Notes under the pieces: model-generated
Told to the model about the DNA's origin: nothing
What the model saw: only the letters and a program-made list of their open reading frames with translations
Databases searched by the model: none
Position numbers and translations under genes: made by a program
Source of the DNA: Tenericutes bacterium MO-XQ
GTDB lineage: Bacteria > Bacillota_I > Bacilli_A > Acholeplasmatales > Acholeplasmataceae
DNA length: 64,000 nucleotides
Reading direction: 5' to 3'
NCBI GenBank assembly: GCA_002838185.1
Contig: CP017948.1
Coordinates: 372,001 to 436,000 of the forward strand
Shown here: positions 1 to 64,000 of the stretch, one piece after another
Position numbering within the stretch: the first letter of the stretch is position 1
Layout: each line of letters starts with the position of its first letter

Positions 1-601
1 CAAATGTACCAGTCATAAAATCATCTTGAGCATATCCCATATATAAATAGAATGCGATTGCGATTAAGATAGATGATATCATTAATGTTTTTTTAACAGC
101 ATCTTTTTCATACACAAGTGCAGTAATTGGAATCATCAAAAAGATTAACCAAGCTGGATTCCAATAATTAGTATATGTGCCAACAAGAATAAATGTAATG
201 ACAGCTACAAATGGGGATAATGCAACCACTTTCTCTTGTTTATCAGTACTTAAAATAATCGCAGTAATCGGAATAATCAAAAAGATTAGCCATGTTGGAT
301 GCCAAATATCAGTTGACATACCAATAATCATAAACACTAAAACTGCAAAAAATGGAGATAACGCAATAAACTTATGTTTATATCTTTTAACTTGCTTCAT
401 ATGTAATGTATCTATTAGTTCATGATAAACCTGGTTAGGATCACCTAATAAATTATATACATCATCATCTGATAAACCTCTTTCAAGGGCATCATCATAC
501 ATGCTTTCATAATCACTTAAGACATCTTTGATATCTATTTCTAATACTTCGTGATTATGTAAAACCTCTCTTAATTCTTTTAAATAATTAGTTTTGTTCA
601 T
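1..601 (-). CDS. HAAS/DUF1700-like membrane protein, 3' end outside window
   Basis: The reading frame starts with ATG at 601 behind AGGAGG and stays open to the window edge, so the C-terminus is missing. The N-terminal ~75 residues look like the helical HAAS domain found in PadR-partnered membrane proteins (LSDYESMYDDAL, GLSDDDVYNLLGDP). After it come hydrophobic hairpins in tandem: a 47-residue unit (LSPFFAVLVF...WHPTWLIFLIIPIT) is followed by a second copy (LSPFVAVITF...WNPAWLIFLMIPIT) and the start of a third. It overlaps the upstream padR by 14 bp, so the two are co-transcribed. By family knowledge, PadR/HAAS pairs sense envelope or drug stress; the specific role here is unknown. Confidence 0.8.
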   Translation of the reverse strand, partial: MNKTNYLKELREVLHNHEVLEIDIKDVLSDYESMYDDALERGLSDDDVYNLLGDPNQVYHELIDTLHMKQVKRYKHKFIALSPFFAVLVFMIIGMSTDIWHPTWLIFLIIPITAIILSTDKQEKVVALSPFVAVITFILVGTYTNYWNPAWLIFLMIPITALVYEKDAVKKTLMISSILIAIAFYLYMGYAQDDFMTGTF

Positions 602-914
602 TGAAATGACCTCCTACGATATTAAATACCCCTTCTAAAAATGATTTCCATTCATCTAAAGATTCATTTAATCTTTGTTTTCCTTGTTCTGTAATTTGAT
701 AATATTTTCTAGGTGCTCCTAGACTTGTTTGTTTCTCATATGTTTTAAATAAATGTTGAGCTGTTAATCTTCTTAATATAGGATAGATTGTATTTTCATT
801 AACATCGATGTCTTTTGCAAGTCTTTCGATGACTTCAAATCCATACATATCTTTTTCATCTATGACATATAAGATACACATTTCGAGTATGCCTTTTTTG
901 AGTTGAGTGTTCAT
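588..914 (-). CDS. PadR family transcriptional regulator
   Basis: This 108-residue protein is a PadR-family winged helix-turn-helix repressor. It opens with the family signature KKGILEMCILYVIDEKDMYGFEVIERL, continues with the recognition region (ENTIYPILRRLTAQHLF) and the wing (GAPRKYYQITEQGKQRL), and ends in a dimerisation helix. The start is ATG at 914 with AGGAGG upstream. Its 3' end overlaps the membrane-protein gene by 14 bp, the classic regulator-target pair. Two GTGTnnnACAC sites lie in its promoter, which fits autorepression. The effector cannot be read from the sequence. Confidence 0.9.
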   Translation of the reverse strand: MNTQLKKGILEMCILYVIDEKDMYGFEVIERLAKDIDVNENTIYPILRRLTAQHLFKTYEKQTSLGAPRKYYQITEQGKQRLNESLDEWKSFLEGVFNIVGGHFNEQN

Positions 915-926
915 AAAATCCTCCTT

Positions 927-976
927 ACTGTGTATTACACACTACTAATATATCACGGTACTGTGTAAAACACAAT
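927..976 (-). promoter_or_regulatory. padR promoter with two operator-like inverted repeats
   Basis: On the minus strand TTGTGT (970-975) and TATATT (947-952) are separated by 17 bp. Two copies of ACTGTGTAnnACACA start at 927 and 960, exactly 33 bp (about three helical turns) apart. One covers the -35 and the other lies between the -10 and the start codon. This arrangement suits cooperative repression by PadR; binding itself is inferred. Confidence 0.6.
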
Positions 977-1008
977 ACCTAAAATACACTTTTTTTATTT
1001 TTTAAATC

Positions 1009-1040
1009 TTGTCTTTTTATTTTTATTATGATACTATACT
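1009..1040 (+). promoter_or_regulatory. Candidate promoter of the aro operon
   Basis: A good -10 (TATACT, 1035-1040) sits 25 nt ahead of the leader-peptide ATG. The -35 is poor: TTGTCT at 1009-1014 would need a 20-bp spacer. It is placed here mainly because transcription must begin upstream of the leader peptide and attenuator. Confidence 0.4.
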
Positions 1041-1064
1041 AACAAATAGATGAGGTAGATATCT

Positions 1065-1115
1065 ATGAAAAATATGAAAAAGGCTGTTTATTACTATTAC
1101 GTATATTTGATATAA
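1065..1115 (+). CDS. Tyrosine-rich leader peptide of the aro operon
   Basis: A 16-codon reading frame encodes MKNMKKAVYYYYVYLI and ends in TAA. Five of 16 codons are Tyr, four of them consecutive. GAGGT at 1052-1056 serves as ribosome binding site. It lies between the promoter and an intrinsic terminator that precedes the DAHP synthase gene, the layout of amino-acid attenuation leaders such as pheL and trpL. The first gene makes DAHP for aromatic synthesis and the second is tyrA, so tyrosine is the logical signal. No T-box specifier or T-box core is visible. Confidence 0.75.
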   Translation: MKNMKKAVYYYYVYLI

Positions 1116-1209
1116 GGACTGCTTTTTGTGGCATTCCTTTTTGACAATGTGAAGGAACAGCCAAATCATGATTAAACAATCATCCTTGGGGTTCCTCAGG
1201 GATTTTTTT
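1082..1209 (+). terminator. Attenuator: intrinsic terminator with competing stems
   Basis: The terminator stem is 1182-1190 with 1195-1203 (ATCC..TGGG / CCTCA..GGAT), followed by seven T at 1203-1209, 31 nt before the aroF start. Competing pairings are visible. GGCTGTT (1082-1088, inside the leader just before the Tyr codons) is complementary to AACAGCC (1156-1162). AAGGAcTGC (1114-1122) pairs with GCAtTCCTT (1131-1139). AGGAAC (1153-1158) pairs with GTTCCT (1191-1196), which would destroy the terminator. A ribosome stalled at Tyr would mask 1082-1088, free 1153-1162 and so favour antitermination. Confidence 0.7.
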
Positions 1210-1240
1210 ATTTTTCAAGTATCCAAAAGGAGATAAGACT

Positions 1241-2260
1241 ATGATTATTAAAATGAAAAAGGATTCAACAAAAAAACAATACCAGAAATTGGCAGAGTTT
1301 TTAAAGAGTAAAAATTTAGAAATTAGAGATGTGAGTAGTGAGTTTGTCCATATATTTGGGATCATTGGAGATACATCCTCTTTTGAACCTGTAGACTTAT
1401 ATGCTTTTGAAGGAGTAGATGAAGTCACTAGGGTGTCAACACCGTTTAAAAAAGCATCGAGAAGTTTTAAAAAAGAAGATACCGTCATAAAGTTAGAACA
1501 CGGTATTGAAATCGGTAAAGATCAGTTTGTAATGATGTCTGGTCCTTGTTCAGTTGAATCATATGAGCAATTAAGAACGGTTGCTAAGGTCGTCAAACAA
1601 TCAGGAGCACACATTTTAAGAGGTGGTGCTTATAAACCTAGAACATCTCCATATGCTTTTCAAGGACTCGGAGAAGAAGGGTTACAAATATTAAGAAAAG
1701 TAGCTGACGAGTTTGAATTGTTGGTTGTTACTGAAATTCCAAGTTCTGATTTGCTTCCTTTATTTGAAAAATATGTAGATGTCATTCAAGTTGGTGCTAG
1801 AAACATGCAAAACTTTGAATTATTAAAAACTTTAGGTAAATCAACAAAACCGATTTTACTAAAAAGAGGATTATCCGCAACTGTTGAAGAATGGTTGATG
1901 AGTGCAGAATATATCATGAGTGGTGGAAATGAAGAAATCATCTTATGTGAAAGAGGTATTCGCACTTTTGAAAAATACACAAGAAATACACTTGATATAT
2001 CTTCAGTTTTAACAGTGAAGGAATTATCTCACCTACCGGTGATTATCGATCCATCGCATGCAGCTGGTAGATGGTCAATGATTGAAAAACTATCTTTAGC
2101 AAGTTTAGCAGTTGGAGCAGATGGGTTAATCGTTGAAGTGCATCATGATCCAGAACATGCATTAAGCGATGGTGCTCAATCATTAAAACCTAAAAAATAC
2201 TTACAAATGACAGATGAGCTTAAAGCAATGGCTAAACTCTTAGGAAAAACATTTATATGA
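1241..2260 (+). CDS. aroF: 3-deoxy-7-phosphoheptulonate (DAHP) synthase, type I beta
   Basis: Condenses phosphoenolpyruvate and erythrose 4-phosphate to DAHP, the first step of the shikimate pathway. The 339 residues match the Thermotoga-type enzyme: an N-terminal ~70-residue ferredoxin-like regulatory domain and then the TIM barrel. Barrel motifs include MSGPCSVES, LRGGAYKPRTSPYAFQG, EIPSSD, QVGARNMQNF, LLKRGLSATVEEW, LCERGIRTFE, DPSHAAG and EVHHDPEHALSDGAQSL. ATG at 1241 is preceded by AGGAGA. It lies directly behind a Tyr leader and attenuator, and in homologues the N-terminal domain mediates Tyr/Phe feedback, so expression and activity may both respond to tyrosine. Confidence 0.95.
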   Translation: MIIKMKKDSTKKQYQKLAEFLKSKNLEIRDVSSEFVHIFGIIGDTSSFEPVDLYAFEGVDEVTRVSTPFKKASRSFKKEDTVIKLEHGIEIGKDQFVMMSGPCSVESYEQLRTVAKVVKQSGAHILRGGAYKPRTSPYAFQGLGEEGLQILRKVADEFELLVVTEIPSSDLLPLFEKYVDVIQVGARNMQNFELLKTLGKSTKPILLKRGLSATVEEWLMSAEYIMSGGNEEIILCERGIRTFEKYTRNTLDISSVLTVKELSHLPVIIDPSHAAGRWSMIEKLSLASLAVGADGLIVEVHHDPEHALSDGAQSLKPKKYLQMTDELKAMAKLLGKTFI

Positions 2261-3087
2261 AAGTATTTATTGTTGGACTAGGCCTTATTGGCGCTTCTTA
2301 TGCAGAAGGGCTAAAACAAGCAGGACACCAAGTATATGCTTTTAATAGAACAGAAAGCATAGTTGATTTAGCCATAAAAGAAGGTATTCTTGAAAAAGAT
2401 AATCATTTAAATAAAATCAGTGAAGCTGATTTAATTATTTTAGGTTTATATCCAAAACATAATATCGAGTTTTTAAAAAATCATTTACACCTATTAAAAA
2501 AAGGTCAAATCATTACTGATGTCAGCGGGACTAAAGTCTGGATGATGGATGAAATTGAAAAAATTATACCTGAAGGTATCACATATACATCACACCATCC
2601 GATGGCAGGTAAAGAAGTATCTGGCTATCATGCTAAGGATTCAAATATCTTTAAAAATGCTAATTTTGTGATTGTTAAAGGGAAAAAATCACAAGAAAAT
2701 GACGAAATTGTCTTAAGAAACATCGCAAAAGACCTTGGTTTTGGTAAAATAACAGTAACAACACCAACAAAACATGATGAACTCATCGCATTTACTTCAC
2801 AATTAACACATGTGATTGCGGTTAGTTTAGTCCACAGTGATCATTTGGAAGAAACAAAAAGAGCAACCGGAGACTCATATAGAGATCTAACAAGAATCGC
2901 AAAGATAAATGAGAATATGTGGACAGAATTATTCTTAGAAAATAAACAAGCTTTATTAAAGAAAATTAATGATTTTGAAAAAGAGCTTGATGATCTTAAA
3001 AAACTCATCAAAAACGATGATAAAGAAAGTATTCAAACTTATTTAAAAGAAGCTAAAGAAAAGAGGAAACAATTTGATGAAGATTAG
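2257..3087 (+). CDS. tyrA: Prephenate dehydrogenase
   Basis: Oxidatively decarboxylates prephenate to 4-hydroxyphenylpyruvate using NAD, committing chorismate to tyrosine. The 276-residue protein starts with a Rossmann nucleotide-binding motif (GLGLIGASYAEGL) and has the family blocks TDVSGTK, HHPMAGKE and SQLTHVIA with the conserved His, then a helical C-terminal dimerisation domain. It overlaps aroF by 4 bp (ATGA), so translation is coupled. No ACT domain is present, so control probably lies at the attenuator and at AroF rather than in this enzyme. Confidence 0.93.
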   Translation: MKVFIVGLGLIGASYAEGLKQAGHQVYAFNRTESIVDLAIKEGILEKDNHLNKISEADLIILGLYPKHNIEFLKNHLHLLKKGQIITDVSGTKVWMMDEIEKIIPEGITYTSHHPMAGKEVSGYHAKDSNIFKNANFVIVKGKKSQENDEIVLRNIAKDLGFGKITVTTPTKHDELIAFTSQLTHVIAVSLVHSDHLEETKRATGDSYRDLTRIAKINENMWTELFLENKQALLKKINDFEKELDDLKKLIKNDDKESIQTYLKEAKEKRKQFDED

Positions 3088-4084
3088 TATGCAAGATTAC
3101 GACATCATGATTGGCAAACATATATTAAATGACTTAGAAGCACACATCAATGCCATCTATCAAGCACATGATATCTTTATTGTTACTGATGATCATGTCT
3201 TTGATCTTTATCATGAAAAAGTTAAAAGCATACTTAAATCTTATAAAGTTCATTTTGTATCCATTAAACCAGGTGAAAAATCCAAATCATATGATGTTTA
3301 TCTAGATACCATAGAAAAACTTATAGCGAAAGGCATCAAAAGAAATCATTTATTGATTGCCTTAGGTGGTGGTGTCGTTGGAGATTTAACTGGTTTTATT
3401 GCCGCAACCCTCTATCGAGGGATCTCATTTATTCAAATTCCAACAACCCTACTTGCTCAAGTTGATAGCAGTATTGGTGGAAAAGTTGGTATTGATTTAA
3501 AAGAGGGTAAAAATCTTATTGGCTCGTTTTATATACCAAAATTCGTTTTAATTGATCCTAACTTTTTAGAGACATTAAATCCAAGAGAATACCGTCAAGG
3601 TATAGCAGAAATGATTAAAGCGGGACTCATAAAAAATAAAGCATTATTTGATTATTTTAAAACAAATGATCGCGTGACAGAAAAAGAAATTTTAATGGCA
3701 CTAGATGTAAAAAAAGAAATTGTTTTAAAAGATCCATTTGAAAAGCATGAACGTATGTTATTAAACTTTGGACATACATATGGACATGCCATTGAAAGAA
3801 AGTTCAATTATGAGACATATAAACACGGTGAAGCGATAAGTTATGGTATGTTGATAGCTATTGAAGAAGGCATCAACCAAGATCTTACACCAACATATGT
3901 TTATGATGAAGTTAAAGAAGTCCTTCTCAACATTGGACTTATAAAAGAACCGTTTTTTAAAAAAGAAACATTAGATTCATATATCTTAACTGATAAAAAA
4001 CATACATCAAAAGCATTTCATTTTATTTGTTTAAAAGATATTGGACAAAGTGTCATAACAAAATTAGAAGTGGGTGAAAAATAA
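3077..4084 (+). CDS. aroB: 3-dehydroquinate synthase
   Basis: Converts DAHP to 3-dehydroquinate using NAD and a divalent metal. The ~335-residue protein shows the characteristic LGGGVVGDLTGFIAATLYRG, IPTTLLAQVDSSIGGKVGID, GKNLIGSFYIP and LNFGHTYGHAIE motifs, with the zinc-binding Glu and His residues in the last segments. ATG at 3077 is chosen because AGAGGAA lies at the right distance; an in-frame TTG three bases earlier is possible. It overlaps the end of tyrA by 11 bp. Confidence 0.95.
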   Translation: MKISMQDYDIMIGKHILNDLEAHINAIYQAHDIFIVTDDHVFDLYHEKVKSILKSYKVHFVSIKPGEKSKSYDVYLDTIEKLIAKGIKRNHLLIALGGGVVGDLTGFIAATLYRGISFIQIPTTLLAQVDSSIGGKVGIDLKEGKNLIGSFYIPKFVLIDPNFLETLNPREYRQGIAEMIKAGLIKNKALFDYFKTNDRVTEKEILMALDVKKEIVLKDPFEKHERMLLNFGHTYGHAIERKFNYETYKHGEAISYGMLIAIEEGINQDLTPTYVYDEVKEVLLNIGLIKEPFFKKETLDSYILTDKKHTSKAFHFICLKDIGQSVITKLEVGEK

Positions 4085-5355
4085 TGAACGTCACAATTAA
4101 ACCGTCAAAGTTAAATGGTAATGTAGGAGTTGTAAGTTCAAAATCGTTATCACATCGTTATGTGATTGCTGCTGGACTTGCAAAAGGTATTTCTAATGTC
4201 TATAATGTTCTAGATTCTGAAGATTTAGATGCAACTAAAAAAGCTTTAGAAGGACTTAATGTGGAATTTAAAGATGAGAAAGTGATTGCATCTGGATTCA
4301 AAGTTGTAAGCAACGATGTTTACTGTAAAGAATCAGGGTCAACACTAAGATTTATGATTCCTATTTATATGCTGCAAAAAGACAAAGTTGTTTTTCATGG
4401 CGAAGGAAGACTCGTTGATCGACCTATTGGTGTATATGAATCCCTTTTTAGAGATAAAGGATTAGGATTCACCTATTTAAACGAACCTCATTATCTACCA
4501 CTTGAAGTTAAAGGCAAATTAAAAGGTGGACATTATCCTTTAATAGGTAATATCAGTAGTCAATTTGTTTCTGGTTTGTTATTTGCATTACCTTTAGCTA
4601 AAGAAGATTCAACCATTGAACTTTTAACACCACTGTCATCTAAAGGTTATGTAGATATGACATTGGATACTTTAGAAAAATTTGGTATTAAATATACGTG
4701 GGAAAATCAATTCATTCATATCCCAGGCAATCAAAAATATATCCCTAAAATGGTTACCGTTGAAGGAGATTTCTCTCAAGCTGCTTTTTGGCTTGTTGCA
4801 GGGACAATTAATCAACATCAATTACCATTAAGTTTAAGAAATCTAGATCCAAATAGTAAACAGGGCGATAAAATTATAGTCGATATCCTTTCAAAAATGG
4901 GAGCATACGTCTATTTCCAAAAAGATTTAAAACAATATGTTGTTTATCCTAGAAAAACAAAAGCAATCACAATAGATGTTGACCCAAATCCAGATTTAGG
5001 TCCTATCTTAATGGTTTTAGCTGCACTAAGTGAAGGAGAAACACATTTTATCAATTGTAGAAGATTAAAAATTAAAGAATCTGACCGATTACAAGCAATG
5101 TATGAAGTATTAACATCTTTAGGTGTTGATATGAGAATCACAGATGATGAAGCTTGGATTAAAGGTCAAGATAGTTTTAAAGGGAATTTAACGTTTGATT
5201 CATATGGAGATCATCGCATCGTCATGGCGATTGCAATCGCAAGCCTTAGAGCTGACGGTCCAATCACAATTTTAAATGCAGAACATGTATCAAAAAGTTA
5301 TCCAACATTCTTTGAAGTCTTTAAATCTTTAGGAGGCATTGTTGATGAAGCTTGA
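4084..5355 (+). CDS. aroA: 3-phosphoshikimate 1-carboxyvinyltransferase (EPSP synthase)
   Basis: Transfers the enolpyruvyl group of PEP to shikimate 3-phosphate. The 423-residue protein has the expected motifs of the two-domain inside-out barrel: SKSLSHRYVIAA at the start, ESGSTLRF in place of the GNAGT loop, SSQFVSGLL, GDFSQAAFWL, DPNPDLGPI, RLKIKESDRLQA and YGDHRIVMA near the end. Its ATG shares one base with the aroB stop (TAATG). The GSTLRF version of the loop is seen in many Firmicutes enzymes; I draw no conclusion on glyphosate response. Confidence 0.95.
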   Translation: MNVTIKPSKLNGNVGVVSSKSLSHRYVIAAGLAKGISNVYNVLDSEDLDATKKALEGLNVEFKDEKVIASGFKVVSNDVYCKESGSTLRFMIPIYMLQKDKVVFHGEGRLVDRPIGVYESLFRDKGLGFTYLNEPHYLPLEVKGKLKGGHYPLIGNISSQFVSGLLFALPLAKEDSTIELLTPLSSKGYVDMTLDTLEKFGIKYTWENQFIHIPGNQKYIPKMVTVEGDFSQAAFWLVAGTINQHQLPLSLRNLDPNSKQGDKIIVDILSKMGAYVYFQKDLKQYVVYPRKTKAITIDVDPNPDLGPILMVLAALSEGETHFINCRRLKIKESDRLQAMYEVLTSLGVDMRITDDEAWIKGQDSFKGNLTFDSYGDHRIVMAIAIASLRADGPITILNAEHVSKSYPTFFEVFKSLGGIVDEA

Positions 5356-5605
5356 TGTACTTAGAAAAGAGATTGAAGACATAGATAAAGAGATGCTTGA
5401 ACTTTTTGTTAAAAGAATGGATATTTCTTATCAAATAGGTAGTTATAAGAAAGAACATCATTTACCAATTTTTGATGAAAAAAGAGAAAAAGCATTACTT
5501 GATAAACAAAGAGCATTACTTGATAATGAAGTTTTATGGCCATTATATAAAGACTTTTTAAAAGAAGTGATGAGATTATCGAAAGCATTTCAAAAAACAT
5601 GTTAA
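5345..5605 (+). CDS. Chorismate mutase, AroQ type
   Basis: Rearranges chorismate to prephenate, the substrate of the upstream TyrA. The 86-residue all-helical protein has the AroQ pattern LRKEIEDIDKEMLELFVKRM, IGSYKKEHHLPIFDEKREK and a C-terminal Q-type helix. ATG at 5345 is chosen because AGGAGG ends eight bases before it; in-frame TTG codons lie six and three bases upstream. It overlaps the end of aroA by 11 bp and the start of aroE by 7 bp. Confidence 0.9.
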   Translation: MKLDVLRKEIEDIDKEMLELFVKRMDISYQIGSYKKEHHLPIFDEKREKALLDKQRALLDNEVLWPLYKDFLKEVMRLSKAFQKTC

Positions 5606-6375
5606 GATTTGGACTCATTGGAAAAAACATTAGTTATTCAAAATCTCCAAGAATACATCATGTTTTAGCAAACCATTTAAAACTTGATATCACTTATGAT
5701 TTACTAGATGTTGATCAAAATGGGTTAAGTCTATTAATCAATCAATTAAAAACTCATGATTATCATGGTTTTAATGTAACTCAACCCTATAAACAAAAAA
5801 TCATTTCATTGATTGATGTTTTAACACCAAAAGCCAAACGGATTAATGCCGTAAATACAGTTTATCTAAAAGATGGATTGGTCATTGGTGATAACACCGA
5901 TTATGATGGTTTTTTAGGACTGTTAAAAAGAAATCATATAGATTTAAAGGATAAAGATATATACATTTTAGGTACAGGTGGAGCTGCACAATCAGTTTAT
6001 TATGTGCTTCATGATATGGATTTTAAACCGTTTTATGTCACAAGAGATCCTTTAAAAGTTGATGAAAAAACGATTACTTATGATACGTTATATCAAAGAC
6101 ATGCGGATATCATTATCCAAACAACACCTGTTGGTACATATCCTCATATACATGAATCAATATTAAAAAAAGCGTATGTTAAAGATAAAATGGTTGTGGA
6201 TTTAATCTATAACCCATTAGAAACACAAATGCTTAAAGATGCAAAATCAGGAGTCAATGGACTTGACATGTTAATGCTTCAAGCAATTGAATCATTTATG
6301 ATATGGACACATAAAAAAATAGAACTCACTGATGAGCTCTATCAAAAACTTAAGGAAGTGATTACACATGAATAG
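5599..6375 (+). CDS. aroE: Shikimate dehydrogenase
   Basis: Reduces 3-dehydroshikimate to shikimate with NADPH. The 258-residue protein has the substrate loop GKNISYSKSPRIHH, the catalytic Lys in NVTQPYKQKI, the catalytic Asp in DNTDYDGFLGL, the nucleotide loop LGTGGAAQSVYYVL and NPLETQML near the C-terminus. Its ATG lies inside the end of the chorismate mutase gene (7-bp overlap) and its end overlaps aroC by 8 bp, so it is translationally embedded in the operon. Confidence 0.94.
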   Translation: MLRFGLIGKNISYSKSPRIHHVLANHLKLDITYDLLDVDQNGLSLLINQLKTHDYHGFNVTQPYKQKIISLIDVLTPKAKRINAVNTVYLKDGLVIGDNTDYDGFLGLLKRNHIDLKDKDIYILGTGGAAQSVYYVLHDMDFKPFYVTRDPLKVDEKTITYDTLYQRHADIIIQTTPVGTYPHIHESILKKAYVKDKMVVDLIYNPLETQMLKDAKSGVNGLDMLMLQAIESFMIWTHKKIELTDELYQKLKEVITHE

Positions 6376-7354
6376 TTATGGCAATTTATTTAAAGTAACA
6401 CTATATGGAGAATCTCATCAACCAGCAATTGGTGTCGTAATTGACGGATTACCTGCTGGAACAAAGATTGATGAAGATCTAATTAAACATGATTTAGAAC
6501 AAAGAAAACCAAAGGCTATCGGAACAACACCAAGAAAAGAAGATGACATCTATAGAATTACAAGTGGTGTTTTTAATGGGATTGCAACTGGATCTCCGAT
6601 TCATGTGATGATCGAAAATAAAAATGTTAAATCTAAGGATTATGAACATTTAAAAACCCATCCGAGACCTGGGCATGCTGATTTTGTGAGCGAAGTAAAA
6701 TATAAAGGATTCCAAGATTATCGAGGTGGTGGACGCTTCTCAGGTAGGCTAACAGCAGCATTGGTTGTGGCTGGTAGTTTTGCAAAAATGGCGATTCCAT
6801 TTAAGATTAAGCACGAATTATCTCAAGTAGGAACATTAAAAGATATGACAAAACTTGATGATTATCTATTAAGTGTGATGGAAAAACAAGATTCTGTTGG
6901 TGGAACTATTAGTTTAACCATATCAGATATGATTGTTGGTATTGGAGAACCATTTTTTGATAAGTTAAATGCAGAACTTGCAAAACTTTTATTTTCTGTA
7001 CCGGCTGTAAAAGGTGTTGAGTTTGGTCTTGGATTTGAAGGTGTAACTAAGTTAGGCAGTGAATTTAATGATGTCATTGTTGATGAACATGGAAAAACTA
7101 AAACCAATCATCAAGGAGGTATTAACGGAGGTATTTCTAATGGGAATGATATTCATATTAGAGTCTTTGTTAAACCAACATCGAGTATTCAAAAGAAACA
7201 AGATACGTTCCATTTAAAAGCTAAAAAAGTTGAGGTTTTAGACATTGGTGGAAGACATGATGTCGCAATCGTAAGAAGAGTCGGCATTGTACTAGAAAAC
7301 GTAGTAGCTATAGCTTTACTTGACCAGTATTTAATGTATAAAGCTTATCATTAA
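6368..7354 (+). CDS. aroC: Chorismate synthase, short divergent form
   Basis: Converts EPSP to chorismate with reduced FMN. At 328 residues it is shorter than the usual 350-390. Family motifs are recognisable: YGESHQPAIG (usually GESHG), RPGHADF with a conserved active-site His, DYRGGGRFSGR, GGINGGISNGNDI and GGRHDVAIVRR. In the third motif the canonical SARET is replaced by SGRLT. Synteny at the end of an aro operon supports the assignment. It is followed by an intrinsic terminator. Confidence 0.88.
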   Translation: MNSYGNLFKVTLYGESHQPAIGVVIDGLPAGTKIDEDLIKHDLEQRKPKAIGTTPRKEDDIYRITSGVFNGIATGSPIHVMIENKNVKSKDYEHLKTHPRPGHADFVSEVKYKGFQDYRGGGRFSGRLTAALVVAGSFAKMAIPFKIKHELSQVGTLKDMTKLDDYLLSVMEKQDSVGGTISLTISDMIVGIGEPFFDKLNAELAKLLFSVPAVKGVEFGLGFEGVTKLGSEFNDVIVDEHGKTKTNHQGGINGGISNGNDIHIRVFVKPTSSIQKKQDTFHLKAKKVEVLDIGGRHDVAIVRRVGIVLENVVAIALLDQYLMYKAYH

Positions 7355-7361
7355 CATCCAA

Positions 7362-7397
7362 AAGTTTTTACGTTTATTGACGTAAAGACTTTTTTTT
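7362..7397 (+). terminator. Intrinsic terminator of the aro operon
   Basis: AAGTTTTTACGT (7362-7373) and ACGTAAAGACTT (7380-7391) form a stem followed by a run of T. The 3' arm also carries the -35 of the next promoter. Confidence 0.8.
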
Positions 7398-7436
7398 GTT
7401 ATTATATACATGAACATATGAACAGATATTCATATG
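7377..7436 (+). promoter_or_regulatory. Metal-responsive promoter and ArsR-type operator
   Basis: TTGACG (7377-7382) and TATTAT (7400-7405) are 17 bp apart. Just downstream CATATGAA (7415-7422), six bases, and TTCATATG (7429-7436) make a perfect 8-bp inverted repeat. It contains the TGAA-n-TTCA core typical of CzrA/CadC-class operators. The site would cover the start of transcription, so metal-free repressor should block the arsR-ATPase operon. Confidence 0.75.
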
Positions 7437-7452
7437 TAATGGAGGTTATCAT

Positions 7453-7803
7453 ATGTCAACTTATACTTGTGATACTTTTTGTATCCTTGAAGATACGATT
7501 AAAGAAGTAAAAAAAAATCTATTAAATGAGCATGATTTAGAAAAAGTCTCAAGGATTTTTAAGGCAATATCTGATCCAACAAGAATTAAGATTCTATTTG
7601 CACTGAAATCTCATGAACTTTGTGTTTGTGATATTTCTGTGATTTTAGATATGACACAAAGCGCTATTTCACATCAATTAAAAGTTTTAAAAGATGTTGA
7701 CTTAGTTCGTACAAGAAAAGAAGGGAAGACAAGATTTTATAAGCTAGCAGATGAACACGTTCATACATTATTCTCTCAAGCTTTTGATCATGTCAACGAA
7801 TGA
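7453..7803 (+). CDS. ArsR/SmtB family metal-sensing repressor (CadC-like)
   Basis: A 116-residue winged-helix repressor. The core VSRIFKAISDPTRIKILFALKSHELCVCDISVILDMTQSAISHQLKVLKDVDLVRTRKEGKTRFYKL is textbook ArsR. Cysteines in the N-terminal extension (YTCDTFC) and ELCVCD in the alpha-3 region match the thiolate site of CadC-type sensors for Cd/Pb/Zn. GGAGG precedes the ATG. It overlaps the metal ATPase gene by 14 bp if that starts at 7790. Metal specificity is inferred, not shown. Confidence 0.92.
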   Translation: MSTYTCDTFCILEDTIKEVKKNLLNEHDLEKVSRIFKAISDPTRIKILFALKSHELCVCDISVILDMTQSAISHQLKVLKDVDLVRTRKEGKTRFYKLADEHVHTLFSQAFDHVNE

Positions 7804-9901
7804 ACTTATGAAAAAGACATTTGAAATAAGAGATATTGATTGCGCGAATTGTGCTTTAAAAATAGAAAATGAAATCAAGAAAGTCAAAGGATTAAAAAAC
7901 GTAAGTATCGATTTTGCCAAACAAAAATTATATATAGATGATATTGATAATCAAATGGATGCATCATCTTTAGAGAAAATCGCAAAAAAAGTAGAATCAT
8001 CAGTATCAATTTATGATAAAGAACAAGTGATTAGTGAAAAACATTCATGGACACTAAACCATTATAGTGTTTTAACAGGTTTTGTTTTATTAGTGCTTTA
8101 TTTAGTAATTGATCAGTTTATTTATAGTTTTAAAGAAAATGTTGATCTTATCATGTTTATCATCTCTTATCTATTTATTGGTGGTAAGGTGATTTTAAAA
8201 GCCTTAAGAAACATCAGTAAAGGTCAAGTATTTGATGAGCACTTTTTAATGATGATTGCGACGATTGGCGCATTTTTCATTGGAGAATACATCGAAGGTA
8301 TTGCAGTTATGCTATTTTATCAAATTGGTGAATATTTCCAAGATAGAGCTGTTAATAAATCAAGAAATCATATCAAGTCACTCATGGATTTAAAACCATC
8401 AGTAGCACATAAATTTATAGATGATGAAATCAAAGATGTCAGTCCAGAAACATTGAAACCACAAGACATCATTTTGGTTAAGCCAGGTGAAAAAATTCCA
8501 GTTGATGGGAAGATCATTGAAGGACAAACAACACTTGATCAAAGTAGTGTGACGGGTGAATCTACACCAATTGAAAAAACAAAAGGACATGAAGTCTTAT
8601 CAGGATCTTTAAATATCAACGGGTCGATAAAAATTGTCGTAGAAAAAACATACCAAGACTCAACAGTCTATAAAATCATTGAATTTGTCGAACAAAACGC
8701 AAATAAAAAAGCTAAGACAGAACAATTTATTACAAGATTTGCGAAATACTATACACCAATTGTAGTTGGTATTGCGGTATTATTAGCCTTTTTAGTACCT
8801 TATATCATCACTCTGATTAGAGATACAACATATAGTATAGAGTTTCCAATATACTTAAAAAGAGCTCTGATTTTCCTTGTAATTAGTTGTCCTTGCGCTT
8901 TAGTTTTATCAGTTCCTCTTTCTTATTACGCAGGCATAGGAAAAGCCTCAAAACAAGGCATCTTAGTGAAAAGTGGTAGTGATTTAGAACAGTTTAGTAA
9001 AATAGAACACTTCGTCTTTGATAAAACTGGAACACTCACCAAAGGTGATTTTATCGTAACAAAAGTATTTGCGGAAGATAAAGACTATATTTTAAAACTT
9101 GCAAGTCATGCAGAATCAAATTCCAATCACCCAATTGCTTTATCTATCTTAAGAGCATATAAGGGCAGTATTGAATCTAAAGACATAAATGGATATGAAG
9201 AAGTCTTTGGTAAAGGCATCAAAGTCATGTATCAAAACAAAACACTATTGGTAGGTAATGACAAGCTTTTAGAATCAGAAAACATAGAGTTTAAGAAATC
9301 CGAAGATATGCATACAGTCATATATGTTGCATATGATCATTCATATATTGGATACATTGTTTTAGAAGATGAAATTAAAATGAGCAGTAAAAACACCATT
9401 GATTTCTTATTAAAACAAAATAAAAAAGTATCGATGGTTACTGGAGATAAAACCTCCATCGCACAAGATATTGCACATAGATTAGGCATTAAAGATGTAT
9501 ATGCAGAACAGCTACCCGATGATAAAAGACAAGTGATTGAAAAGTTGAAAACCAAAGGATTAACAGCATTTATTGGAGATGGTGTTAACGATGCACCAGT
9601 ACTCATGACTTCAAATTTAGGTATTTCCATGGGCGCATTAGGCAGCGATTTAGCCGTTGAAGCATCAGATGCTGTCATCATGAATGATGAATCTGATTTG
9701 CTAATTGATGCGATTGAGACTTCATCACTTACAAGAAAAGTAGTTATTCAAAACATCATATTAGCTGCAGGTACTAAGTTTTTAGTACTAGGGCTAGGTG
9801 CATTTGGACTTGCAAACATGTGGTTAGCTATATTTGCAGATGTAGGCATTTCTCTGATTGCAGTAATTCATGCTATGAGCATTTTAAAACAAAGAAATTA
9901 A
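7790..9901 (+). CDS. Heavy-metal P1B-type ATPase (Zn/Cd/Pb efflux type)
   Basis: Membrane pump that exports divalent soft metals with ATP. An N-terminal HMA domain carries DIDCANC. The actuator has TGES, the transmembrane metal site is SCPCALVLS (CPC), the phosphorylation site is DKTGTLTKG, and the P1B-specific HP motif is in SNSNHPIAL. TGDK and GDGVNDAPVL complete the catalytic core, and the last membrane helix has DVGISL. ATG at 7790 (inside arsR) or ATG at 7808 is the likely start; no clear ribosome binding site is seen, so translation is probably coupled to arsR. The ~703-residue length is normal for ZntA/CadA. Confidence 0.93.
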   Translation: MSTNELMKKTFEIRDIDCANCALKIENEIKKVKGLKNVSIDFAKQKLYIDDIDNQMDASSLEKIAKKVESSVSIYDKEQVISEKHSWTLNHYSVLTGFVLLVLYLVIDQFIYSFKENVDLIMFIISYLFIGGKVILKALRNISKGQVFDEHFLMMIATIGAFFIGEYIEGIAVMLFYQIGEYFQDRAVNKSRNHIKSLMDLKPSVAHKFIDDEIKDVSPETLKPQDIILVKPGEKIPVDGKIIEGQTTLDQSSVTGESTPIEKTKGHEVLSGSLNINGSIKIVVEKTYQDSTVYKIIEFVEQNANKKAKTEQFITRFAKYYTPIVVGIAVLLAFLVPYIITLIRDTTYSIEFPIYLKRALIFLVISCPCALVLSVPLSYYAGIGKASKQGILVKSGSDLEQFSKIEHFVFDKTGTLTKGDFIVTKVFAEDKDYILKLASHAESNSNHPIALSILRAYKGSIESKDINGYEEVFGKGIKVMYQNKTLLVGNDKLLESENIEFKKSEDMHTVIYVAYDHSYIGYIVLEDEIKMSSKNTIDFLLKQNKKVSMVTGDKTSIAQDIAHRLGIKDVYAEQLPDDKRQVIEKLKTKGLTAFIGDGVNDAPVLMTSNLGISMGALGSDLAVEASDAVIMNDESDLLIDAIETSSLTRKVVIQNIILAAGTKFLVLGLGAFGLANMWLAIFADVGISLIAVIHAMSILKQRN

Positions 9902-9942
9902 GTTAAACTTTTGTTTAACTTTTTCTTTAACTTGGGTATAAT
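9901..9942 (+). promoter_or_regulatory. Terminator overlapping the recG promoter
   Basis: AGTTAAAC, four T, GTTTAACT (9901-9920) is a perfect 8-bp hairpin followed by T-rich sequence and ends the metal operon. Its 3' arm contains TTTAAC (9914-9919), which lies 17 bp from a consensus TATAAT (9937-9942). The -10 overlaps the first in-frame ATG of the recG frame, which moves the recG start downstream. Confidence 0.65.
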
Positions 9943-9958
9943 GGAGTTAGGTGATATT

Positions 9959-11926
9959 TTGGAAATTAAACTTGATCAAGTAAAGGGCGTAGGACCCAAA
10001 TTATTATATACATTTAGAAACAACAGTATATGGTCAACTTATGACCTTATTTTACGTTATCCAAAGACTTATCAAGACTTTTCAATCGATCAAATCAATC
10101 ATTTAAAACATAAAGAAAAAATCACTGTTTCCGGGAAAATAACCACACCGATTAAAGACAATCCTTATGCAAGAGTGCATATGGCATCGTTTCATATGGA
10201 GTTATTTGGTGATCAAATTGAAGTGATTGCGTTTAATAGACCGTATTTATCTAAACAATTTTTCCTTAATGATGAGATTGTTGTCCAAGGTACATATCAG
10301 TTATATAAACACCAAATCATTGCTCAAACAGTAATAAAAAAAGAAAAAAACATCGAGATTAAACCAATTTATCATATTGGTGACATACATGATAAAACCG
10401 TAACTAATATCGTAAAGACTATTTTTGATGAAGATTTAGTACAAATTTATGAAACCATCCCTGATGTGTTTTTAGATAAGTATCAAATGCCAAAAAGAAT
10501 GGATGCATATAAAATGATACATTTACCAAAATCATTTGATGAAATAAAACAAGCCAAAAGAAGATTTAAATACGAAGAAGCTTTTTATTTGCAACTCAAG
10601 TTAAAAGCAGAATTAAAAGCAAGACAAGTTCCAAGAGATCCAATCGCTTATGATATCGATCAAATTAAAGCTTTTATTTCTGAACTTCCATATGAACTAA
10701 CAAACGATCAAAAACAAGCAGTTAATGATATTTATAAAGATTATCATAGACCTTATGGACACTACAGACTCATTCAAGGGGATGTTGGATCAGGTAAAAC
10801 ACTCGTAACATGTTTAGCAACCCTACCTTTCTTACAACTTCACAAACAAGTTGCGTTGATGGCACCAACTGAACTATTAGCAACGCAACATTATCAATAT
10901 TTTAAAACTTTATTAAAGGAAGCAAACATATGTCTTTTAACAGGTAAAACCAAACAAAAACAACTTGTAAAAGAACAGATTAAACAGGGTGTATATGATA
11001 TAGTTATTGGGACACATGCACTCATTGAAGATGATGTCGTTTTTCATGATTTAAGTTTAATTATTATTGATGAACAACATAAATTTGGTGTGGATACAAG
11101 AAATAAACTGATTGATAAATCTAAATGCAACGATGTGATATTTTTAACAGCAACACCAATTCCAAGAACCTTAGCAATGGTAGCTTTTGGTGAATCAAAT
11201 GTTTCAATCATCAAAGAAAAACCGATGCATAGAAAAAAAGTTGATACACATTATTTAATAAAAAAAGATATCCATAAATTATATGAAGCCATCGATCAAA
11301 AAATAAAAAATAAAGAACATGTATTTGTTGTTGTACCAGCGATATCATCAGATAAAGTTGATGATAACATAGATTCTGTTTATCAAGAACTGACACTTAA
11401 CATCAGTGCACCTATATATGTTTTACATGGCAAACAATCTAAGGAAGAACAAGAATCACAAATGGAAAAATTCATGTATAACCCAGGAAGTATATTACTT
11501 GCTACAACGATGATTGAAGTCGGTATAGATATTCCAACAGCAACCCTAATTGCTATTTATGCTGCAGAGCACTTTGGATTAAGCCAATTGCATCAATTAA
11601 GAGGCCGTGTAGGAAGATCACATCTACCGAGTCAATGCTTTGTGATTTCTCAAAAAGAAGACATCGAAAGACTTGAGATATTAACAAAAACTGATGATGG
11701 TTTTAAACTATCTGAATATGATTTAATCCAAAGAGGACCAGGAGATTTCTTAGGAAGCGAACAAAGCGGTTATCTAGATTTTAAGTTCCTCGATTTAATA
11801 AGCGATTATCCGATTTTAATGGAAGCTTCTAAGAATGTTGAATGGTTAATGCAACAAAAAGATTTTTATACGAACATAAAATACAAATATTTGCAAAGAT
11901 ACATTAAAAACAATATAAAAATATGA
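9959..11926 (+). CDS. recG: ATP-dependent DNA helicase RecG
   Basis: Branch-migrating helicase acting at stalled forks and Holliday junctions. The order is an N-terminal wedge/OB domain (LDQVKGVGPKLL, then KITVSGKI), Walker A GDVGSGKT, DEQH box (IDEQHKFGVDTRNKL), FLTATPIPRTLAM, ATTMIEVGIDIPTATL and the motif VI/TRG region (LHQLRGRVGRSHLPSQC, RGPGDFLGSEQSG). About 655 residues is close to family length. A TTG start at 9959 with AGGTGA upstream is preferred, because the in-frame ATG at 9941 is part of the -10 box. The 5' UTR would then be only about 10 nt. Confidence 0.93.
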   Translation: MEIKLDQVKGVGPKLLYTFRNNSIWSTYDLILRYPKTYQDFSIDQINHLKHKEKITVSGKITTPIKDNPYARVHMASFHMELFGDQIEVIAFNRPYLSKQFFLNDEIVVQGTYQLYKHQIIAQTVIKKEKNIEIKPIYHIGDIHDKTVTNIVKTIFDEDLVQIYETIPDVFLDKYQMPKRMDAYKMIHLPKSFDEIKQAKRRFKYEEAFYLQLKLKAELKARQVPRDPIAYDIDQIKAFISELPYELTNDQKQAVNDIYKDYHRPYGHYRLIQGDVGSGKTLVTCLATLPFLQLHKQVALMAPTELLATQHYQYFKTLLKEANICLLTGKTKQKQLVKEQIKQGVYDIVIGTHALIEDDVVFHDLSLIIIDEQHKFGVDTRNKLIDKSKCNDVIFLTATPIPRTLAMVAFGESNVSIIKEKPMHRKKVDTHYLIKKDIHKLYEAIDQKIKNKEHVFVVVPAISSDKVDDNIDSVYQELTLNISAPIYVLHGKQSKEEQESQMEKFMYNPGSILLATTMIEVGIDIPTATLIAIYAAEHFGLSQLHQLRGRVGRSHLPSQCFVISQKEDIERLEILTKTDDGFKLSEYDLIQRGPGDFLGSEQSGYLDFKFLDLISDYPILMEASKNVEWLMQQKDFYTNIKYKYLQRYIKNNIKI

Positions 11927-11932
11927 TATAAT
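11904..11932 (+). promoter_or_regulatory. Promoter of plsX-rnc-dnaD-nth
   Basis: An extended -10 (TGATATAAT, TATAAT at 11927-11932) overlaps the recG stop region, 26 bp before the plsX start. The -35 (TTAAAA, 17 bp upstream) is weak. Confidence 0.5.
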
Positions 11933-11957
11933 TATACATACGAAAGAAGGTAGAGAT

Positions 11958-12965
11958 ATGATACGCATAGCTGTAGATGGTATGGGCGGAGATTTCGCAC
12001 CAGAGCCAATTGTTAAAGGAACTTTAGCAGCACTTGATAAATTTGATCAAGTAGAAATCACGTTATTCGGTGATGAAGAAAAGATGAAACCATATCTTAA
12101 AAATCATCCAAGACTTAAAGTTGTTCACACACCTTTTTATTTATCTATGGGAGAAAAAGATCCTATCAAACAATATAGAACAAATAAAGAAATGTCAATG
12201 TTTAAAGCACTCAAAGCATTAAAAGATCAAGAAGTTGATGCAGTTGTTAGTGCTGGACCAACACAAGCACTTGTTGTTGGAGGACATTTTATTGTAAGAA
12301 GAATGCCTTCAATGAAAAGAGTAGCGATTGCTCCAATTATTCCTTCTTACGATAGAAGAGGAAGAATACTTTTGGATTCTGGAGCTAACGTAGATTTTAA
12401 AGCAGAACATTTAAGAGATTTTGCAGTATATGCATCAATCGTTGCTGAAAAAGTATTAAAAAGAGAAAACCCAACGGTTGCACTTGTTAATATAGGTACT
12501 GAAGAAGGTAAAGGTAGAGAGTTAGATGTAGAAACATTTAACTTACTAAAAAATGATGAACACATCAATTTTTATGGTAACTTAGAACCTAAAGAAGTTT
12601 TTACAACTGAAGCAGATGTTTTACTATCTGATGGGTTTACTGGAAATATCGTTATGAAAACCATGGAAGGAACAGCAAAAGGTTTAGGCATGGTATTAAA
12701 AAGAGAAATTAAAGCGACATTCTTAGGTAAAATTGGCGCTTTACTGATGAAAAAATCATTAAATAACTTTAAAAAATCACTAGATGCTTCTGAAGTTGGT
12801 GGTGCCTTACTGATGGGCCTTAATGGAATTGTCATTAAAGCACATGGTTCATCTAATGATTATGCGTTTTTTAATGGTATTAGACAAGCAAAAGAAATGG
12901 TAGAGGCTGAAGTGATTAAAAAAGTAACTGAAGCACTAGAGAAGAAGGAAGTAGAAACTAAATGA
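11958..12965 (+). CDS. plsX: Phosphate acyltransferase PlsX
   Basis: Makes acyl-phosphate from acyl-ACP for PlsY-dependent phosphatidic acid synthesis at the membrane. The 335-residue protein begins RIAVDGMGGDFAPEPIVKG, the family signature, and has VVSAGPTQALVVGG, LLDSGANVD, ALVNIGTEEGKG, LLSDGFTGNIVMKTMEG and GLNGIVIKAHGSS. The ATG at 11958 has AAGGTAG upstream. It overlaps rnc by 4 bp. The fabD/fabG/acpP genes that often sit between plsX and rnc in Firmicutes are absent. Confidence 0.96.
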   Translation: MIRIAVDGMGGDFAPEPIVKGTLAALDKFDQVEITLFGDEEKMKPYLKNHPRLKVVHTPFYLSMGEKDPIKQYRTNKEMSMFKALKALKDQEVDAVVSAGPTQALVVGGHFIVRRMPSMKRVAIAPIIPSYDRRGRILLDSGANVDFKAEHLRDFAVYASIVAEKVLKRENPTVALVNIGTEEGKGRELDVETFNLLKNDEHINFYGNLEPKEVFTTEADVLLSDGFTGNIVMKTMEGTAKGLGMVLKREIKATFLGKIGALLMKKSLNNFKKSLDASEVGGALLMGLNGIVIKAHGSSNDYAFFNGIRQAKEMVEAEVIKKVTEALEKKEVETK

Positions 12966-13636
12966 AAGATTTACTTAAAAAGTTAAATCTTTTATATAAG
13001 GATGAATCTCTATACGTTCAAGCACTGACACATGCATCATTTGCATATGAAAACCAAACAGATAATAATGAAAAATTAGAATTTCTTGGTGATGCAGTCA
13101 TTGAACTACTAACAAGCGATTATCTTTATCAAAAAGATTTAGCAGATGAAGGCGAACTCACAAAAAGACGTGCTCAAGCGGTTTGCGAAGAAGCACTGGT
13201 GATTTTCGCAGAAAAAATACACTTAGATCAATATTTAAGACTTGGAAAAGGCGAACAATTAAGAGGACCCAATGCAGCGATGATTGCTGATGCATTTGAG
13301 TCTTTGTTTGGTGCTGTTTATTTGGATTTAGGATTTAAACAAGCACAAAAACTTTTTCATAAAATTGTTGTTCCCCATTTGAATTTAGTTTGGGGAATTA
13401 AAGATTATAAATCAGCTCTTCAAGAATACATTCAAAGTGGAGACAAAAGAAATATTAGTTATCACATTATTAAAGAACAAGGTCCTTCACATAATAAGAT
13501 TTTTGAAGCCGCTGTTAAACTTGATAATCATATTGTATTAGGTACCGGTATGGGAAGATCAAAAAAAGAAGCAGAACAAAATGCTGCTCATGATGCATTA
13601 AAGAAGGGTAATTATGATTTTAAAGAGATTATTTGA
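12962..13636 (+). CDS. rnc: Ribonuclease III
   Basis: Double-strand RNA endonuclease for rRNA processing and mRNA decay. The 224-residue protein has the RNase III domain with the signature NEKLEFLGDAVIEL, followed by DEGELTKRRAQAV and the second acidic site ADAFESLFGAVYLDLG. A C-terminal double-stranded RNA binding domain (KSALQEYIQ... GMGRSKKEAEQNAAHDAL) follows. Catalytic Glu and Asp residues are present. Overlaps plsX by 4 bp and the dnaD-like gene by 23 bp. Confidence 0.96.
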   Translation: MKDLLKKLNLLYKDESLYVQALTHASFAYENQTDNNEKLEFLGDAVIELLTSDYLYQKDLADEGELTKRRAQAVCEEALVIFAEKIHLDQYLRLGKGEQLRGPNAAMIADAFESLFGAVYLDLGFKQAQKLFHKIVVPHLNLVWGIKDYKSALQEYIQSGDKRNISYHIIKEQGPSHNKIFEAAVKLDNHIVLGTGMGRSKKEAEQNAAHDALKKGNYDFKEII

Positions 13637-14228
13637 TGAGTATGATTTTTCAATTGAAAGAATACTACTTAAAGAGTATAAAAAACTCTCTTTATCGATG
13701 CAAGAACTCACGGTTTTAATCGCATTATTTTCAATTTATAAAAAGAGAAAGACTTTTTCAACATTAGCTATTGCAAGAAGAGTTGAATATCACTCAAATG
13801 AAATCGGTGAGATTGTTGAATCATTACTAGATAAAGGGTTTATGACGATTTCATTAGAACTTAAAGATCAAAAAGAAAGAGAAATTTTTGATTTAACACC
13901 AACTTTTGATAAAATTGAGAATCTGTATTTAGAAGAAGAAAAAGAAAAACAAAAACAATTGACTGAAAACGAAGTTAGTGATGTCATCTTAAAATTTGAA
14001 CAAGGTCTTGGAAGACCACTTAAGTCTTATGAATTAGAAAATATCAGAAAATGGTTTGAAGATGATCATTATACATACGAACAAATTATCAAATCAATCG
14101 ATCAAGCAGAAGAAAAAATCAGTGTTAAGTTTGTTGAACGCTTACTAACACAACAACCCATAAAAACTATAGAAATTGATCAAGATGTGGACCAAGCACT
14201 TGATGAAATATTTAAGAGCATTAAATGA
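13614..14228 (+). CDS. dnaD: DnaD domain replication protein
   Basis: A 204-residue protein with the DnaD layout. The N-terminal winged-helix part (LSLSMQELTVLIALFSIYKKRKTFSTLAIARRVEYHSNEIGEIVESLLDKGFM) is followed by the DnaD C-terminal helical domain (FEQGLGRPLKSYELENIRKWFEDDHYTYEQIIKSIDQA). In Bacillus, DnaD helps load helicase at origins and restart sites. The immediate downstream neighbour is nth, the conserved dnaD-nth arrangement. AAGGG lies before the ATG. It lies 23 bp inside rnc and overlaps nth by 4 bp. Confidence 0.87.
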   Translation: MILKRLFDEYDFSIERILLKEYKKLSLSMQELTVLIALFSIYKKRKTFSTLAIARRVEYHSNEIGEIVESLLDKGFMTISLELKDQKEREIFDLTPTFDKIENLYLEEEKEKQKQLTENEVSDVILKFEQGLGRPLKSYELENIRKWFEDDHYTYEQIIKSIDQAEEKISVKFVERLLTQQPIKTIEIDQDVDQALDEIFKSIK

Positions 14229-14860
14229 AACATGCAGTTTATATTTTAGAAACGCTTGATCAAATATTTCCAAATGCGACAGTAGAACTCGATCATAAGA
14301 ATCACTTTGAATTATTGATCGCAGTCGTATTAAGTGCACAAACCACAGATGTCGCAGTCAATAAAGTCACACCAGAACTATTTAAAAAATATCCAACACC
14401 TTATGAACTTGCAGCAGCAGAAGAACAGGATATTGAAAGATATATAAAAACTATAGGTTTATATAGAAATAAAGCGAAAAACATTAAGGCATTATCTGAA
14501 CAACTCATTACACATTTTGATGGCAAAGTTCCTTCAAAAAGAGAAGATTTAGAATCATTGCCGGGTGTCGGAAGAAAAACAGCGAACGTTGTACTAAGTA
14601 ATGCATTTCACATTCCAGCATTAGCAGTAGATACACACGTAGCTAGAGTATCTCAAAGATTGGGTTTCGCCAAAGTTGGGGATTCTGTATTAACCATAGA
14701 AAACAAATTAATGAAAAAAATACCTAAAGACAAATGGCAACAAGCTCATCATCAATTTATTTTCTTTGGAAGATATCACTGTTTGGCGCGTAATCCAAAG
14801 TGCAATCAATGCCCTTTATTTGACGTGTGCAAATATAAGGATAAACATAAGTTTAGATGA
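14225..14860 (+). CDS. nth: Endonuclease III
   Basis: Base-excision glycosylase/AP lyase for oxidised pyrimidines. The 211-residue protein has the helix-hairpin-helix LPGVGRKTANVV with catalytic Lys, the catalytic Asp in VDTHVARVSQRLG, and a C-terminal 4Fe-4S cluster motif C-X6-C-X2-C-X5-C (CLARNPKCNQCPLFDVC). Start ATG overlaps the dnaD stop by 4 bp. An intrinsic terminator follows. Confidence 0.97.
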   Translation: MKHAVYILETLDQIFPNATVELDHKNHFELLIAVVLSAQTTDVAVNKVTPELFKKYPTPYELAAAEEQDIERYIKTIGLYRNKAKNIKALSEQLITHFDGKVPSKREDLESLPGVGRKTANVVLSNAFHIPALAVDTHVARVSQRLGFAKVGDSVLTIENKLMKKIPKDKWQQAHHQFIFFGRYHCLARNPKCNQCPLFDVCKYKDKHKFR

Positions 14861-14864
14861 CAAG

Positions 14865-14889
14865 TGAGTTGGCAACAACTCATTTTTTT
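14865..14889 (+). terminator. Intrinsic terminator after nth
   Basis: TGAGTTG, loop GCAA, CAACTCA, then seven T. Confidence 0.85.
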
Positions 14890-14896
14890 CTATTTA

Positions 14897-14925
14897 TTAA
14901 CGGATTTAAAAACATTTAATATACT
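14897..14925 (+). promoter_or_regulatory. Promoter of the HTH/TPR regulator
   Basis: TTAACG (14897-14902), 17 bp, TATACT (14920-14925); followed by a strong GGGAGGGAG ribosome binding site. Confidence 0.6.
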
Positions 14926-14964
14926 ACGATAAAAACTACAAATGCGATATGGGAGGGAGAACCT

Positions 14965-16197
14965 ATGTATATTAACATGATTGAATTAACACATTTAATC
15001 AAAAAAAGACAAGATAACAACAAATATATTGGCATGCCAATTGGATCTGCGATTAAGTATAAAAGAGAGCAGTTAAATATGACCTTAGAAGAAGCAAGTG
15101 CAGATATTTGCAGTTTATCTTATTTATCAAAATTAGAGAACAACATCATTAAACCAAGTGCACATTTTGTGGATATGTTTAAAGAAAGATTTAACATCAA
15201 AGACGAGTATGTTTATGATTCAGACGGATTTAAAATTATTCTAGAAAAAATCATACGTGCGCTTTTACTAGATCAAACCATCAATTCAAAAGAACTACAA
15301 GCATTTGATCAAAGAGAGGATTATGAATCTGTTTTAGTCAATTTTGCATATTATGTTCTAAGTGATGACTCAAGTCAAATAGAATGTTATTATAAAAAAA
15401 TGGTCAAAACCATCATATCCATGCCTGAAGAAGCATTCATGACCGCGATGCTTTTAGTTAACCAATTGTTATACAAAGAGATGAGATACTCTGATGGCGT
15501 TGAGTTACTCAATAGAATAGAAAAGTTTGAACCAAAACATGAAAAGATTAAGCTGCTGATACTTAAAGGGATGACAAAACATGCGTTTAAGATGAACAAT
15601 TATATGCTTATTTCTAAATCATTTGATAAGTATAAAAACAAACTCATACAAAAACAGTTATTTTCACAACTTAAAAAGTTAAACTTAGAGAAACTAGAAC
15701 ATGAATCTAGATATAGACTATGTCAAGATATTATCGATGAGATTAGTCAAATTGATGCTTTTGATGAAGCAGATAAAAACTATTTAAACGCTAAATGCTA
15801 TTTTCATAAAGCTGAATATCATAAAACTCACGACATTGCATCTAACTATAAGGATGTATCAATCGATTGGATGATACTTTATCTATTATCATTAGAACAC
15901 TTAAAGGAAACCGCAAAAATCATTCAATTCCTTGATCACTATCCTATAGTTAAACATCCAAGATTAGATATTATTGTCAAACACTTAAATCATAAGTATA
16001 AGTCTACACATGAAGAACAAATGAACTACATCAAAAGAGACATTTTAACATTTCAAGGAATGACAGAAGATCATGAAATACTAAACTTTTTACTTAGAGA
16101 TTGTGAACAAATGTTAACGAAACAACAGTATTATAAGGATGCTGTTTCGCTATATCGGATATTTGTTAAAAAAATTCATAATTTAAGTTTTGCTTAA
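14965..16197 (+). CDS. XRE-family regulator with TPR-like C-terminal domain
   Basis: A 410-residue protein. An N-terminal XRE helix-turn-helix lies at about residues 25-75 (IGSAIKYKREQLNMTLEEASADICSLSYLSKLEN). After it come ~330 residues of mainly alpha-helical, TPR-like repeats (for example the segments around residues 150-200 and 235-290). This matches the architecture of RNPP/Rgg peptide-responsive regulators, but no pheromone gene is seen beside it. The next genes encode a two-subunit ABC exporter under their own promoter, a possible target. The family label is reasonable; ligand and targets are unknown. Confidence 0.72.
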   Translation: MYINMIELTHLIKKRQDNNKYIGMPIGSAIKYKREQLNMTLEEASADICSLSYLSKLENNIIKPSAHFVDMFKERFNIKDEYVYDSDGFKIILEKIIRALLLDQTINSKELQAFDQREDYESVLVNFAYYVLSDDSSQIECYYKKMVKTIISMPEEAFMTAMLLVNQLLYKEMRYSDGVELLNRIEKFEPKHEKIKLLILKGMTKHAFKMNNYMLISKSFDKYKNKLIQKQLFSQLKKLNLEKLEHESRYRLCQDIIDEISQIDAFDEADKNYLNAKCYFHKAEYHKTHDIASNYKDVSIDWMILYLLSLEHLKETAKIIQFLDHYPIVKHPRLDIIVKHLNHKYKSTHEEQMNYIKRDILTFQGMTEDHEILNFLLRDCEQMLTKQQYYKDAVSLYRIFVKKIHNLSFA

Positions 16198-16210
16198 GAA
16201 AATCATAAGA

Positions 16211-16238
16211 AATAAGGTGAAAAACCTTATTTTTTTGC
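16211..16238 (+). terminator. Intrinsic terminator after the XRE regulator
   Basis: AATAAGGT, loop GAAAA, ACCTTATT, then a T run. Confidence 0.8.
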
Positions 16239-16257
16239 TTATTTAAGCCAAATACTA

Positions 16258-16286
16258 TTGACTAAAAAATTATATTCATATATACT
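16258..16286 (+). promoter_or_regulatory. Promoter of the first ABC exporter pair
   Basis: TTGACT (16258-16263), 17 bp, TATACT (16281-16286), with AGGAGG before the gene. Confidence 0.75.
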
Positions 16287-16310
16287 ATTTAAGGCTAAGG
16301 AGGGATGATG

Positions 16311-18155
16311 ATGCGTACAATAAAATTGTTTAGCTTAGCTAAGGGGTTCGTTTTTTTATTTTTGATTGCTGCAATTTTAACAGCAGTTCATCAATATGCA
16401 TACTCAAATGTTCCCTTATTCACACAATATTTAATTAAAACTTTATTAGCACAACCAGGTATTGCTGATCAAACAGTAAGTGTAGGTGAAGTCAACCTAC
16501 CTACTTTTGTTTTAAACTTTTTTAGACAGGATACTGAGGTTTTAAATATTATCTTAAGAATTGCGAGTGCCTTACTGATTTTACAGGTATTTAGATTTTC
16601 CTTAAGATTTTTCGAGTTATGGATTAAAGGTGCTTTATTAGAAAAGCTAGCAGAAAAATTAAGAATTCGATTATATGGACATATTCAAGATCTAAACTAT
16701 GAATTCCATAACAATGCAGATACTGGAGATCTTATCCAAAGATGTACTACAGATGTTGAGACAACAACTACATTCTTGACAACTAGAATGTTAGATTTTA
16801 TCTACTTACTAGTAACATTGTTATTTGGTGCTTATCAACTATATTATATTAATCCTACAATGGTATGGATTTCATTATCACTGATTCCGCTTGTAGCAAC
16901 ATCATCTATCATTTATTTCATTAAAATCGATAAAATTTTCCAAAATATCGAAGAAACTGAATCTAAAATGATGACTGTTGTCCAAGAAAACTTATCTGGA
17001 TCAAGAGTTGTAAGAGCATTTGCGAATGAAGCTTTTGAAGTTACTAAAATGGAAACTAAAAACAGAGAGTATGCTAACGCTTTAAAAAAAGCAAACAGTA
17101 TTGTAGCTATTTACTGGGGTTCTATGGACTTCATTAGTATTACCCAATATTTAGTAATTATTGCTATTGGTGTCTATGCAGTTAGAAATCAAACGATGGA
17201 TGCTGCTGGTGTTGTTGCTTCATTATCTCTTGTTGGTATGCTTATTTGGCCAGTAAGAGGATTAGGTCGTATCATTAACGATTACGGAAAAGCACTTGTT
17301 GCTTCTGATCGTATACACCATATCTTAGAACAATCTAGTGAATATGAAAATGATGGAAAAGAAGAACCAGAAATTAAAGGAAACATTGAATTTTCAAACG
17401 TTTCATTTAAATTTCCTGATACACAAGAACATCTCCTTAAGGATGTTAACTTCAACATCAAAGCTGGTCAAACAGTCGCAATCATTGGTCGTACAGGTAG
17501 TGGTAAATCAACCATCATTAACCTTTTAATGCGTATGCATGAATATCAAAATGGACATATCTCTATTGATGGTGTGCCGTTAAAAGAAATCAATAAAAAA
17601 TATATTAGAAAACAAATTGGTGTCGTTTTACAAGATCCATTCTTGTACTCGAAAACAATTTATGAAAATATCGCAATTGCAGATAAAGATGCAGTTAAAG
17701 ATCGAGTGATTAAAGCAGCAGAGATTGCAGCACTTGAAAAAGATATTAGAACCTTTAAAAAAGGATATGAAACCATCGTTGGTGAAAAAGGTACAACGTT
17801 ATCTGGAGGACAAAAACAAAGAGTTGCAATCGCACGTGTCCTTGTTCAAGATAAACCAATCCTTATTTTTGATGATGCTTTAAGTGCAGTAGATACACAA
17901 ACAGACATTATGATTAGACAAGCACTTCTTGCTAAATCGAACCAACAAACAACCATCATCATTACACATCGTATTACAACCGCTAAAGAAGCAGATCAAA
18001 TTATCGTCTTAGATAAAGGTACAATTCAAGCGATTGGTACACATGATGAGTTAAGTAAACAAGATGGTTTATACAAGAAGCTTTGGGATATCCAAGGTAA
18101 ATTAGAAAAAGCGTTTGAAGAAACGTTAGAGGTAGGTGAAGATCATGCATCATGA
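16311..18155 (+). CDS. ABC exporter half-transporter, degenerate-Walker-B subunit
   Basis: A fused transmembrane/ATPase half-transporter of about 614 residues with six predicted membrane spans in the first ~320. The nucleotide domain has GRTGSGKST, signature LSGGQKQR and Walker B ILIFDDALSAVD, in which Asp replaces the catalytic Glu. That is the hallmark of one half of heterodimeric multidrug exporters (TM287/BmrC class). Three ATG codons lie in tandem; the third (16311) has the best spacing to AGGAGG, the first is at 16305. It overlaps its partner by 11 bp. Substrate unknown. Confidence 0.9.
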   Translation: MRTIKLFSLAKGFVFLFLIAAILTAVHQYAYSNVPLFTQYLIKTLLAQPGIADQTVSVGEVNLPTFVLNFFRQDTEVLNIILRIASALLILQVFRFSLRFFELWIKGALLEKLAEKLRIRLYGHIQDLNYEFHNNADTGDLIQRCTTDVETTTTFLTTRMLDFIYLLVTLLFGAYQLYYINPTMVWISLSLIPLVATSSIIYFIKIDKIFQNIEETESKMMTVVQENLSGSRVVRAFANEAFEVTKMETKNREYANALKKANSIVAIYWGSMDFISITQYLVIIAIGVYAVRNQTMDAAGVVASLSLVGMLIWPVRGLGRIINDYGKALVASDRIHHILEQSSEYENDGKEEPEIKGNIEFSNVSFKFPDTQEHLLKDVNFNIKAGQTVAIIGRTGSGKSTIINLLMRMHEYQNGHISIDGVPLKEINKKYIRKQIGVVLQDPFLYSKTIYENIAIADKDAVKDRVIKAAEIAALEKDIRTFKKGYETIVGEKGTTLSGGQKQRVAIARVLVQDKPILIFDDALSAVDTQTDIMIRQALLAKSNQQTTIIITHRITTAKEADQIIVLDKGTIQAIGTHDELSKQDGLYKKLWDIQGKLEKAFEETLEVGEDHAS

Positions 18156-19974
18156 AGATGATGTGAATGTTGAGTATAAAGTTCAACTATCTACCTGGAA
18201 AAAAATTATAGGCATCGTCTTTTCTTCTAAAAAAAGAATTGGTTTACTCATTGCATTTTCAAGTATGGTTGCCGTCTTAGACGCACTCATACCATTAGTT
18301 AATCGTTATGCAGTAGACGTATTCTTTGTTGGTGGAGATTATTCAACCTGGCCATATTTTGTTGCAGTTAATTTACTGATTGCTTTAGGCTTTGGGATTG
18401 CTGTTTGGGGATTTATCCACCAAGCTGGTATTATCGAAGCTGAAACAAGTTATGAGCTTAGAAGACAGGCATTTAAAAACTTACAAAGATTATCATATAG
18501 TTATTTTGATCAAACACCTCAAGGGTGGATTATGGCCAGAATGACATCTGATGCTAGACGATTATCACTAATTATTTCATGGGGGATTGTTGACTTCGTA
18601 TGGGCAGGATTATCAATGATTATGATACTGATTGTCCTTTATGTCACATTCTTTAAATTAGCACTGATTGTATCTATTATTGTGCCAGTGATGTTTATTA
18701 TTGCGTATTTCTTTAGAAAACTCATTTTAAAGCAACATCGTATTGCAAGAAAACATAACTCGCAATTAACAGCACAATATAACGAAGGATTCTTAGGTGC
18801 AAAAACAACAAAAAGTTTAAGTATTGAAGGTCAAAACTTTGATGAATTTGCATATACAGCGCATCAACTTAAAAGAGCAAGTATCAAAGCTGTGATTTCA
18901 TCAGCATTATTTTCTTCAATCATATTAGTTCTTGCATATATAGCGGTAGGAACAACAATGTTCCAAGGGTCAATCTACGTATTAGAGTTTGTTATTACCG
19001 TAGGGACTCTACAAATGTTTATTGCTTATACAATTAATTTCTTTGAGCCTATCATGGCAATATCTAGAATTTTATCAGATTTCCAAAATGCACAAGCGTC
19101 AGCTGAACGTATCGTTGGATTAATTGAAACAAAATCTGATTTAACAGATACAAAAGAAGTTGAAGAAATCTATGGGACTTTATTTGAAGATAAAATTGAA
19201 AACTGGGAAGAACTTAACGGTGAAGTGGAGTTCAAAGATGTTACTTTCTATTATTTAGAAAATGAAATCATTTTGGAAAACTTCAATTTAAAGGTTAAAC
19301 CAGGTCAAAGTGTAGCTTTAGTTGGTCATACAGGATCAGGGAAAACAACACTTGTTAACTTGCTTGCGAGATTTTATGAACCAAAATCAGGAAGTATTTT
19401 GATAGATCAAAAAGATTATAGACAAAGAAGTATACACTGGTTACATAAACGCTTAGGTTATGTTTTACAAAGTCCACATTTATTTAGTACGAATGTATTA
19501 GAAAATATAAGATATGGACGTTTGGATGCAACTGATGAAGAAGTTATCTATGCAGCTAAAATGGTTGGCGTTGATGATTTTGTTAAAAAATTAGAAAAAG
19601 GATACGATACTTTTGTTGGCGAAGGCGGGAATTTATTATCCGTTGGTCAAAAACAGTTGATATCATTTGCTAGAGCAGTCTTAGCAGATCCTAAAATACT
19701 AATTCTAGATGAAGCAACTTCATCCATTGACTCTGAATCAGAACTAGTCATTCAGTATGCAACAGACAAACTATTAAAGGGTAGAACAAGTTTTATTATT
19801 GCCCACAGATTATCAACTATTGTCAATAGCGATTTAATTGTAATGCTTGACATGGGGAAAATTATTGAAATGGGAACTCACGATGAACTCATTGCGAAAC
19901 GTGGACACTATTTCGAACTTTATCGCAATCAATTTATTAGAGAAGGCGAAGATAAACTTAGCTTAGAGTTATAA
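18145..19974 (+). CDS. ABC exporter half-transporter, catalytic-Glu subunit
   Basis: Partner of the preceding gene, about 609 residues, with six membrane spans and then an ATPase domain. Walker A is GHTGSGKTT and Walker B ILILDEATSSID has the catalytic Glu, but the signature is altered to LSVGQ. In the head-to-tail dimer this signature faces the Asp-type Walker B of the first subunit, giving one dead and one active ATP site. ATG at 18145 lies behind AGGTAGGTGA; a GTG nine bases earlier is less likely. Confidence 0.9.
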   Translation: MHHEDDVNVEYKVQLSTWKKIIGIVFSSKKRIGLLIAFSSMVAVLDALIPLVNRYAVDVFFVGGDYSTWPYFVAVNLLIALGFGIAVWGFIHQAGIIEAETSYELRRQAFKNLQRLSYSYFDQTPQGWIMARMTSDARRLSLIISWGIVDFVWAGLSMIMILIVLYVTFFKLALIVSIIVPVMFIIAYFFRKLILKQHRIARKHNSQLTAQYNEGFLGAKTTKSLSIEGQNFDEFAYTAHQLKRASIKAVISSALFSSIILVLAYIAVGTTMFQGSIYVLEFVITVGTLQMFIAYTINFFEPIMAISRILSDFQNAQASAERIVGLIETKSDLTDTKEVEEIYGTLFEDKIENWEELNGEVEFKDVTFYYLENEIILENFNLKVKPGQSVALVGHTGSGKTTLVNLLARFYEPKSGSILIDQKDYRQRSIHWLHKRLGYVLQSPHLFSTNVLENIRYGRLDATDEEVIYAAKMVGVDDFVKKLEKGYDTFVGEGGNLLSVGQKQLISFARAVLADPKILILDEATSSIDSESELVIQYATDKLLKGRTSFIIAHRLSTIVNSDLIVMLDMGKIIEMGTHDELIAKRGHYFELYRNQFIREGEDKLSLEL

Positions 19975-19980
19975 AAAAGT

Positions 19981-20035
19981 AAAAAGACATCTTCATATCT
20001 ACTATGATGTAGAGGTGAATAAGATGTCTTTTTTG
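19981..20035 (+). terminator. 13-bp perfect hairpin spanning the ABC operon end and the next start codon
   Basis: AAAAAGACATCTT (19981-19993) is perfectly complementary to AAGATGTCTTTTT (20021-20033). A smaller TCTAC/GTAGA hairpin (19998-20013) sits in the loop. The 3' arm ends in a T run, so it can terminate the ABC operon. It also contains the ATG (20024) of the next gene, and the ribosome binding site is in the loop, so it could hide that start. Confidence 0.6.
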
Positions 20036-22084
20036 TTATCCTTTTTTAAATGGACGATATGCTTAACCCAAGTCATATGGACACATACAGAAATTGATGT
20101 TCCTGTTTACAGTGATTTAGAAGATTATATTGAAATCCCTAAAGCTAAGTTATCAATCGATGGAGTTTTGGTTGATGATATACCAAGTTATGTAAGAGAT
20201 GGTGTCAATAGAACTTTTTTATCAACTGTTGTTACAAGTTATTGTAAAACATATTATATCTATTTTGAAGCTTATTTTGAAGACTATAATATCAATGAGA
20301 AGCAGTTGATTCAAATCAATGTAGTAGATCAAATAAAACCAAAAATCACATATATCCCAACCTATCAAATTGATGTTTATGGTGAACCACCAGATTTATA
20401 TCAACATCTTATATTTAGTGATAACTATGATGCTGTAGAAGATCTTGATATCTTCATAGATGATCAGTTGGTTAATTATGATATTGTTGGTACTTATGAT
20501 ATTGTTTATTTAATCAAAGATACATCGGGTAATGAGAATAGATATACAAGGACGCTTGAAGTCATTGATAGACATCCACCCATACAAGAAATGATCAATC
20601 CATTAATTATTGAAGTACATGAACTTTTAAATATTAATGATTATATAGATTTTAAAGACAATTATGATCAAATCTTAAATATCAATGTCATCGGTGATGA
20701 AGAGCCTTTTGATCAATTAGGATACTACGATATTAAAGTGGTTGCTGTTGATCGGTCAAAAAATGTAAGTGAGATTTCTTATATCCTAGAAGTTGTTGAT
20801 CAAACACCACCGGATTTAATTTTAGTCTCATATCCACCACCATTAGATATTTTTGAAGCTTTTGATTTAGAGGATTGTTATCAGTATGTTTTATCATATA
20901 CGGACAACTATGACGAACTAAATCAAGATGATATAAAAATCATTTATGATGTTGATATCAATCGGGTTGGAAAATATCAAATCTATTTTGAAATATCAGA
21001 TCATTCGGGAAATAAAACAAACAAAACGTTAAGCATTGAAGTTAAAGATCAAGTTGGACCCAGTATTGAGATAAATACACCACTTGTGTTTGAAGTTTTC
21101 TCACAAAAACCAATCATCAGAAGTCTCATAACCATAGATGATAATTACTGTGATGATGCAGCAATTGATGTTGATATTAAAGAAAAAATAGATATGAACA
21201 AGATAGGTTTTTACGAATTAACTATAGAAGCTAGCGATGCTTATGATAATAAAACCATTCTATATACCACCATTGAAATTATTGACACAATACCACCTGA
21301 AATCACTCAAGTAAGCGACATCCTGCTTTCCGATTTTGAAGAAAAAGAGTTATCAATCTATTTTAATGCTTATGATGCTTATGATTTAGACCATACAATT
21401 ATAGAAGTTTTAGATCATGAAGTTGATTATAAAAAAGTCGGTGTTTATGAAATCACGGTCATGGCTTATGACCAATCAAATAATCAAGCAACATTGATTA
21501 CTGAAGTGTTTGTTGTTGATGTAGAACCTCCAGTTTTAGAGCTGACTTGTACCGAACTATTGATCAATCTTAATCAAATTGATATTGACTATTTATCTTA
21601 TGTGAATCAAGTTAGTGATAATTATTCACAATTAACTATCTATGATTTAATCATTGATTCTAATCTTGATACGCTTAATTTAGGTAAATACGAAATCACA
21701 TATACTTTAGTTGATCAATCATTTAATCAAACAACATTAATCTTAACTGTATTTGTTGTCGATCAAGAACCACCTGTCATTGAAGGATCAAACTTATATA
21801 AAAATATGTTTGATAGTGTTGATGTTATGGAAGGTATTTATGTGAGCGATAACGTAACTGTCTATGAAATATATAGCTCAATAGAACTTTTAGATACAAG
21901 TTATCCGGGTTCTTATGAAGTTTATTATGTTGCAATCGATAGTAGTGGGAATCAAAGTAGTTTTAGCCGCATGATCTATATTAGCGAAACAAATGAACCA
22001 TTTACTCTTGAGGAGTTTACACCTATTATCGTTATTGTACTTGTTGGTCTTTCCATATTATATTATCTCTATAAAAAATTGTAG
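20024..22084 (+). CDS. Membrane-anchored surface protein with Ig-like (DUF5011/HYR-like) repeats
   Basis: About 686 residues. The N-terminus has a short signal-like hydrophobic segment (SFLLSFFKWTICLTQVIW), the C-terminus a membrane span (IIVIVLVGLSILYYLY) and basic tail, so the body should face outside. Roughly eight ~75-residue beta-type repeats share the pattern VVDQxxP..I, SDNYD, GxYDIxVxAxDxSxN and a trailing VIDxxPP. This is typical of bacterial Ig-like/HYR domains. There is no LPXTG, as expected in a wall-less cell. Start ATG at 20024 follows AGAGGTGA. Function presumably adhesion or surface structure; unknown. Confidence 0.7.
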   Translation: MSFLLSFFKWTICLTQVIWTHTEIDVPVYSDLEDYIEIPKAKLSIDGVLVDDIPSYVRDGVNRTFLSTVVTSYCKTYYIYFEAYFEDYNINEKQLIQINVVDQIKPKITYIPTYQIDVYGEPPDLYQHLIFSDNYDAVEDLDIFIDDQLVNYDIVGTYDIVYLIKDTSGNENRYTRTLEVIDRHPPIQEMINPLIIEVHELLNINDYIDFKDNYDQILNINVIGDEEPFDQLGYYDIKVVAVDRSKNVSEISYILEVVDQTPPDLILVSYPPPLDIFEAFDLEDCYQYVLSYTDNYDELNQDDIKIIYDVDINRVGKYQIYFEISDHSGNKTNKTLSIEVKDQVGPSIEINTPLVFEVFSQKPIIRSLITIDDNYCDDAAIDVDIKEKIDMNKIGFYELTIEASDAYDNKTILYTTIEIIDTIPPEITQVSDILLSDFEEKELSIYFNAYDAYDLDHTIIEVLDHEVDYKKVGVYEITVMAYDQSNNQATLITEVFVVDVEPPVLELTCTELLINLNQIDIDYLSYVNQVSDNYSQLTIYDLIIDSNLDTLNLGKYEITYTLVDQSFNQTTLILTVFVVDQEPPVIEGSNLYKNMFDSVDVMEGIYVSDNVTVYEIYSSIELLDTSYPGSYEVYYVAIDSSGNQSSFSRMIYISETNEPFTLEEFTPIIVIVLVGLSILYYLYKKL

Positions 22085-22093
22085 TTATATCTT

Positions 22094-22122
22094 TTGACTT
22101 TAACCTTTATTTAAACTATAAT
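22094..22122 (+). promoter_or_regulatory. Strong promoter of the flavodoxin gene
   Basis: TTGACT (22094-22099), 17 bp, TATAAT (22117-22122). Confidence 0.8.
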
Positions 22123-22160
22123 ATGAACGTAAATTAAGAAACATAAAGGAGTGTCTATAC

Positions 22161-22589
22161 ATGGCAGACGTATTAGTCGTATATTGGAGTGGTACAGGTA
22201 ACACTGAAATCATGGCAGAAAAAGTTAAAGAAGGTTTAGAAGCTGAGGGATTATCAGTAGATTACAGATCTGTTGATGCAATCGAAGTTGATGAAGCATT
22301 AGCTTTTGATAAAATTGCATTCGGATGCCCATCAATGGGTGTTGAAACACTAGAAGAAGATGAGTTCGAACCATTCTTTGAAGAATTAGAAGGTTCATTA
22401 TCAGGAAAGAAAGTTGCTTTATTCGGATCTTACGGATGGGGCGAAGGCGAATGGATGGAAGCTTGGGAAGATCGTGTAAAAGATTCTGGAGCTGAGTTAT
22501 TCGAAGGCGGATTGAAAATCAATTCAACACCAAGCTCTGAAGAAGAGGAAGAATGTGTTGAATTTGGTAAGTCATTTGCTAAATTCTAA
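22161..22589 (+). CDS. Flavodoxin
   Basis: A 142-residue FMN electron carrier. The phosphate-binding loop is YWSGTGNTEIMAE, flavin-stacking regions are GCPSMGVE and GSYGWGEGEWM, and the protein is strongly acidic as expected. It is a monocistronic unit between a near-consensus promoter and a terminator, with AAAGGAG before the ATG, which suggests high expression. In anaerobic Firmicutes, flavodoxins serve pyruvate oxidoreductase-type and other low-potential reactions; the partner is not in this window. Confidence 0.95.
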   Translation: MADVLVVYWSGTGNTEIMAEKVKEGLEAEGLSVDYRSVDAIEVDEALAFDKIAFGCPSMGVETLEEDEFEPFFEELEGSLSGKKVALFGSYGWGEGEWMEAWEDRVKDSGAELFEGGLKINSTPSSEEEEECVEFGKSFAKF

Positions 22590-22598
22590 GAATATATG

Positions 22599-22626
22599 AA
22601 AAATGCTAATCTTAGCATTTTTTTTA
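22599..22626 (+). terminator. Intrinsic terminator after flavodoxin
   Basis: AAAAATGCTAA (22599-22609), two bases, TTAGCATTTTT (22612-22622) and further T. Confidence 0.85.
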
Positions 22627-22634
22627 TAACAAGC

Positions 22635-22662
22635 TTTAAAGAATTTAAAAAGCATGTATAAT
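22635..22662 (+). promoter_or_regulatory. Promoter of dnaE
   Basis: TTTAAA (22635-22640), 16 bp, TATAAT (22657-22662). Transcription would start near 22669, which excludes the GTG at 22671 as start codon. Confidence 0.6.
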
Positions 22663-22679
22663 AAATATAGGTGAAGCAA

Positions 22680-25646
22680 ATGATTGGAGTTATAGGCATA
22701 CAAAGTTCATATTCAATGTTAAAAAATACCATACCCATGGAAACTTTAGTGAAAGAAGCTAAGGCTCGTGGATATGATTTTTTAGCTTTAAGCGATGAGC
22801 AACTTCATGGTATGCTTCATTTTTATCGTTTAACTCAAAATTATGGTATTAAACCAATTTTAGGATTAACAGTAGAAATCCCTTATGGTTTAGGAAAAAC
22901 TTCATTTTTGATATATGTCAAAAACCAAGAGGGATATCAAAATTTACTGCAAATCAGTTTGTTAAAAAGCCAACAAGAATTATCCTATGAGAATTTAATC
23001 TCACATCAAAAGGGATTGATTTTCGTTAGCAATCAACACTCCATCATCGATCAGCATTTATTAAATAAAGATATGAATCAAGCGATGGATATAACAATTG
23101 AGTTTAAACAAAAGTTTGAAAGCTTTTATTTAGGTTTATCCCTAGATGACTTTGATCATGAGATTGTGGTTGCGCCTGCGTTAAAGCAATTATCTGAAAA
23201 GTTAAATATTAAGATGTTACCACTACATCAAACTGGTTATTTAAATACTGAAGATAAATCTGTTTATGAAGCATTAATTAAAATAGAAAATGAACAAAAT
23301 CAAGTTAAAGAAGGTGCAGATTTTCATTTGCTTGATCAACATGAAATTAAAAACCTTTTTTCAGAATATAAAGTGGTTTTTGATCACTTAAATGATTTCA
23401 TTAATTCTGTGAGCTATATATGGGAAAAACCTACATTTGATATGCCTAAATATGACATTAAAGGATCATCATCTAAGGCATTTATCAAATCATTAGCAAT
23501 CAAGGGATTAAAGAAAAGGTTAGAAAAAACGAATAAAGATCATAAAATCTATCAAGAACGTTTACTATATGAACTTGATATCATTCATAAGATGGGATTT
23601 GATCACTATTTCCTAATTGTATTTGATTTTGTTAGATATGCAAAAACTCATGATATATATGTTGGACCTGGTAGAGGTAGTGCTGCTGGATCCTTAGTTT
23701 CATATTGCTTAGGTATAACAGATATTGATCCAATCGAGTATCATCTTTTATTTGAGAGATTTTTAAATCCAGAACGTATCACGATGCCAGATATTGATAT
23801 GGATTTTCCAGATAATAAACGTGATGAAGTTATACAATATGTTCAAGAAAAATACGGTAAAAATCATATGATTTCTATCGTAACTTTTGGTACATTTGCA
23901 TTAAGATCATCGATTAGAGATATTGCAAGAGTAATGAAGATAGACTTGCAAAGAGTCAACGCAATCATTAAAAGAGTACTTAATGAACAAGTCGATACTA
24001 AAGATGAAGAAACGGTAAGATTATTAAAAGTGGCTAAAAAAATAGAAGGATTACCAAGACACACAGGTACTCATGCAGCAGGTATGATTTTAGCAGAACA
24101 AGATTTATTAAATTATATCCCGCTACAACAATCATCACAAGGTTTTTATCAATCCCAATTTGAGGCTAGTGACTTAGAGTCATTAGGTCTACTTAAGATT
24201 GACTTTTTAGGTATTAGAAATCTACAGATTATTGATGATGTTTGTAAACTCATTCAAAAAGAAAATCCAACCTTCAATATTAAAGACATACCTCTTGATG
24301 ATACAAAAACATATGAGCTATTAAGTCAAGCTTCAACTGAAGGTATTTTTCAATTGGAATCTAGTGGTATGAGAAATGTTTTAAGAAAATTAAAACCAAA
24401 TCATTTCGAAGATATCGTTGCGATTTTAGCTCTTTTTAGACCAGGTCCAATGGAAAATATTGATGAGTATATTGAAAGAAGAAATGGAAAAAAATACACA
24501 TATATCCACCCAAATCTAAAAGATATTTTAGAACCTACTTACGGGATTATTATCTATCAAGAACAAATCATGAGAATCGCAAATGAGTTTGCTGGATATA
24601 CGCTTGCTGAAGCGGATTTACTAAGAAGAGGTATATCTAAGAAAAATAAAGATATCTTAGAAAAAGAAAGTGTTAGATTCATTGAAAAATGTGCAGAAAA
24701 AAACTATCCTGAAGAGATAGGAAAAACCATATATGATTTAATTGTTAAGTTCGCTGATTATGGATTTAACAGAAGTCATAGTGTCGCTTATGGTATGGTT
24801 GCATATCAGATGGCATATTTAAAGGCAAATCATTATCAAAAATTTATGACGATATTACTTTCCAATGTGATTGGAAATGACCAAGCTATTTATGATTATA
24901 TTCTTGATTTAAGGAAAAATGGTATACAAGTAGAAGCACCAAACATTCAAATATCTACAGATCGATTTGAAATCAAAAATGATAAAATTTATATGCCTTT
25001 GACACAGATTAAAAGCATAGGCAAAACACTTGTCCAAAAGATTTTAGACATAAGAAAAGACGTCTCATTTGAAGATTTTCAAACGTTTAAGAACATCATA
25101 AAACCTGTCATTAATGATCGTAATATGGAAATGCTTATTCATAGTGGTGCACTAGATGTTTTTGGTCTTAATCATCACACGATGATAGAAAACAAAAACG
25201 CTGAACATGCTGGATATGAGATGTATATTTCAGATTTCAAACTTAAAACATATGAAGAATATAGTTTTATCACTTTAGCAATGCATGAAAAAGAAGCACT
25301 TGGATTTAATTTATCTTTCCATCCACTACGTATGTATGAATCTTACATCAAAGAAAATAAATTAGACACGATTGAAAATGCAAAACAAAAAAGTTATGCA
25401 CGTTTTTTAGGGTTTATGATTTCGAAAAAAGTAATTAAAACGAAACAAGGTAAACCTATGGCATTCTTAACAGTAGATGATGGTCAAAATCAAATTGAGT
25501 TAACACTCTTTTCAAATCATTATGAAAAGTATAAAGACATATTAGATGACAAAATTAAACTTTTTGAAGTTAAAGAAAATAAATTCAATGATAAAATAAC
25601 TTATATCATCGAAAAAATGTATACCATCAGTGAGGTGGTATCATGA
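22680..25646 (+). CDS. dnaE: DNA polymerase III alpha subunit, DnaE type
   Basis: Replicative polymerase of about 988 residues. An N-terminal PHP domain is followed by the C-family polymerase core with VGPGRGSAAGSLVSYCLGI and the catalytic acidic motif MPDIDMDFPDNKR. Further motifs are PRHTGTHAAGMIL, EGIFQLESSGM, LFRPGPMENIDEYIERRNG and FNRSHSVAYG. An OB-fold (GKPMAFLTVDDGQNQIELTLFS) lies at the C-terminus. It is shorter than E. coli DnaE (~1160), lacking most of the tail, which is usual in low-GC Gram-positive DnaE. ATG at 22680 follows AGGTGA. Confidence 0.95.
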   Translation: MIGVIGIQSSYSMLKNTIPMETLVKEAKARGYDFLALSDEQLHGMLHFYRLTQNYGIKPILGLTVEIPYGLGKTSFLIYVKNQEGYQNLLQISLLKSQQELSYENLISHQKGLIFVSNQHSIIDQHLLNKDMNQAMDITIEFKQKFESFYLGLSLDDFDHEIVVAPALKQLSEKLNIKMLPLHQTGYLNTEDKSVYEALIKIENEQNQVKEGADFHLLDQHEIKNLFSEYKVVFDHLNDFINSVSYIWEKPTFDMPKYDIKGSSSKAFIKSLAIKGLKKRLEKTNKDHKIYQERLLYELDIIHKMGFDHYFLIVFDFVRYAKTHDIYVGPGRGSAAGSLVSYCLGITDIDPIEYHLLFERFLNPERITMPDIDMDFPDNKRDEVIQYVQEKYGKNHMISIVTFGTFALRSSIRDIARVMKIDLQRVNAIIKRVLNEQVDTKDEETVRLLKVAKKIEGLPRHTGTHAAGMILAEQDLLNYIPLQQSSQGFYQSQFEASDLESLGLLKIDFLGIRNLQIIDDVCKLIQKENPTFNIKDIPLDDTKTYELLSQASTEGIFQLESSGMRNVLRKLKPNHFEDIVAILALFRPGPMENIDEYIERRNGKKYTYIHPNLKDILEPTYGIIIYQEQIMRIANEFAGYTLAEADLLRRGISKKNKDILEKESVRFIEKCAEKNYPEEIGKTIYDLIVKFADYGFNRSHSVAYGMVAYQMAYLKANHYQKFMTILLSNVIGNDQAIYDYILDLRKNGIQVEAPNIQISTDRFEIKNDKIYMPLTQIKSIGKTLVQKILDIRKDVSFEDFQTFKNIIKPVINDRNMEMLIHSGALDVFGLNHHTMIENKNAEHAGYEMYISDFKLKTYEEYSFITLAMHEKEALGFNLSFHPLRMYESYIKENKLDTIENAKQKSYARFLGFMISKKVIKTKQGKPMAFLTVDDGQNQIELTLFSNHYEKYKDILDDKIKLFEVKENKFNDKITYIIEKMYTISEVVS

Positions 25647-26167
25647 GATTTGATCATTGGTCAAAAGAGAAAAAACAAATGTTAGAATATGATTATCAAC
25701 AATTGTTTGCGGATCAAATCATGACACTAAAAAAATTGTATAGATTTAAGGCTGACCCTGAAATGTTTGAAGATATCATAACGAATATATCAACAACACT
25801 TTTTAACTTGCTTGAAAATCAACATTTTGAGTTTGTCGAAGAACTCATTGAACGCATGTTTTTATCGATACTTGCATATGATGTTGTGATTTATCAAAAA
25901 CGAAATTTCAGTGCTTTTAAGATGGACTTATATTTTTACAATGAATATAAAACCATTAGTATTAGAGGAATTACTATATCTTCAATTGAAGATTTAAAAT
26001 CAGCTATTGAATTAATCTTATTTGTTGGAAGAAAGTATGACCAACTATCTTTATCAGACATCGAAGAAGTAAAAAACATCGACTTATATCAATTAATTTC
26101 AGGATTCAATGAAACCTTTATAAAAAACAACATCAAACAACTCCAAGAAAAATTTTACATTCAATGA
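25643..26167 (+). CDS. Protein of unknown function, coupled to dnaE
   Basis: I do not recognise this 174-residue protein. It is soluble, rich in Leu, Ile, Phe and charged residues, mainly helical with a short beta segment around residues 90-110, and has no Cys motif or signal peptide. It overlaps dnaE by 4 bp (ATGA) and the CDF transporter gene begins 7 bp after it, so it is in the same transcript. The overlap makes a real gene very likely. Confidence 0.75.
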   Translation: MRFDHWSKEKKQMLEYDYQQLFADQIMTLKKLYRFKADPEMFEDIITNISTTLFNLLENQHFEFVEELIERMFLSILAYDVVIYQKRNFSAFKMDLYFYNEYKTISIRGITISSIEDLKSAIELILFVGRKYDQLSLSDIEEVKNIDLYQLISGFNETFIKNNIKQLQEKFYIQ

Positions 26168-26174
26168 GGTTATT

Positions 26175-27062
26175 ATGACTAAAACAAGCAGAAAACAAAT
26201 ATTAACAGCCATCTATATAGGTTTAGCAATTAACATCCTATTAACAGTGATAAAATTAGGTTTTGGTATATGGGGAAGTTCTCAAGCACTAGTTTCAGAT
26301 GGTGTTAACTCCTTATCAGATGTTTTCATGAGCACAATCATATTTTTTGTATTAAAAGTAGCTACAAAAAGTCCTGACAAAGACCATCCTTATGGACATC
26401 AAAAGTTTGAAGGACTCGCATATTACACCATTGGACTTATCTTTGCTGCTACAGCTATTTATCTAGCATATGGATCAGTAGAAAGTGTGATTGCATATAT
26501 CAACAACCCAAATGACTTTGTGACACCAAATATATGGACGTTATTTATTTCATCAATAGCCTTAATCATCAAAATGTTTTTAGCTTACTTTTACTTTAAA
26601 CTTAATCAAAAGTTTGATAATCCAACACTAAAAGCTGAGTTCAAAAATCACTTTTATGATATATTCTCAACTGGATTAACAGTTTTAGTATTGGCATTAT
26701 CGCAATTTAATCTCATCATTTTCGATTATATTGGATCATTAATTATTAGTTTCTTCATCTTAAGATTATCTATCCAAATCATTAAAGAAGCAACTTCATT
26801 TTTAGTAGATGAATCACCTGAACCAGATAAGTTAAATGATATTCAAACTTTTATAGGATCCATAAAAGGTGTTAAATCCATAGATGATTTAAGAGTGAGA
26901 AGACATATGACTGAGTGGTATGTAGATGTAGAAATTGGTGTCGATGACGGTCTTTCGCTAAAAGTTGCACATGATATTGCAGAAACCGTTCATATCAGCG
27001 TCGAAGAGAAATACAAGGAAGTCATTCATTGTATGGTTCATGTAAACCCAAAAAGTAGGTGA
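26175..27062 (+). CDS. Cation diffusion facilitator family transporter
   Basis: A 295-residue CDF exporter of divalent metals by proton antiport. Six membrane helices (the first GLAINILLTVIKLGFGIWG) precede a cytoplasmic ferredoxin-like C-terminal domain (KGVKSIDDLRVRRHMTEWYVDVEIGVD). DKDHPYGHQKFE is the conserved loop. The metal site positions read NSLSD in helix 2 and NHFYD in helix 5, i.e. NxxxD rather than the HxxxD of zinc-type proteins, so the substrate may be Mn or another metal. The terminator overlaps its stop codon. Confidence 0.9.
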   Translation: MTKTSRKQILTAIYIGLAINILLTVIKLGFGIWGSSQALVSDGVNSLSDVFMSTIIFFVLKVATKSPDKDHPYGHQKFEGLAYYTIGLIFAATAIYLAYGSVESVIAYINNPNDFVTPNIWTLFISSIALIIKMFLAYFYFKLNQKFDNPTLKAEFKNHFYDIFSTGLTVLVLALSQFNLIIFDYIGSLIISFFILRLSIQIIKEATSFLVDESPEPDKLNDIQTFIGSIKGVKSIDDLRVRRHMTEWYVDVEIGVDDGLSLKVAHDIAETVHISVEEKYKEVIHCMVHVNPKSR

Positions 27063-27081
27063 AAAACCTACTTTTTTTTTG
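27054..27081 (+). terminator. Intrinsic terminator after the CDF gene
   Basis: AGTAGGT (27054-27060), loop, ACCTACT (27066-27072), long T run; it begins inside the coding sequence. Confidence 0.85.
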
Positions 27082-27121
27082 ATTGTATATTTATAAAAAT
27101 ATACACAATGGCCTAACTTAA

Positions 27122-27150
27122 TTGAGTTAATGAATGATTTTTGCTAAAAT
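27122..27150 (+). promoter_or_regulatory. Promoter of the giant repeat-protein gene
   Basis: TTGAGT (27122-27127), 17 bp, TAAAAT (27145-27150); AAGGCGG ribosome binding site follows at 27171-27177. Confidence 0.65.
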
Positions 27151-27184
27151 AAGAATATGATTTAACAAGAAAGGCGGAATGTCT

Positions 27185-28156
27185 ATGCCCTCATTTCTAA
27201 TGATTCAATGGGGAATTATTGGATTCTTCGTAATAATACACTTTTTAATCGGATTTTTGAGAGGAACGAGTAAGTCAACATATTTTACAATCGTTAGTTT
27301 AATTATGACGGTGGTGACATTGTGGATAGTTTCAAAACTTTCTTTTAACATGCTTTTAACATCTGGCTTATTTTCTACATCTCTACTAGATTTAGTAAAT
27401 AGCCTCACTGGTGGTGCTATACCAGCAGATGTTATAACTTATTTAAATGAACCTGAGATTTTAGGATTAGCAATCGCGATTGCTGATTTAGTACTTAGAA
27501 TCGCTGCATATTTTATTTTATATCCTTTAATTAAATTTTCTTTAACTATTACCATTTTCAAACCTATTTGGAAACTCGGTATTAAAAAGAGCATACTTAA
27601 AAAACAAAATGAACAAGCAAGAATTAAACATGAAGAACAAGAAAATCAAAATCGTAAATTTGTGCCTTCAAAACGTCTTAATAAAAATATATTAAGTCGT
27701 CTATTTGGTGGTGCTGTTGGTTCTCTTAGAGGTTTAGTGGTTGCGTTCATTTTTTTAGTTCCACTATTAGTCCTAGCAAGTTTTGCATCAGAAGTTACAT
27801 CGGGATTAAACATAGAACAAACACAAGAAGGACAAGTTCTAAGTTCTCAACAAGACCTTGCTATAACAATTCCTAGTGAAATTGAAGAAATCTTAAGAAA
27901 TATTAATGAAATGAATGAAGGCGGATTATCCGCGATCGTCAAAGATATTACCATTCAGGAAAAATCGTTGGATCGCTATATTTTTGATACAGTATTTACG
28001 ACTGATATTGTTGTTGAAGAAACGTCAACAAGCATTAACTTTGGTAATGAACTTGAACAAATTATGGGAATTGCAACGATCATCGCTGAAAATGGATACC
28101 TTGAAGATGATTTTCAAATAGAAAATATTTCAACAGATGATATTGCAAATGCTTAA
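27185..28156 (+). CDS. N-terminal CvpA-like membrane portion of the giant protein
   Basis: About 323 residues up to the in-frame TAA. Four membrane segments are visible (near residues 8-28, 35-55, 95-120 and 180-203). The last, RLFGGAVGSLRGLVVAFIFLVPLLVL, resembles the Gly-rich helix of CvpA-family proteins. A basic, coiled-coil-like stretch (residues ~140-165) lies between helices 3 and 4 and should be cytoplasmic. The segment after helix 4 is acidic and continues in sense into the next reading frame, so this is probably a truncated anchor. Start at 27185 fits AAGGCGG better than the ATG at 27179. Confidence 0.7.
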   Translation: MPSFLMIQWGIIGFFVIIHFLIGFLRGTSKSTYFTIVSLIMTVVTLWIVSKLSFNMLLTSGLFSTSLLDLVNSLTGGAIPADVITYLNEPEILGLAIAIADLVLRIAAYFILYPLIKFSLTITIFKPIWKLGIKKSILKKQNEQARIKHEEQENQNRKFVPSKRLNKNILSRLFGGAVGSLRGLVVAFIFLVPLLVLASFASEVTSGLNIEQTQEGQVLSSQQDLAITIPSEIEEILRNINEMNEGGLSAIVKDITIQEKSLDRYIFDTVFTTDIVVEETSTSINFGNELEQIMGIATIIAENGYLEDDFQIENISTDDIANA

Positions 28157-28198
28157 CTGATTTTTCAACATATCGGTCAAAGTGAACTGATTCAATAT

Positions 28199-31100
28199 AT
28201 GATACCAGCAGCTGTTAGATATGGTGTTGAAAACTTAGCACCAGAAGAACTCAATGGTATTGATTTTGGTGGTAGAGATGCATCACAACTTGCACTAGAT
28301 TTTTTCTATACCATTGCATGGGATGAAGAGTTCGGTGAAATCTTTGATATAGCTGAATCTGCATTAACCTTTGCAACAGTTAGTGAATGGATGACTTATA
28401 TAGATCAACCAGAACTCCTAGCAGAACTTACTCCTGAAGAAGGCGTTATGCTGGCAGATATCATCCGCTCACTAGGTGATTTAAAAATGTTATCATTAAT
28501 TAATGTAGCAATTGATTATGCAACTACATTAGAAGAAGCTCAACAAGAAATCGCTTGGATGGATCCATCAGAAGTTGAAGGATATCTACAAGAAAGGTTT
28601 GCATTTATTTTAGATGATCCAGACTTTTTCGTAGGATCAGAAGGTGAACTATATCGTATCGCACAAGTTGTAGAAACAGTATTCTCAGATGAATTTGGTG
28701 ATACTAACTTAACGACACTACTTAGTTCAGTTAACGATTTAGAAACATTTATCAATTCCCTAAATCCTGAATGGGTTGGCGCGATTGTAGAAGATTTAGT
28801 AGAAGTAAGACTGATTATTGAATCAATGCCAGCGGCTATTGATTTTGCAGTATTCCAACAATTAAAAGATTCTGTAGATGAAGAATTAGCAGAACAAATT
28901 ATGTTAGAAGTACAAAACATTGAATGGGATCAAGAAATCATCAATGTTGGTGATATTTACAAAGAAGCTTTAAAAATAGGTATTGGTACAGTATTTGGTC
29001 AAGATACTGATTTGTTAGCGTTTATTGATGATGTTGCTGTAAACCATATGGATTCATTAAGACAAATTGTTGAATATGTTTTTGAAGGCAGTGAAGTTGT
29101 TAATGCAGCACTACGTATTGCAAGTCCAACTCTAATAGAAGGTTTAGTTGATGATCCTACATTACAAGAAGCTATCGGTGACATATTAGTCAGCGATCCT
29201 CAAAGTGAAACAATCGATTTCAATTTTGGACAAGAAATCAATAATTTACTAACAATCGTTGAAAGCATTAATACATTTAGTAGCTTATCAGAAATCCAAG
29301 GATTATCTGGTATGGAAACAAACGATATGTTAGAAGTCATTTCACAACTAAGTTCGTTAACTGATACAGAGTACCAAACACTTAGAACAGCAGTTAATGA
29401 CTTACAAATATTATCAAGAGCTGGAGAACCAGCATTAGAATATTTACAAGGTATGGTGACTTCACCACTGATCTATATTCCAACCAGTATACAGTTAAAT
29501 CAAGAAGTTGCTTCAGTATTAGATTTAGCATATACTGTCTCAGATTATTTAGCTGAACAAAGTGGATCATATCTATATTATCAAGATATTAATCTAGAAG
29601 GATTATTAGATGATCCAGATTTTAGGGCATTTTTCACTTATTCAGTAGCAAATACACATTCTGATTTACTATTAGTGAATGTTGCAAACAATATAAAAAA
29701 TATTGTTGAAACAGGTGCATTAAGTACATATACGACAATACCAACAACGTTAGCAGATGAAGATATCGATTCTGTTTTATGGAGACAAGAAGCTACTGAA
29801 GTGATGGAAGCTGTTTTTGATTTAATTATTGCAGCTGGAAATTCAGAAGGATTTGAATTATCTTATGCAGGCATCATTACAGCTGCTAATGATACATCTC
29901 AATTACCACTTGATGCACTTTATCAAATGAGTGAAAATGGAACATTCCTTGAACTCTTTGATTCCGATGTTATCCATAAACTTGTATCTGATTTCCTATC
30001 CAATACTGATACACAACAAGTATTAGTAGACGGTGTTAATTCAGCACAAACCATTTTTGTAGCACCAGCTGATTTCTTTGCTGCTGATGCTGATCTCATG
30101 GATGGAGATTTAATCAAACCTGTTGAATTTGAAAATATCGTCATCGCAATTTATGCATTAGGTATAACAAACATAGAATCCGTATCAACTTTAGGCTTAG
30201 AAACATTTACAACACTTTTAGATCGAAATATAGATCCTGATACAGGTGAAGATGATTTTGATCGTGTTTTTGGTGCTAACTATATTTATACTATATTAGA
30301 TAAAGTATTAAAACTAGAGACTTTAGGAGATTTTGTAGGTACAACTTTAGGTGATGCTTTAGGTCTTACTGTTGACAGTTTTGATACAACACCATCTGAT
30401 GCTATGCTTGCAAGTGATCCACTTGTTTATGAAGATATAGAAATTGGAAGAATTCCAAAAGAAGAATTTAGACGTATGTTAACATCACTTACCGTATTAG
30501 GTGATCTTGGCGAAATCGGATTAGATACATTTACAAATATGATAGATTTATCTCAACCAACAGATGATTTTGATACGTTTATTGCTTCAGATTATATTTA
30601 TACAATCTTAGCAAGATTATTCGATAATGAAGCCTTTGGAAATTATGTTGGAGATGCTCTATCAGGTGCATTTGCAGATGATCCAATCGTTTTAGATATG
30701 GCAGTACCATCTGATGCACAAGGTACATCAGGTGTTGAAGAAGATTTGATTGAACGTTCTGAAATCAAGAAAATGATGGTCTCTCTTGACATGCTTAATT
30801 TTGGCGGAGAGCAAGAAATCTCTGTTGATACCATTTTAGATATGATTGGTGCTAATGTAGATGTTGGTACAGGAGAAGATGATTTTTCTAGATTTATTGA
30901 TAGTTTATATATTCAAGATAAAGTTTCTCAATTATTGTTAAGTGATCAAATCATTGAACTCATTGCTAATAGTAGATTTTTAGCAACTGATTTTGTGATG
31001 CCAACAGGCAGTACAGTTAACGTTGATGGCAGAGATCGTTTGATCAAACAAGAAATTTATGATTTATTTGCAGGTCTTGATTTATTAGGATTAGGTGACT

Positions 31101-34100
31101 TTGAGAATCAACAACTTTCTTTAGATACAGTTACAACTCTTACTGATACTGAAGAAGATCAACTCTTATCATCTAGTTATTTATATCTAACACTAGATCT
31201 AATGCTTAAATCAGAAACAAACATTACAGTTCCTGATGATGCTTTAGAGACTTCAGGTAATTATACAGGTATGATTATGAAGACTGAAATTAAGGATTTA
31301 CTCGCAGTCTTTGATATCCTTGGTGAAAGTGATCCTGCACAAATAGATGTTAATACAGTGACAATCGCTGATATCCAAGCAATGATTGATTTAGAATCAA
31401 ATATTATCGATCAACTTGTCAGTGATGCAATTGTAGATAACCTTACATCTATTCCACTAACTGCTTATAATGTTGACCAAACAAGATTGTTAAGATCAGA
31501 AATGAACAAGATGATAGATACACTACTCATTCTAAGTGGTGGAGATGATCAACAAACATTAACAGGTTTAATGCCAATCGATACATCTACGATGACAACT
31601 GATATGCTTACAGATATCTTTAACGTAGATTCAAGAATCATTGATCGATTAACTTCAGAAGCAATCATCGATAGTGGTATTTCAATTCATTCTTTAGCAT
31701 ACGATGAAAACAGTGAATTAGATCCAGTTACTTCAGAAAAATTAGATATCAAACGTTCAGAAATGGCTGATATGTTATCAGCAATGGACATCTTAGATAT
31801 CGATATTTCAAATGCAAGTACAATTGATCAATCTAAATATACACCAACAAATATTGGTCTATTATTAGATTTAGAATCACTCATTATTTATCGTTTAATC
31901 TCAGAAGGTATTCAAGATCAAAATTTACATACAGATGAATCATTATCAGAAGATGGTGTTGATGTAAACTATGACCCAGAAGCTCCAGGTAGTGATATTA
32001 AAGTTGCTGAAATGGAAGCTTTAGTGGAAGCAATGACTGTTTTAGGCATTGTGAATCTAACTGATCCAATCGATGTCGGTGCTGTAAGTGTTACCCAACT
32101 TAGAGATACACATTACTTAGGTTTAGGTACAGATCCAAATGGTGATGTTTATGAATCGAGAATTATCCATAGACTTATTAGTGATGCGGTAGACGATAGT
32201 ATTACAGTTCCTGATCAAGCTTATATGACAGTTGATAACCTTGATGTATTACCAGATGAAATTAGTGCACTTATTGATGCACTTGATGTGATGGGACTTA
32301 CTAAGTTATCAGATCCAATTGATGTTAACACACTAACAACCACTCAACTTAAAGATATTCATTATTTAGGTAAAGGAACAAATCCTGTACCTGAAGATGA
32401 ATTATATGACTCTATGACTATTCATAGATTAATCAGTGATGCAGTAATTGATAACTTATATGCTGGTGATCCATTAAATGCTCCTGATGATGCATTTGAA
32501 TTAGGATCAACAGAAGATATTGAAGCAGTAGAAATCAGTGCATTAATCGATTCACTTGATGTGATGGGATTAGCTACACTTGGTGATCCTATTGATGTTG
32601 ATAATTTAACTGTTACACAACTTAGAAACATACATTATTTAGGTAAAGGCACAGATCCAGTAACTGATACTTATGATTCAGTGATTATTCATCGATTAAT
32701 CAGTGAAGCTGTTATAGACAACTTATATACAGGAGATCCTTTATTAGCTCCAGATGGCGCATTTGAAACAGGATCAACTGAAGATTTAGAGGCAGTAGAA
32801 ATTAGTGCTCTGATCGAATCACTAAGTGAAATGGGATTAACTACATTATCAGATCCTATCAATGTTGATGATTTAACAGTTGCACAACTTAGAAATATTC
32901 ATTATCTAGGTAAAGGTACAGATCCAGTAACTGACACATATGATTCTGTGATTATTCATAGACTTATTAGTGATGCAGTTGTTGATACATTATATACAGG
33001 AGATCCATTACAAGCCCCAGATGGTGCATTTGAAACAGGATCAACTGATGATTTAGAAGCGTTAGAAGTAAGTGCTCTTATTGAATCACTTGATGAAATG
33101 GGATTAACTAAATTATCTGATCCAATCAATGTAGATGATTTAACAGTTGCACAACTTAGAAACATACATTACTTAGGGTTAGGTATAGACCCTGTTACAG
33201 ATACATATGAATCAGTCATTATTCATAGACTCATTAGTGATTCAGTCATCTCTACAGTAACCATTCCTGATGATGCTTATATGACTGTTGCCCAAGAAGA
33301 TGTTAAACCATTAGAAGTCAGTGCTTTAATTGAAGCATTAGAAGAAATGGGATTAACTAAACTTTCTGATCCAATTAATGTAGATACGCTTACCCTTACA
33401 CAATTAGACAACATTCATTATCTTGGTCTAGCAATAGATCCAGTTCTTGATGAGTATCAATCATTAATTATCCATAGACTTATCAGTGATGCAGTTGTCG
33501 ATAGTTTATACTCTGGTGATCCATTACAAGCTCCAAATGGCGCATTTAAAGCAGGATCAACAGAAGATTTAGAAGAAGATGAAATCAGTGCTCTTATCGA
33601 TGCACTTGAAGAAATGGGATTAAGCACATTAGGTGACTCAATTGATGTTGATAATTTATCATTAACACAATTAAGAAATATTCACTATTTAGGATTAGAA
33701 GAAGATCCAGCAACAGACTTATATGATTCTGTGATCATTCATAGATTAATTAGTGATTCTGTCATATCAACAGTTACAGTACCAGATGATGCTTACATGA
33801 CTGTAGCACAAATTCATGTGAAAGTAGAAGAAATATCTGCATTAATTGAAGCTTTAGATGTCATGGGATTAACTAAATTATCAGACCCAATTGATGTGAA
33901 TGGCTTAACTGTAACAACACTTAAAGATGTTCATTATCTAGGACTTGGAACAGATCCAAGTGGTGATGATTATGAATCACTCATTATCCATAGACTTGTT
34001 TCTGAAGCAGTTGTAGATAGTTTATATGGTGGAAATCCGTTACTTGCTCCAGATGGTGCATTTAAAGTGGGTTCTACAGAAGACTTAGAAGAAGATGAAA

Positions 34101-35131
34101 TTAGTGCATTAATTGAAGCAATGGAAGAAATGGGTATTACAACTTTAGGAGCTTCACTTGCAATTTCTAACCCAACAAACACACAATTACAAGCACTTCA
34201 TGATTTAGGATTAAATGTTCCAGTTGATGATGTTTATCAATCTGTGATTGTTCATAGATTAATAAGTGACTCAATTGATTCTGCACTTACAGTTCCTAGT
34301 GAAGCATTTATGGCTGGTAGTACAGATGATCTTGAAGTTGATGAAATCAGTGCATTAATTGCAGCAATGGATGAAATGGGACTTACAACATTAAGTGCTG
34401 GATTATCAATTTCTGATCCAAGTCGTACACAATTACAAAACTTACATTATTTAGGATTAGAAGAAGATCCAGTTACAGATTTATATGATTCTTATATCGT
34501 TCATAGATTAATTAGTGATTCAATTACAGCAGCATTAACTGTTCCAAGTGACGCATATGATTCAGTTGCAGAAGATGACCTTGAAGTTGATGAAATCAGT
34601 GCACTTATTGAAGCTATGGAAGAAATGAACATTACAACATTAAGTTCAGGATTGACATTCGGAAATCCAACAACAGCTCAAATTCAAGCATTGAATTACT
34701 TAGGTTTAGGTACCGATCCAGTGACTGACTTATATGACTCATATATTGTACACAGATTATTATCTGATGCTATTGATGCAGTTATATCAGTACCTGTTGA
34801 TTCATTCATGGTTGGTAGACCAAACGATATTAAACCTGAAGAAATTGATCATTTAGTTGGTACAATGAATATCATTGGCGCAACTGATGTCTCAGACTTC
34901 TCTGGAATTACAGTTGCTGATCTTTCTGGCTTATCTGCTGGAGAAATAGAATATATCACAGAAGCTATAGCTGATGGACCAAACTTAATAGTATATTACT
35001 TTATTGCAGACATTGTTGACCCAACGAATACGCTTTATCCTTTAGATTCAGCATATGAAATGGACATCACTAATACAATAAGAATTAGACTTACTAGAAG
35101 TTCACTAGCAACAGCTTTAGGCGCATTATAA
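28199..35131 (+). CDS. Giant acidic tandem-repeat domain (2,310 codons), probably the body of the interrupted gene
   Basis: I recognise no family. The protein is very acidic, Leu/Ile-rich, almost devoid of Cys, and predicted mainly helical. The first ~700 residues are non-repetitive or weakly repetitive; from residue ~690 on the same unit recurs with rising similarity. The unit is IIHRLISDAV, then VPDDAY or GDPLxAPDGAF, EISALIEALxEMGLTxL, DPIxVxxLTxTQLxxIHYLG, and YDS. There is no C-terminal anchor, so attachment would come from the upstream membrane part. No ribosome binding site precedes its first ATG. Confidence 0.7.
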   Translation: MIPAAVRYGVENLAPEELNGIDFGGRDASQLALDFFYTIAWDEEFGEIFDIAESALTFATVSEWMTYIDQPELLAELTPEEGVMLADIIRSLGDLKMLSLINVAIDYATTLEEAQQEIAWMDPSEVEGYLQERFAFILDDPDFFVGSEGELYRIAQVVETVFSDEFGDTNLTTLLSSVNDLETFINSLNPEWVGAIVEDLVEVRLIIESMPAAIDFAVFQQLKDSVDEELAEQIMLEVQNIEWDQEIINVGDIYKEALKIGIGTVFGQDTDLLAFIDDVAVNHMDSLRQIVEYVFEGSEVVNAALRIASPTLIEGLVDDPTLQEAIGDILVSDPQSETIDFNFGQEINNLLTIVESINTFSSLSEIQGLSGMETNDMLEVISQLSSLTDTEYQTLRTAVNDLQILSRAGEPALEYLQGMVTSPLIYIPTSIQLNQEVASVLDLAYTVSDYLAEQSGSYLYYQDINLEGLLDDPDFRAFFTYSVANTHSDLLLVNVANNIKNIVETGALSTYTTIPTTLADEDIDSVLWRQEATEVMEAVFDLIIAAGNSEGFELSYAGIITAANDTSQLPLDALYQMSENGTFLELFDSDVIHKLVSDFLSNTDTQQVLVDGVNSAQTIFVAPADFFAADADLMDGDLIKPVEFENIVIAIYALGITNIESVSTLGLETFTTLLDRNIDPDTGEDDFDRVFGANYIYTILDKVLKLETLGDFVGTTLGDALGLTVDSFDTTPSDAMLASDPLVYEDIEIGRIPKEEFRRMLTSLTVLGDLGEIGLDTFTNMIDLSQPTDDFDTFIASDYIYTILARLFDNEAFGNYVGDALSGAFADDPIVLDMAVPSDAQGTSGVEEDLIERSEIKKMMVSLDMLNFGGEQEISVDTILDMIGANVDVGTGEDDFSRFIDSLYIQDKVSQLLLSDQIIELIANSRFLATDFVMPTGSTVNVDGRDRLIKQEIYDLFAGLDLLGLGDFENQQLSLDTVTTLTDTEEDQLLSSSYLYLTLDLMLKSETNITVPDDALETSGNYTGMIMKTEIKDLLAVFDILGESDPAQIDVNTVTIADIQAMIDLESNIIDQLVSDAIVDNLTSIPLTAYNVDQTRLLRSEMNKMIDTLLILSGGDDQQTLTGLMPIDTSTMTTDMLTDIFNVDSRIIDRLTSEAIIDSGISIHSLAYDENSELDPVTSEKLDIKRSEMADMLSAMDILDIDISNASTIDQSKYTPTNIGLLLDLESLIIYRLISEGIQDQNLHTDESLSEDGVDVNYDPEAPGSDIKVAEMEALVEAMTVLGIVNLTDPIDVGAVSVTQLRDTHYLGLGTDPNGDVYESRIIHRLISDAVDDSITVPDQAYMTVDNLDVLPDEISALIDALDVMGLTKLSDPIDVNTLTTTQLKDIHYLGKGTNPVPEDELYDSMTIHRLISDAVIDNLYAGDPLNAPDDAFELGSTEDIEAVEISALIDSLDVMGLATLGDPIDVDNLTVTQLRNIHYLGKGTDPVTDTYDSVIIHRLISEAVIDNLYTGDPLLAPDGAFETGSTEDLEAVEISALIESLSEMGLTTLSDPINVDDLTVAQLRNIHYLGKGTDPVTDTYDSVIIHRLISDAVVDTLYTGDPLQAPDGAFETGSTDDLEALEVSALIESLDEMGLTKLSDPINVDDLTVAQLRNIHYLGLGIDPVTDTYESVIIHRLISDSVISTVTIPDDAYMTVAQEDVKPLEVSALIEALEEMGLTKLSDPINVDTLTLTQLDNIHYLGLAIDPVLDEYQSLIIHRLISDAVVDSLYSGDPLQAPNGAFKAGSTEDLEEDEISALIDALEEMGLSTLGDSIDVDNLSLTQLRNIHYLGLEEDPATDLYDSVIIHRLISDSVISTVTVPDDAYMTVAQIHVKVEEISALIEALDVMGLTKLSDPIDVNGLTVTTLKDVHYLGLGTDPSGDDYESLIIHRLVSEAVVDSLYGGNPLLAPDGAFKVGSTEDLEEDEISALIEAMEEMGITTLGASLAISNPTNTQLQALHDLGLNVPVDDVYQSVIVHRLISDSIDSALTVPSEAFMAGSTDDLEVDEISALIAAMDEMGLTTLSAGLSISDPSRTQLQNLHYLGLEEDPVTDLYDSYIVHRLISDSITAALTVPSDAYDSVAEDDLEVDEISALIEAMEEMNITTLSSGLTFGNPTTAQIQALNYLGLGTDPVTDLYDSYIVHRLLSDAIDAVISVPVDSFMVGRPNDIKPEEIDHLVGTMNIIGATDVSDFSGITVADLSGLSAGEIEYITEAIADGPNLIVYYFIADIVDPTNTLYPLDSAYEMDITNTIRIRLTRSSLATALGAL
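32159..34990 (+). repeat. Tandem coding repeats, 249- and 267-bp units
   Basis: The IIHRLIS motif starts at 32159, 32414, 32681, 32948, 33215, 33464, 33731, 33980, 34244, 34493 and 34742. Steps are 255, 267, 267, 267, 249, 267, 249, 264, 249 and 249 bp. The long unit carries a GDPLxAPDGAFxxGSTED insert; the short one has VPDDAYMTVAQ or similar. Weaker copies go back to about 31390. All steps are multiples of three, so units could be gained or lost in frame. Confidence 0.9.
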
Positions 35132-35144
35132 AAATCATTTTTTG

Positions 35145-35172
35145 AGCCCAGTCATTGATTGGGCTTTTTTTA
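35145..35172 (+). terminator. Intrinsic terminator after the giant gene
   Basis: AGCCCA (35145-35150) and TGGGCT (35160-35165) followed by seven T. Confidence 0.85.
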
Positions 35173-35176
35173 GCGC

Positions 35177-35202
35177 AAAAAAAACACTCTATTTCTAGAG
35201 TG
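35177..35202 (-). terminator. Intrinsic terminator of the M20 peptidase operon
   Basis: CACTCTA/TAGAGTG (35185-35191, 35196-35202) with eight A at 35177-35184, i.e. a U run on the minus strand. Convergent with the previous terminator. Confidence 0.8.
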
Positions 35203-35210
35203 CTTTTATC

Positions 35211-36641
35211 TTATAATTTCTCAATTAAACTTAAGTAAAAATAAACACCATGAATAACATTATCAATACTAATTTTTTCATCTTCTCCATGAATTAATTT
35301 TAAATCATCTTTTGAAACATCCATAGGTGAAAATTTATAAACCCGATCACAAATCTCATGATAATGTCTAGAGTCAGAAGTAGCAACTATTAAATAAGGT
35401 GTTACAATTACTTCTGGCCATGTCTTTTTAATTGCTTGTCTAACAACTCCAAATACTTCATCTACAACAGATGTAGAGGTAGCTTCTGAAACTTTAATTA
35501 CCTCAATCTTAATATCATCATTTTTGATGATTTTTTTAATCTTTTTGACGACTTGATCTGATGTTTCATGAGGTCTAAGGCGATAATTAATACCTACTGA
35601 AGCACTTGTTGGTAAAACGTTAATCGCATCACTTGCTTGTGAAACGGTAAATGCTTGAGTTGTTTTAAACATTGATAATATTTCTCCACCAGATAATTTT
35701 GCAATCAGCTTAACCACTGGTGTAAATAACCATAAATTTGCGAAAATCATACGAATTGGAAAACTCTTTGAATATGGTGCTAACGTATCAAATAATGTTC
35801 TAACAGGTTCTGTTAGTTTTAATTTAAATTGTTTTGTACGATTTAATCTTAAAACCGCTTTTGATAAGACTGTAAGTGCGGTATCTTTAGGTGGTGTTGA
35901 TGCATGCCCTCCTTTAGAAAAAGCAGTCAATTTAAGATTCATGAATCCTTTTTCAGCGATACCTACAACAGCAACTTTTTTACTCACACCAGGAAACATA
36001 TTTGAAACGATTGCTCCACCTTCATCAAGTACCATATAAGGATTGATTTCATTTGCTTTAAAGTATTCAACCATTTGTTTTTGGGTATCACCATATATTT
36101 CTTCTTCACCAGAAAAACAAATATATAAATCATTTTTAAATATTTTTCCTTGAGATAAGCTATATTCAACAGCTTCCATAATCGCATTTAAACTGTGTTT
36201 GGTGTCCAATGTACCTCTACCATAAACATAAGATTCATCAACGTCTCCACTAAAAGGTTCAAATGTCCATTTTCCATCCACAGGAACCACATCAAAATGT
36301 GCCATTAAAACAGTAGGTTCTTCGTTACTTAATCCCTTTATATGGAACATAACGCCTGTACCAATTTCTTGATAAGTGCTTTGCTCATTAATTAAAGGAT
36401 AGTGTGTTTTTAAGTGTTCTTTGAATGCTGTAAAAGCATGATGATCAATTTTCTTTGAATCCAAATTTGATATTGTAGGAATCTTTATTTTTTCTGATAA
36501 ATTTTCAATCACACGCTTTTCATCTATGCTATATTTCTTTTTCATTTCTGGATATAACACAGGTTTAAATTGTATTGTTTTTACGAAAACAATTAAGATG
36601 AGTAAACCTAAAACACCAAGTCCAATATATAAACCAATCAT
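35211..36641 (-). CDS. Membrane-anchored M20 family metallopeptidase
   Basis: A 476-residue zinc peptidase of the M20A (carboxypeptidase/PM20D1-like) group. An N-terminal membrane helix (GLYIGLGVLGLLILIVFV) is followed by the catalytic domain: VLMAHFDVVPV (metal His and Asp), YGRGTLDTKHSLNAI, the Glu pair in CFSGEEEIYGD, VLDEGG, and the C-terminal metal His in ATSDSRHYHEICD. A dimerisation insert is marked by KGGHASTPP. It starts with a one-base overlap (TAATG) on the membrane protein gene, so the three genes form one operon; a role in peptide use with the transport-like partners is inferred. Confidence 0.9.
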   Translation of the reverse strand: MIGLYIGLGVLGLLILIVFVKTIQFKPVLYPEMKKKYSIDEKRVIENLSEKIKIPTISNLDSKKIDHHAFTAFKEHLKTHYPLINEQSTYQEIGTGVMFHIKGLSNEEPTVLMAHFDVVPVDGKWTFEPFSGDVDESYVYGRGTLDTKHSLNAIMEAVEYSLSQGKIFKNDLYICFSGEEEIYGDTQKQMVEYFKANEINPYMVLDEGGAIVSNMFPGVSKKVAVVGIAEKGFMNLKLTAFSKGGHASTPPKDTALTVLSKAVLRLNRTKQFKLKLTEPVRTLFDTLAPYSKSFPIRMIFANLWLFTPVVKLIAKLSGGEILSMFKTTQAFTVSQASDAINVLPTSASVGINYRLRPHETSDQVVKKIKKIIKNDDIKIEVIKVSEATSTSVVDEVFGVVRQAIKKTWPEVIVTPYLIVATSDSRHYHEICDRVYKFSPMDVSKDDLKLIHGEDEKISIDNVIHGVYFYLSLIEKL

Positions 36642-37300
36642 TACTTAATCAATCCTTTCTTATATAGAATTCTTGAAACAGTAATGGATATAATAACACC
36701 TACTGGAACCATGATACCAACTAATCCACCACTACCTGGAACAAATAAGAAGAAGATAAGCATGAATAAGATTGGTATAATCGCAACTTTAAATCGTTTT
36801 GTAATATAAACAACACCGATAGCCCCAAACAATGCAGGAATAACATTATCAAATGCAGGTTTTAAAACATCTGATTCTAAAATAGGAGCTAGTGGAATAA
36901 TTAAAACAATTCCTATGATGATAATAAGGGTGGTTGCGATTGATGATGAAGCAACAGCAATGGTTGCTAAAACATCGCCTTCATCTGTGCCCTTTTCAAC
37001 GTTTAATGCGTCTTGTGCATTAAGTGCAGCTGGCACTTTAAGTGATGTTAGATTACCAGTTACAAATGCTAAATAACTACTACCAGAACCAAGCATTGGT
37101 GTAAATGTAAATACTTCAATGGTTGTTACTGGCCAGAAGATAACTGCAGTAGCAACAAAGCCTGGTAAAAACTTATTCATTGTTGGCCAAACACCTGTAA
37201 AAATACTAATGAATAAAGGTAGAGAAATAAATAAACCTAATGCGCCAAGCATCCAAATTCTACCTTCAAAATGGATTTGATCTTGATATGAACGTTTCAT
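36641..37300 (-). CDS. Small polytopic membrane protein, partner of DUF5058-like protein
   Basis: A 219-residue membrane protein with about five or six hydrophobic spans (FISLPLFISIFTGVW, FVATAVIFWPVTTIEVF, TTLIIIIGIVLIIPLA, ALFGAIGVVYIT, IPILFMLIFFLFVPGSGGLVGIMVPVGVII). The loop between spans 2 and 3 (SGSSYLAFVTGNLTSLKVPAALNA) could be functional. I do not recognise a named family. It starts one base before its upstream neighbour ends and overlaps the M20 peptidase start by one base, so the two membrane proteins probably act together, perhaps as a transporter. Confidence 0.75.
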   Translation of the reverse strand: MKRSYQDQIHFEGRIWMLGALGLFISLPLFISIFTGVWPTMNKFLPGFVATAVIFWPVTTIEVFTFTPMLGSGSSYLAFVTGNLTSLKVPAALNAQDALNVEKGTDEGDVLATIAVASSSIATTLIIIIGIVLIIPLAPILESDVLKPAFDNVIPALFGAIGVVYITKRFKVAIIPILFMLIFFLFVPGSGGLVGIMVPVGVIISITVSRILYKKGLIK

Positions 37301-38041
37301 TTATCTCACCCCCAAAAGTGCATAAACTAATGCAAGTGCCATGGATGCGATCATCGATAAAGGTAACGCATAATTTTTAAGCCATTCTTGTTTGTATTTT
37401 TTGATGATAAAGCCAAATACAATGATAAGTGCTCCACTTGTTAATAAAACTAAAATCGCAAGCAATGAAATATATGTCTCACCTGTTGTCTCATTAGTGA
37501 TAGGTGCTACAACATATCCAACAAATGCTGAAATCATCCCTAAGAATAAGGCATCCATCATAATGTTTTTCCATGTAGAATCTTTTTCTTTCATTTGTTC
37601 AAAACGTTTACTAATTTTCTTTAAAAATAAAGGCACAATTAAAAGTGGTGGTATACATCCTAAAGTCATAACCCATAATGCAGTTACTATCATATCAGGA
37701 GTGATTGAAGAACTTCCGATATCTACATTATAAACACCTTTAATAACATTGGTTGCTGCAGGAAGTTCATAAGTTAAAGCACCTAGGGTACCAAGTCTTA
37801 AACCTGCGACCATAGGTCCAAATATTTTTGTTAAGATCACTAATCCAAAAAGAATTGCAAGTGATGGAGCAATCGAAAAGATCATCGATGATATGATTGT
37901 CTTTCTAATTTGCTCTTTAGTGAAGTTTAAGGCTAAAGCACGTTTTCTTGCTTGTAGCAAAAAAACCGTACTTTGGGCTAGCACATACAAAAAGATGATA
38001 CTCACAATCACATAAACCCACCATACGTTCAAGAAATCCAA
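37301..38041 (-). CDS. DUF5058-like membrane protein
   Basis: A 246-residue protein with about six membrane helices. It resembles DUF5058: an N-terminal VWWVYVIVSIIFLYVLAQSTVFLLQARKRA, then SIAPSLAILFGLVILTKIFGPMVAGLRLGTLGALTYELPAA, and a conserved PPLLIVPLFLKK segment. The start is TTG at 38041 with GAGGG upstream, since no in-frame ATG is available. First gene of the three-gene minus-strand operon ending in the M20 peptidase. Family function is not established. Confidence 0.75.
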   Translation of the reverse strand: MDFLNVWWVYVIVSIIFLYVLAQSTVFLLQARKRALALNFTKEQIRKTIISSMIFSIAPSLAILFGLVILTKIFGPMVAGLRLGTLGALTYELPAATNVIKGVYNVDIGSSSITPDMIVTALWVMTLGCIPPLLIVPLFLKKISKRFEQMKEKDSTWKNIMMDALFLGMISAFVGYVVAPITNETTGETYISLLAILVLLTSGALIIVFGFIIKKYKQEWLKNYALPLSMIASMALALVYALLGVR

Positions 38042-38082
38042 CTGACATCCCTCATTTACTTTTATTTTGTGTAATTTAATTT

Positions 38083-38111
38083 ATTATACAACATTTTGAA
38101 GTAAATATGAA
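38083..38111 (-). promoter_or_regulatory. Promoter of the DUF5058-M20 operon
   Basis: On the minus strand TTCATA (38106-38111), 17 bp, TATAAT (38083-38088). Confidence 0.55.
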
Positions 38112-38159
38112 TATAACTCAAAGTGATTACAAAAAAAAGCATCCAATTTGGATAAAATG

Positions 38160-38214
38160 GAACCTATAAAATAGACACTTTGAAAAAAGGAAGCTATTTT
38201 TAGGTTCTTTTTTT
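38160..38214 (+). terminator. IS-borne terminator at the left end
   Basis: GAACCTATAAAATAG (38160-38174) pairs with CTATTTTTAGGTTC (38194-38207), followed by seven T. It would stop transcription entering from outside before it reaches the transposase genes, a known self-control device of IS elements. TATACT at 38216-38221 directly after it may be the orfA -10. Confidence 0.7.
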
Positions 38215-38242
38215 GTATACTAATAAAGAGAGGTGATGAACA

Positions 38243-38680
38243 ATGAGTAAAAAACTATTCACAGAGCAAGAAATAGAGATATTAAAACAAAACAAGTATG
38301 TAAAACGAGTTGGATCAAAAGGAATAACATACAGCGATGAACTCAAACAGTTCGCAATAGCAAAATCAGAAGAAGGATTTCTGAGCACTGAAATATTTGA
38401 GATGGCAGGATTTGATCTAACAATTATTGGTCGAACAAGAGCACAAAAAGCGTTAGATAGATGGAAAATAGCATATAAAAAATCTGGAATAATGGGACTA
38501 CAAGACACGCGAAAAGGATTATCAGGGAGACCATTGGAAAGAGAATTAAGCCTAGAAGAGCAACTAGAACGAAAAGAAGCTAGGATTAAGTTTTTGGAGG
38601 TACAACTAGATTTCCAAAAAAAGTTAGACATGATAGAAAGGGGCGTGTATACACCCAAAAGCAAGAAAAAACACAAATAA
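38243..38680 (+). CDS. IS3-family transposase OrfA
   Basis: A 145-residue protein with an N-terminal helix-turn-helix (about residues 28-75, KQFAIAKSEEGFLSTEIFEMAGFDLTIIGR) and a C-terminal leucine-zipper-like helix (LEEQLERKEARIKFLEVQLDFQKKL). The A7 run at 38616-38622 lies just behind the zipper codons; a -1 shift there joins the orfB frame, which is open from this point on. AGAGGTGA precedes the ATG. Confidence 0.92.
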   Translation: MSKKLFTEQEIEILKQNKYVKRVGSKGITYSDELKQFAIAKSEEGFLSTEIFEMAGFDLTIIGRTRAQKALDRWKIAYKKSGIMGLQDTRKGLSGRPLERELSLEEQLERKEARIKFLEVQLDFQKKLDMIERGVYTPKSKKKHK

Positions 38681-38727
38681 TCTATGAATTAATCAAAGAA
38701 ATCATCGATGAGAATGGTTACACAAGA

Positions 38728-39615
38728 ATGGTTACATTCTTATGTGATGAAGCTGAGGTATCTAGAAGTGGATATTACAATTATTTCAGTCCTAAAGCAA
38801 TTAAACGAAGAGAAATCCGTGAGGAAGAGGATCAAGCCTTACTAGATTTAATTATTGAAGTATACAAGTTTAAAGGTTACAAGAAAGGATCAAGAGAAAT
38901 CAAGGATTTTCTCTTAAACGAATATGGAATCATCATGAATCGTAAAAGAATACAACGAGTCATGAGAAAATACGAGATTATTTGTCCGATTAGAAAGGCC
39001 AATCCATATAAAAGAATGGCTAAAAGTATAAAAGGTCATCATATACATGAAGACCATGTGATGCGTAATTTCAAACCAGGAAGACCATTCGCAGTTCTTT
39101 TAACAGACATAACATATTTCAGTTTTGGGAGAAAGAACAGACGAGGATTCCTGTCAGCAATCAAGGATAGCCAAACAGGGGAAATAGTCGCAAGAGCAGC
39201 ATCAACATCGCTTAGAATGGATTTCGTGATGGAAACGCTAGATAACCTAACAAAGCATCCATTATTTGACGAGAACAATGATATGATCATTCATTCAGAT
39301 CAAGGAAGTCATTATGCATCAAATGACTTTGGAGACTTTCTTAGTAGGTACAAAATAACACAATCCATGTCACGTCGCGGGAATTGTTGGGACAACGCTC
39401 CAATAGAATCTTTCTTTGGAACGTACAAAGATCATGTAGATCTGAGTGATTGTGAAACAATCGAACAAGCATTAGTGAAGATAGATCATTTTCTGGACTA
39501 TTACAACAACTATAAACCACAAAGAAAATTGGATAGATTACCACCTATCAAATACAGAGATTTACTAATAACAAAACAAAAAGGTGAAATTCCTCTAAAG
39601 GAATCTACACCTTAA
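38728..39615 (+). CDS. IS3-family transposase OrfB (DDE integrase domain)
   Basis: The catalytic part of the transposase. The first ATG is at 38728, but the frame is open back to the A7 slippery site at 38616, so the main product is probably the OrfAB fusion. An N-terminal HTH_21 region (YKKGSREIKDFLLNEYGIIMNRKRIQRVMRKY) precedes the rve core. The DDE residues are intact: Asp in LLTDITYF, Asp in IHSDQGSHYAS, and Glu in NAPIESFFGTYK. No stop or frameshift is visible, so the element may be active. Confidence 0.94.
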   Translation: MVTFLCDEAEVSRSGYYNYFSPKAIKRREIREEEDQALLDLIIEVYKFKGYKKGSREIKDFLLNEYGIIMNRKRIQRVMRKYEIICPIRKANPYKRMAKSIKGHHIHEDHVMRNFKPGRPFAVLLTDITYFSFGRKNRRGFLSAIKDSQTGEIVARAASTSLRMDFVMETLDNLTKHPLFDENNDMIIHSDQGSHYASNDFGDFLSRYKITQSMSRRGNCWDNAPIESFFGTYKDHVDLSDCETIEQALVKIDHFLDYYNNYKPQRKLDRLPPIKYRDLLITKQKGEIPLKESTP

Positions 39616-39678
39616 TTAATATTACTGCCTTTTTTTAAAGTGTCCTTGACATTGGGTCCACTTTAGGATGCTTTTGAC

Positions 39679-40923
39679 TTATTTTTTAACAACTCTTACT
39701 TTTTTAAGTTGTGCAAATCTTGGAAGACCATCTTCTAATTTAGCCTTAGATTCACCTTGGATAAGTGGAAGTGCATAATCGATGAACTCTTGAGTTAAAC
39801 CTCTACCTCTTGGTTTAATCCAAGCTAGTGGTACTTTTTGTTCTTCATTAGCAGCTTTTCTTAAAGGAATTAATTTATATTTGATCTTGTAAGGATTTGA
39901 AGACACTCTTTCAAAACCTACCATCTTATCTGTTGTTCCTCTAACTGCAGCTTTAACAGCTTTTTGACCTGCTTTAAATGCTTCTTCGACATCAACCTTT
40001 GATGCTAGATGAGCAGCAGAACGTTGTAATAAACTAAATTCGATTGCTCTAATTTTAACATTGATACGGTTTGATAACTCAGTTGCAAGCACTGAAGCAG
40101 TACCACCTAATTGAGCATGACCGAATGCATCAGTTTTTAGTTCTTGTAGAGTTTCTGCAATGTATTGACCTTTATCATTTTTAATACCTTCAGAAACTGC
40201 AATTAAGACTTTACTCTTTTCTTTTAAAATTGATTCAACATCTTCAAAGAATTCTTCAACATCAAATGCAACTTCTGGAAGATAGATTAAATCTGGACCT
40301 TGACCTTTATAAGTAGCTAATGCTGAAGCAGCTGTTAACCAACCAGCATTTCTACCCATCACTTCAACGATTGTGATTTGTGGAATATCATATACTGTTG
40401 CATCATGATATAGTTCCATAAATGAAGTAGCTACATATTTTGCAGCACTTGCAAATCCTGGAGAGTGATCAGTAACATTTAAGTCATTGTCAATAGTCTT
40501 TGGAACACCCATGACATTGCAATCATAACCTGATTTCTTAAAGAATTTAGAAATCTTGTTACATGTATCCATTGAATCGTTACCACCATTGTAGAAGAAG
40601 TAACGAATATTATATTTCTTGAAAACTTCTAATAAACGTCTGTAATCTGAATCATCTTTCTTTGGATCTGCTAATTTGTAACGAACGCTACCAATTGCAG
40701 ATGATGGTGTATTTTTTAATCTTAATAATTCTTCTTGATCTTCTTTTGACATATCATAGAAATCTTCGTTTAATACACCTTTGATGCCATGAATTGCACC
40801 ATATACTTCAGTGATATTTTCTTGTTTTAAAGCTTCTAAGAAAACACCAGCTGCACTTGAATTAATAACACTTGTAGGACCACCTGATTGGCCTAATAAT
40901 GCTGCACCTTTTAAATCTTTCAT
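39679..40923 (-). CDS. pfp: Diphosphate-dependent 6-phosphofructokinase
   Basis: Phosphorylates fructose 6-phosphate with pyrophosphate, reversibly. The 414-residue protein has GGPTSVINSSAAG, the donor-site sequence GGNDSMDT and the catalytic loop PKTIDNDL. Asp in GGND and Lys in PKTID replace the Gly residues of ATP enzymes and are diagnostic of PPi use. Further blocks are HSPGFASAAKY and IVEVMGRNAGWLTAAS. It is divergent from an ATP-type pfkA and near PPDK, which makes pyrophosphate. Its terminator has been split by an IS element. Confidence 0.92.
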   Translation of the reverse strand: MKDLKGAALLGQSGGPTSVINSSAAGVFLEALKQENITEVYGAIHGIKGVLNEDFYDMSKEDQEELLRLKNTPSSAIGSVRYKLADPKKDDSDYRRLLEVFKKYNIRYFFYNGGNDSMDTCNKISKFFKKSGYDCNVMGVPKTIDNDLNVTDHSPGFASAAKYVATSFMELYHDATVYDIPQITIVEVMGRNAGWLTAASALATYKGQGPDLIYLPEVAFDVEEFFEDVESILKEKSKVLIAVSEGIKNDKGQYIAETLQELKTDAFGHAQLGGTASVLATELSNRINVKIRAIEFSLLQRSAAHLASKVDVEEAFKAGQKAVKAAVRGTTDKMVGFERVSSNPYKIKYKLIPLRKAANEEQKVPLAWIKPRGRGLTQEFIDYALPLIQGESKAKLEDGLPRFAQLKKVRVVKK

Positions 40924-40967
40924 ATTTTCATCACCATTTCTTTAATATTTTTATTTTTTCCATATCT

Positions 40968-40996
40968 ATTTTAACACACATGGATTATAATGTGAA
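40968..40996 (-). promoter_or_regulatory. Promoter of the PPi-PFK gene
   Basis: On the minus strand TTCACA (40991-40996), 17 bp, TAAAAT (40968-40973). CACAT/ATGTG half-sites flank the spacer. Confidence 0.5.
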
Positions 40997-41040
40997 AAAA
41001 AATCGTTTTCATAATTTGATAAAAACTAAGTAATCACAGT

Positions 41041-41068
41041 TTGAAACATATAACATATATGTTATAAT
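41041..41068 (+). promoter_or_regulatory. pfkA-ppdK promoter with an 18-bp palindrome in its spacer
   Basis: TTGAAA (41041-41046), 16 bp, TATAAT (41063-41068). TATAACATATATGTTATA (41049-41066) is a perfect palindrome filling the spacer and most of the -10, an ideal place for a repressor. Confidence 0.65.
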
Positions 41069-41108
41069 AAGAAATGGTTATGATTTTACACTTAAGGAGA
41101 TGCAAACT

Positions 41109-42059
41109 ATGAAAATTGCAGTATTGACTTCTGGTGGTGACGCACCTGGTATGAATGCTGGGGTTAGAGCCGTCGTCAGAGCAGGAACCATGTATGGACA
41201 TGAAGTCTATGGCATCAAAGATGGATACAAAGGACTTGTGGAAGATGATATGGTTTTACTTACACATCAAAGCGTATCAGGGATGCTTACAAAAGGTGGA
41301 ACCTTTTTAGGAACATCAAGACTTCCAGAATTTAAGGAACTGAGTGTTAGAGAAAAAGCAATAGAAAATCTAAAACAAAGAGGTATCGAAGCTTTAATCG
41401 TTATTGGTGGTGACGGAACATATCGTGGTGGTATGGAACTCGCTCAAATGGGATTAAAAGTGATTGGTATTCCAGGAACAATCGATAACGATATTCCAGG
41501 CACTGATTATACGATAGGTTTTCACACTGCAGTTGAAACGATTGTAGATGCAATCGATAAGCTTAGAGATACATCATCTTCACATCAAAGAGTATCTATC
41601 ATCGAAGTTATGGGTAGATATAGTGGTGATTTAGCAGTATTTGCTGGCATATGTGGTGGTGCTGAGTTCATCATTACACCAGAAAATCCAATGAATAAAG
41701 ATGATATGATCAAAAAGATTAAAAAGTATAAAAATGAAGGTAGAAGACATGCCATCATTGTGATTACTGAAAAAATCTTAGATGTTCATAAACTTGCAGA
41801 AGAAATCACAGAAGCAACAGACTTTAGTTCAAGAGCAACCGTCTTAGGCTATATCCAAAGAGGTGGAGCGCCATGCCCAGAAGATCGTATTTTAGGATCT
41901 AGAATGGGTGCTTATGCTGTAGAACTATTAAATGATGATATTTACGGTGTATGTGTTGGTGTACGTGATTCACGTATGGTACACTTACCATTCGCAAACA
42001 TCATTGGTCAAAAACGACCAAAAAATGAGTTATACTCACTCGTTAAAAAAGTATCTTAA
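41109..42059 (+). CDS. pfkA: ATP-dependent 6-phosphofructokinase
   Basis: Committing step of glycolysis. The ~316-residue protein has LTSGGDAPGMNAGVRAVVR, IGGDGTYRGG and IPGTIDNDI; the Gly residues at both donor-site positions indicate ATP, unlike the neighbouring PPi enzyme. EVMGRYSGDLA and the C-terminal LGYIQRGGAPCPEDR are also present. The ATG at 41109 is chosen over 41100 because AAGGAG runs up to the latter. ppdK follows after 53 bp without a clear terminator, so they may be co-transcribed. Confidence 0.95.
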   Translation: MKIAVLTSGGDAPGMNAGVRAVVRAGTMYGHEVYGIKDGYKGLVEDDMVLLTHQSVSGMLTKGGTFLGTSRLPEFKELSVREKAIENLKQRGIEALIVIGGDGTYRGGMELAQMGLKVIGIPGTIDNDIPGTDYTIGFHTAVETIVDAIDKLRDTSSSHQRVSIIEVMGRYSGDLAVFAGICGGAEFIITPENPMNKDDMIKKIKKYKNEGRRHAIIVITEKILDVHKLAEEITEATDFSSRATVLGYIQRGGAPCPEDRILGSRMGAYAVELLNDDIYGVCVGVRDSRMVHLPFANIIGQKRPKNELYSLVKKVS

Positions 42060-42112
42060 ATGTGTGTTTAATTTAAAATTAATATAAATTAAAGTATAGG
42101 AAGGAAATGACG

Positions 42113-44737
42113 ATGACAAAGTATGTATATTTGTTTAAAGAAGGCGATCAATCAATGAGAAACCTTCTTGGTGGTAAAGGTGCTAACTTAGCTGAGATGA
42201 CTAAGATTGGTATGCCAGTACCACAAGGCTTCACAGTAACAACTGAAGCTTGTATCGATTACTATAATCGTGGTAAGAAAATTACTCCAGAGATTATAGA
42301 ACAAATCGAAAAAGCGCTTGCTGAAACAGAAAAAATCGCAGGCAAAAAATTTGGAGATGCTAATGATCCATTCTTAGTATCAGTTCGTTCTGGTGCTAGA
42401 GCTTCAATGCCAGGGATGATGGATACCATCTTAAACTTAGGTTTAAATGATGTTTCTGTAGAAGGTTTAGCAAAATTAACGAATAACCCTCGTTTTGCTT
42501 ACGATTCTTACAGACGTTTCATTCAAATGTTCTCAGACGTAGTTATGGAAATTGAAAAAGAAAACTACGAACATTTACTAGAACAAATGAAAGAAGAAAA
42601 AGGCGTTGAGTTAGATACTGACTTAAATGCTGATGATTTAATTAAATTAGTTGGCCAATTTAAAGCTAGATACTTAGAATTAAAAGGCGAACCATTCCCA
42701 CAAGATCCAAAAGAACAATTAATCGAAGCGATTACTGCTGTATTTAGATCATGGGATAACCCAAGAGCTAACACTTACAGAAGAATGAACCACATTCCTT
42801 ATGAATGGGGTACTGCTGTAAACGTACAAGGTATGGTTTTCGGTAACATGGGTGAAGACTCAGGTACAGGTGTTGCGTTCACTAGAAACCCATCTGATGG
42901 AACTAATGAACTTTATGGAGAATACTTATTTAATGCACAAGGTGAAGACGTTGTTGCTGGTATTCGTACACCAAAACCAATTAGCGAATTAAAAGAAGAT
43001 AATCCTGCATTATACGAAGAATTTGTTTCTATTTCTAATAAATTAGAAGCTCATTATCGTGATATGCAAGATATGGAATTTACAATTGAACGTGGTAAAT
43101 TATACATGCTTCAAACAAGAAATGGTAAGAGAACTGCACAAGCTGCATTAAAGATTGCTATTGACCTTGTTAAAGAAGGCGTATTAACTGAAAAAGAAGC
43201 AATTCTTAAAGTTGAACCAGGCCAATTAGATTCTTTATTACACCCTCAATTTAACCCAGCTGCATTAGGACAAGCTAAATTAATCGCAACTGGTTTAAAT
43301 GCATCACCAGGTGCTGCAACAGGACGTGTAGTATTTAACGCTGATCGCGCTAAAGAAATGAAAGAAAAAGATGGTCTTCCTGTGATCTTAGTTAGACAAG
43401 AAACATCACCAGAAGATATCGAAGGTATGATCGTTGCTTCAGGTATTTTAACTTCACGTGGTGGTATGACATCACATGCTGCAGTAGTTGCTCGTGGTAT
43501 GGGTAGATGTTGTGTTGCTGGTGCAGGTTCAATTCGTGTATCAGAAGCTAAGAAAGTATTTGAAGTTAATGGTGAAACATATAAAGAAGGCGACTGGATT
43601 TCATTAGATGGTACTACTGGTAAGATCTATGGTGAAAAAGTTGAAACTATGGATGCTACTGTATCTGGCGACTTCGAAACATTAATGACTTGGGCAGACA
43701 AATATGCTGCACTTAAAGTTCGTACAAATGCTGATAATCCAAGAGATGCTAAAGTTGCTTATGAATACGGTGCTCAAGGTATCGGTTTATGTAGAACTGA
43801 ACATATGTTCTTCGAAGGCGATAGAATCATGGCTGTTAGAGAAATGATCGTTGCTAAGAATGTAGAAGAACGTAAAAAAGCATTAGCTAAATTATTACCA
43901 ATGCAAAAAGAAGACTTCATTGGTTTATACAAAGAGATGAGAGGATTCCCAGTGACTGTTCGTTACTTAGATCCACCTCTACATGAATTCTTACCAACTG
44001 AAGCTGATGATATTAAAGCATTAGCTAAAGAAATGGGTATTTCTGAAAAAGAATTAAATGATACAATCAATGAATTACACGAAACTAACCCTATGTTAGG
44101 TCACCGTGGTGTTCGTTTAAGTGTTACTTATCCAGAAATCGCAGAAATGCAAACACGTGCTGTGATTGAAGCTGCAATCGAAGTTAACCGTCAAGGTATG
44201 AACGTTGTTCCTGAAATCATGATTCCACTTGTTGGTGAAGTTAAAGAGTTAAAATATATTAAAGATGTTGTTGTGAAGACTGCTGATGAAATCATTGCTG
44301 CTTCAAATGTAGATCTTAAATATACTGTAGGTACAATGATTGAAATTCCTAGAGCTGCTTTATTAGCTGATGAAATCGCTAAAGAAGCTGAATTCTTCAG
44401 TTTTGGTACAAACGACTTAACACAAATGACATTTGGATTTAGCCGTGATGACGCAGGTAAATTCTTAGGTGATTACTATGACAAGAAGATTTTCGTTAAT
44501 GATCCATTTGCTCACGTAGACCAAAGAGGTGTAGGTAAATTAATGGATATGGCATCTAAGTTAGGTAGAGAAACAAGACCTGATATTAAATTAGGAATTT
44601 GTGGTGAACATGGTGGAGATCCACTATCAGTTGAGTTCTGTCATTCAATTGGTTTAAGCTATGTTTCATGTTCTCCATTTAGAGTACCAATCGCTAGATT
44701 AGCGGCTGCTCATGCGAATATCAAAAACCCTAGATAA
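42113..44737 (+). CDS. ppdK: Pyruvate, phosphate dikinase
   Basis: Interconverts PEP, AMP and PPi with pyruvate, ATP and phosphate. The 874-residue protein has the N-terminal ATP-grasp domain (LLGGKGANLAEM, SVRSGARASMPGMMDTILNLG), the swivelling His domain with GGMTSHAAVVARGMGRCCV (catalytic His, preceded by the Thr/Ser regulatory site), and the C-terminal PEP/pyruvate barrel (LCRTEHMFFEGDR, GHRGVRLSVTYPEIAEMQ, GTNDLTQMTFG, and Cys in GICGEHGGDP). With PPi-PFK it forms a PPi-linked glycolysis. ATG at 42113 fits AGGAAGG better than 42107. Confidence 0.97.
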   Translation: MTKYVYLFKEGDQSMRNLLGGKGANLAEMTKIGMPVPQGFTVTTEACIDYYNRGKKITPEIIEQIEKALAETEKIAGKKFGDANDPFLVSVRSGARASMPGMMDTILNLGLNDVSVEGLAKLTNNPRFAYDSYRRFIQMFSDVVMEIEKENYEHLLEQMKEEKGVELDTDLNADDLIKLVGQFKARYLELKGEPFPQDPKEQLIEAITAVFRSWDNPRANTYRRMNHIPYEWGTAVNVQGMVFGNMGEDSGTGVAFTRNPSDGTNELYGEYLFNAQGEDVVAGIRTPKPISELKEDNPALYEEFVSISNKLEAHYRDMQDMEFTIERGKLYMLQTRNGKRTAQAALKIAIDLVKEGVLTEKEAILKVEPGQLDSLLHPQFNPAALGQAKLIATGLNASPGAATGRVVFNADRAKEMKEKDGLPVILVRQETSPEDIEGMIVASGILTSRGGMTSHAAVVARGMGRCCVAGAGSIRVSEAKKVFEVNGETYKEGDWISLDGTTGKIYGEKVETMDATVSGDFETLMTWADKYAALKVRTNADNPRDAKVAYEYGAQGIGLCRTEHMFFEGDRIMAVREMIVAKNVEERKKALAKLLPMQKEDFIGLYKEMRGFPVTVRYLDPPLHEFLPTEADDIKALAKEMGISEKELNDTINELHETNPMLGHRGVRLSVTYPEIAEMQTRAVIEAAIEVNRQGMNVVPEIMIPLVGEVKELKYIKDVVVKTADEIIAASNVDLKYTVGTMIEIPRAALLADEIAKEAEFFSFGTNDLTQMTFGFSRDDAGKFLGDYYDKKIFVNDPFAHVDQRGVGKLMDMASKLGRETRPDIKLGICGEHGGDPLSVEFCHSIGLSYVSCSPFRVPIARLAAAHANIKNPR

Positions 44738-44751
44738 TTTATAATAAATAT

Positions 44752-44790
44752 AAGAGTTATGACTAAAAAAAGTTGTAACTCTTTTTTTAT
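44752..44790 (+). terminator. Intrinsic terminator after ppdK
   Basis: AAGAGTTA (44752-44759) and TAACTCTT (44776-44783) followed by T's. Confidence 0.8.
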
Positions 44791-44861
44791 AAAAAAAGTT
44801 CGCATTTTTGGTAAAGATAAAGTAAAATAGTAATGGTTGATTTTTTAAGGAGGATTTTTAC

Positions 44862-46565
44862 ATGATATATGCGAGCATTAATTATGGGGATAGCTTAATG
44901 TTTGTTTTCGGTGGACTAGCACTTTTCATCTTTGGGATTAACATGATGAGTGAACAATTAAAGGCAGCTGCTGGAAACAAATTAAAATTAATTATTGAAA
45001 GAACAACAAACACACCACTTAAGGGTATTTTAGTGGGGATATTTTTAACAATCTTGATTCAATCATCATCTGGAACTACAGCGCTCATGATTGGACTTTT
45101 AAGAGCAGGACTGATGACACTTCCACAAAGTGTTGGTATTATCATGGGAGCTAATATTGGAACGACTGTAACAGCGTTTATTATTGGGTTACCGATTGCT
45201 GATTATGGATTAGCATTCATCTTTGTTGGATTTATCATGAGTTTTATGAAAAACCGTAAGGTTCATCATTTCGGTGGTGTACTTATAGGCTTAGGTATGC
45301 TATTTGTAGGTTTAAAGACGATGAGTAGTGGATTAAAACCTTTAGCGCAAACACAAGCAGCAACCGATATGTTTAATGTATTTTCTAATAACTGGTTGTT
45401 AGGTACTATTTTTGGAACAGTCTTTACAGGGGTAGTTCAATCATCGTCAGCTGCGATTGGTATTTTAGAAAGACTTTACAATCTAAATGCAGAAGGTGTT
45501 GCATCTATCACTTTAAATGGTGCAATTCCGATTTTACTTGGTGCAAACATAGGAACAACAATTACAGCGTTCTTAGCATCTATCGGTGGTAATATTGAAT
45601 CTAAGAGAGCATCATTTATCCACATTTTATTTAATGTCGTATCTGCAATTGTTTTCCTTATTATATTGGTGCCATATTCAAGATTTGCTCAATGGTTTGA
45701 AACTAGATTTTTACAACCATACTCTATGTTAACCATAGCGTTTGCACACTTATTCCAAAATGCTGTGATGACAGTTGTCTTATATTTCTTTATTAACAAA
45801 ATGATTTGGTTAAGTAAGAGAGTCGTTAAGGATCCTAAAAAAGATATCATCCCAGATGATATGTTTGATGAGAAACTGATCCATGAATCACCTATATTAG
45901 CACTCGAATTTGTTCAAAAAGGTATTCTATATATGGGATCAATTGTAAAGGATTATATGGTCCTAGCAAAAGCATATAGTTTAAAAGAAGATTCTGCCCT
46001 TGTCAATGAGGCATTTACGTTTGAGATGATGTTAGATAGTTATGATCAAAAACTCCATGACTACTTAATTAAAATTTCTCAAGCAGGTTTAGATCCTAAT
46101 AACTCTAAGAAGTTATCTAGAGACTTAGATACGATTAAAGATTTTGAAAGAATTGGAGATCATTTAACCAATATTATTCAATTCTTTATTGAAAGATATA
46201 AAGAATCACAAATGCTATCTGATGAAGGTAGAAGAGAACTTGAAGAACTCTTTACATTATTGATTAGTATGTTAGATGATACACTTCAAAGTTTCCAAAA
46301 TGGTGATGTGGATCTTGCTAAAAAAGTTGTAAGAAACGAAGATTTAGTTGATGAATTAGAAGAACTCTTTAGATATAGATATATAGAAAGATTGAAAAAT
46401 GGTGAAATCACATTTGTGGTTGCTGAAAATTATGCAGACATCTTATCTAATCTAGAAAGAATTGGGGACCATTTAACAAATATTGCTGGTGCAGTCATTG
46501 AACCATTATATGTACCACAAAGTTTAATTGTTCCTAAACCACACGAAATCGATAAAGATATATAA
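44862..46565 (+). CDS. Na/Pi cotransporter family protein with PhoU domain
   Basis: A 567-residue membrane protein. Two inverted Na/Pi transporter repeats carry the QSSS motifs (LIQSSSGTTALMIG, VVQSSSAAIGILE) and paired GANIGTT sequences, with about eight membrane spans in the first ~310 residues. The rest is a cytoplasmic helical PhoU-like domain with the duplicated DFERIGDHLTNI and NLERIGDHLTNI. It probably imports phosphate, or exports it, with sodium. AAGGAGG precedes the ATG. Confidence 0.92.
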   Translation: MIYASINYGDSLMFVFGGLALFIFGINMMSEQLKAAAGNKLKLIIERTTNTPLKGILVGIFLTILIQSSSGTTALMIGLLRAGLMTLPQSVGIIMGANIGTTVTAFIIGLPIADYGLAFIFVGFIMSFMKNRKVHHFGGVLIGLGMLFVGLKTMSSGLKPLAQTQAATDMFNVFSNNWLLGTIFGTVFTGVVQSSSAAIGILERLYNLNAEGVASITLNGAIPILLGANIGTTITAFLASIGGNIESKRASFIHILFNVVSAIVFLIILVPYSRFAQWFETRFLQPYSMLTIAFAHLFQNAVMTVVLYFFINKMIWLSKRVVKDPKKDIIPDDMFDEKLIHESPILALEFVQKGILYMGSIVKDYMVLAKAYSLKEDSALVNEAFTFEMMLDSYDQKLHDYLIKISQAGLDPNNSKKLSRDLDTIKDFERIGDHLTNIIQFFIERYKESQMLSDEGRRELEELFTLLISMLDDTLQSFQNGDVDLAKKVVRNEDLVDELEELFRYRYIERLKNGEITFVVAENYADILSNLERIGDHLTNIAGAVIEPLYVPQSLIVPKPHEIDKDI

Positions 46566-46583
46566 CAAGAAAGAAGTGGTCTT

Positions 46584-48539
46584 ATGTTTGATTTAAAAGC
46601 ACCGTTTGTTCCAAAAGGTGATCAAATAGAAGCAATCGAAACATTAAGCAATAACTTTCATAAAGGTTTAAATGAACAAGTTTTACTTGGAGCAACCGGC
46701 ACAGGTAAAACCTTCACCATGGCCAATATTATTAATAAACTACAAAAAAAGACTTTGATACTCGCACCAAATAAGACCTTAGCAGGTCAACTTTATGGCG
46801 AGTTAAAAGCCTTTTTTCCTCATAATAAGGTTGAATATTTTATCTCATATTATGATTATTATCAACCTGAAGCATATGTTGTATCTACAGATACATATAT
46901 AGAAAAAGATTCATCGATCAATGATGAAATTGATGAAATGAGACATAGTGCAACTGCATCTCTTTTAAATCATGATGATGTCATCGTTGTTGCATCTGTT
47001 TCATGTATCTATGGGATCGGAGATCCTGATACATACAAAAATTCTATGATCTTTATGAGAATAGGTGAGAACTATGGTAGAGATCATTTAATCAACAAAC
47101 TCGTAGAACTTACATATCAAAGAAATGATATGGATTTTCATCGTGGCACATTTAGAGTTCGTGGAGATTCAATCGAAATCATCCCAGTTTACGAAAGAGC
47201 GCAAGGCATTAGAGTTTCTTTTTTTGGTGATGAGATTGAAGATATTAAGCGATTTGATGTACTCACAGGCCAAGCATTAGAAAATCTTGAATATACATCT
47301 ATTTTCCCTGCAACACACTTTATGACAGATAAAGATCGCTTGCAAGAATCGATCCGTAGAATCAAAAATGAGATGCAAGAACAAGTAGCTTATTTTAAAG
47401 ATAACAATTTACTTCTTGAAGCTCAACGTATTGAACAACGTACAAGATACGATATGGAAATGTTAGAAGAAATCGGTATGTGCTCAGGTGTTGAAAATTA
47501 CTCAAGACACCTATCTTTAAGAGAAGCTGGGGAAACACCAGCAACACTTATTGATTTTTTTGGGGATGACTTTTTAATGATCATTGATGAATCCCATGTG
47601 ACAATACCTCAAGTGAGAGGAATGTATGCAGGAGACAGATCAAGAAAAGAAACGTTAGTGAATTTCGGTTTTAGATTGCCATCTGCACTTGATAATAGAC
47701 CTTTACAATTTCAAGAGTTCGAAAAGAAACTTGATAAAGTGATTTATTTGAGTGCAACCCCAGGTAATTATGAGCTTGAAAGAGGACTTCCTATTATTGA
47801 ACAAATCATTAGACCTACTTATTTATTAGATCCAGAAATTGAAGTCAGAAAAACAGAAGGTCAAATGGATGATTTATATTTTGAGATTAAAAAGAGAGCT
47901 GAAAGTAACGAGCGTGTTTTAGTCACAACCTTAACGATTAGAATGAGTGAAGATTTAACAGCTTATTTTAAAAAACTTGGACTTAAAGTTGCATATCTAC
48001 ATAGTGAAATTAAATCACTTGATCGTATTAAAATCTTAAGAGAACTTAGAATGGGTAAATACGATTGCTTAATTGGAATTAACTTACTTAGAGAAGGTCT
48101 AGATTTACCAGAAGTCTCTTTAGTTGCGATACTTGATGCTGATAAACAAGGATTCTTAAGAAGTGAGAGATCTTTAGTTCAAACCGTTGGACGTGCAGCA
48201 AGAAATGTCAATGGACATGTAATTATGTATGCTGATTCGATCTCACCAGCGATGCAGTTTGCGATTGATGAGACCAATCGTAGAAGATCATTACAATTAG
48301 AGTTTAATGAAAAATATCAAGTTGAACCAGTAACAATTAGAAAAGATATCAGAGATAATATCTCTATGAAATCAGATGTTATTGAAGAAGAAAAAGATTT
48401 CACTGCAATGAATAAAAAAGATAAAGAGAAAACGATTAAACAACTTGAAAGAGATATGCAGGAAGCTGCAAAACAACTTGATTTCGAAAAAGCAGCTGAA
48501 ATTAGGGATTTAATCTTTGAGTTAAAGGCAGCTGATTGA
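46584..48539 (+). CDS. uvrB: UvrABC excision nuclease subunit B
   Basis: Damage-verifying helicase of nucleotide excision repair. The 651-residue protein has Walker [17 protein letters not shown], the beta-hairpin region with [64 protein letters not shown] and [11 protein letters not shown]-terminal UVR helix pair ([27 protein letters not shown]) contacts UvrC. Family length is normal. uvrA is not in this window. The SGNH hydrolase gene begins two bases after its stop. Confidence 0.97.
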
Positions 48540-48540
48540 T

Positions 48541-49161
48541 ATGAAAAAAGATATGACAGTTTTAAAAGCAATCATTGAAGCTGATTATAAAAGACATGTT
48601 AAGAAATTTGAACAAATCAATGAACCAAAAGATTTAATTTTGCTTGGTGATTCCATGATGGCTTATTTTCCTACGAAAGCATTTGATCTAGAAGATCAAT
48701 TATTAAACTTTGGTATTCCAGGTGATACTTCCATTGGAGTTTTAAAAAGAGTTCATCAAGTCATCAAATTGAATCCTAAATATGTCATTCTAAATATAGG
48801 ACTTAATGATTTTGTTTTAACAGATTTATCGATTGAAGAGAGTTTAAAAAACATTTTAGAAATCAGACATCAAATTTTAGAAGGATGTCCAGATACACTC
48901 GTATATGTCACATCATTGACACCGATTAATCAAAAAGATTTTAAAGATCAAACGTATCTTTTAAATAGAGATAAAGAAGATGCAGTTAAGCTCAATCAAC
49001 TTCTTAAAAGTAAAATTGATGAAAGATTTTTTATCAATATCTATGATGAGTTAATCGATGATCAAGGCGATTTAAATATTGACTTTACCAGAGACGGTAT
49101 TCATCTTAATCAAAGAGGCTATAAAATCTATCTTCGTATGATTAAAAATATACTTAAGTAA
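48541..49161 (+). CDS. SGNH/GDSL hydrolase family protein
   Basis: A 206-residue esterase/lipase-type hydrolase. Block I has the catalytic Ser (ILLGDSMMAY), block II FGIPGDTSIGVLKRV gives the oxyanion Gly, block III LNIGLNDFVL the Asn, and block V DGIHLNQRGYKIY the catalytic Asp-His pair. No signal peptide, so it is cytoplasmic. It follows uvrB with one intervening base and shares its transcript. The substrate cannot be inferred; family members deacylate lipids, sugars or peptides. Confidence 0.9.
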   Translation: MKKDMTVLKAIIEADYKRHVKKFEQINEPKDLILLGDSMMAYFPTKAFDLEDQLLNFGIPGDTSIGVLKRVHQVIKLNPKYVILNIGLNDFVLTDLSIEESLKNILEIRHQILEGCPDTLVYVTSLTPINQKDFKDQTYLLNRDKEDAVKLNQLLKSKIDERFFINIYDELIDDQGDLNIDFTRDGIHLNQRGYKIYLRMIKNILK

Positions 49162-49186
49162 ACGCATAGAAATATGCGTTTTTTTC
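49162..49186 (+). terminator. Intrinsic terminator after the SGNH hydrolase
   Basis: ACGCATA, loop GAAA, TATGCGT, T run. Confidence 0.85.
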
Positions 49187-49244
49187 TATCATATTTAAGG
49201 CACAAAAAAGATAATTATGTTAAGATATTCATGGAGTTGATATT

Positions 49245-50507
49245 ATGAACGCAAAAACTTATTATGAAAAAGGGTTATCCCATTATGTGTTAAACACACC
49301 AAAGAAAAATATCGAATTAGCCATTAAACATTTTGAACAAGCTGCAGATCAAGGATATGCAGATGCTCATTATTTTTTGGGTAGATTCTATGGATTAGGT
49401 GATGGTGTATCACTAGATTTTCATCAAGCAATTGAACATTATCAAAAAGGTATTCAATTAGGCAGTCATAAATGTGGATACGCATTAGGCATGCTTTATT
49501 ATACAGGTACAGGTGTTGAAAAAGACACAGATTTAGCGAATGATTATTTTAAACAAAACTATCAAGTATTACTTATGGAAGCAGAAAAAAACGATCCCGT
49601 AAGTATTCATATATTAGGTACATATTACTATTATGGATTTAATGTACAACGTTATATATTTAAAGCAATTGAATGGTTTTTAAAATCAAGTGAACTTGGA
49701 TATAGTGATTCTCAATATATGTTAGGTATGATTTATGAAACCATTGGTGAAGATGAAAAACAAAAACAAACAGCTATTAAATATTATAAATTAGCAGCTC
49801 AACAAGATCATCCATATGCACAATATGCTTTAGGTATCATTGAATTAGAAAAAAATAATTTCCATAAAGCAGAACAATATTTAGAAAGCGCAGCTTATCA
49901 GCATTATGGATTAGCGGCGTATACGCTAGCAAAACTATATCACGAAAGAGATCCCAAACACCCTTTAAAAGCATTTGAATGGTTTATGGTCGCAGCCAAA
50001 CAAGAACATGTAGAAGCTTGTTATTATGTAGGACTATATTATCAAAATGGTAGAGGTGTCAAACAAGATATTAAGCAAGCTGTTATATGGTTTGAAAAAG
50101 CAGCTATAAAAAAAGATAAAGATGCACTTTATCATTTAGCAATGATTCTGATTCGTCAACCAGAAAAAGATTACGAAACGATAGCAAAGCTTTTAGAACA
50201 AGCTGCAGCACAAGATCATCCAAATGCACAGTATAATCTAGCTGTGATGTATCAAAAAGGTGATGGTGTTGAGCAAAGCAATCAAAAAGCATTATTCTGG
50301 TATGAAAAAGCAGCTTCTAAAAATTTAGCGATTGCTCAATATAATTTAGGCATGATCTATTTTGAAGGAAAGCTTGTTGAAAAAGATGAAGCAAAAGCAA
50401 AAGAGTTATGGCAAAAAGCAGCTGATCAAGGTTTAGAGGCAGCCGTCAAGCTCATGTATTCTATTAATAATTACGAAAAACTTCAAAAAAGTGATTGGCA
50501 ATCATAA
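49245..50507 (+). CDS. Sel1-like repeat protein
   Basis: A 420-residue protein of about eleven Sel1/TPR-type repeats of ~36 residues. They have the pattern A..WFEKAAxQGxxxAQYxLGxxYxxGxGVxxDxxKA, for example AIKHFEQAADQGYADAHYFLGRFYGLGDGV and ALFWYEKAASKNLAIAQYNLGMIYFEG. No signal peptide or membrane segment is seen, so it is probably a cytoplasmic scaffold. GGAG precedes the ATG and a terminator follows; it is a single-gene unit. Partner unknown. Confidence 0.9.
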   Translation: MNAKTYYEKGLSHYVLNTPKKNIELAIKHFEQAADQGYADAHYFLGRFYGLGDGVSLDFHQAIEHYQKGIQLGSHKCGYALGMLYYTGTGVEKDTDLANDYFKQNYQVLLMEAEKNDPVSIHILGTYYYYGFNVQRYIFKAIEWFLKSSELGYSDSQYMLGMIYETIGEDEKQKQTAIKYYKLAAQQDHPYAQYALGIIELEKNNFHKAEQYLESAAYQHYGLAAYTLAKLYHERDPKHPLKAFEWFMVAAKQEHVEACYYVGLYYQNGRGVKQDIKQAVIWFEKAAIKKDKDALYHLAMILIRQPEKDYETIAKLLEQAAAQDHPNAQYNLAVMYQKGDGVEQSNQKALFWYEKAASKNLAIAQYNLGMIYFEGKLVEKDEAKAKELWQKAADQGLEAAVKLMYSINNYEKLQKSDWQS

Positions 50508-50510
50508 AAA

Positions 50511-50540
50511 AATGTCTTCCAAAACGGAAGACGTTTTTTT
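50511..50540. terminator. Bidirectional terminator between the Sel1 gene and pepT
   Basis: GTCTTCC (50514-50520) and GGAAGAC (50526-50532) with A's on one side and T's on the other; serves both convergent genes. Confidence 0.85.
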
Positions 50541-51751
50541 TATTTAGCATTTAATTTGATGATTTCTTTATAGATTTCTACAGCTTTTTCCATTTGCTGG
50601 ATAGAAGCAAACTCTAATCTTCCATGGAATTGATATCCACCTGTTCCTAAATTAGGACAAATCAATCCATCATAAGTGAGTCTTGCGCCATCAGTACCAC
50701 CACGAATAGGTTCAACTTTTGGTTCAACGCCTTGATTGATGGTTGCTTGTTTAGCAAGTTCTACAACATACATATGATCTTTGATAATATCATACATATT
50801 ATAATAGCTATCTTTAATATCAACTTTTACTGCTTGATATCCATATTTTTCATTTAAGTAATTAGCAATCGTTACAAATTCATCTTTTTGCTTAATAAAT
50901 AAACCTTTATGATGATTTCTAACAATGTATTGCGTGCGCGCGTGTTCTACTTGACCGTGCATTTGTGTTAAATGGTTAAAGCCTTCATAGTTTTCTGTGT
51001 ATGCAGGATTTAAGAATGTAGGTAACATGCTATGAAATTCCATAGCGATATGTTGTGCATTGATCAGTTTATTTTTTGCTGAACCTGGATGGATGCTTTT
51101 TCCTACAAATTCTAAATTTACAGTAGCAGCATTAAAGTTCTCATATTCAATACCACCAACTTCACTACCATCTGCAGTATATGCGAAATCAGCTTTAAAG
51201 AAATCATGATCAAATCGATCAGCACCTTTACCGATTTCTTCATCAGGTGTAAAGCAAATATAAATATCGCCGTGTTTTTCTTCTTTATGAGTTGTATAGT
51301 ATTTAGCAACTTCCATAATTTCAGCAACACCACATTTATCATCTGCACCAAGTAATGTATTACCATCAGTGACAATAATATCTTCACCAATTACTTTATT
51401 TAAACTTGGATATTGCTCTGGATGCATTGTTATGTCATCGTTAAGTTTGATGGTTGATCCATCATAATTTTTAATAATTCTTGGATTTACTGGATATCCA
51501 GGTGCATCAGGAGAAGTATCCACATGAGCAATCAGACCGATTGCTTTTTTACCATGTACATTTTTTTCTATTTTTGCATAGACATATCCGTCCTTATCCA
51601 AAAACGCATCTAGCCCCATTTCTTTTAGTTCTTCAACAAGTAAACGACTTAAATCTTTTTGTTTTTCAGTTGAAGGGAATGTATTTGATTCGTGATCAGA
51701 TTGTGTATCAATCTTTACATAGCGTAAAAATCTCTCAATTAAAGTGTTCAT
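50540..51751 (-). CDS. pepT: Peptidase T (tripeptide aminopeptidase)
   Basis: Cytoplasmic M20B di-zinc peptidase that removes N-terminal residues from tripeptides. The 403-residue protein has IAHVDTSPDAPG (metal His/Asp), LLGADDKCGVAEIME (bridging Asp), CFTPDEEIGKGADRFD (catalytic Glu pair), YTADGSEVGGIEYENFNAA, SIHPGSAKN and IRGGTDGARLTYDGLICPNLGTGG. The ATG at 51751 has AGGAAAGGATG upstream. A minus-strand TATAAT at 51779-51784 is the probable -10. Confidence 0.96.
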   Translation of the reverse strand: MNTLIERFLRYVKIDTQSDHESNTFPSTEKQKDLSRLLVEELKEMGLDAFLDKDGYVYAKIEKNVHGKKAIGLIAHVDTSPDAPGYPVNPRIIKNYDGSTIKLNDDITMHPEQYPSLNKVIGEDIIVTDGNTLLGADDKCGVAEIMEVAKYYTTHKEEKHGDIYICFTPDEEIGKGADRFDHDFFKADFAYTADGSEVGGIEYENFNAATVNLEFVGKSIHPGSAKNKLINAQHIAMEFHSMLPTFLNPAYTENYEGFNHLTQMHGQVEHARTQYIVRNHHKGLFIKQKDEFVTIANYLNEKYGYQAVKVDIKDSYYNMYDIIKDHMYVVELAKQATINQGVEPKVEPIRGGTDGARLTYDGLICPNLGTGGYQFHGRLEFASIQQMEKAVEIYKEIIKLNAK

Positions 51752-51778
51752 TTTGTATCATCCTTTCCTTATATATAT

Positions 51779-51925
51779 ATTATAACGCACAAAATTAAAA
51801 AAATTAAGGGTAGAAATTAATAAAATTAATATCAAAATTAACTTTTTTAATTTATTTTGCAAAAAAAGTGTTGACAAATCAAAAAAAGTTTAATATAATC
51901 AAAGTGTAAATTAAAAATATTAAGG
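51779..51925. promoter_or_regulatory. Divergent promoter region with iterated AATTAA boxes
   Basis: To the right, a perfect consensus promoter: TTGACA (51871-51876), 17 bp, TATAAT (51894-51899). To the left, the pepT -10 (51779-51784, minus). Between them AATTAA occurs at 51793, 51802, 51815, 51824 and 51836, with TTAATT at 51847 and a further AATTAA at 51909. The first four form two AATTAA-n3-AATTAA direct pairs 22 bp apart, about two helical turns. They are candidate binding sites for the HTH protein of the downstream operon. Confidence 0.6.
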
Positions 51926-51939
51926 AAGGCGGCGAAAAA

Positions 51940-52293
51940 TTGAAAAAAAATGAAGTCTTAAATAAACTATCAAAAAAAGAGATGTCAGCGAAAGATGCTT
52001 ATGAGATGTTATATCCTAAAATAAAAGAACCAAAAGCAAGAAAAGCGAGATTCGTTAAACTAAGAATCAACATCCCTGATAGTAAAGGTGCAACATATTT
52101 CATCAATGTATTATTTGCACTACCCATTCCAATAGGACTTGTGAAATTAATCTTAAGAAGAAGAATGAATCAAGTAGTTAGTGATGAAGTTCCAATATCC
52201 ATAGGAGAAATAATCAACTTAGCCGCAATTAAAGGAACATTCGTTAAAGTGTTAGCAAAAGATCAAACAAGAGTATTGATCAAAACCATATAA
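51940..52293 (+). CDS. Small SHOCT-like domain protein
   Basis: A 117-residue protein starting at TTG (51940) behind AAGGAAGGCGG. The N-terminal helix pair VLNKLSKKEMSAKDAYEMLYP has the SHOCT-like pattern found in YvlB/LiaX-type envelope-stress proteins. The rest (KARFVKLRINIPDSKGATYFINVLFALPIPIGLVKLIL... KGTFVKVLAKDQTRVLIKTI) parallels the body of the last protein in this operon, including the final beta strands. It is basic, whereas that one is acidic. First gene behind a consensus promoter; function unknown. Confidence 0.75.
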   Translation: MKKNEVLNKLSKKEMSAKDAYEMLYPKIKEPKARKARFVKLRINIPDSKGATYFINVLFALPIPIGLVKLILRRRMNQVVSDEVPISIGEIINLAAIKGTFVKVLAKDQTRVLIKTI

Positions 52294-52307
52294 AAGGAGA
52301 AAGCAGA

Positions 52308-52727
52308 ATGAATCAAAGAAACAAAATTAACCCAGTTATCTCAGCTTGTCCAGTTTGTAAGCATGATTTAAAGGTAACAAAACTTGTGTGTGATCACTGT
52401 GATACAGTGATAGAAGGAAATTTCACATTATCAAAATTCAATTATCTAGAAACAGAAAAATTATACTTCATTGAAGTGTTCGTTAAAAATAGAGGAAATA
52501 TCAAAACCATCGAAAAAGAATTAAACATTAGTTATCCAACAGTTAAGAAAATGTTAGATGATGTCATCGTTGGATTAGGATATTCTCTAGATAGTGATTT
52601 AGAAAATGAGGAAGCAGAGAAAGAAAAGCAAGAATCTAAAGCTTCTAAAACTAATATATTAGAGAAAATCGCAAATAAAGAATTATCAGTATTAGAAGCA
52701 GTGGAGTTGCTCAAAAAAGGAAAGTAA
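52308..52727 (+). CDS. DUF2089-type HTH protein with C-terminal SHOCT-like helices
   Basis: A 139-residue protein. The N-terminus is a zinc ribbon (ACPVCKHDLKVTKLVCDHCDTVIEG, two CxxC pairs). It is followed by a helix-turn-helix with the DUF2089 pattern (FIEVFVKNRGNIKTIEKELNISYPTVKKMLDDVI). A charged linker leads to ILEKIANKELSVLEAVELLKKG, the same short helix pair seen in its operon neighbours. DUF2089 proteins are sigma-like or repressor-like in Firmicutes, and it is the most likely regulator of this operon. AAGGAG precedes the ATG. Confidence 0.85.
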   Translation: MNQRNKINPVISACPVCKHDLKVTKLVCDHCDTVIEGNFTLSKFNYLETEKLYFIEVFVKNRGNIKTIEKELNISYPTVKKMLDDVIVGLGYSLDSDLENEEAEKEKQESKASKTNILEKIANKELSVLEAVELLKKGK

Positions 52728-52738
52728 GGTGAAAAGTT

Positions 52739-52876
52739 ATGCGTCAATTATTTGAAGATCTAAGAGAAGACGATAAAAGAACTAAACACAATTTTCGTAA
52801 ATCAAACAGAGTCAATGAAACTAAATATGGAATTGAAGATGTTCATTATGTGATGATGTATCATTTACATATATAA
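52739..52876 (+). CDS. Small protein, 45 residues, unknown
   Basis: A short frame with a clear AAGGTGA ribosome binding site, starting 11 bases after the DUF2089 gene and in the same operon. It encodes a charged peptide that begins MRQLFEDLREDDKRTKHNF and ends HYVMMYHLHI, with no membrane span and no Cys. I know no family. The spacing and binding site, not length, support it as a gene. Confidence 0.55.
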   Translation: MRQLFEDLREDDKRTKHNFRKSNRVNETKYGIEDVHYVMMYHLHI

Positions 52877-52927
52877 TTCATAATCAAAAATTAAAATAAA
52901 AAATAAAAATCTATAGAGGTGAAAGAA

Positions 52928-53311
52928 ATGTCAAGAGACCAATTAAAAGAAGAAAGAATGAAAATTTTAGAATTATTAGCAAAAGGAACAATTAGTTCAG
53001 ATGAAGCTGAAAAATTATTAACAGCTATGGATCAATCGGATAGAAACTTCGAACAAGAAGTTGTAGTTCAAAAGAAAGCACCATTTAGAATGTTAAAGAT
53101 TTTAGTCGATTCAAATGATGGAGATAAAGTAAGAATGCAAATTCCAGTTGAATTTTCAAAATTACTAAAAACTGCAAAATTTAAATCAAAAATCGGAGAT
53201 TCTGACATTGATATCGACGCAATCGTTGATATGATCAGCGAAGGTGTAGTCGGCGAAATTGTAAATGTTGAGTCTGCAGATGGCGATATTGTTAAGATTG
53301 TCGTTGAATAA
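52928..53311 (+). CDS. SHOCT-like/YvlB N-terminal-like domain protein
   Basis: A 127-residue acidic protein; ATG at 52928 follows AGAGGTGA. The N-terminal helix pair MKILELLAKGTISSDEAEKLLTAM is a clear SHOCT-like motif. It continues with FRMLKILVDSNDGDKVRMQIPVEFSKLL, IDIDAIVDMISEGVVGEIVNVESADGDIVKIVVE, a pattern found in YvlB/LiaX-like proteins of Firmicutes envelope stress responses. It lacks the C-terminal DUF4097 beta-helix of those proteins. Last gene of the operon before a large hairpin and an ABC exporter pair. Confidence 0.85.
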   Translation: MSRDQLKEERMKILELLAKGTISSDEAEKLLTAMDQSDRNFEQEVVVQKKAPFRMLKILVDSNDGDKVRMQIPVEFSKLLKTAKFKSKIGDSDIDIDAIVDMISEGVVGEIVNVESADGDIVKIVVE

Positions 53312-53326
53312 TTTAATCAATAAACG

Positions 53327-53362
53327 TTTTCCACGCTGTATTATTTAAAACAGCGTGGAAAA
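53327..53362 (+). terminator. 13-bp hairpin between the small-protein operon and the ABC exporter genes
   Basis: TTTTCCACGCTGT (53327-53339) and ACAGCGTGGAAAA (53350-53362) are perfectly complementary with a 10-nt loop. Only TATTATAT follows, not a T run, so it is a weak terminator, an mRNA processing or stabilising hairpin, or an operator. TATAAT at 53368-53373 directly after it is a likely -10 for the exporter genes. Confidence 0.6.
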
Positions 53363-53402
53363 TATTATATAATAGGAGTAAGAAGACAACAAGGAGAGCA
53401 TT

Positions 53403-55178
53403 ATGTTATTCGGTAAGCATTTTAGAAAATATTATTTAAAATATGCCCTGTTTTTTTTGACGGGCGTTTTTGTGTTAATAGCAGTTGACTGGTTTCAACT
53501 TGAAATACCAAAAATCATAGGTTCGATCATCGATAATTTATATGAAGATGTTATTGACGAACAAATGATTTTAGATGGTATTAAGCGTATAGCGGTTCTA
53601 GCAGGTATTATTGGGCTAGGCAGATTTTTATGGAGATATACTATTTTTGGAGCTTCAAGACGTATAGAATACCAACTTCAAAATGTCATGTTTAGACATG
53701 GAACAAAACTTTCTCAAAGTTTCTATGCGAAAGAAAAAGTTGGTGGACTGATGAGTTATTTCATTAATGATCTACAAGCAATCAGAATGGCGTTTGGTCC
53801 AGGATTATTAATGTTAGTGGATGGCCTATTCTTAGGTGGGTTTGCGATTTATCGTATGGCTAACTTAAATGGCAGATTAACTTTGATTGCTGCAGTTCCA
53901 ATGCTTTTACTTACTGCAGTGATGGTTTTTATCCGTAAGAGCATGAGTGCTAAATTTAAACTAAGACAAAAAGCATTCGAAGAATTATCAGATTTTACAC
54001 AAGAAAATTTCTCAGGTATCACGGTTATTAAAGCTTTTGTTAGAGAAGCAAAAGAATATTTATTATTTAGACAAAGAAATGATGAACTTTACAATAAACA
54101 TATGGGGTTTGTTAAGTATATGGTTTTCGTAAATATCATCATCTCAATTGCATTAAACGTAGTGATTTTAACGATTATTGTATACGGAAGTATATTGGTC
54201 ATTTATCGAGATGCATTTGGATTAACAGCAGGACAATTAACTGAGTACATCAGTTACTTCTTTACATTAATATGGCCAACCATGGCATTATCAAGATTTA
54301 TCCAAATTCAGTCTCAAGCAAAAGCCAGTGCAGAGCGTATTGAAGCCTTTTTAGACCATGAGATTGAAGTTAAAGATGGTCAAGATTTATTAAGAAATGT
54401 AGATGATCTAAGAGGTAGCATTCAAGTTAAAGATTTAACATTTCAATACCCTGATGGCGATGTCCCTGTCTTAAAAGGTGTATCTTTTGATATCAAAGCA
54501 GGAGAGATGGTAGGGATTTTAGGACGTACTGGTTCAGGTAAAAGTTCGCTTGTCGATTTATTTTTGAGAATCTACAATTTAAACGAAGATCAAGTCTTTA
54601 TTGATGGTCATGACATTATGAAACTTCCAATCCAAACAGTGAGAGAAACCATTGGTTATGTGCCACAAGATAATTTCTTATTCTCAGAAACCATTTATTC
54701 AAATATCGGTTTTGCTTATCAAGATATTGATGAACAGAAAATTGAAGAAGCTGCGAGATTATCAGATGTTTATGATAATATCATGGAATTTAAGGAAAAA
54801 TTCAATACCGTTTTAGGTGAACGTGGTGTTACAGTTTCTGGTGGGCAAAAACAAAGAATTTCTATTGCTAGAGCATTAGCTAAAAACCCTGAAATTCTTA
54901 TATTAGATGATTCCGTTTCAGCAGTAGATACAAAAACTGAAGAAGCAATTATTAGCAACCTTCACAGAGTAAGAAAAGGTAGAACAACCATATTCATAGC
55001 ACACCGTATATCAACGGTTAAACGCATGGATAAAATCATATTACTTGATGATGGAAAAGTGGTTGCAGTTGGATCACACAAGGAGTTGTTAAAGACATCT
55101 ACTTTATATCAAGATATGGTTAGACGTCAACAACTTGAAAACTTAGTTCAAGGAGGTAGCAGCAATGAAGGACTTTAA
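53403..55178 (+). CDS. ABC exporter half-transporter, degenerate-Walker-B subunit (YheI/BmrC-like)
   Basis: A 591-residue half-transporter: six membrane helices in the first ~310 residues, then an ATPase domain with GRTGSGKSS, signature VSGGQKQR and Walker B ILILDDSVSAVD (Asp in place of Glu). It pairs with the next gene (14-bp overlap) to form a heterodimeric multidrug-type exporter. It may form a cell-envelope defence module with the SHOCT/DUF2089 operon just upstream; that link is inference from position. Confidence 0.9.
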   Translation: MLFGKHFRKYYLKYALFFLTGVFVLIAVDWFQLEIPKIIGSIIDNLYEDVIDEQMILDGIKRIAVLAGIIGLGRFLWRYTIFGASRRIEYQLQNVMFRHGTKLSQSFYAKEKVGGLMSYFINDLQAIRMAFGPGLLMLVDGLFLGGFAIYRMANLNGRLTLIAAVPMLLLTAVMVFIRKSMSAKFKLRQKAFEELSDFTQENFSGITVIKAFVREAKEYLLFRQRNDELYNKHMGFVKYMVFVNIIISIALNVVILTIIVYGSILVIYRDAFGLTAGQLTEYISYFFTLIWPTMALSRFIQIQSQAKASAERIEAFLDHEIEVKDGQDLLRNVDDLRGSIQVKDLTFQYPDGDVPVLKGVSFDIKAGEMVGILGRTGSGKSSLVDLFLRIYNLNEDQVFIDGHDIMKLPIQTVRETIGYVPQDNFLFSETIYSNIGFAYQDIDEQKIEEAARLSDVYDNIMEFKEKFNTVLGERGVTVSGGQKQRISIARALAKNPEILILDDSVSAVDTKTEEAIISNLHRVRKGRTTIFIAHRISTVKRMDKIILLDDGKVVAVGSHKELLKTSTLYQDMVRRQQLENLVQGGSSNEGL

Positions 55179-56958
55179 AGATAACACTCGTGAACGAAGT
55201 GATAAAGAGGTTTTAAGACGATTAATTAGATACATGTTACCTTATAAAAAGCAGTTTATCGTAATTGTTATTATGATGTTTATAGGTATTGGATTACAGT
55301 TATTACCACCGTTTTTAATCGGATTTACTGTAGATACTGTTGCGAGTGATGTGCTTTCTCAAGATGAGAAATTATATCGAATCATTTTTATGGGTGTCTT
55401 CTTTATATTCGCATTAATTATAGGGAATGTCGTTAACTATTATCAATCGATTATGCTGCAAAGAGTTGGTCAACAAACAGTTGTTGAACTTAGAAATGAT
55501 GTATTTAGTCATATCGAAAAACTTGCGATTGGTCAAATTAATGAAGTACCAGTAGGTAAGTTAGTAACGCGTGTAGCAAATGATACTAATACCATTAGTG
55601 AAATGTATACCAGTGTTGCTGTTAACCTAATCAAAAACATCATTTATATTATGGCAATTTTAGTCATCTTATTTACGATCAACATAAGAATTACATTATT
55701 CATTTTACTGATTTTACCTTTTGTTGTTGGAGCATCTATTCTCTTTAGAAAGTTTTCAAGAGCATCATATAGAAGAGTACGTGCAAATGTTTCTGAAGTT
55801 AATGCATTTTTATCAGAAAACTTATCTGGAATGAAAATTACGCAAATTTTCAATCAAGAAGAAAAGAAAAAAGATGAATTTTTCCATAAAACAACTAATT
55901 TAAAGAAGAGTTATTTAAGAGAAATATTGGTATTTGGTATATATAGACCTTCGATTTATTTAATGTCTATGATTGGTACATTGATTGTGCTTTATGTTGG
56001 TTATCAAGAGGTTGTTGCTGGTGTGATTACAGCAGGTATTTTATTTAGTTATTATACGTATGTTGGTGATTTTTTCCAACCTGTTCAACAGCTTGCTGAA
56101 GAGTTTAATATCCTGCAAAATGCATTTGCAAGTGCAGAAAAAATCTTCGATGTTTTAGATACAAAACCAATGATTATTGATGAAGATGATGCGATTGAAT
56201 TAGAATCATTTAGTGGTAACATTGAATTTAAAGATGTTTGGTTTAGATATATCGAAGATGAGTGGGTATTAAAAGGCATTAGTTTCAAAGTTAATCCTGG
56301 AGATACTGTAGCTTTTGTTGGTGCAACCGGTTCAGGTAAAACAACCATATTAAGCCTTATTGTTAGAAACTATGAGATTCAAAAAGGTCAAATCTTAATT
56401 GATGGTATTGATATCAGAAGAATTAAACGTTCAAGCTTAAGAAAACATATTGGACAAATGCTTCAAGATGTATTCTTGTTTAGTGGAACGATTAAAGATA
56501 ACATTACCTTAAAAGATGATACGATTAATGATGATGAAGTTGTTTCTGCAAGTGAGTATGTTGGCGCAAACACATTCATTGATAAACTACCAGATAACTA
56601 TGGTCATGTCGTTTTAGAAAGAGGAAACAATTTCTCTAGCGGACAAAGACAACTCATCTCTTTTGCAAGAGCTTTAGTTTATAAACCAAGTTTAATGATT
56701 CTAGATGAAGCAACTGCAAACATTGATAGTGAGACTGAAGAACTGATCCAAGAATCATTAGAAAAAATGATGAATATTTCAACAATGCTTATTGTTGCCC
56801 ATCGTTTATCTACAATTCAACATAGTGATAAAATCATCGTTATGCAAAAAGGTGAAATTAAAGAAGAAGGCAGTCATCAAGAATTGTTAAAACAAAAAGG
56901 ATTGTATTACAACTTATATAGGTTGCAATATGATGAAGAAAACAAAGATAATATTTAA
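55165..56958 (+). CDS. ABC exporter half-transporter, catalytic-Glu subunit (YheH/BmrD-like)
   Basis: A 597-residue half-transporter with an N-terminal extension of ~20 residues, six membrane helices and an ATPase domain. Walker A is GATGSGKTT, Walker B LMILDEATANID has the catalytic Glu, and the signature is altered to FSSGQRQ. It mirrors the first exporter pair in this window: degenerate Walker B in the first subunit and altered signature in the second, hence one consensus and one degenerate ATP site. AAGGAGG precedes the ATG. Confidence 0.9.
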   Translation: MKDFKDNTRERSDKEVLRRLIRYMLPYKKQFIVIVIMMFIGIGLQLLPPFLIGFTVDTVASDVLSQDEKLYRIIFMGVFFIFALIIGNVVNYYQSIMLQRVGQQTVVELRNDVFSHIEKLAIGQINEVPVGKLVTRVANDTNTISEMYTSVAVNLIKNIIYIMAILVILFTINIRITLFILLILPFVVGASILFRKFSRASYRRVRANVSEVNAFLSENLSGMKITQIFNQEEKKKDEFFHKTTNLKKSYLREILVFGIYRPSIYLMSMIGTLIVLYVGYQEVVAGVITAGILFSYYTYVGDFFQPVQQLAEEFNILQNAFASAEKIFDVLDTKPMIIDEDDAIELESFSGNIEFKDVWFRYIEDEWVLKGISFKVNPGDTVAFVGATGSGKTTILSLIVRNYEIQKGQILIDGIDIRRIKRSSLRKHIGQMLQDVFLFSGTIKDNITLKDDTINDDEVVSASEYVGANTFIDKLPDNYGHVVLERGNNFSSGQRQLISFARALVYKPSLMILDEATANIDSETEELIQESLEKMMNISTMLIVAHRLSTIQHSDKIIVMQKGEIKEEGSHQELLKQKGLYYNLYRLQYDEENKDNI

Positions 56959-56968
56959 GTATTAAATT

Positions 56969-56994
56969 GAGAAGCTATAGCTTCTCTTTTTTTT
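56969..56994 (+). terminator. Intrinsic terminator after the second ABC exporter pair
   Basis: GAGAAGCTATAGCTTCTC palindrome and eight T. Confidence 0.9.
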
Positions 56995-57030
56995 GACATT
57001 TTTTTCACTTTACTTTTTAGCTTTCATTGG

Positions 57031-57039
57031 TGTTATAAT
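57031..57039 (+). promoter_or_regulatory. Extended -10 promoter of the oxidoreductase gene
   Basis: TGTTATAAT (TG-n-TATAAT). A weak -35, TTTACT at 57009-57014, would be 19 bp away. Transcription from here excludes upstream in-frame start codons. Confidence 0.55.
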
Positions 57040-57064
57040 GAAACATAGAAAGGGTGAAATTCAT

Positions 57065-58102
57065 ATGAAAAAAATAGTAACAGCCATTGTTGGTTATGGT
57101 TTTTCCGGATCGACATTCCATTTGCCACCACTAAAACACAATGAAGCCTATGATATAAAATTAGTGATGACAAGAAGCGAACATAACCAAGCACAACTCA
57201 AAAAAGATTATCCATCTGCAAAAATTGTAACAACCTATGAAGAAATATTAAATGACAAAGAAGTAGATCTAGTGATCATCGCAACTTCTAATGCTGTCCA
57301 TTATAGTTACACAAAAGATGCACTTTTAAAAGGTAAACATGTTGTTTGTGAAAAACCATTTGTTGAAACCTATGCACTTGCAAAAGAATTATATGATTTA
57401 GCTGATGAGAAAAATTTAATATTAAGAGTATTTCACAATAGAAAATATGATGGTGATATTCTTACAGTCCATCAAGTGCTTAAAGATAAAGATTTTGGAG
57501 ATATTGTTTCATATGAGACAAGATTTGATCAATATCGACCAGAGATAGGTTCTAATTGGCGCTTTAAAAAGGTGGATATGGCAGGTAATTTCTATGATCT
57601 TGCACCTCATTTAGTGCATCATGTTGTTAGTTTATTTGGGTTACCAAATAAGGTTTACAATAAATTATTTTATGATAGAAAGGGCTCAAATGTTGATGAT
57701 CACTTCGAAATGGTGATGTATTACGATCATGGGCTTAGATGTTATTTAGGTGCTGAAATGCTCGATAGAGCACCAAAACCTAGACATAAACTTGTAGGGA
57801 CAAAAGCAAGTTATGTTAAATATGAGTTTGATGTACCTGATACAGTAGACTTTAAACCAGAGAATTTATACCAAGATCGTCAAATGAGAAGTGATTTTAT
57901 CGAAGATCCTAGTCATCCTGAACATGTTGATGTCTTAAAAGGACAGCATTACAGATTCTATGACGTGTTAAAAGAAGATATTTTAAATCCTCCTAAAGTA
58001 GATGAAGACAAGAAACTAGCATTATCCGTGATTTTAGTTATGGAAATGGCGATGAAATCAGTTTTAGAAGGAAAAGAAATAGAAGTTCCTAAACTTAAAT
58101 AA
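57065..58102 (+). CDS. Gfo/Idh/MocA family oxidoreductase
   Basis: A 345-residue NAD(P)-dependent dehydrogenase acting on sugars or cyclitols. The N-terminal Rossmann fold has AIVGYGFSGSTFHLPPL and LVIIATSNAVHYSYTKDALLKGKHVVCEKPFVET, with the EKP catalytic Lys. The C-terminal alpha/beta domain has VHHVVSLFGLPNKVY. It resembles the YulF/IolX-type branch with GYGFSG. ATG at 57065 follows AAAGGGTGAA; longer in-frame versions would start upstream of the promoter. Lies next to the xylose region, but is separated by a terminator; substrate unknown. Confidence 0.9.
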   Translation: MKKIVTAIVGYGFSGSTFHLPPLKHNEAYDIKLVMTRSEHNQAQLKKDYPSAKIVTTYEEILNDKEVDLVIIATSNAVHYSYTKDALLKGKHVVCEKPFVETYALAKELYDLADEKNLILRVFHNRKYDGDILTVHQVLKDKDFGDIVSYETRFDQYRPEIGSNWRFKKVDMAGNFYDLAPHLVHHVVSLFGLPNKVYNKLFYDRKGSNVDDHFEMVMYYDHGLRCYLGAEMLDRAPKPRHKLVGTKASYVKYEFDVPDTVDFKPENLYQDRQMRSDFIEDPSHPEHVDVLKGQHYRFYDVLKEDILNPPKVDEDKKLALSVILVMEMAMKSVLEGKEIEVPKLK

Positions 58103-58110
58103 TTAAAACA

Positions 58111-58153
58111 AAAAAAGTTCCATATTGCGTTCAAATACGCATGGAACTTTTTT
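58111..58153. terminator. Intrinsic terminator after the oxidoreductase gene
   Basis: AAAAAGTTCCAT/ATGGAAC plus GCGT/ACGC pairing (58117-58147), flanked by A's and T's; works in both directions, so it also ends xylR transcription. Confidence 0.8.
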
Positions 58154-58178
58154 ATTTTAAAAAATGTGAAAAAAGTAG

Positions 58179-58216
58179 TTTACAAAACTTAATTTAAATG
58201 TTAAACTAAGTTTGAA
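58179..58216 (+). promoter_or_regulatory. Orphan xyl-type promoter/operator and cre-like box
   Basis: TTTACA (58179-58184), 17 bp, TAAACT (58202-58207). The inverted repeat TTAATTTAA, ATG, TTAAACTAA (58189-58209) overlaps the -10 and is nearly the same as the one ahead of the sugar ABC genes. TGAAAGCGCTACAC follows (58212-58225), matching 12 of 14 positions of the catabolite (cre) consensus. On the plus strand no gene follows until xylA, because xylR occupies the opposite strand. Confidence 0.55.
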
Positions 58217-58225
58217 AGCGCTACA

Positions 58226-59384
58226 CTATAGTTTCTGTGTGTTCAATTTAACTTTATAATTTTCAACATTCAAGAACTTTTGAATCAACACATGTGTCAA
58301 CCCTAAAACATTTTTCTTAGATTGATATTTAGAAGTGGTTAAAACTTCTAAACTCATAATTTGCGATCTTAGTTTATTCTTGACAGAAGATATGCTTTCT
58401 GGAATGCTTTCAACAACTTTAGAGTTGATGACAATCGTTTTTGGGTTCAACGCTAAAGAGATATTGTTTACAATCAAGCTTAAGTAATCAATGAATTCAT
58501 GATAAATTTTAAGAGCAGATGGATCTTTATGTTTATAACGCTCAACAAATTCATCAATTGAAATATGTTCTTGAGTGAGTTGGTAGTAATCATCTAATAT
58601 CGCTGGTTCGGAAATATATTGTTCTAAACAGCCATAGTTACCACAAACACATTTCTTACCGTTAGGAACAACGATGGTATGGCCGATTTCACCAGCGTAT
58701 CCATTTTCACCAGTATAAAGCTTGTGATCGATGATGATTCCCATACCAACACCTAGACCGATATTTAAAGATACGAGATTCTCATCATCAGTATTAATTA
58801 AATGTTCACCTAGTGCAGAAATGTTTGCTTCGTTTTCAACATAGGTTTCAATGCCTGTGTAGTCTTCGATAATAGTTTTTAGATCAATGTCTTTCCAAGA
58901 AGTGAAAGTAGCATATTTGATTTTTTGATACAATACCATAAACACCGATGCCAATACCGATTAAACCGTATTTAGAATCAATTGTGTTTGCTTTAAGTTC
59001 GTCAATGGCTTCTAGTAAAACTTTTAAGTATTCTGAAAACTCAAAATTATGAACTTCCTTGTGAAGTTCAAAAACGATGTTTCCATATAAATCGGTAATG
59101 ACACCATAAATAGAATCTGTCAGTAGTTCGATACTAATGATTCTTCCAGCGTTCTTGTTTAATGCGAACACAATAGCGCTACGACCACTAGTTTTTACGA
59201 TTTTCTCAGTTTCTACAACAATGTCTTTATCCACAAGTTCTTGGATAATCGTAGAAATTGTTGCTTTATTTAATGTAGTAACTTTGGATAATTCAATACG
59301 AGATGTTTCTCTCAGTTCGATTAGTTTTTCAACAACTAACTTAATATTATCCGCTTTAATCGATTGTGTATGTGAGGTTTTCAT
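58226..59384 (-). pseudogene. xylR: ROK family xylose repressor (XylR-like), frameshifted
   Basis: Two overlapping minus-strand frames together make one ROK repressor. The first (from ATG 59384; TTG 59390 also possible) has the winged helix ELSKVTTLNKATISTIIQELVDKDIVVE and runs to ...IGIGVYGIVSK before going off frame. The second resumes with IKYATFTSWKDIDLKTIIED and carries NIGLGVGMGIIID, NGYAGEIGH and the zinc motif CVCGNYGCLEQ to its end at 58226. Removing one A from the A6 run (T6 at 58921-58926 on the plus strand) restores a single frame (GIVSKIKYATF). It is divergent from xylA, the classic XylR position. Confidence 0.8.
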
Positions 59385-59412
59385 AATCAAACATCCTTTC
59401 GTTTCTATCTAA

Positions 59413-59441
59413 ATTATATACTAATCTTTGTTATTTAACAA
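59413..59441 (-). promoter_or_regulatory. xylR promoter with palindromic operator candidate
   Basis: On the minus strand TTGTTA (59436-59441), 17 bp, TATAAT (59413-59418). TTGTTATTTAACAA (59428-59441) is a palindrome covering this -35 and lies 30 bp upstream of the xylA start, so one bound repressor could affect both genes. Confidence 0.5.
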
Positions 59442-59471
59442 TCATATAAAAAAACATAAAGGAGTATGAAT

Positions 59472-60791
59472 ATGGGATATCTAGACAATATTCAAAAAAT
59501 TAAATTTGAAGGATCAAAGAGTAAAAATCCATTTGCATTCAAGTATTACAATCCGGAAGAAGTTATTTTAGGAAAGAAGATGAAAGATCATCTTAAGTTT
59601 TCTATGGCTTATTGGCATACATTCACTTATATGGGTGTAGACCCTTTTGGGAAAGAAACAATGGAAAGACCATGGGATATCGAAAATCAAGATCCAATGG
59701 AAAGAGCTAAAGTAAGAGTTAAAGTGGCATTTGAGTTTATGGAAAAACTTGGTTTAGAATACTTTTGTTTCCATGATGTTGATATTGCACCTCAAGGTGA
59801 TACTTTAAAAGAAACTAATGAAAACTTAGATGTCATCGTGGATTTAATTGAAAAAGAAATGAAACGTACTGGCATTAAACTTTTATGGGGTACTGCAAAC
59901 TTATTTAGCCACAAACGCTTTATGCATGGTGCTTCAACATCACCAAATGCTGATGTATTTGCATATGCTGCAGCTCAAGTGAAGAAAGCTTTAGAAATTA
60001 CAAAACGCTTAGATGGTGCAGGTTATACATTCTGGGGTGGTAGAGAAGGTTATGAAACTTTACTGAATACAGATATGAAACTCGAACAAGAAAATTTCGC
60101 TAGACTTCTACATATGGCAGTCGATTATGCTAAAGAAATTGGATTTACAGGTCAGTTTTATATTGAACCAAAACCAAAAGAACCAACAAAACACCAATAT
60201 GACTATGACAGCGCAACTGTGATTTCATTCCTTAGAACTTATGGTTTAGTCGATCATTTTAAATTAAATATCGAAACAAATCATGCGACTTTATCAGGAC
60301 ATACTTTACAACATGAGCTAAGAATTGCGTTTGATCAAGGGTTATTAGGCAGTGTAGATGCTAACCAAGGTGACTTACTACTTGGTTGGGATACTGATCA
60401 ATTTCCTACAAACCTATATGATACAATCTTATCTATGTATGAAATCATCCGTGGTGGTGGATTTACAACGGGTGGACTTAATTTTGATGCAAAAGTTAGA
60501 AGAGGGTCATTCACTGAAGAAGATTTAATCTTAGCACATATCGCAGGTATGGATACATACGCAGCAGGTTTAAAAATCGCTGCAAAACTTTGGGAAGACA
60601 AAGTCTTTGAAGCTAATTTAGATCATAGATATCAATCATATCAAAAAGGTATTGGAAAAGATATCGTTAATCGTAAAGTTGGATTTAAAGAACTAGAAGC
60701 ATACATTTTAAACAAAAAAGATATTGAAGAAAACGAGTCTGGTAGACAAGAACACTTAGAGGCGATTATTAATCAATATATATTAGGATAG
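59472..60791 (+). CDS. xylA: Xylose isomerase
   Basis: Isomerises D-xylose to D-xylulose with two divalent metals. About 439 residues, the class II length. Motifs are [16 protein letters not shown] (catalytic His), [83 protein letters not shown] (metal Glu), [39 protein letters not shown] and [21 protein letters not shown] at 59472 follows AAAGGAG; ATG at 59466 is too close. xylB follows after 11 bp. Confidence 0.97.
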
Positions 60792-60802
60792 GAGATTTAC
60801 TT

Positions 60803-62284
60803 ATGTATATCGGTATTGATTTAGGGACATCTGGCGTTAAATTAATTATGGTCTCAAAAGAAGGAGAAGTTATTGCTTCTCAAACAAGATCATACGAACT
60901 TATCATTCCCAAACCATTATGGACAGAACAAGATCCAAACGATTGGTATAAACAAACCATTTCTGGTCTTAAAGCGCTAATCAAAGGACATGAACATCAA
61001 ATCCAAGCGATTAGCTTTTCTGGTCAAATGCATGGTTTAGTTTTATTAGACAATCAAGATCACGTCTTAAGAAATGCAATATTATGGAATGATCAAAGAA
61101 CAATTAATGAAGTTGAATATCTAAATCAAACCATTGGTATAGATGAGTTATTATCTGAAACAGGAAATATTGCACTTACTGGCTTAACAGCTCCAAAAGT
61201 TTTATGGGTTAAAAAACATGAACCAGATATTTTTAATAAGATATCAAAAGTTATGTTGCCAAAAGACTATTTAGCTTATAAGCTTAGCGGTGTGTTTGCA
61301 ACAGATGTTTCGGATGTTTCTGGAACATTGTTTTTCGATGTTAAACATAAAATATATAGCAAAAAAATGCTAAATATATTAGGCATCTCAGAAATGCAAT
61401 GTCCAAAAGTTTATGAAAGTTATGATAAAATCGGTGTTTTAAAAGACACAATGAAAAATGAGTTAGGCATCAAACAAGATGTTGACATCATCATAGGTGC
61501 TGGTGACCAAGCTGCCGGAGCAATTGGTATCGGTATCGTTAACGATGGTACAGCAAGTGTATCACTTGGAACAAGTGGTGTTGTCTTTGTTGCATCAGAT
61601 CAGTTTAAAGTTGACCAAGAAAGCTTTTTACAATCTTATGCACATGCGAACGGTAAATACCACATGATGGGTGTCATGCTAAATGCGGCAGGATCATTAA
61701 ACTGGTGGAGTGAAAAGATTTTTCAGAATTATAATTACCAAGACTTTTTTCAAAAACTAGAACAAACAAAAATAGACGATTCACTCTATTTTCTCCCCTA
61801 TTTATCTGGTGAACGCTCACCAATTAATGATCCTAATGCAACCGGCGTTTTCTTTGGACTTCGGTTAGAACATCGTAAAGAGCATATGGATAGAGCGGTA
61901 ATAGAAGGTGTAACTTTTGCGTTGAAACAATCATTTGAACTCATTAAAAATCTTGGAGTAGATATCCATCAAGTAAGATTAACTGGTGGTGGAGCAAAAA
62001 GCCATATATGGGCACAAATGATTGCTGATATATTTAATGTAGAAGTTAAAACATTAAGTATTGAAGAAGGTCCGGCCCTTGGTGCTGCTATACTAGCGAT
62101 GGTTGGCCATCGTGCATATCCTTCAGTAGAGAATGCTTGTGAACATATGATTAATTTGAAGTCTAGTTATCTTCCGAATCTTAATCATGTTGAACTCTAT
62201 CAACAAAAATATGAGGGCTTTTTACAAATCTATCCTGCAATAAAAAAAACATATAAAAGTTTACAAAACATTTACAAATCTTAG
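60803..62284 (+). CDS. xylB: Xylulokinase
   Basis: Phosphorylates D-xylulose to xylulose 5-phosphate, feeding the pentose phosphate pathway. The 493-residue FGGY-family kinase has YIGIDLGTSGVKLIMV (phosphate 1 loop), AISFSGQMHGLVLLD, ILWNDQR, the catalytic Asp in IGAGDQAAGAIGIGI, SLGTSGVVF, YLSGERSPINDPNATG and RLTGGGAKSHIWAQM (FGGY signature region). AGGAG precedes the ATG. Its stop codon lies inside the next operator. Confidence 0.96.
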   Translation: MYIGIDLGTSGVKLIMVSKEGEVIASQTRSYELIIPKPLWTEQDPNDWYKQTISGLKALIKGHEHQIQAISFSGQMHGLVLLDNQDHVLRNAILWNDQRTINEVEYLNQTIGIDELLSETGNIALTGLTAPKVLWVKKHEPDIFNKISKVMLPKDYLAYKLSGVFATDVSDVSGTLFFDVKHKIYSKKMLNILGISEMQCPKVYESYDKIGVLKDTMKNELGIKQDVDIIIGAGDQAAGAIGIGIVNDGTASVSLGTSGVVFVASDQFKVDQESFLQSYAHANGKYHMMGVMLNAAGSLNWWSEKIFQNYNYQDFFQKLEQTKIDDSLYFLPYLSGERSPINDPNATGVFFGLRLEHRKEHMDRAVIEGVTFALKQSFELIKNLGVDIHQVRLTGGGAKSHIWAQMIADIFNVEVKTLSIEEGPALGAAILAMVGHRAYPSVENACEHMINLKSSYLPNLNHVELYQQKYEGFLQIYPAIKKTYKSLQNIYKS

Positions 62285-62301
62285 TTTAAATGTTAAACTA
62301 A
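62271..62301 (+). promoter_or_regulatory. xyl-type promoter/operator of the sugar ABC transporter genes
   Basis: TTTACA (62271-62276), 17 bp, TAAACT (62294-62299). TTAGTTTAA (62281-62289), ATG, TTAAACTAA (62293-62301) is a perfect 9-3-9 inverted repeat spanning the spacer and -10. It is nearly identical to the copy at 58179-58209. Confidence 0.7.
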
Positions 62302-62341
62302 TACATAGATATAAGATTGTAAACTCTTACATAATAAAATC

Positions 62342-62360
62342 TATTCAGTAATACTGAATA
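62342..62360 (+). promoter_or_regulatory. 19-bp perfect palindrome next to the ABC gene ribosome binding site
   Basis: TATTCAGTA, A, TACTGAATA lies two bases before GAGGTGA. In DNA it is a second operator candidate; in RNA a one-nucleotide loop is too small, but a 7-8 bp stem with a slightly larger loop could limit ribosome access. Confidence 0.5.
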
Positions 62361-62374
62361 ATGAGGTGAAGACA

Positions 62375-63895
62375 TTGCAAAAGAAAAAGTTATTAGAAAT
62401 GAGAGCAATCACCAAAACGTTTCCGGGGGTAAAAGCATTAGATGAAGTTGATCTTTACGTTGAAGAAGGAGAAATTCATTTTATTGTTGGAGAAAACGGA
62501 GCTGGGAAATCTACATTAATGAAAGTTCTTAGTGGTATTTATCATCACGGAACTTATTCTGGAGATATAGTTTTTGATGAACATATTCAAAAATATAGTG
62601 GTATCAGTGATTCAGTAAAAGCTGGTATAGTTATTATCAATCAAGAGTTAGCATTGTTTCCTGAACTATCAGTATATGAAAATATATTTGTAGGTCATGA
62701 AAATAAAAATGGTAGTTTCATGAATTGGGATGAAACTAAAAGATTGGCAACTAAATATCTTGATATGGTAGGTTTAAAAAAAGTTGATATATATGACAAT
62801 GTTGGTACTTATGGAGTTGGTGTTCAACAACTCGTTGAAATCGCAAAAGCATTAAGTCAAAATGTTAGGTTATTAATTTTAGATGAACCAACAGCAGCGC
62901 TAAACGAAGATGATAGTGAAAGATTATTAAATTTGATTGTTGATCTTAAGAAAAAAGGTATCACTTCAATTATGATTTCACATAAACTTAAAGAAGTTGA
63001 AGCGATTGCTGATTCACTCACTGTTTTAAGAGATGGTAAAGTGATTTGTCGTATGGATCGTAGTGAAATCAATGAACAAGAAATTATTAGAAACATGGTT
63101 GGACGTGAGATCACAGATATTTTTCCAAAACGACCTAAGTTTATTGATGGAGAAGTTGTTTTTGAAACAGTTCACTTTAATGCTTTTGATACAAACAAGA
63201 ATAGATATGTTGTAAACAATTCAAATATAAGAGTAAAAAAAGGTGAAGTTGTTGGTATTGCTGGGCTCATGGGCGCAGGGCGAACAGAACTGGCAATGAG
63301 TATCTTTGGTAATCCATTAAAGTATAAAGTATCTGGCTCTACAGTCGTATATGGTAAGGTAAGAAACCTAAATTCACCTACAAAGGCCATTAAGTCAGGT
63401 ATCGCATATGTTTCTGAAGATAGAAAAGGTAATGGCTTAATTTTAAGAGAAGACATCAGTCAAAATATAACAATTACAGACTTGAGTAAAATCTCAAAAT
63501 CAGGATTTCTGAATTTTCCTGAACAAGCACTTCAAACTGAAAAATATGTTAAAAGTTTAAATATCAAAACACCATCAATATTTCAACAACTTAAAAACTT
63601 AAGTGGTGGTAATCAGCAAAAAGTACAAGTTGCAAAATGGTTATTTGCAGAACCTAAAATTTTAATACTAGATGAACCAACTAGAGGTATTGATGTTGGT
63701 GCTAAATATGAAATTTACACCATTATTAATGAATTAGTAGCAAAAGGTATGAGTATCATCATGATTTCATCAGAACTGCCTGAGATTATGGGTATGTGTG
63801 ATCGCGTATATGTCATTGCAGAAGGTGTTCAGACTGCTGAGTTTAACATCGAAGATGCTACACCTGAAAAAATATTAGCAAAGGCAACATTATAG
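62375..63895 (+). CDS. Monosaccharide ABC transporter ATP-binding protein (XylG/MglA/GguA-like)
   Basis: About 506 residues with two ATPase domains in tandem, typical of CUT2 sugar importers. Domain 1 has VGENGAGKST, QLVEIAKALSQ and LLILDEPTAAL. Domain 2 has GLMGAGRTEL in place of a normal Walker A, then LSGGNQQKVQVAKWL and ILILDEPTRGIDVGAK. A TTG start at 62375 fits the GAGGTGA spacing; a GTG inside that site (62366) is less likely. The permease gene follows after 10 bp. Regulation by the xyl-type operator suggests xylose or a related pentose. Confidence 0.93.
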   Translation: MQKKKLLEMRAITKTFPGVKALDEVDLYVEEGEIHFIVGENGAGKSTLMKVLSGIYHHGTYSGDIVFDEHIQKYSGISDSVKAGIVIINQELALFPELSVYENIFVGHENKNGSFMNWDETKRLATKYLDMVGLKKVDIYDNVGTYGVGVQQLVEIAKALSQNVRLLILDEPTAALNEDDSERLLNLIVDLKKKGITSIMISHKLKEVEAIADSLTVLRDGKVICRMDRSEINEQEIIRNMVGREITDIFPKRPKFIDGEVVFETVHFNAFDTNKNRYVVNNSNIRVKKGEVVGIAGLMGAGRTELAMSIFGNPLKYKVSGSTVVYGKVRNLNSPTKAIKSGIAYVSEDRKGNGLILREDISQNITITDLSKISKSGFLNFPEQALQTEKYVKSLNIKTPSIFQQLKNLSGGNQQKVQVAKWLFAEPKILILDEPTRGIDVGAKYEIYTIINELVAKGMSIIMISSELPEIMGMCDRVYVIAEGVQTAEFNIEDATPEKILAKATL

Positions 63896-63905
63896 AGGTG
63901 AATTT

Positions 63906-64000
63906 ATGAAAAAAATAAATCCAGTATTCAAATATTTCTTAACGTTGGGATCCATGTTAAGAACAAATATTCGTGATTACGGTATGTATATCGCTTTAGG
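63906..64000 (+). CDS. Sugar ABC transporter permease, 5' end only
   Basis: Starts at ATG 63906 behind GAGGTGA and runs off the window after 31 codons. The visible part, with LRTNIRDYGMYIAL, matches the N-terminus of GguB/MmsB-type monosaccharide permeases (NIRxYGMxIAL). It continues the CUT2 operon. Confidence 0.8.
   Translation, partial: MKKINPVFKYFLTLGSMLRTNIRDYGMYIAL

Follow-up and report, generated by a model that had tools for sequence, protein, structure and literature searches.

How is a single in-frame stop codon within an otherwise open frame of about 2,650 codons to be understood? The question is raised by a locus in the 64,000-nucleotide stretch of the Tenericutes bacterium MO-XQ genome (G000) analyzed here, referred to as the window. 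A first-pass annotation had noted that the frame from 27185 ends at TAA 28154-28156 and then resumes, and had offered a recent nonsense mutation, programmed readthrough or an error in the sequence as explanations. This layout stood up to reanalysis, as translation reopens at 28157 and continues through 2,324 sense codons up to the TAA at 35129-35131 (Table 1), and a stop-free run of 2,324 codons at a G+C of 32% is not a product of chance. The 14 codons on the 3′ side of the premature TAA had been described as normal protein, and they indeed align with relatives without a gap (LIFQHIGQSELIQY in the window and LIFNHIGQSELIQY in the sister species G003), which identifies them as genuine coding sequence. 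A frameshift in place of a nonsense change was rejected, given that both alternative frames (+1 and −1) run into stops only a few codons on and the relatives align gap-free. We placed the start at ATG 27185, which opens a protein beginning MPSF..., conserved in relatives, downstream of a conserved AAGGCGG, and not at the alternative ATG 27179. A second, intact copy of the gene was searched for elsewhere in G000 and was not found.

Table 1. Features of the giant gene and of its interruption (window coordinates).
Feature	Position	Strand	Basis
Ribosome binding site AAGGCGG of the giant gene	27169..27175	+	Read in the sequence; AAGGCGG/GAGGCGG-type site equally placed in most close relatives
N-terminal part (323 codons): weakly CvpA-like membrane anchor containing four hydrophobic segments, and beginning of the external region	27185..28153	+	Translation, hydropathy, Pfam, AlphaFold2
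Premature TAA at codon 324, where genus relatives have Glu (GAA)	28154..28156	+	Sequence and alignment
Downstream part of the gene, in unchanged frame (2,324 codons): Cys-free, acidic, without a strong membrane segment	28157..35128	+	Translation, hydropathy; homology to the uninterrupted gene in relatives
Next in-frame ATG, without Shine-Dalgarno; internal Met, not conserved as a start	28199..28201	+	Sequence and alignment
Tandem repeats of 83-89 aa, C-terminal part	32258..34653	+	Tandem Repeats Finder periods 267 and 249; all-helical low-confidence AlphaFold2 model
Native TAA, end of the giant gene	35129..35131	+	Sequence, translation

In relatives from the genus, the family and the order, the region is one gene, mostly of about 1,600-4,400 codons, with some copies cut by contig ends. 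Because these relatives carry the region uninterrupted, both halves constitute one gene, which is interrupted in G000. The giant gene is spread across free-living Acholeplasmataceae-like genomes, and the host is a wall-less mollicute. A family-wide survey recovered the N-terminal domain in 46 of 88 genomes, the domain being missing from one genus (g8) of many small genomes; among the 46 carriers, stops within the N-terminal part occurred only in G003 and in G034, a poor MAG. Two further members of the genus, G002 and G004, possess the gene intact. Of the 31 rows in the alignment, 16 have Glu at codon 324, as do most close relatives; it is encoded by GAA in G002, G003 and G004, and the Leu expected there by the first-pass annotation was wrong. 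A stop at this codon was found in none of the aligned relatives, making the TAA unique to G000.

The predicted product of the giant gene is one membrane-anchored repeat protein of about 2,650 residues, which is probably surface-exposed. Strong hydrophobic segments span residues of about 1-29, 31-58, 90-125 and 173-208, all upstream of the stop, and hydropathy analysis past the stop revealed no segment over the usual cut-off, in agreement with the earlier statement that the only membrane anchor lies upstream. The downstream part is free of Cys and contains 19% D/E and 4% K/R. AlphaFold2 gave a model of the N-terminal part with a pLDDT of 74.7 (moderate), for which a Foldseek search against the PDB returned no significant match to any structure. 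The N-terminal domains of 10 out of 24 relatives matched the Pfam Colicin_V model with E<0.01 (best relative E 2.2e-4), and the window copy reached E 0.083 and 13.3 bits, below the family cut-off of 29.3; membership in CvpA/Colicin_V (PF02674) was not assigned. The repeat region was modeled as all-helical at low confidence. Its matches to DUF2250, CpxP and HTH domains were not believed, being weak, repeat-summed matches in which no single stretch passes, and no convincing membership in a named Pfam or NCBIfam family was found for the giant protein. The C-terminal repeat arrays of G000 (window 32258-34653) and G003 differ by exactly one unit of 89 residues.

The age of the stop was approached through the divergence of G000 from G003, whose giant proteins are 81% identical (dS about 1.0). 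G003 has a premature stop of its own, a TAG at codon 50, which is the only one across 2,562 codons and is followed by 2,512 open codons. Between the two species, dN/dS is 0.08 for codons 1-323 and, for consecutive parts after the stop, 0.11, 0.13 and 0.19, values similar to those of the intact pair G002/G004 (0.16, 0.18, 0.12 and 0.21). All G000/G003 indels comprise whole codons, including the one that amounts to exactly one 89-aa unit. The strength of purifying selection both before and after the stop, together with these in-frame indels, indicates that the stops of G000 and G003 are both recent. Furthermore, G000 and G003 have accumulated their own amino-acid changes in balanced numbers on either side of the stop, with no excess of G000-specific changes past it. 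For a branch of 0.5 substitutions per site, half of the G000/G003 divergence, about 110-220 extra stops would be expected downstream without selection; none was observed, which places the break within about the last 1-3% of the branch.

Overall, this comparative evidence makes it likely that the window copy of this gene for a giant membrane-anchored repeat protein is a very young pseudogene, produced by recent nonsense inactivation. A single base substitution at codon 324, from the GAA of relatives to the TAA of G000, would recently have ended translation and would leave a membrane stub of 323 residues, with the rest of the gene untranslated, and G000 presumably makes no useful full-length product. 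Among the explanations offered at first pass, recent nonsense is favored by the one-piece gene in relatives, the unique stop, the strong selection on the flanking coding sequence and the lack of any other lesion; the orthologue at the matching locus of relatives is uninterrupted, and the lesion is limited to the G000 lineage. Continued production of some full-length protein would predict an open and conserved remainder just as well.

A background rate was obtained from 383 genes (about 130,000 codons) compared between G000 and G003, drawn from sampled stretches only. Besides the giant gene, G000 had two single-stop genes and no clear frameshifts, and G003 had one single-stop gene and two frameshifts. 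Single lesions affect about 1% of genes in both genomes, and young single-lesion pseudogenes are ordinary here. One of the further premature TAA codons of G000 is located in a radical-SAM-like gene (L137, G000:C1 about 1367952), whose G003 counterpart is intact and 95-99% identical; the other interrupts the gene for a 245-residue protein (L105/L121, about 474902). The G003 lesions comprise a TAA in the gene for a 670-residue protein (L112:13157-15169, minus strand) and frameshifts in GGDEF-like (G003:C1 about 1554475-1555500) and esterase-like (about 1542437-1543350) genes. Apparent nonsense codons at G003 832080 and G000 478002 were set aside because they are upstream of likely true starts. 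All other window genes alignable to G003 are full length in both genomes. About 3 kb on the 3′ side of the giant gene, the window contains an IS3-like element (38080-39682; integrase core and HTH_21, ORF 38728-39615 on the plus strand) that is missing from the equivalent site in G003.

Other accounts of the stop can be weighed against these observations. A C follows the stop, and such a context is commonly considered poor for termination; in addition, the coding sequence downstream is intact and conserved. Both points would suit readthrough in which an amino acid is sometimes inserted at UAA, yielding a low level of full-length protein, with the stop serving as a brake on an expensive product. 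It has also been argued that many bacterial in-frame stops are tolerated (PMC7918605). However, recency fully accounts for the intact downstream part, no relative conserves the stop, and the G003 stop is a UAG located elsewhere. With 20 of 38 genes, UAA terminates more window genes than any other stop. No ochre, amber or opal suppressor tRNA was detected among the tRNAs scanned at the G000 Rfam hits, and RF1 and RF2 are present, represented by two full-length members of the RF1/RF2 family; a change of genetic code was rejected on these same grounds. Programmed (conserved) readthrough, as proposed at first pass, is therefore unsupported, the stop being unshared by orthologues and no means of decoding it having been found. 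The decoding data argue against recoding, high-level readthrough and restart, and low-level readthrough is possible but highly improbable. Separate products, namely a 323-residue membrane protein acting alone and/or a repeat protein restarted at ATG 28199, are very unlikely as well. The stop does leave the membrane domain whole, and reinitiation 42 bases past a stop is possible in principle, but a restarted product would be devoid of a membrane anchor, and the G003 stop at codon 50 instead destroys the N-terminal domain. The first-pass annotation had named homologues with separate halves, or initiation at 28199, as the observations that would refute a single split gene; we found no relative carrying the halves as separate genes and, as that annotation had itself reported, no Shine-Dalgarno-like sequence before ATG 28199.

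An error in the sequence or assembly would mean that codon 324 is really a sense codon in the strain and that its gene is intact. The G000 assembly does contain an exact direct tandem duplication with a period of 98,930 bp (G000:C1 about 1579105-1777697, 100% identical over roughly 39.7 kb sampled), which may be a real amplification or an assembly artefact and probably explains the 6.92% contamination figure of this genome. The premature stop, in contrast, sits in sequence that Tandem Repeats Finder reports as non-repetitive, the lack of clear frameshifts in 383 G000 genes suggests an assembly that is accurate for indels, and the independently assembled sister is also broken, at another codon. 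Of the first-pass explanations, an error is accordingly one that we hold to be unlikely, since the independent stop of the sister and the incidence of single lesions near 1% fit a real, recent mutation better.

Recent nonsense inactivation gains a further dimension from the third species of the clade. In G001, which is next in the tree, the cation-efflux and M20 peptidase genes are joined and the giant gene is absent between them; a search for pieces of it elsewhere in the G001 genome found none. At the G001 junction (L161:1618-1867) lies a perfect inverted repeat of 75 bp that carries a terminator-like hairpin and a short reversed piece of the 3′ end of the M20 peptidase gene, and because of the inverted repeat and the damaged peptidase end an assembly problem is possible. 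TAA324 in G000, TAG50 in G003 and the absence in G001 are three different events, although the G001 junction needs caution. Breaks affect 2 of 4 carriers in the genus versus 1 of the remaining 42 (hypergeometric P about 0.02, hand-calculated). Scaled to its length, the giant gene is expected to bear about 0.04-0.06 lesions per genome, and the chance that the sister is also hit, given one lesion in G000, is about 6%, so that the recurrence is suggestive but not proven. Clade-wide recurrent loss, as suggested by these genomes, would mean that loss is tolerated or favored in the clade, for instance if the surface protein is expensive to make, or is exploited as a receptor by phages or predators, and is lost at the strain level or during culture. 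A special case of nonsense inactivation would be a reversible on/off polymorphism among strains, in which inactive alleles arise and revert under fluctuating selection, e.g. by phage or grazing. The three events set against long-term conservation, and the rarity of breaks among carriers elsewhere in the family, are consistent with such a polymorphism. However, the comparison covered one genome per species, chance co-occurrence could produce the same pattern, and neither stop falls in a hypermutable tract, unlike classical phase variation; we judge this special case to be unlikely. If true, it would represent mutational polymorphism of a single very large, and hence very mutable, gene, with each sequenced strain carrying a different young lesion.

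Under recent nonsense inactivation, the lone in-frame stop in this giant gene would be an ordinary lesion and not a recoding signal, a distinction that only comparison with relatives could reveal. The interest would lie in the recurrence, in which three species of one clade show three lesions in a gene kept under strong selection in the wider family. Bacterial in-frame stops have been described as often tolerated but short-lived (PMC7918605), which fits the giant gene of G000. As in the young nonsense pseudogenes of that study, a single in-frame stop interrupts a gene that is otherwise intact and has a dN/dS well below 1; that study centers on stops at one position in orthologues, whereas here the stops of the sisters differ and none is shared. 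At the protein level, the N-terminal multi-pass membrane domain resembles CvpA/Colicin_V (PF02674) weakly, in 10 of the 24 relatives, and unlike that family it is fused to a repeat region of >2,000 residues. The giant protein differs from the general class of bacterial giant repeat surface proteins in that it has no convincing place in a named Pfam or NCBIfam family and a surface location that is predicted, but it likewise combines a membrane anchor with long, acidic, Cys-free repeats, and its repeat units are likewise gained and lost between species.
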